14,929 bases of DNA, taken from positions 1 to 14,929 of the forward strand of contig QNBQ01000007.1 of assembly GCA_003645735.1 (NCBI GenBank). The letters are read 5' to 3'. The stretch is from Candidatus Poribacteria bacterium. Lineage in GTDB: Bacteria > Poribacteria > WGA-4E > B28-G17. The position numbers and the translations under genes are program-made. The notes below the pieces were generated by a model. That model had not been told where the DNA came from. It saw only the letters and a program-made list of their open reading frames with translations, and ran no database searches. Position 1 is the stretch's first letter, and every line of letters begins with the position of its first letter. Shown in pieces: positions 1 to 14,929 of this stretch.

Positions 1-794
1 AGCTTCACCTCCCCGCCCCTGGCTATCCCCTCCGCTATCTCCGAGACGTATGAGGGCGATCGACGCCTCAGGTCGAGCCTCATCAGCTCCGGCTCAAGCT
101 CCTCTTTGAACCTCTCCCCGATCGTTCCCCCGTCCATACCGGGGTCGACCGTCGCCGTCAGCTCGCACCCCAGCGCCTTCAAAAGCTCATACTCCCCCAA
201 CCTCAGCCTTTCGAGCTTGTCCAGGAAAACCGCTTCAAGCCCCGTCTCCCCCTTCGATATCGCCCGGATGGCCCTCCAGGGCAGATCGGCCCTCGTTATA
301 AGGCCCTCGAACCCGAGCAGCTCCTCATAAGCGGAGGAGATGGCCAACAGATCCTCGACCTTCTCCCTGCAGGAGGGGTTATCGGCCCGCTCCAGCAGAT
401 CCTCCATCCTCAGCCCGTTCATCTTCAGCAGCGAGATCAGCTCCAAAACCTCCTTGGCGAAGCCGATCTTCCCCCTCACCCCTTCGAAAGAGCTTTTGAG
501 GCCAAGGGCCTGGGACGAGAGCAGCTTCCCCAACAGCTCCAGCTCCTTCTCGGGGGTTATAAGCCTCCGATCGCTTTCCTAGCGGATGAGCCTGAGCGCC
601 AGCTCCTCGATGGTGATCGGGTTAAGATCCGGGGCGAGCCTGGAAAGCTCCCGCTTCGTGACGGCATCGGGCGCGATCAGGAGGCGCTTTGAGGGGTCGA
701 CGCGCCGGGCCAGATCGATGAGAAGCGTCGTCTTGCCCGTTCCGGGGCCGCCCTCTATCAGCCTCAACCCCGCACCTCTCAAACTTGATCTCAC
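1..794 (-). pseudogene. UvrD/AddB-like helicase-family ATPase, interrupted by an in-frame TAG, partial at window edge
   Basis: The reading frame starts at GTG 794 and carries a P-loop at residues 15-22 (GGPGTGKT). Next comes a helicase-style segment (RLLIAPDAVTKREL, then ITIEELALRLIR) resembling motif Ia and the 'TFHSFALRLLR' region of UvrD/AddA/AddB proteins. At 579-581 the frame meets TAG. The same frame then stays open to the window edge (position 3, about 190 more codons) and still reads like the family, for example EGLITRADLPWRAI and a C-terminal SYVSEIAEGIA. No good restart codon with a ribosome site follows the TAG. The expected Walker B 'DEFQ' region reads LEAVFLDKLERL, so the catalytic Glu looks replaced by Lys, as might be expected of a helicase-dead AddB/RecC-like subunit. 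It is either a decayed gene, an assembly error or a read-through amber codon. Family level is fairly safe; the exact subfamily is not. Confidence 0.6.
579..581 (-). other. in-frame TAG codon inside the helicase-like frame
   Basis: On the minus strand the frame reads ...LRLIR, TAG, ESDRRLITPEKELELL... with no change of frame across the stop. A single substitution from AAG, GAG, CAG or TGG would give TAG. No complete gene in the window uses TAG as its terminator. Confidence 0.85.
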
Positions 795-814
795 CGGGAC
801 ACACGAATTATACT
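785..814 (+). promoter_or_regulatory. sigma-70 type promoter for the DUF362 gene
   Basis: TTGATC (785-790), an 18-base spacer and TATACT (809-814) lie upstream of the start at 851. The -10 box overlaps the minus-strand TATAAT at 807-812, so two divergent promoters share the same bases. Confidence 0.4.
807..812 (-). promoter_or_regulatory. -10 element for the helicase-like gene
   Basis: The minus strand reads TATAAT exactly, 12 bases before the GTG start at 794. Transcription would therefore begin only a few bases before the start codon, giving a nearly leaderless mRNA. This fits the lack of a clear ribosome site. The -35 region is weak (GGATGG or TGGATG). Confidence 0.45.
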
Positions 815-850
815 ACATCTTGAGCTTCACCATCCAGGGGTGGTGGAAGG

Positions 851-1828
851 ATGCGATACGATGAGACGAGGAGGAGGTTCATCAGGAACGTCGCGCTCGG
901 CGCGCTGGGTTTAAGCCTGCCGGGAATGCGGTTCGGCCTCATCGGAGGCGGGAGGTCGAAGGTGGTGATCTCCAAGGACCCGGGCGTCATATCCGAGGAT
1001 CTGAGCGTCAACTCCAGGGCGCTCGGATCGATGCTGGACGAGGCGCTGGCCGCCTTGACGGGCAAAGACCCGATCGACGGACTGAGATCGATCTTCAGCC
1101 CGAAGGACGTGGTGGGGATAAAGGTCAACACGCTGTCCGGGAGGAGGCTATCGACCCATCCCGAGCTGGCCTACGCCGTGGCCGAGAGGCTGATAAAGGC
1201 CGGGGTTAAGCCGGAGAGGATCATCATCTGGGACAGGTTCGACTCCGAGCTGAGGGAGGCCGGCTATAGGATCAACCGGACCGGCAGGGATATTCAGTGT
1301 TACGGGACGGAGGAGAACTACGACGAGGACGTGACGATCCACAGGAACGTGGCGGTCTGTTTCAGCCTGATCCTGAGGAGGTGCACCGCCCTGATAAACC
1401 TCCCCGTTTTGAAACAACATGAGATCGCCGGGGTGACGATCGCCCTCAAAAACTGGTTCGGGGCCATACACAACCCGAACAAATACCACGACAACGGCTG
1501 TGACCCCTACATAGCCGACCTCAGCTCCATAGGCGAGCTTAAGAGGAAGAAGAGGCTGGTCATATGCGACGCCCTGCTCTGTCAATACGAGTTCGGCCCG
1601 AGCTACAAGCCGAGGTATGCCTGGAGGGAGGGCGCGATACTGGTCTCCAGGGACGAGGTGGCGCTGGACAGGGTCGGGATGGAGATCATAGATAGGAAGA
1701 GGAAGGAGGCCGGGTTGAAGCCCCTCAGGGAGAGGCCGGAGTGGTGCAGGTATATCTTCACCGCCGCCGATAGGGAGCACAGGTTGGGGGTCGCCGATTT
1801 GAAGAGGATCGAGGTGGTGAGGGTGTAA
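851..1828 (+). CDS. DUF362 family protein with Tat signal
   Basis: A 325-residue protein. The N-terminus has a twin-arginine signal: RRRF at residues 7-10, then the hydrophobic stretch VALGALGLSLPG, so it is probably exported folded through the Tat system. The body matches the DUF362 family, with the opening SVNSRALGSMLDEAL, the GIKVNTLSGRRLSTHPELAYAV segment and INLPVLKQHEIAGVTIALKNWFG, which is the family's most recognisable stretch. DUF362 proteins often carry a C-terminal 4Fe-4S ferredoxin region; there is no such CxxCxxC cluster here, so this is the short form. The biochemical role of the family is poorly defined. The start at 851 has a GGTGGAAGG ribosome site directly upstream. It is divergent from the helicase-like gene and is followed by the candidate small RNA on the other strand. 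Confidence 0.85.
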   Translation: MRYDETRRRFIRNVALGALGLSLPGMRFGLIGGGRSKVVISKDPGVISEDLSVNSRALGSMLDEALAALTGKDPIDGLRSIFSPKDVVGIKVNTLSGRRLSTHPELAYAVAERLIKAGVKPERIIIWDRFDSELREAGYRINRTGRDIQCYGTEENYDEDVTIHRNVAVCFSLILRRCTALINLPVLKQHEIAGVTIALKNWFGAIHNPNKYHDNGCDPYIADLSSIGELKRKKRLVICDALLCQYEFGPSYKPRYAWREGAILVSRDEVALDRVGMEIIDRKRKEAGLKPLRERPEWCRYIFTAADREHRLGVADLKRIEVVRV

Positions 1829-1860
1829 AAAAATGGCGCGGGTCGCTGTGTACCCGCGCC
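1827..1860 (-). terminator. intrinsic terminator for leftward transcription
   Basis: A perfect 9-bp stem, GGCGCGGGT (1835-1843) with ACCCGCGCC (1852-1860), and an 8-base loop. On the minus strand it is followed by A and then seven Ts (1833-1827). The T run lies on the leftward side only, so this terminates leftward transcripts rather than the DUF362 mRNA. The T run overlaps the DUF362 stop codon. Confidence 0.7.
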
Positions 1861-2003
1861 ACAGGGGGGAGTCGGAGGGCTATCCGATGTCGTCTCCCGA
1901 AGGGTTCCGAATCCAGCCTCACGCTGCCGGCAGCGCCGCTGCCGCCCAGCTCCCGCAGGAGGTTTTCGCGGGAAACGACATCGGCTTGCTCTCGCTCCGT
2001 TAT
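1827..2003 (-). ncRNA. candidate sigma-54-dependent structured small RNA, about 175 nt
   Basis: Leftward transcription from the sigma-54 type element at 2014-2029 would start near 2003 and stop at the 1827-1860 terminator. Between them is a strong rod-like fold. CCGATGTCGT (1884-1893 on the plus strand) pairs perfectly with ACGACATCGG (1975-1984). After one mismatch the stem can continue with TCCCG (1895-1899) and CGGGA (1969-1973). Outside it, CGGAG (1873-1877) pairs with CTCCG (1995-1999). Inside are a 7-bp hairpin (1928-1944) and an alternative 6-bp hairpin (1951-1956 with 1968-1973) whose loop displays ACCUCCU. A C-rich single-stranded segment (UCCCCCCU, 1863-1870) lies between the rod and the terminator. 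It matches no RNA family I recognise; 6S-like shape is possible but its signature is not seen. No convincing reading frame fits the same interval. Confidence 0.5.
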
Positions 2004-2013
2004 CAGCGGATTT

Positions 2014-2029
2014 AGCAACCTACATGCCA
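2014..2029 (-). promoter_or_regulatory. sigma-54 (-24/-12) promoter for the candidate small RNA
   Basis: The minus strand reads TGGCATG-TAGG-TTGCT. This matches the RpoN consensus TGGCACG-N4-TTGCW at all but one position and keeps the exact GG-N10-GC spacing. The predicted start is near 2003, just before the first arm of the RNA rod. Confidence 0.6.
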
Positions 2030-2033
2030 GATA

Positions 2034-2075
2034 GGCGACGCCTTGAAAACCCTCGAAAATTCAAGGGAGATCGCC
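2034..2075. repeat. interrupted inverted repeat, possible regulator site
   Basis: CCTTGAA (2041-2047) and TTCAAGG (2060-2066) form a perfect 7-base inverted repeat separated by 12 bases. It is extended outward by GGCGA (2034-2038) and TCGCC (2071-2075). It lies 35-70 bases upstream of the predicted small-RNA start. The arms resemble HspR/HAIR-type CTTGA...TCAAG sites, but the spacing differs. Confidence 0.4.
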
Positions 2076-2111
2076 TTCGGGGCGGGAAGCGAAGTGAAAT
2101 TTTGTCACCCT

Positions 2112-2159
2112 CAACTTATCAAAGATGGGGGTTGGCCTTGACAAGTTGTCAAAGACGGG
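2112..2159. promoter_or_regulatory. direct repeat with a perfect dyad, candidate enhancer site for the sigma-54 promoters
   Basis: An 18-base unit CAAsTTrTCAAAGAyGGG occurs at 2112-2129 and 2142-2159, identical at 15 of 18 positions and offset by exactly 30 bases (about three helical turns). The second copy lies in a perfect 15-base dyad TTGACAAGTTGTCAA (2138-2152). The copies are centred about 115 and 140 bases upstream of the predicted small-RNA start, a usual place for an NtrC-type activator. They lie about 270-300 bases upstream of the predicted hsp20 start. Confidence 0.45.
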
Positions 2160-2388
2160 AAGGGGAGGGTTACGCGGACGGATGGGCTGTGGACAACGGT
2201 TTCGACGCCTATCCCCGTTCCTCCGCCGATCCCGGCCTGTCGAGGGCGAAGATGAAAATTCATCATCCGAGCTCCCCGATCGGCCGGCGATCTGCCAATT
2301 TGACAGGCGAGATGGGCTTCCTTGCCTTTATGACAAGGTCGAGCGGGCGGGGGATCGATCGAGGCCGGATCCCATTGGACTTCCCCGC
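2160..2388. other. non-coding stretch upstream of the hsp20 promoter
   Basis: No gene is supported here. Two weaker GACA-type sites, TTGACAGG (2300-2307) and TGACAAGG (2331-2338, within CCTTG-N9-CAAGG), lie about 80-115 bases upstream of the predicted hsp20 start and could be additional activator sites. I see no convincing sigma-70, sigma-32 or CIRCE element. Confidence 0.4.
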
Positions 2389-2404
2389 TGGCACGTGTAT
2401 TGCT
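2389..2404 (+). promoter_or_regulatory. sigma-54 (-24/-12) promoter of the chaperone/protease operon
   Basis: TGGCACG-TGTA-TTGCT matches the RpoN consensus TGGCACG-N4-TTGCW at every fixed position, with GG (2390-2391) and GC (2402-2403) exactly ten bases apart. The predicted start is near 2415, leaving a leader of about 36 bases before the Hsp20 ATG at 2451. Confidence 0.7.
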
Positions 2405-2429
2405 CCCCGAAAGGGGGCGGAAAACCGAG

Positions 2430-2443
2430 CCTCGAAAGGGGGG
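2430..2443 (+). promoter_or_regulatory. leader hairpin over the hsp20 ribosome binding site
   Basis: CCTC (2430-2433), GAAA loop (2434-2437) and GGGG (2438-2441) form a small hairpin with one G-U pair. It covers most of the GGGGGG Shine-Dalgarno (2438-2443) of the first Hsp20 gene. A weak hairpin that hides the ribosome site of a small heat-shock gene is the layout of a simple RNA thermometer. Confidence 0.35.
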
Positions 2444-2450
2444 ATGAGCG

Positions 2451-2879
2451 ATGAGGTTCTCGACGTGGTGGGATCCGTTCGCCGAGCTGGAGGCCCTGCA
2501 GAGGGCGGTCAACAGGCTGTTCGAGAGCTTCCTGGGCGAGGGCGAGGAGGTGAGCTACCCACCGGTCAACGTCTGCGATAAGGGCGACGCCTACGTCGTC
2601 AAAGCCTGGCTCCCCGGCGTGAAGAAGGAGGACGTCAACCTGACCGTGCTGGGCAACACGTTGACGATCCAGGGGGAGAAAAAAGAGCCCGATGTGAAGG
2701 GAAACTTTTTCAGGAGGGAGAGATCCTTCGGGCCGTTCCACAAGGTGGTGGAGTTCCCCGCCGAGGTTGATGCGGAAAAGGTGACCGCCAGATACAAGGA
2801 CGGGATACTGACCGTGACGCTTCCAAAGGCCGAGACGGCCAAGCCCAGGCAGATAACCGTCGAAACCGAAACGGAGTGA
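2451..2879 (+). CDS. Hsp20 family small heat-shock protein, first copy
   Basis: A 142-residue alpha-crystallin-domain chaperone that would bind unfolding cytoplasmic proteins without ATP. The N-terminal arm (residues 1-36, MRFSTWWDPFAELEAL) is the usual Hsp20 opening. The alpha-crystallin domain spans about 37-127 and includes LPGVKKEDVNL (54-64) and the signature ARYKDGILTVTLPK (113-126). The C-terminal I-x-I/V-type anchor is ITV (135-137), used for oligomer assembly. A GGGGGG ribosome site (2438-2443) lies seven bases before the ATG. It is the first gene of the plus-strand operon and is followed after 15 bases by a second Hsp20. Control is probably by the sigma-54 promoter at 2389-2404. Confidence 0.95.
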   Translation: MRFSTWWDPFAELEALQRAVNRLFESFLGEGEEVSYPPVNVCDKGDAYVVKAWLPGVKKEDVNLTVLGNTLTIQGEKKEPDVKGNFFRRERSFGPFHKVVEFPAEVDAEKVTARYKDGILTVTLPKAETAKPRQITVETETE

Positions 2880-2894
2880 AAGGGGGTGAGTGAG

Positions 2895-3251
2895 ATGGCC
2901 GAAAGGGAGGAGGTCAGGAGGGTCAGAAGGCTTTACATGCCGGTCGACATATGCGAGACGGACGAGGGCATAATCCTGTGGGCCGAGATGCCCGGGGTCA
3001 AAAAGGAGGATCTGGAGATAAGGGTCGAGGGGAACGAGCTGAGGATCGTCGGCAGGGTCAAGGAGGAAGAGGAGGGCAGGTATCTGCTGAACGAGTGCCC
3101 GACCGAGGGCGAATTCAGGCGGACGTTCACCATCTCCGACGAGATAGACGCGGCCAACATAAGAGCGAAGCTGAGGGACGGCGTGCTGGAGCTGACCCTG
3201 CCCAAGAAGGAGGAGGCCAGGCCGAGGGAGATACCGATAGAGGTCGAATGA
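2895..3251 (+). CDS. Hsp20 family small heat-shock protein, second copy
   Basis: A 118-residue alpha-crystallin-domain protein, shorter than its neighbour because it has almost no N-terminal arm. The domain begins near residue 13 (LYMPVDICETDEG). It contains MPGVKKEDLEIRV (32-44) and the signature AKLRDGVLELTLPK (91-104), and ends with IPIEV, a clean I-x-I anchor. An in-frame GTG exists at 2886, but the GGGGGTGA ribosome site (2882-2889) covers it and is well placed for ATG 2895, which I chose. The short arm suggests it may co-assemble with the first Hsp20 or form smaller oligomers (inference). A stable hairpin (3269-3292) follows the gene. Confidence 0.93.
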   Translation: MAEREEVRRVRRLYMPVDICETDEGIILWAEMPGVKKEDLEIRVEGNELRIVGRVKEEEEGRYLLNECPTEGEFRRTFTISDEIDAANIRAKLRDGVLELTLPKKEEARPREIPIEVE

Positions 3252-3268
3252 GCTTGGAGGTCGGCCAT

Positions 3269-3292
3269 GCCCGGGGGCGACGCTCCCCGGGC
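3269..3292 (+). other. stable hairpin between the second hsp20 and the next gene
   Basis: GCCCGGGG (3269-3276) pairs perfectly with CCCCGGGC (3285-3292), loop of about six bases after a G-U pair. No T run follows, so it is not a standard intrinsic terminator. It may protect the hsp20 part of the mRNA or partly lower expression of the downstream genes. Confidence 0.5.
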
Positions 3293-3325
3293 TATAAAGC
3301 TTAAGGCGACGGGGGTGATCCGGGC

Positions 3326-3604
3326 ATGATGGGGCGGCTCATCGATGGGAGATTGGCCGGACTGATCATCCTTTCCCTTCTGTTGATCCCCTTCGTCTGG
3401 GCCGAGGCGGACGCGAAGCGGAAGGGAGCGAAGGCAATCCTGGCCGAGGTGGCCAGGATATCCCGGCCCCCCGTCCCCGAGCTGGGCGTTAAAGCCGTCG
3501 TTGCGAGGCTGAGGTCAAGGGACAGGGTCCCCCTCTGTCAACCGGTCCGCAGACCGGTTCGTATCTTCGGAGCGGGCTGGAAAACGGAGATAGGAGGCGA
3601 TTGA
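3326..3604 (+). CDS. small putative secreted protein preceding htrA
   Basis: A 92-residue protein that I do not recognise. The N-terminus is a Sec-type signal peptide: charged MMGRLIDGR, hydrophobic core LAGLIILSLLLIPFVW, and a likely cleavage site after AEA near residue 28. The mature part is about 64 residues, basic and Pro/Arg-rich, with one cysteine and no known motif. A GGGGGTGATC ribosome site (3311-3320) precedes the ATG, and the stop lies one base before the htrA start, so translation is probably coupled. Position suggests a periplasmic partner, adaptor or substrate of HtrA (inference). It is real by ribosome site, signal peptide and coupling; function is unknown. Confidence 0.65.
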   Translation: MMGRLIDGRLAGLIILSLLLIPFVWAEADAKRKGAKAILAEVARISRPPVPELGVKAVVARLRSRDRVPLCQPVRRPVRIFGAGWKTEIGGD

Positions 3605-3605
3605 G

Positions 3606-5045
3606 ATGGGGAACGCAGGATGGAAGCTGGCCGCCGTTTCGATCTTCGTATTCGTGCTGCTCCCCCTCGCTTCGGCCCGGTTGAGCGAGGAGGAGCTGGC
3701 GAAGGTCGAGGAGCTGAACAACATCTTCGCCAAGGTCGCCCAGGAGGTCAAACCCTCCGTCGTCAACATCCGCACCGAGAAGGTGGTCAAGATACCCACG
3801 GCGCCGTTCGAGTATTTCGACGACATCTTCAGGAGGTTTTTCAACGAACCGTTCGAATGGTCGCCCCCCGAGGAGGAGGGAGTTCAGCGCAGCTTAGGGT
3901 CGGGCGTGATCGTCTCGGAGGACGGCTACATCGTCACCAACTACCACGTCATTAAAAACCACCCGGACGAGATCTGGGTCACGCTGGCCGATGAGAGGAG
4001 GTTCAAGGCCGAGGTGGTGGGCTCCGATCCCGAGACCGATCTGGCCGTTTTGAAGATCGATGCTAAGGGGCTGCCGGCCATAAAGATGGGCGATTCGGAT
4101 CAGGTGCGCGAGGGGGAGTGGGTGCTGGCCATAGGCAACCCGTTCGGGCTGGGCCACACGATAACCGCCGGCATAGTGAGCGCCAAGGGCAAGTCGCTGG
4201 GGCTGGCCGAGATAGAGAACTACATCCAGACGGACGCGCCGATAAACCCCGGAAACAGCGGCGGCGCGCTCGTCAACCTCAAAGGCGAGCTGATAGGGAT
4301 AAACACGGCCATCGTCTCCACAAGCCGCGGCTACGAAGGGATCGGGTTCGCCATACCGGTCAACATCGTCAAGCAGGTCATAAAGTCGATCATCGAGAAG
4401 GGCGAGGTCGTGAGGGGTTACCTGGGGGTGCTGATCGGAAAGGTGGACTCGGATCTGGCCAGGAAGCTGGGGCTTAAAAAACCGATGGGCGCGGTGGTCT
4501 CGAAGGTCTATAAGGACTCCCCCGCCGACAAGGCCGGGATAAAGAGGGGCGACGTGATACTCAAATACGGCGGCAAGGAGGTCGAAGGCCCCTCCGACCT
4601 GCAGGAGATGGTCGTCACGACCGAGCCGGGCAAGAAGGTCAAGCTGGAGATCTGGCGGGGCGGCAAGCGGAGGACGGTGGAGGTGAAGATCGGCAAGCGG
4701 CCGGCCAAAGTCGCCGAGGCGGGGGCGAGGGTCGAAAAGGAGGAGTGGGTCGGCATCACCGTCCAGGAGCTGACGCCCGATCTAGCGAGAAGGTTCGGCT
4801 ACAAGGAGGATCTGAAAGGGGTCATCATAACCCACGTCAGGCCCGGCAGCCCGGCCTACAGCAAGGGGCTCCGCAGGGGAGACGTCATCCGGGAGATAAA
4901 CGGTAAGGAGATCGAATCGATCGAGGATTACCGCGAGGCCCTTAAGGAGGCCAAGCCTGAGGAGGGGCTCCTGCTGTGGGTCCACAGGAAGCTGCCCGGC
5001 GGCGAGGAGATGGATTTCTACGTGGCGATCTATCCTGAGAAGTGA
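3606..5045 (+). CDS. degP: HtrA/DegP family periplasmic serine protease with two PDZ domains
   Basis: A 479-residue Do-type protease/chaperone of the cell envelope. It opens with a signal peptide (LAAVSIFVFVLLPLASA, likely cut near residue 24). The trypsin-like domain carries the complete triad: His114 (TNYHVI), Asp145 (DPETDLAVLKI) and Ser218 (GNSGGALVN). Two PDZ domains follow, around residues 270-365 (GYLGVLIG, SPADKAGIKRGDVI) and 380-479 (WVGITVQEL, SPAYSKGLRRGDVI). This is the full DegP/DegQ/MucD layout. A TAGGAGG ribosome site (3590-3596) lies nine bases before the ATG. It degrades or refolds damaged exported proteins. It shares an operon with the Hsp20s, rhomboid and S49-like protease, so the unit covers cytoplasm, membrane and periplasm. 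Confidence 0.96.
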   Translation: MGNAGWKLAAVSIFVFVLLPLASARLSEEELAKVEELNNIFAKVAQEVKPSVVNIRTEKVVKIPTAPFEYFDDIFRRFFNEPFEWSPPEEEGVQRSLGSGVIVSEDGYIVTNYHVIKNHPDEIWVTLADERRFKAEVVGSDPETDLAVLKIDAKGLPAIKMGDSDQVREGEWVLAIGNPFGLGHTITAGIVSAKGKSLGLAEIENYIQTDAPINPGNSGGALVNLKGELIGINTAIVSTSRGYEGIGFAIPVNIVKQVIKSIIEKGEVVRGYLGVLIGKVDSDLARKLGLKKPMGAVVSKVYKDSPADKAGIKRGDVILKYGGKEVEGPSDLQEMVVTTEPGKKVKLEIWRGGKRRTVEVKIGKRPAKVAEAGARVEKEEWVGITVQELTPDLARRFGYKEDLKGVIITHVRPGSPAYSKGLRRGDVIREINGKEIESIEDYREALKEAKPEEGLLLWVHRKLPGGEEMDFYVAIYPEK

Positions 5046-5068
5046 GGGAGGGTTTTCCCCTCCCTCAC
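5042..5068 (+). other. perfect 11-bp hairpin between htrA and the rhomboid gene
   Basis: GTGAGGGAGGG (5042-5052) pairs perfectly with CCCTCCCTCAC (5058-5068) across a TTTTC loop. It overlaps the htrA stop codon and ends 13 bases before the rhomboid ATG. No T run follows, so it is more likely an mRNA stability or attenuation element than a full terminator. Confidence 0.55.
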
Positions 5069-5081
5069 GAAGGGGGTAGGG

Positions 5082-5789
5082 ATGATACCGCTAAGGGACA
5101 ACATACCTTCGAGAACCTTCCCCGTCATCACCGTCAGCCTCATCGCCGCGAACTCGCTCGTCTTCCTCTACGAGGTGTCGCTGGGGCCGAGGGTCGTGGA
5201 GCTGGTGATGCGATACGGGCTGATACCGGTGAGGTTCTTCTACACGCTGGCGCGGAACCCGTTCAACCTGGACGATGCGCTGGTGCCGATCTTCACGTCG
5301 ATGTTCCTCCACGGCGGCTGGGCGCATATCATCGGGAACATGATCTTCCTGTGGATCTTCGGGGACAACGTCGAGGACAGGATGGGGCATTTCAGGTTCC
5401 TGATCTTCTACCTGCTGTGCGGCGTTTCGGCCGCCATGGCCCAGGCCTTCACCCATCCGGCGAGCGGCGTGCCGATGGTCGGGGCGAGCGGCGCCATATC
5501 GGGGGTTATGGGCGCCTACTTCCTGCTGTTCCCGACGGCCAGAATTCTGACGCTCGTGCCCGTGTTCATCTTCCTGCAGATAGCCGAGGTGCCGGCCCTC
5601 TTCTTCCTGGGGCTTTGGTTCCTGATGCAGTTCGTGAACGGCGTCTTCTCGCTCGGGTTCCAACACGTGATGGGCAGCGGCGTGGCCTGGTGGGCGCATA
5701 TAGGCGGCTTTGTGGCGGGGATGGTTCTGGTCTGGTTCTTCAAAAGGCCTGAGAGGAAGAGGTATCCCGACGAGTATCAACCCTGGTGA
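5082..5789 (+). CDS. rhomboid family intramembrane serine protease
   Basis: A 235-residue polytopic membrane protein of the rhomboid (S54) family, which cuts transmembrane segments within the bilayer. The first membrane span is near residues 13-31. The helix with HGGWAHIIGNMIFLW (77-91) carries the conserved His77, His82 and Asn86. The catalytic Ser136 is in GASGAISG (134-141), and the partner His206 is in AHIGGFVAG (205-213). Together these make the complete catalytic dyad. The short Arg/Lys-rich tail (KRPERKRYPDEYQPW) faces the cytoplasm. The loop between the first two spans (residues 32-66) is long, as in many bacterial rhomboids. The ribosome site AGGGGGTAGGG precedes the ATG. It is the second of three serine proteases in a row in this operon. 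Confidence 0.93.
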   Translation: MIPLRDNIPSRTFPVITVSLIAANSLVFLYEVSLGPRVVELVMRYGLIPVRFFYTLARNPFNLDDALVPIFTSMFLHGGWAHIIGNMIFLWIFGDNVEDRMGHFRFLIFYLLCGVSAAMAQAFTHPASGVPMVGASGAISGVMGAYFLLFPTARILTLVPVFIFLQIAEVPALFFLGLWFLMQFVNGVFSLGFQHVMGSGVAWWAHIGGFVAGMVLVWFFKRPERKRYPDEYQPW

Positions 5790-5801
5790 GAGGAGGTGAA
5801 C

Positions 5802-6677
5802 ATGTCGTTCTTCGACATCTTCTGGATCTTCTTCATAGCAGCCTCGCTTTCGCCGCTTATAAGGCAGCGGATGTTGGAGGCCAGCAGGTTCAGGCTGATA
5901 AGGAAGATAGAGCAGATGAGGGGGAGCAGGGTGATAGCGCTGATCCACAGGCAGGAGACGATGTCGCTGCTGGGCTTCCCCATCATGCGATACATAACGA
6001 TCCAGGACTCCGAGGAGGTTCTGAGGGCGATAAAGATGACGGACGACGACGTGCCGATCGATTTGATCCTGCACACGCCGGGCGGGCTTGTTTTGGCGGC
6101 GGAGCAGATCGCACACGCCCTGGCCAACCACAAGGCCAAGGTCACCGTGTTCATCCCCCATTACGCCATGTCGGGCGGGACGTTGCTGGCGCTTGCGGCG
6201 GATGAGATCGTCATGGACGAGAACGCCGTGCTCGGCCCGGTCGACCCCCAGCTGGGCGAATACCCCGCGGCCAGCATCCTCAAGGTGCTGGAGATGAAGG
6301 ACAGGAGCGAGATAGACGACGACACCCTTATCCTGGCCGACATCGCCCAGAAAGCCATAAACCAGGTCAGGAACTGCGTCAAAACCCTGCTGCTCAAAAA
6401 GGGCATGGACGAGGCGAAGGCCGAGCGGATAACCGAGGCGCTGGTCATGGGCCACTGGACGCACGACTACCCCATAACGGTCGAGGAGGCCAGAAAGCTC
6501 GGGCTGCCCATCTCAACCGACATGCCCACGGAGATCTACCAGCTCATGACGCTCTTCCCCCAGCCGATGCAGAGGAGGCCATCGGTTCAATACGTGCCGG
6601 TGCCCTACAAGTCGGGCAGGGGGGAGAGGAGGCCTGTTCCCGGAAAAACGGGGTCTTATACGTTTTACCGGCTTTGA
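5802..6677 (+). CDS. membrane-anchored SDH/S49-like serine protease (ClpP/crotonase fold)
   Basis: A 291-residue protein of the 'serine dehydrogenase proteinase' family, related to SppA/S49 signal-peptide peptidases. An N-terminal membrane segment (residues 3-20, FFDIFWIFFIAASLSPLI) is followed by a ClpP-like domain. Landmarks are LILHTPGG (88-95), the Ser124 nucleophile in YAMSGGTLLALAADEIVMD (121-139) and NAVLGPVDPQ (141-150). The C-terminal part has an Arg/Pro/Tyr-rich tail. An in-frame GTG at 5796 overlaps the AGGAGG ribosome site (5791-5796); ATG 5802, five bases after that site, is the better start. It probably removes peptide or membrane fragments on the cytoplasmic face, possibly after rhomboid cleavage (inference). 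It sits 12 bases after the rhomboid gene. Confidence 0.88.
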   Translation: MSFFDIFWIFFIAASLSPLIRQRMLEASRFRLIRKIEQMRGSRVIALIHRQETMSLLGFPIMRYITIQDSEEVLRAIKMTDDDVPIDLILHTPGGLVLAAEQIAHALANHKAKVTVFIPHYAMSGGTLLALAADEIVMDENAVLGPVDPQLGEYPAASILKVLEMKDRSEIDDDTLILADIAQKAINQVRNCVKTLLLKKGMDEAKAERITEALVMGHWTHDYPITVEEARKLGLPISTDMPTEIYQLMTLFPQPMQRRPSVQYVPVPYKSGRGERRPVPGKTGSYTFYRL

Positions 6678-6694
6678 GCCGGGGGTGATCCGCC

Positions 6695-7777
6695 GTGAGG
6701 ATGGATAAAGACTACTACGCCATATTGGGCGTCAGCCGCGACGCCTCCCCTGAGGAGATAAAGAGGGCTTACAGGCGGCTGGCGATGAAATATCACCCGG
6801 ACAAGAACCCCGGCGATAAAGAAGCCGAGGAGAAGTTCAAGGAGATAACGGAGGCGTATCAGGTGCTGTCCGATCCCGAGAAGCGGAGGATCTACGATCA
6901 GCGCGGCATGCAGGGGCTGCACGACATCGGCTTCAGGGGGTTTGAGGGGCTGAGCCTGGACGAGATCTTCAGCAGCTTCGGCGACTTCTTCTCCGACCTC
7001 TTCGGACCCGATTTCATCCCCTTCAGGTTCAGGACTGCCGGGCCGGAGCGGGCGAGGGCTCCGCAGAAGGGGGCCGATCTGAGGGTCGAGGTGACCGTCC
7101 CCTTTGAGGAGGCGGCCCTGGGCGGAAGGAGGGAGATAAGGGTCGAGAGGTCTGAAAGCTGCTCCGAGTGCGGAGGGACGGGCTTCAGGGGCGGCGGGGT
7201 CTGTCCGAGCTGCGGCGGCAGCGGCTTCATCACCCGCCGGGAGAGCCGGTTCGGAGGTTTCTTCCAGATAAGCACCACCTGCCCCACCTGCGGCGGAACC
7301 GGAAGGGCCGGAACGCCGTGCCCGGCCTGCGCCGGGACGGGCAGGGTTAAGAGGCCGAGGACGATCTCCATAAGGATACCCCCCGGGGTCGAGGACGGAA
7401 CCGTTCTGAGGGTGCCCGGCCAGGGAGAGGCCGGGAGGAGCGGCGGCCCGCCGGGCGACCTATACGTCGTGATCCGCGTGGCGGATCACCCCCTCTTCAA
7501 GAGGGACGGGCTGAACGTCATCTCCGAGGTCAGGGTCCCCTACACGACCGCCGCCCTGGGCGGCGAGGTGACGATAGATACGATCCACGGCAGGGCGAAG
7601 CTCAGGATACCGCCCGGAACCCAGTCGGGCCAGATGTTGAGGCTGGCCGGGATGGGGATAAGGGCGCCCGACGGCAGGAGGGGGGATCACCTTGCCAGGG
7701 TCATGATAACGGTTCCCAGGAGGCTGACCGAAAGGCAGAGGAGGCTTTTGGAGGAGCTGGCCAAGTTCGAATCGTGA
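6695..7777 (+). CDS. dnaJ: DnaJ (Hsp40) co-chaperone
   Basis: A 360-residue type I Hsp40 that delivers unfolded clients to DnaK and stimulates its ATPase. The J domain spans about 4-70, with HPD at residues 34-36. A Gly/Phe-rich linker follows (75-115). The zinc-binding region has all four CxxCxGxG repeats (156-163, 170-177, 196-203 and 209-216). C-terminal substrate-binding domains I and II run from about 218 to 345. GTG 6695 is preferred over ATG 6701 because the ribosome site GGGGGTGATC (6681-6690) is nine bases from GTG and too far from ATG; both give almost the same protein. No dnaK or grpE is in the window. It is the last gene of the operon and ends seven bases before the convergent regulator gene. 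Confidence 0.95.
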
Positions 7778-7784
7778 GGCGGGG

Positions 7785-9185
7785 TCATTCGACCTTGAAA
7801 TCGAGGGTTATGCCGTAGGATCTGATCTTATCCCTGAGGGTCGTCCTGCTCATGCCGAGCAGCCTCGCCGCTTGCGACTGGTTCCCCTTCGTCCTCCTCA
7901 ACGCCCTGACGATCAGCTCCCGTTCGATCCACCTCATCGGGTCGTTCACACCGCTTTCGACCGCTCTCCTGAAAAGCTCGTCCAGAAGCTCCTCGGTGCT
8001 CCTCTCCTCAACCCTCCTCAGCTCCACCCGCTCTATCAGTATGTCGTCGGCGGTTATGATCGGCTCGTGACAGACCACCACCGCCCTCTTTATCACATTT
8101 TCAAGCTCCCTGACGTTTCCCGGCCAATCGTGCTCCATCAGCTTCTCGATCGCCCCGTCGTCGAAGCCGATGATCGTCTTGTCGACCCTCTTAAGCTCCC
8201 TCTCCAGGAAATATCTGGCCAGAAGCGGGATGTCCTCCTTCCTCTCCCTCAGGGGAGGGAGCTTGATCGTCACCACGTTCAGCCTGTAGTAGAGATCCTC
8301 CCTGAACCTCCCCTCCGCTATGAGCTTTTTGAGGTCTTTATTGGTGGCGGCGATGATTCGGACGTCGACCTTGATGCTCTCCGTCCCGCCCAGCCTCTGT
8401 ATCTCCCCCTCCTGAAGCACCCTCATCAGCTTGGCCTGGGTGGAGAGGGGCATGTCGCCGATCTCGTCCAGGAAGATCGTTCCGCCGTCGCATTGCTCGA
8501 ACTTCCCTATCCTGCGGGTGTAGGCGCCCGTGAGGGCGCTCCGTTCATGGCCGAAAAGCTCGCTTTCAAGCAGCGGCTCGGGTAGGGCTGCGCAGTTGAC
8601 CGGCAGGAAGGGCTTATCCGCGCGCCTGCTGTGGGTGTAGATCGCCCTGGCCACGAGCTCCTTGCCCGTGCCGCTTTCGCCCTGGATCAGGACGGTCATA
8701 TCGGTCGGGGCCACCTGGCCGATCAGCTTGTAGACCTCCTGCATGGCGGGCGAGTTGCCGATCAGCATCTCCCCCTCCCCGAAAACCCTCTCGCCCTCCA
8801 GCCCGACGTATCCCCTCATCATCCTGCCGGCCTGAACGGCCTTTTGAACGAGGTCCTGAAGCGTGGGGATGTCGAACGGCTTGAGGATGTAGTCGTAGGC
8901 GCCCCTTTTGACGGCCTCTATGGCGGTGTCGGTCGTGCCGTAAGCGGTCGCGACGATGACCGGCAGCTTTGGGTCGATCTCCTTTATCCTCCGCAGCGCC
9001 TCCAGACCGTCCATGCCCGGCATCCTTATGTCCATTATCACGGCGTCGGGGGAGGATCTCTTGATCTTGGAGAGCGCCTCCTCGGCTGATCTGGCCAGCT
9101 CCACCTCGAACCCCCTGGAGGTGAACAGCCTCTTAAGCGAATACCTGACGCTGGGGTCGTCGTCCACGACCAGAACCCTTCCCAT
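7785..9185 (-). CDS. NtrC-family sigma-54-dependent response regulator with altered GAFTGA motif
   Basis: A 466-residue regulator in three parts. The receiver has acidic residues DDD (8-10), phospho-acceptor Asp52 (VIMDIRMPGMDG), Thr80 and Lys102. The AAA+ sigma-54 interaction domain has Walker A GESGTGKE (169-176) and Walker B GGTIFLDEIGD (234-244). The Fis-type helix-turn-helix is near 422-460 (NQSQAARLLGMSRTTLRDKI). The loop that contacts sigma-54 normally reads GAFTGA; here it is SALTGA (216-221), with Ser for Gly and Leu for the key Phe. A GTG at 9197 overlaps the kinase stop, but ATG 9185 gives the usual MGRVLVVDDD opening after a GAGGGGTGAT site. It pairs with the upstream kinase and is the best candidate activator of the two sigma-54 promoters near 2014-2404. 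Its DNA targets are inferred. Confidence 0.92.
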   Translation of the reverse strand: MGRVLVVDDDPSVRYSLKRLFTSRGFEVELARSAEEALSKIKRSSPDAVIMDIRMPGMDGLEALRRIKEIDPKLPVIVATAYGTTDTAIEAVKRGAYDYILKPFDIPTLQDLVQKAVQAGRMMRGYVGLEGERVFGEGEMLIGNSPAMQEVYKLIGQVAPTDMTVLIQGESGTGKELVARAIYTHSRRADKPFLPVNCAALPEPLLESELFGHERSALTGAYTRRIGKFEQCDGGTIFLDEIGDMPLSTQAKLMRVLQEGEIQRLGGTESIKVDVRIIAATNKDLKKLIAEGRFREDLYYRLNVVTIKLPPLRERKEDIPLLARYFLERELKRVDKTIIGFDDGAIEKLMEHDWPGNVRELENVIKRAVVVCHEPIITADDILIERVELRRVEERSTEELLDELFRRAVESGVNDPMRWIERELIVRALRRTKGNQSQAARLLGMSRTTLRDKIRSYGITLDFKVE

Positions 9186-9193
9186 ATCCCAAA

Positions 9194-10444
9194 TCACCCC
9201 TCGATCGGCAGGTAGACCCTGAAGGTCGCCCCCTTCCCCGGGGAGCTTTCCACCTCTATCCTGCCCTTGTGTTCCTTGACGATCCGCTCAACTATCGAGA
9301 GGCCCAAGCCTATGCCCTCCTCCTTGGTCGAGAAGAAGGGCTCGAAGATCCTGTCCATGATCTCCTCCGGTATCCCCTCGCCGGTGTCCGAGATCTCCAC
9401 GAGCGCTTCTCCGGGCAGCCTCTCGGTCCTTATCCTCAGCTCCCCTCCCTCCGGCATCGCCTGAACGGCGTTGAGGGTGAGGTTGAAGATCATCTGTCTG
9501 AGGTGGTCTCTGTCGGCGAACACGACCAGACCGGGCGCCAGCTCCATCCTCAGGGAGATATCGCTCCCCCTCATCTGATGCTCCAAGAGCGAGACCGTGT
9601 TTTCGACGACCTCGCTCAGATCGACCCATTGTGGCAGCGGGGCTGAGGGGCGGGCGAAGTCGAGGAACCTCCTTATCAGCTCCTCCATCCTCTCTATCTG
9701 GCTCCTCATCACCTCCACGTCCTCGGGCCGTTTTTTGTCGAGTTCGAACTCCTCGACGAGGGAGTGGAAGAGGATTTTGATGCTTGAGAGGGGGTTTCTG
9801 AGCTCGTGGGCGATCCCGGCGGCTATCCGGCCCAGGGCGGCGAGCTTCTCGGACTGCATAAGCTGCCTGTGGCTCTCCTCCAGCTCCCTCATCGCCTCCC
9901 TCACCCTCTCCTCGAGCGATCTGTTCAGCTCCTTGAGCTCCTCATACATCTCGGCGTTCTCTATCGCCACGCCCGCCTGGTTGACGAACGTCACCAGCAG
10001 CTTGAAATCCTCCTCGGTTATCTCCCTTTGCGAGTGGAGGTTGTCGGCGGAGATCACCCCCACCACCCTTTCGCGCCCGATCATGGGGACGGCTACGAAC
10101 GATTTGATCTTCAGCTTCTCGACCACCTCTTTGTTCACCCTGGGGTCGTTGAGCGCGTCGCGGATGATGTAAGGCCTCCGCTCACAGGCCGCCCTGGCCA
10201 CGACGCTGCTTTCCGGCTCAAGCGGGAAGACGATCGAATCGATCAGATCCAGGTCGACGCCGACGGCCATCCTGCACTTCAAAACCCCCTCCTTCTCGTC
10301 CACCAGGTAGAGCCTGGCCCTGTCGAAGCCGATCGTCTTCGTCACCCCGTCCAGGATCAGCCTGAGGACCTCCTCCAGGTCGAGGGTCTGGAGCGACCTG
10401 CTTATCTCGTAAAGGGCCGTGAGCCTCTCATCATACCCGCTCAT
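9194..10444 (-). CDS. GAF-domain sensor histidine kinase (NtrB/AtoS-like partner)
   Basis: A 416-residue soluble kinase with no membrane segment. An N-terminal GAF sensor domain (about 6-165, ending [17 protein letters not shown]) is joined by a coiled coil (165-200) to the HisKA domain, with phospho-accepting His213 in [12 protein letters not shown]. The catalytic domain has the N box with Asn321 and Asn325 ([15 protein letters not shown]), the G1 box DTGEG (353-357) and the G2 box GIGLGLSI (377-384). It overlaps panD by four bases (ATGA) and is followed immediately by the sigma-54 regulator. It is therefore the probable phospho-donor to that regulator, sensing a cytoplasmic ligand or redox/gas signal through GAF. 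The ligand cannot be told from sequence. Confidence 0.93.
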
Positions 10445-10812
10445 GAAACCCTCTCCTCCCGCACCTCCTTCACCCTGTTCTTGGAGTCGACGAGCACGAC
10501 CTTGGCTTTGAACGTTTTAAGCTCCTCATCGGTCAGGAGGGCGAAGGAGGCGATGATGACCAGATCCCCGACCTGGGCGAGCCTCGCGGCGGCGCCGTTC
10601 ACGCAAATGACGCCTGATCCCCTCTGGCCGGGTATCGCGTAGGTCTCGAACCTGGCGCCGTTTGTGACGTTGAAGACGTAGACCTTTTCGAAAGGCAGGA
10701 TATCGGCGGCTTCCATCAGCTCCTCGTCTATCGTCAGGCTCCCCTCGTAATTCAAGTTCACCTCGGTGACGGTTGCCCTGTGTATTTTCGATTTACAGAT
10801 CTCCCTCAGCAT
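10441..10812 (-). CDS. panD: L-aspartate alpha-decarboxylase
   Basis: A 123-residue pyruvoyl enzyme (E. coli form 126) that converts L-aspartate to beta-alanine and CO2 for pantothenate and CoA synthesis. The Gly24-Ser25 bond in NYEGSLTID is the self-cleavage site that generates the pyruvoyl group. Lys9, Arg54 and Tyr59 ([10 protein letters not shown]) and the [18 protein letters not shown] core are conserved. A GGAGGGG site precedes the ATG. It has its own promoter in the gap after the hybrid kinase gene and overlaps the downstream histidine kinase by four bases. It is an unusual partner for a two-component pair: no panB or panC is nearby. The role is certain; the reason for the linkage is unknown. 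Confidence 0.95.
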
Positions 10813-10842
10813 TTCCCGTTCCCCTCCGGCGGTTTCCGGGAA

Positions 10843-10872
10843 ATTATACTTTCACGCGTTAGGGGAGTTCAA
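10843..10872 (-). promoter_or_regulatory. sigma-70 type promoter for panD and the kinase/regulator genes
   Basis: On the minus strand TTGAAC (10872-10867), an 18-base spacer and a perfect TATAAT (10848-10843) lie 30 bases before the panD start at 10812. The -35 box falls inside the end of the hybrid kinase gene. This separates panD, the kinase and the sigma-54 regulator into a second transcription unit, though read-through from upstream is possible. Confidence 0.6.
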
Positions 10873-12918
10873 TTGAGAGAGCAGCTCGGAGAGCTGATCG
10901 ATTTGGACAGGTTTTGGCAGCACCTTCCAAACCCCGTATCTCTCCATCGATTCCTCGTCTATCATCCCGCTCCACCCCGTCAGGATGACCACCGGCAGTT
11001 GAGGATCGATCTCCTTCAACATCTTGGCGAGCTGCAGGCCGTTTATCTGAGGTATGCCCAGGTCTATGAGGGCCAGATCGAACTTATCCCTTCCAGCGAT
11101 TTCGAGGGCCTCCTCGCCGGTCGAAACGGCGACGACCTCGTGCCCCAACACCTTCAGCATATCACCGATCGCCTCCCGGACGGGGGGTTGATCCTCCACG
11201 AGGAGAATTTTCCTCCTGACCGTCCGGTGAACTCCCTTTGACCCAGGCTTCCACGCCTGCTCCTCGGATTTAGAGGCCGGGAGGATCACGGTGAAGGTCG
11301 ATCCCTTGCCCGGCTCGCTTTCCACCTCGATTGTCCCGCCGTGTTCAGCGGCGATCCTCCGGCATATGGGAAGGCCCAATCCCGTGCCGTCCGGCTTGGT
11401 GGTGAAAAACGGCTCGAATATCCTGGCCTTCGTCTCCTCGTCCATCCCCACCCCGGTGTCGCTCACTTCGACCGCCACCTTCCCGTCCCGGCAGCGGGTG
11501 GTGATGGTTATCCTTCCCCCTTCGGGCATGGCGTCGACGGCGTTGAAGATGAGGTTGGTGAAAAGCTGTCGAAGCTCGCCCTCTATGCCGTCCACAAGGG
11601 GGATATTGCCGAAATCGGTGGCGATTTCGATCTTGATGCCCTTCATCTCGGCCAGATCCTTCCACTTGTATTTGGTCAGCTCGATGACGTCCGAGATGAG
11701 GCTGTTGAGATCCAGCGGCACTTTCTGAGCCTTGCCCTCCTTGTAGAAGGCGCGCATCCTTTGGACGATTCTCGACGCATCCACGGCGCACTCCTCGGCC
11801 AGCTCGGCGAATTTGAGGAGCTGGGGATCGGACAGCCTCAGCTTCAGTATCTGGATGTAGCCGAGGATGCCGGTCAGGGCGTTGTTGAAGTCGTGGGCAA
11901 TTCCGCTGGCTATCTCGCCCAGGGCTTTCAACCTTTCAAGCCTTATCTCCTCCCGGTGTCTCTCCTTGATCTGTCGGATCAATTTGGCGCGGATGATAGC
12001 CATGGCGGCGAAGGCGGCTATCAGCCTGGCAGCTATCCTCTCCATAGGGGAGAACAGCCTCACTTGGCCCGGCGTGTCGTAGATGATAATCCCCTCCAAC
12101 TCCTTCCCGGCGAATATCGGCGCCAGCAACCCCCTCTTCAAACCTATCCCGCTCCACCTCCTCCCCTTCCCCTCGATTTCGATCGGCATCCTCCCCCTGA
12201 CCTGTTCCTGAACTTCCTCAATCGAATAGCTCGGCTTAAGCTCATCCGGCATCGACTTTATCCTTTCATCGTTCGTAGCCGTCAAGGTCAAGCCGTTCCC
12301 CGCTTCATCCCGGAGGAAAAGGATACACCTGCTCACGCCGACCGCCGGAGGTGTCCGATCGACTATGCGATCGATAATGGGGTGGAGATCCTCCTCGGCT
12401 ATAAGCTCCTCAGACAACCCCTCGAGCAGCGACAGCAGCCTAAACGCCTCTCTATATTGTTTGAGCGCCTCGCCATATCGGTTTATGTTCCTGAGGATAG
12501 GGGCCAGGTAATTGACCGCGGATTTGACGAACTTAACCTCCTCGTCGAGGAGATCGGGCGAGCGTGTCTCAGCCGAGCTTAAAACGGAGACGACCCCGAG
12601 GAGCTGGTTCTCGATCGTTATCGGGACGATGTAAAACCTGGGGTCGCCCTCCGGGGGAAGGGGGACGCCTTTCTTCAGAAGCCATCTGCGCAGATCCTCG
12701 CCCATAGGCATCGACTCCCCGATCAACCCCTCCATACCGTGGGAGGCCACTACCCGGAGCTCAGAACCGCGTTCGACCAGCAGGACTAAGGCGAGCTTCG
12801 GCGAGATGGCCTTCGCCAGCTCCTTCAGGAAGATCTCCACCTCGCGTTGCCCGTCCAAGCTGGTCCCCAGTTTGGTCCCCAGGGCGTATAGCTTATCAAA
12901 CCAAAGGGGCTCCTTCAT
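10852..12918 (-). CDS. hybrid sensor histidine kinase: GAF-GAF-HisKA-HATPase-REC
   Basis: A 688-residue soluble hybrid kinase. Two GAF-like sensor domains (about 20-145 and 165-310) are followed by a short coiled coil. HisKA has His342 in GIAHDFNNALTG. The HATPase has the N box with Asn455 and Asn459 (FTNLIFNAVDAMPEGG), the DTGVGM box (487-492) and the GTGLGLPI box (511-518). A Lys/Ser-rich linker leads to a C-terminal receiver (568-685) with Asp619 (LALIDLGIPQINGL), Thr647 and Lys669. The receiver is complete, so the protein can move phosphate from His342 to Asp619. Its start lies 23 bases inside the end of the KaiC-like gene, with GGGAGAGGAG before the ATG, so translation is coupled. It probably reads out or feeds the KaiC-like ATPase (inference). 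Confidence 0.93.
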   Translation of the reverse strand: MKEPLWFDKLYALGTKLGTSLDGQREVEIFLKELAKAISPKLALVLLVERGSELRVVASHGMEGLIGESMPMGEDLRRWLLKKGVPLPPEGDPRFYIVPITIENQLLGVVSVLSSAETRSPDLLDEEVKFVKSAVNYLAPILRNINRYGEALKQYREAFRLLSLLEGLSEELIAEEDLHPIIDRIVDRTPPAVGVSRCILFLRDEAGNGLTLTATNDERIKSMPDELKPSYSIEEVQEQVRGRMPIEIEGKGRRWSGIGLKRGLLAPIFAGKELEGIIIYDTPGQVRLFSPMERIAARLIAAFAAMAIIRAKLIRQIKERHREEIRLERLKALGEIASGIAHDFNNALTGILGYIQILKLRLSDPQLLKFAELAEECAVDASRIVQRMRAFYKEGKAQKVPLDLNSLISDVIELTKYKWKDLAEMKGIKIEIATDFGNIPLVDGIEGELRQLFTNLIFNAVDAMPEGGRITITTRCRDGKVAVEVSDTGVGMDEETKARIFEPFFTTKPDGTGLGLPICRRIAAEHGGTIEVESEPGKGSTFTVILPASKSEEQAWKPGSKGVHRTVRRKILLVEDQPPVREAIGDMLKVLGHEVVAVSTGEEALEIAGRDKFDLALIDLGIPQINGLQLAKMLKEIDPQLPVVILTGWSGMIDEESMERYGVWKVLPKPVQIDQLSELLSQLNSPNA

Positions 12919-14368
12919 CGCTCCTCTCCCTCCGAGGCGAAGGGTAAACTAAGTTGCTGAAGGCATATCTGACGAACGGAAGCGACTCGCCGACCCTTAT
13001 CCCCCTCTCCGATATGACATACTCCCTGATATCGTTGCTGTGGGCACACCCCCTCGCCTTCAGAACCGTCAGCGCCCTTCTAACCTTCGACTCTATCTCA
13101 ACGTATCTGAGGATGATGACGTTGTCGGCGACATGGGAGATGCCTTTCCCGGTCATTATGAGCCCCGATCCGAACATCTCGCTCATCTCCGCCGTGAGCA
13201 TCGCGGTTATCACGTTGTTCTTGAAATACTGGACCATCGAGTAGACGTAGTTGAAGTATCTGTCGTGATCCCTGGCCGCCCCGGCCTCCAGATCCCCGAC
13301 GCTGTCGATAACTATCCTGTTCGCGCCTATCCTTTCCACCCTCTCCATCACCTTCATTATGTGCTCGTCTATGTCCAGCTCCACCGGGGAGGTGTAGAAC
13401 ATATCGACCAGCCCCTCGCTTTCCAGCCGCGACAAGTCGAACCCGAAGTTGAGGGCTATCTGTCTGAGCTGGTTGGGGTCCTCTTGGAAGGAGACGTAGA
13501 CCCCTTTCTCGCCCATCATCGCCCCGTTCAGGAGGAAGTGGAGGGCGGTGACCGTCTTTCCGGTTCCCGGCTCGCCGGCCACAAGCGTCGTGGTCCCCTT
13601 CAGTATCCCGCCGCCGAAAAGCTCGTCCAGCCCGTCGATCCCCGTCAGGCATCTATCCAGGCTCACCTCGTAGCTGACCGGCTCCGGAGGCGTCACGAAC
13701 CTCGGGAAGACGATCAGCCCGTCCGAAGTTATCCTGAGGGCGTGTTCGCCTGAGATGTAATCGCTCCCCCTCAGCTTCAAAACCCTTATCGACCTGTAGC
13801 TCCTCAAGCCTATTGGCTTGTTTATCAGCTCGATTATCCCGTCGGCTATGACGAACTCCGGCAGCCTGAACATGTCCTTGTATTGATACTCCCCTATGAG
13901 CAACGTCGTGCAATCGACCGCCGAGAGATGTCCGGCAAGCCTATAGACGTTTCTCCTGAGGGTGTCGGCCGACGTTGCCAGATCGCTCAACGCCTTGAAG
14001 GTGTCTATGACCAGGAGGGAGGGGTCATATCTGTCGACGAGCTCCAAAATCCTGTCGATCCCATCCTCTATACCCCTCTCCAGCAGTATGGGGCCTATGT
14101 CCTCATATATGACGCTGGTGCCGACCTTGTAGACGTCGAAGAATGAAAACTGCTGGATAAAGCGGATCGTCTTCTGGAGCGGTTCGGAGGCGGTTGTGAT
14201 TATCAGAGCCTTCTCCTGAGGGGGGGCGTGGGGGAAGGCGATCTGGCTCGCCAGAACCGTCTTACCGGTCCCGGGGGCGCCGGAGATCATGATAATACTG
14301 TTTCGAGGAATGCCCCCACCGAGTATCTTGTCCAGATTCGGCACCCGTGAGGGAATCCTCTCCAACAT
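12896..14368 (-). CDS. double-domain KaiC-like RecA-family ATPase
   Basis: A 490-residue protein with two KaiC/RadA-like ATPase domains. Domain I has Walker A GAPGTGKT (30-37) and Walker B SLLVID (117-122). Domain II has Walker A GEPGTGKT (265-272) and Walker B RIVIDS (351-356), with the FQEDP segment (294-298) in the place of KaiC's catalytic acidic pair. The C-terminal end (LKARGCAHSNDIREYVISERGI) is the form seen in archaeal and non-clock bacterial KaiC proteins. The adjacent Ser-Thr phosphorylation sites of cyanobacterial KaiC are not evident, and no kaiA or kaiB is present. Such proteins are usually signalling ATPases rather than clocks. It starts 18 bases after the atypical receiver gene and overlaps the hybrid kinase gene, so the three form one unit. 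Confidence 0.92.
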   Translation of the reverse strand: MLERIPSRVPNLDKILGGGIPRNSIIMISGAPGTGKTVLASQIAFPHAPPQEKALIITTASEPLQKTIRFIQQFSFFDVYKVGTSVIYEDIGPILLERGIEDGIDRILELVDRYDPSLLVIDTFKALSDLATSADTLRRNVYRLAGHLSAVDCTTLLIGEYQYKDMFRLPEFVIADGIIELINKPIGLRSYRSIRVLKLRGSDYISGEHALRITSDGLIVFPRFVTPPEPVSYEVSLDRCLTGIDGLDELFGGGILKGTTTLVAGEPGTGKTVTALHFLLNGAMMGEKGVYVSFQEDPNQLRQIALNFGFDLSRLESEGLVDMFYTSPVELDIDEHIMKVMERVERIGANRIVIDSVGDLEAGAARDHDRYFNYVYSMVQYFKNNVITAMLTAEMSEMFGSGLIMTGKGISHVADNVIILRYVEIESKVRRALTVLKARGCAHSNDIREYVISERGIRVGESLPFVRYAFSNLVYPSPRRERSDEGAPLV

Positions 14369-14386
14369 ACCCCCACTCCCCTGGTT

Positions 14387-14770
14387 TTATTTGTTGCGGT
14401 TAGATCTCAAAAGCTTTTCGACCTTCTCCCTCAGCTCGGCCTTGTTCACCGGCTTAAGCATGAACCCATCTGCCCCGACCTGCTCGGCCCTCTCCTTGGC
14501 CGAAAGCATGCTCAATAATAATATCGGCGTATCCCTCGTCTCCTCTTCACCCTTCAGATATAAGCAGAGCTGAAAACCATCCATCCCGGGGATGAGCGGC
14601 TCTATGATGATCAGATCCGGCTCCAGCTCCTTGGCCAACCTCATCGCCTCAAGCCCGCTGTCGGTGAAGAAAAGCTCGTATTCCTCCTCCAAGGCCCTCC
14701 TGATGGCCTCACGCGTGAAGATATCCCGTTCAACTATTAATATCCTGCCTTTCCTCTCCCTCCTTTCCAT
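14387..14770 (-). CDS. stand-alone receiver-domain protein with Glu at the phospho-acceptor position
   Basis: A 127-residue single receiver (CheY-like) domain with no output domain. The fold is clear: ILIVERD (10-16), PDLIIIEPLIPGMDGFQ (51-67) and GADGFMLKPVNK (99-110) with conserved Lys106. Two active-site positions are changed. The phospho-acceptor Asp is Glu57, and the second residue of the acidic pair is Arg15 (Glu14-Arg15 instead of two acids). The Thr position is Ser87. It therefore probably cannot be phosphorylated normally, and Glu may mimic the phosphorylated state. It is first in the unit with the KaiC-like ATPase and hybrid kinase, so it may be a constitutive or ligand-driven protein partner of one of them. 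The start ATG 14770 follows a GAGGGTCGGAG stretch. Confidence 0.9.
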   Translation of the reverse strand: MERRERKGRILIVERDIFTREAIRRALEEEYELFFTDSGLEAMRLAKELEPDLIIIEPLIPGMDGFQLCLYLKGEEETRDTPILLLSMLSAKERAEQVGADGFMLKPVNKAELREKVEKLLRSNRNK

Positions 14771-14808
14771 CTCCGACCCTCTTCCGGGAAAGGGCCTGCG
14801 CGAAAAGA

Positions 14809-14838
14809 ATTTTACACTTTCGAAGGCCCCGTTCTCAA
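14809..14838 (-). promoter_or_regulatory. sigma-70 type promoter for the receiver/KaiC/hybrid-kinase unit
   Basis: The minus strand reads TTGAGA (14838-14833), an 18-base spacer and TAAAAT (14814-14809), 39 bases before the ATG at 14770. Each box matches its consensus at five of six or nearly so, with acceptable spacing. Confidence 0.55.
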
Positions 14839-14859
14839 GGGAGGATCTTTCGAACTCCC
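14817..14859. repeat. pair of CTTTCGAA boxes at the promoter, possible operator
   Basis: CTTTCGAAnnCCC occurs at 14817-14829 and 14847-14859, exactly 30 bases apart on the same strand. The first copy lies in the spacer between the -10 and -35 boxes and the second just upstream of the -35 box. Each contains the palindrome TTCGAA. Confidence 0.4.
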
Positions 14860-14929
14860 GAAGGGGCGCGAGTTGAAATCGGAAGCCGTTTGGTGTATCC
14901 TAATTCCCGGTATGTTGGGCCTGTTGATC

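Follow-up and report, generated by a model that had tools for sequence, protein, structure and literature searches.

In the 14,929-nucleotide stretch of Candidatus Poribacteria DNA analysed here (the window), a predicted small RNA gene of about 177 nt (1827-2003, minus strand) converges on a DUF362 gene and is followed at 2451-7777 by a run of plus-strand genes which, as identified with Pfam, code for two Hsp20 proteins, a small ORF product with no Pfam match, a DegP-type protease, a rhomboid protease, a ClpP-like SDH protease and DnaJ, and which probably form an operon. Next to it lies a minus-strand gene (7785-9197) for an NtrC-type response regulator with receiver, Sigma54_activat and HTH_8 domains, as detected in a Pfam scan. 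An aspartate decarboxylase gene (10441-10812, minus strand) sits between two histidine-kinase genes, and the run of signaling genes around it encodes kinases, response regulators and a KaiC-like ATPase. The window's own genome (G000; 2.64 Mb, 76.6% complete) has a single family member in the comparison set, G001, which belongs to a different genus and is 95% complete.

A preliminary description of this DNA had placed a -24/-12 (sigma-54) element on the minus strand at 2029-2014, and this element, TGGCATGTAGGTTGCT, proved to match TGGCAYN5TTGCW with 0 mismatches, predicting a transcription start at A2003 on that strand. With up to one mismatch allowed, the window contains two sites, both perfect, against an expectation of 0.29, and at least two such sites turned up in 5 of 200 shuffles of the window. 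The second site, TGGCACGTGTATTGCT (2389-2404, plus strand), was absent from that description and was found on follow-up; it is a perfect match, diverges from the first and stands 46 bases ahead of hsp20. The orthologous hsp20 genes of G001 are preceded by a -24/-12 promoter of their own, TGGCATACGGTTTGCA (L078 8280-8265, minus strand), and, judging from these elements, the small-heat-shock operon seems to be under sigma-54 control. Genome-wide, the strict TGGCAYN5TTGCW pattern has 14 sites in G000 versus 0 with a reversed control, and 37 versus 4 in G001; this enrichment, together with the many NtrC-type activators encoded in the two genomes, implies that the genome carries rpoN. Separately, we noted that an identical -24/-12 sequence, TGGCATGAAAGTTGCT, recurs at four places in G001 (C20, C56, C164 and C213) and is perhaps part of a repeated element. 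Thirty -24/-12 loci were inspected for a T run no more than 600 bases past the predicted start; apart from the RNA gene, a single locus had one, L099 (about 1500-1640, plus strand, G001:C62), where it comes 99 bases past that start and could mark the end of another short transcript.

The RNA predicted to begin at A2003 folds with a minimum free energy of -91.4 kcal/mol (z -5.07), a stability equalled by 0 of 200 shuffles, and when its terminator is left out the z-score is -3.27, with 1 of 200 shuffles equally good (200 shuffles per sequence were used for each of these two values and ranks). The dominant element is a rod in which 1969-1984 forms the 5' arm and 1884-1899 the 3' arm on the minus strand. 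The earlier count of 15 pairing positions out of 16 in this helix turns out to be slightly too cautious, as all 16 are consecutively paired, 15 of them by Watson-Crick pairs and one by G-U. The intrinsic terminator previously assigned to 1860-1827 was likewise recovered by a terminator scanner and by its fold (1827-1862, minus strand); it comprises an 11-pair stem at 1862-1833 and a T run at 1833-1827, the first T of which falls within the stem, and it has a z-score of -5.33 on its own. On the opposite strand, the DUF362 stop codon (1826-1828) falls partly within this T run. The RNA is thus predicted to be a unit with its own promoter and its own terminator. No known RNA family had been recognized at the locus, and an Rfam search of the window bore this out with 0 families at gathering score; at E-values up to 10 there were nine sub-threshold matches, the best with E 0.22, which we took as chance.

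BLAST searches with the RNA across 145 genomes, G000 included, found it only in G000 and in G001, where the match lies on contig C110 (E 1.5e-6). This sequence scores 121 bits with the covariance model R2, C110 being one of the two sequences from which R2 was built. With the same model, 2 of 84 genomes of the phylum carry the RNA at confident scores (stricter filters being used above 40 genomes), and each has one copy. Three extra R2 matches with E-values of 0.12-0.33 were set aside as chance; they lie within open frames of 1074, 789 and 1659 nt, and the stretches examined around them (L186 among them) contain no -24/-12-like site. With R1, built from G000 alone, the plus strand of the window outscores G001, the rod being nearly palindromic, and the corresponding alignment A4 was not used. 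Alignment A5 misplaces part of the 3' arm, leaving R2 slightly off there, and the pairs were therefore compared directly. No description of this RNA was found in the portions of open-licence PMC text that were available.

The G001 locus (L033, minus strand) has the same order of elements as the window, namely two palindromes, the -24/-12 promoter TGGCACGGGGATTGCT (350-335) in the same relative place as TGGCATGTAGGTTGCT, a rod, a 20-nt tail and a terminator with a T run. The promoters of both homologues have the GG and GC at a 12-base spacing, and the G001 RNA folds with a z-score of -5.00, or -2.99 without its terminator. The preliminary description had named loss of the stems or of the -24/-12 element in homologues as evidence that would speak against the RNA; the one homologue found keeps promoter, upstream sites, rod, tail and terminator. 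Its rod has 14 pairs in the same register as the 16 of G000 (15 if one outer U-A is counted), two pairs being absent from both arms, and three further pairs differ by a one-sided exchange (GC/GU, AU/GU). In the terminator stem, two adjacent pairs show double compensatory changes, from C-G to U-A and from G-C to A-U. The search for compensatory changes suggested in the preliminary description is thus answered in part: structure-keeping changes do occur in the rod and the terminator, but they are seen in two sequences only, too few for a covariation statistic. We also simulated unconstrained divergence in 1000 copies, with substitution and indel rates of our own choosing and the tail held constant. 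A helix of at least 15, as long as that of G001, survived in 1 of the 1000, and 245 of the 1000 fold no less stably than the G001 RNA, so that it is the continuity of the helix, and not its energy, that argues for selection.

The surroundings of the two genes are dissimilar. In G001 the RNA gene lies downstream of genes for an NtrC-type regulator and a histidine kinase, and the DUF362 orthologue (72% identity) is on a different contig, with other genes after it. This difference in neighbors indicates that the unit has been kept independently of its surroundings. It also bears on the proposed link to a chaperone/protease operon, which stands as far as the window is concerned, where the RNA gene adjoins that operon, but does not extend to G001, where the RNA and the hsp20 operon are on different contigs and the RNA is beside the NtrC/histidine-kinase pair. 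The association is accordingly positional, seen in one genome only, and suggestive. The comparison shows that the promoter, the paired upstream sites, the structure, the tail and the terminator, all of them predicted elements, are conserved as a unit in two genomes and at two locations.

Like the second promoter, the palindromes upstream of the RNA came to light on follow-up. One of them, GTGAAATTTTGTCAC (2094-2108), is centered at about -98 from the predicted start and has 3 mismatches to TTGACANNNTGTCAA (TTGACA-N3-TGTCAA); the other, TTGACAAGTTGTCAA (2138-2152), centered at about -142, is a perfect TTGACANNNTGTCAA and a likely binding site for an enhancer-binding protein (bEBP). Their counterparts in G001 are GTGTAATTTTGTCAC (L033 423-437, centered at about -106) and TTGACATGTTGTCAA (L033 466-480), respectively, and the spacing is 44 bp in G000 as against 43 bp in G001. 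Their placement agrees with the distance of about 80-200 bp expected of upstream activator sites in a sigma-54-dependent unit. The perfect TTGACANNNTGTCAA occurs only once in G000 and only once in G001, at the RNA gene. The two -24/-12 promoters of the window diverge from a single 360-bp region holding the palindromes, an arrangement that makes shared control possible; beside the G001 hsp20 genes no palindrome with up to three mismatches was found. Across the class, TTGACANNNTGTCAA is present in 29 of 82 genomes, with 46 sites listed versus 27 for a reversed control (column sums); it is only modestly commoner than the control, and many of the class sites are chance occurrences.

The coupling of TTGACANNNTGTCAA to a promoter was counted as well. 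With a looser -24/-12 pattern sought on either side, a -24/-12-like site stands 40-220 bp away in 5 of 45 distinct contexts, against 0.37 expected from the remainder of these loci (5 in 200,850 positions); two of the five, however, are the very RNA genes that prompted the count. G006, G034 and G079, which represent three genera of family f6, supply the remaining three. In G006 the site is flanked by a bEBP gene on one side and a YtxH-domain gene on the other, in G034 it is ahead of an apparent protein gene cut by the contig end (judged by eye), and in G079 the neighboring sequence has no significant fold (z 0.16). The YtxH-domain gene itself (L068 749-1144, minus strand, G006:C4), standing behind the palindrome and the -24/-12 site, is a likely member of the same regulon. 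Across 411 residues, the G006 bEBP shares 57% identity with the one encoded beside the G001 RNA; for the latter, the best near-full-length matches in G000 and G001 have 53% identity, and partial ones go up to 57%.

Proteins with a Sigma54_activat domain are encoded in the window, on G000:C186 and on G001:C110. The NtrC-type regulator of the window is one candidate activator; its G001 orthologue is 75% identical and is encoded on C71, away from the RNA, and its matches number 40 in G000 and 79 in G001 when receiver-only ones are counted. In the HTH region, the G000 protein closest to the bEBP beside the G001 RNA is that of C186, with 27 of 40 residues in common, the bEBP of G006:C4 having 24 of 40; this comparison covers 13 G000 regulators, two of them truncated, out of 15 examined, the remaining two giving no HTH score. 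The counterpart of the C186 protein in G001 is on C152, and each of the two genes comes after an rsmG-like gene (judged by eye), in G000 with one extra gene intervening. These resemblances point to one activator family using the palindrome site, and do not single out the protein that would serve the RNA. As an aside, NtrC-type regulators usually carry the motif GAFTGA, and at this position the window regulator (7785-9197, minus strand) reads SALTGA and its G001 orthologue (L079 4182-5621, plus strand) GAFTSA; the sigma-54-contacting loop of the window protein may hence be altered.

Between the rod and the terminator lies a C-rich tail of 20 nt, UAGCCCUCCGACUCCCCCCU (1863-1882, minus strand), that is identical in G000 and G001 and is a likely seed for pairing with mRNAs. 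Its last five bases (CCCCU) are unpaired with a probability of at least 0.99 in both fold models. The nine-base CUCCCCCCU is unpaired in G001 (at least 0.96) and has four bases paired in the G000 model, in which 10 positions of the 20-nt tail are mostly paired. With up to two mismatches the tail is found in 2 of 82 genomes of the class, and there are 0 exact matches in the genome_contigs and viral_contigs collections, from which records near the window's genome may have been left out. Among hand-picked gene starts, that of hsp20b pairs best both in G000 (of 14; -25.7 kcal/mol) and in G001 (of 11; -18.9 kcal/mol). In an automatically compiled list of 31 G000 starts hsp20b is outdone by a regulator gene and takes second place; among 46 G001 starts hsp20b is outside the top 12, and its hand-derived value would rank ninth. 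The tail is a generic anti-Shine-Dalgarno sequence that pairs with many ribosome-binding sites, and it names no target. The covering of Shine-Dalgarno sites by C-rich UCCC stretches is a known route of sRNA repression, exemplified by LhrC, RsaE and FsrA in the part of PMC4132741 that deals with them. The only Hfq candidate in G000 (76.6% complete) is a 230-aa protein that ends in a sub-threshold Hfq-like domain, and the 95% complete G001 has no match at E 0.001. The 230-aa protein (L259 1474-2166, minus strand, G000:C5) scores 22.6 bits with Pfam at its C-terminus, below the cut-off; its best sequence match in the PDB is an Hfq (E 0.013), and the preceding stretch is perhaps Sm-like, as judged by eye.

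The same features could be accounted for in other ways. If the GGA motifs or the C-rich tail served to titrate an RNA-binding protein, the transcript would be a sponge of the CsrB/CrcZ kind with no mRNA seed. PMC7602753 gives sequestration of the RNA-binding protein Crc as the role of CrcZ; the G000 RNA has 6 GGA motifs and the G001 RNA 5, as against shuffled means of 3.4 and 2.6, and one GGA is within the stretch UGGAUUCG kept in both. This excess is weak, however, being reached by 197 (G000) and 203 (G001) of 2000 shuffles, and the invariant stretch is the C-rich tail rather than the GGA sites; we regard a sponge as unlikely. Far less probable is a short coding transcript that specifies a small protein or a leader peptide. 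The G000 transcript does contain a 20-codon ATG ORF, and an 86-codon TTG ORF (2018-1758) overlaps the region, but the frame opened by the aligned ATG of G001 is only 4 codons long before its stop, no protein is shared between the ORFs listed for these two sequences, and the 86-codon ORF begins within the promoter and reads through the terminator.

It is equally improbable that there is no RNA gene at all, with the hairpin serving only the convergent DUF362 gene, as its boundary element, and with a rod that is a chance inverted repeat. In favor of this, no more than 5 bases separate the start of the hairpin from the DUF362 stop codon, and an inverted repeat can fold whichever strand is read, R1 giving the plus strand 40.5 bits; on that strand, however, the hairpin is followed by CAGGGGGG with no T run, and G001 keeps hairpin, rod and promoter though its DUF362 orthologue is on another contig. 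Slightly less credible again is a 6S-type RNA that binds RNA polymerase through a long rod with an internal bubble. The length of about 177 nt, the rod-like form and the large asymmetric internal loop that both fold models show would fit this, but Rfam gives no 6S match even at E-values up to 10, 6S is not usually controlled by a -24/-12 promoter plus enhancer sites, and 6S RNAs are not known for a conserved C-rich single strand.

We therefore return to a sigma-54-dependent non-coding RNA, which, given the conserved elements described above, is very probably real. For such an RNA, pairing of the C-rich tail is the reasonably probable mode of action, and the proposal taken as a whole, a free-standing sigma-54 RNA gene that is bEBP-activated and represses translation via its C-rich tail, seems moderately likely to us. 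Under this proposal, an NtrC-type bEBP would bind both upstream palindromes and drive sigma-54 polymerase at 2029-2014, so that transcription would start near 2003 and stop at the terminator, at 1827. The rod would protect and stabilize the RNA, and the tail between rod and terminator would pair with the G-rich ribosome-binding sites of target mRNAs. Translation of the targets would thereby be lowered under the condition sensed by the bEBP, probably without a canonical Hfq.

The predicted RNA constitutes a new family of an already known kind, the sigma-54 sRNAs. Rfam holds GlmY, Qrr, CrcZ and 6S. Qrr and CrcZ are sigma-54-dependent, and LuxO and CbrB are NtrC-type regulators; activation by regulators of this type, proposed also for the present RNA, is the point of likeness to it, and the present RNA differs in having no Rfam match and in its one copy per genome, where Qrr has several. 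To our knowledge, the sigma-54 sRNAs that can be named all come from Proteobacteria. The preliminary remark that sRNAs under sigma-54 are few is a fair one, known examples in the available parts of the literature including GlmY (PMC6075780) and NrsZ and GlnZ (PMC9731577); Qrr and CrcZ are given in PMC7602753 as activated by LuxO and CbrB. In the sections of PMC6075780 concerned with it, glmY has a sigma-54 promoter and three activator sites TGTN12ACA, and lies upstream of qseEGF. This QseF-activated sRNA of Enterobacteriaceae resembles the present RNA, as predicted, in its sigma-54 promoter, its several upstream activator sites and its proximity to two-component genes (PMC6075780), but the RNA described here has no Rfam match, a different palindrome (TTGACA-N3-TGTCAA), a 16-pair rod and no recognized glmS-type target. 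NrsZ of Pseudomonas aeruginosa, as portrayed in part of PMC9731577, is an RpoN-dependent sRNA downstream of ntrBC, and the G001 homologue is also downstream of an NtrC/histidine-kinase pair; the window RNA, in contrast, is divergent to hsp20 and has no Rfam match, and the likeness is one of description and not of sequence. In Listeria, cell envelope stress, together with the LisRK two-component system, induces LhrC, which shares with RsaE of Staphylococcus, FsrA of Bacillus and the present RNA a C-rich UCCC stretch able to cover G-rich Shine-Dalgarno sites (PMC4132741, in part). Those, however, are RNAs of low-GC Gram-positive bacteria for which sigma-54 control is not described in the corresponding passages of PMC4132741, whereas the RNA here has one invariant 20-nt tail, the candidate seed, beside a long rod.

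In functional terms, it is conceivable, though we consider it doubtful, that a lineage lacking a canonical Hfq uses this sigma-54 RNA, specific to it, as the non-coding branch of its response to envelope or protein-folding stress. The activator family of the YtxH-domain gene, and perhaps of the chaperone/protease operon, would then also induce the RNA, and the rod would replace an RNA chaperone as the stabilizer. The finding adds a predicted sigma-54 sRNA from an uncultured lineage, with promoter, candidate activator sites, structure and candidate seed all readable from its sequence, and with the unit retained through a change of genomic neighborhood. It offers a testable activator site (TTGACA-N3-TGTCAA) and a testable seed, and would represent a case of small-RNA control in a lineage where Hfq seems absent or atypical.
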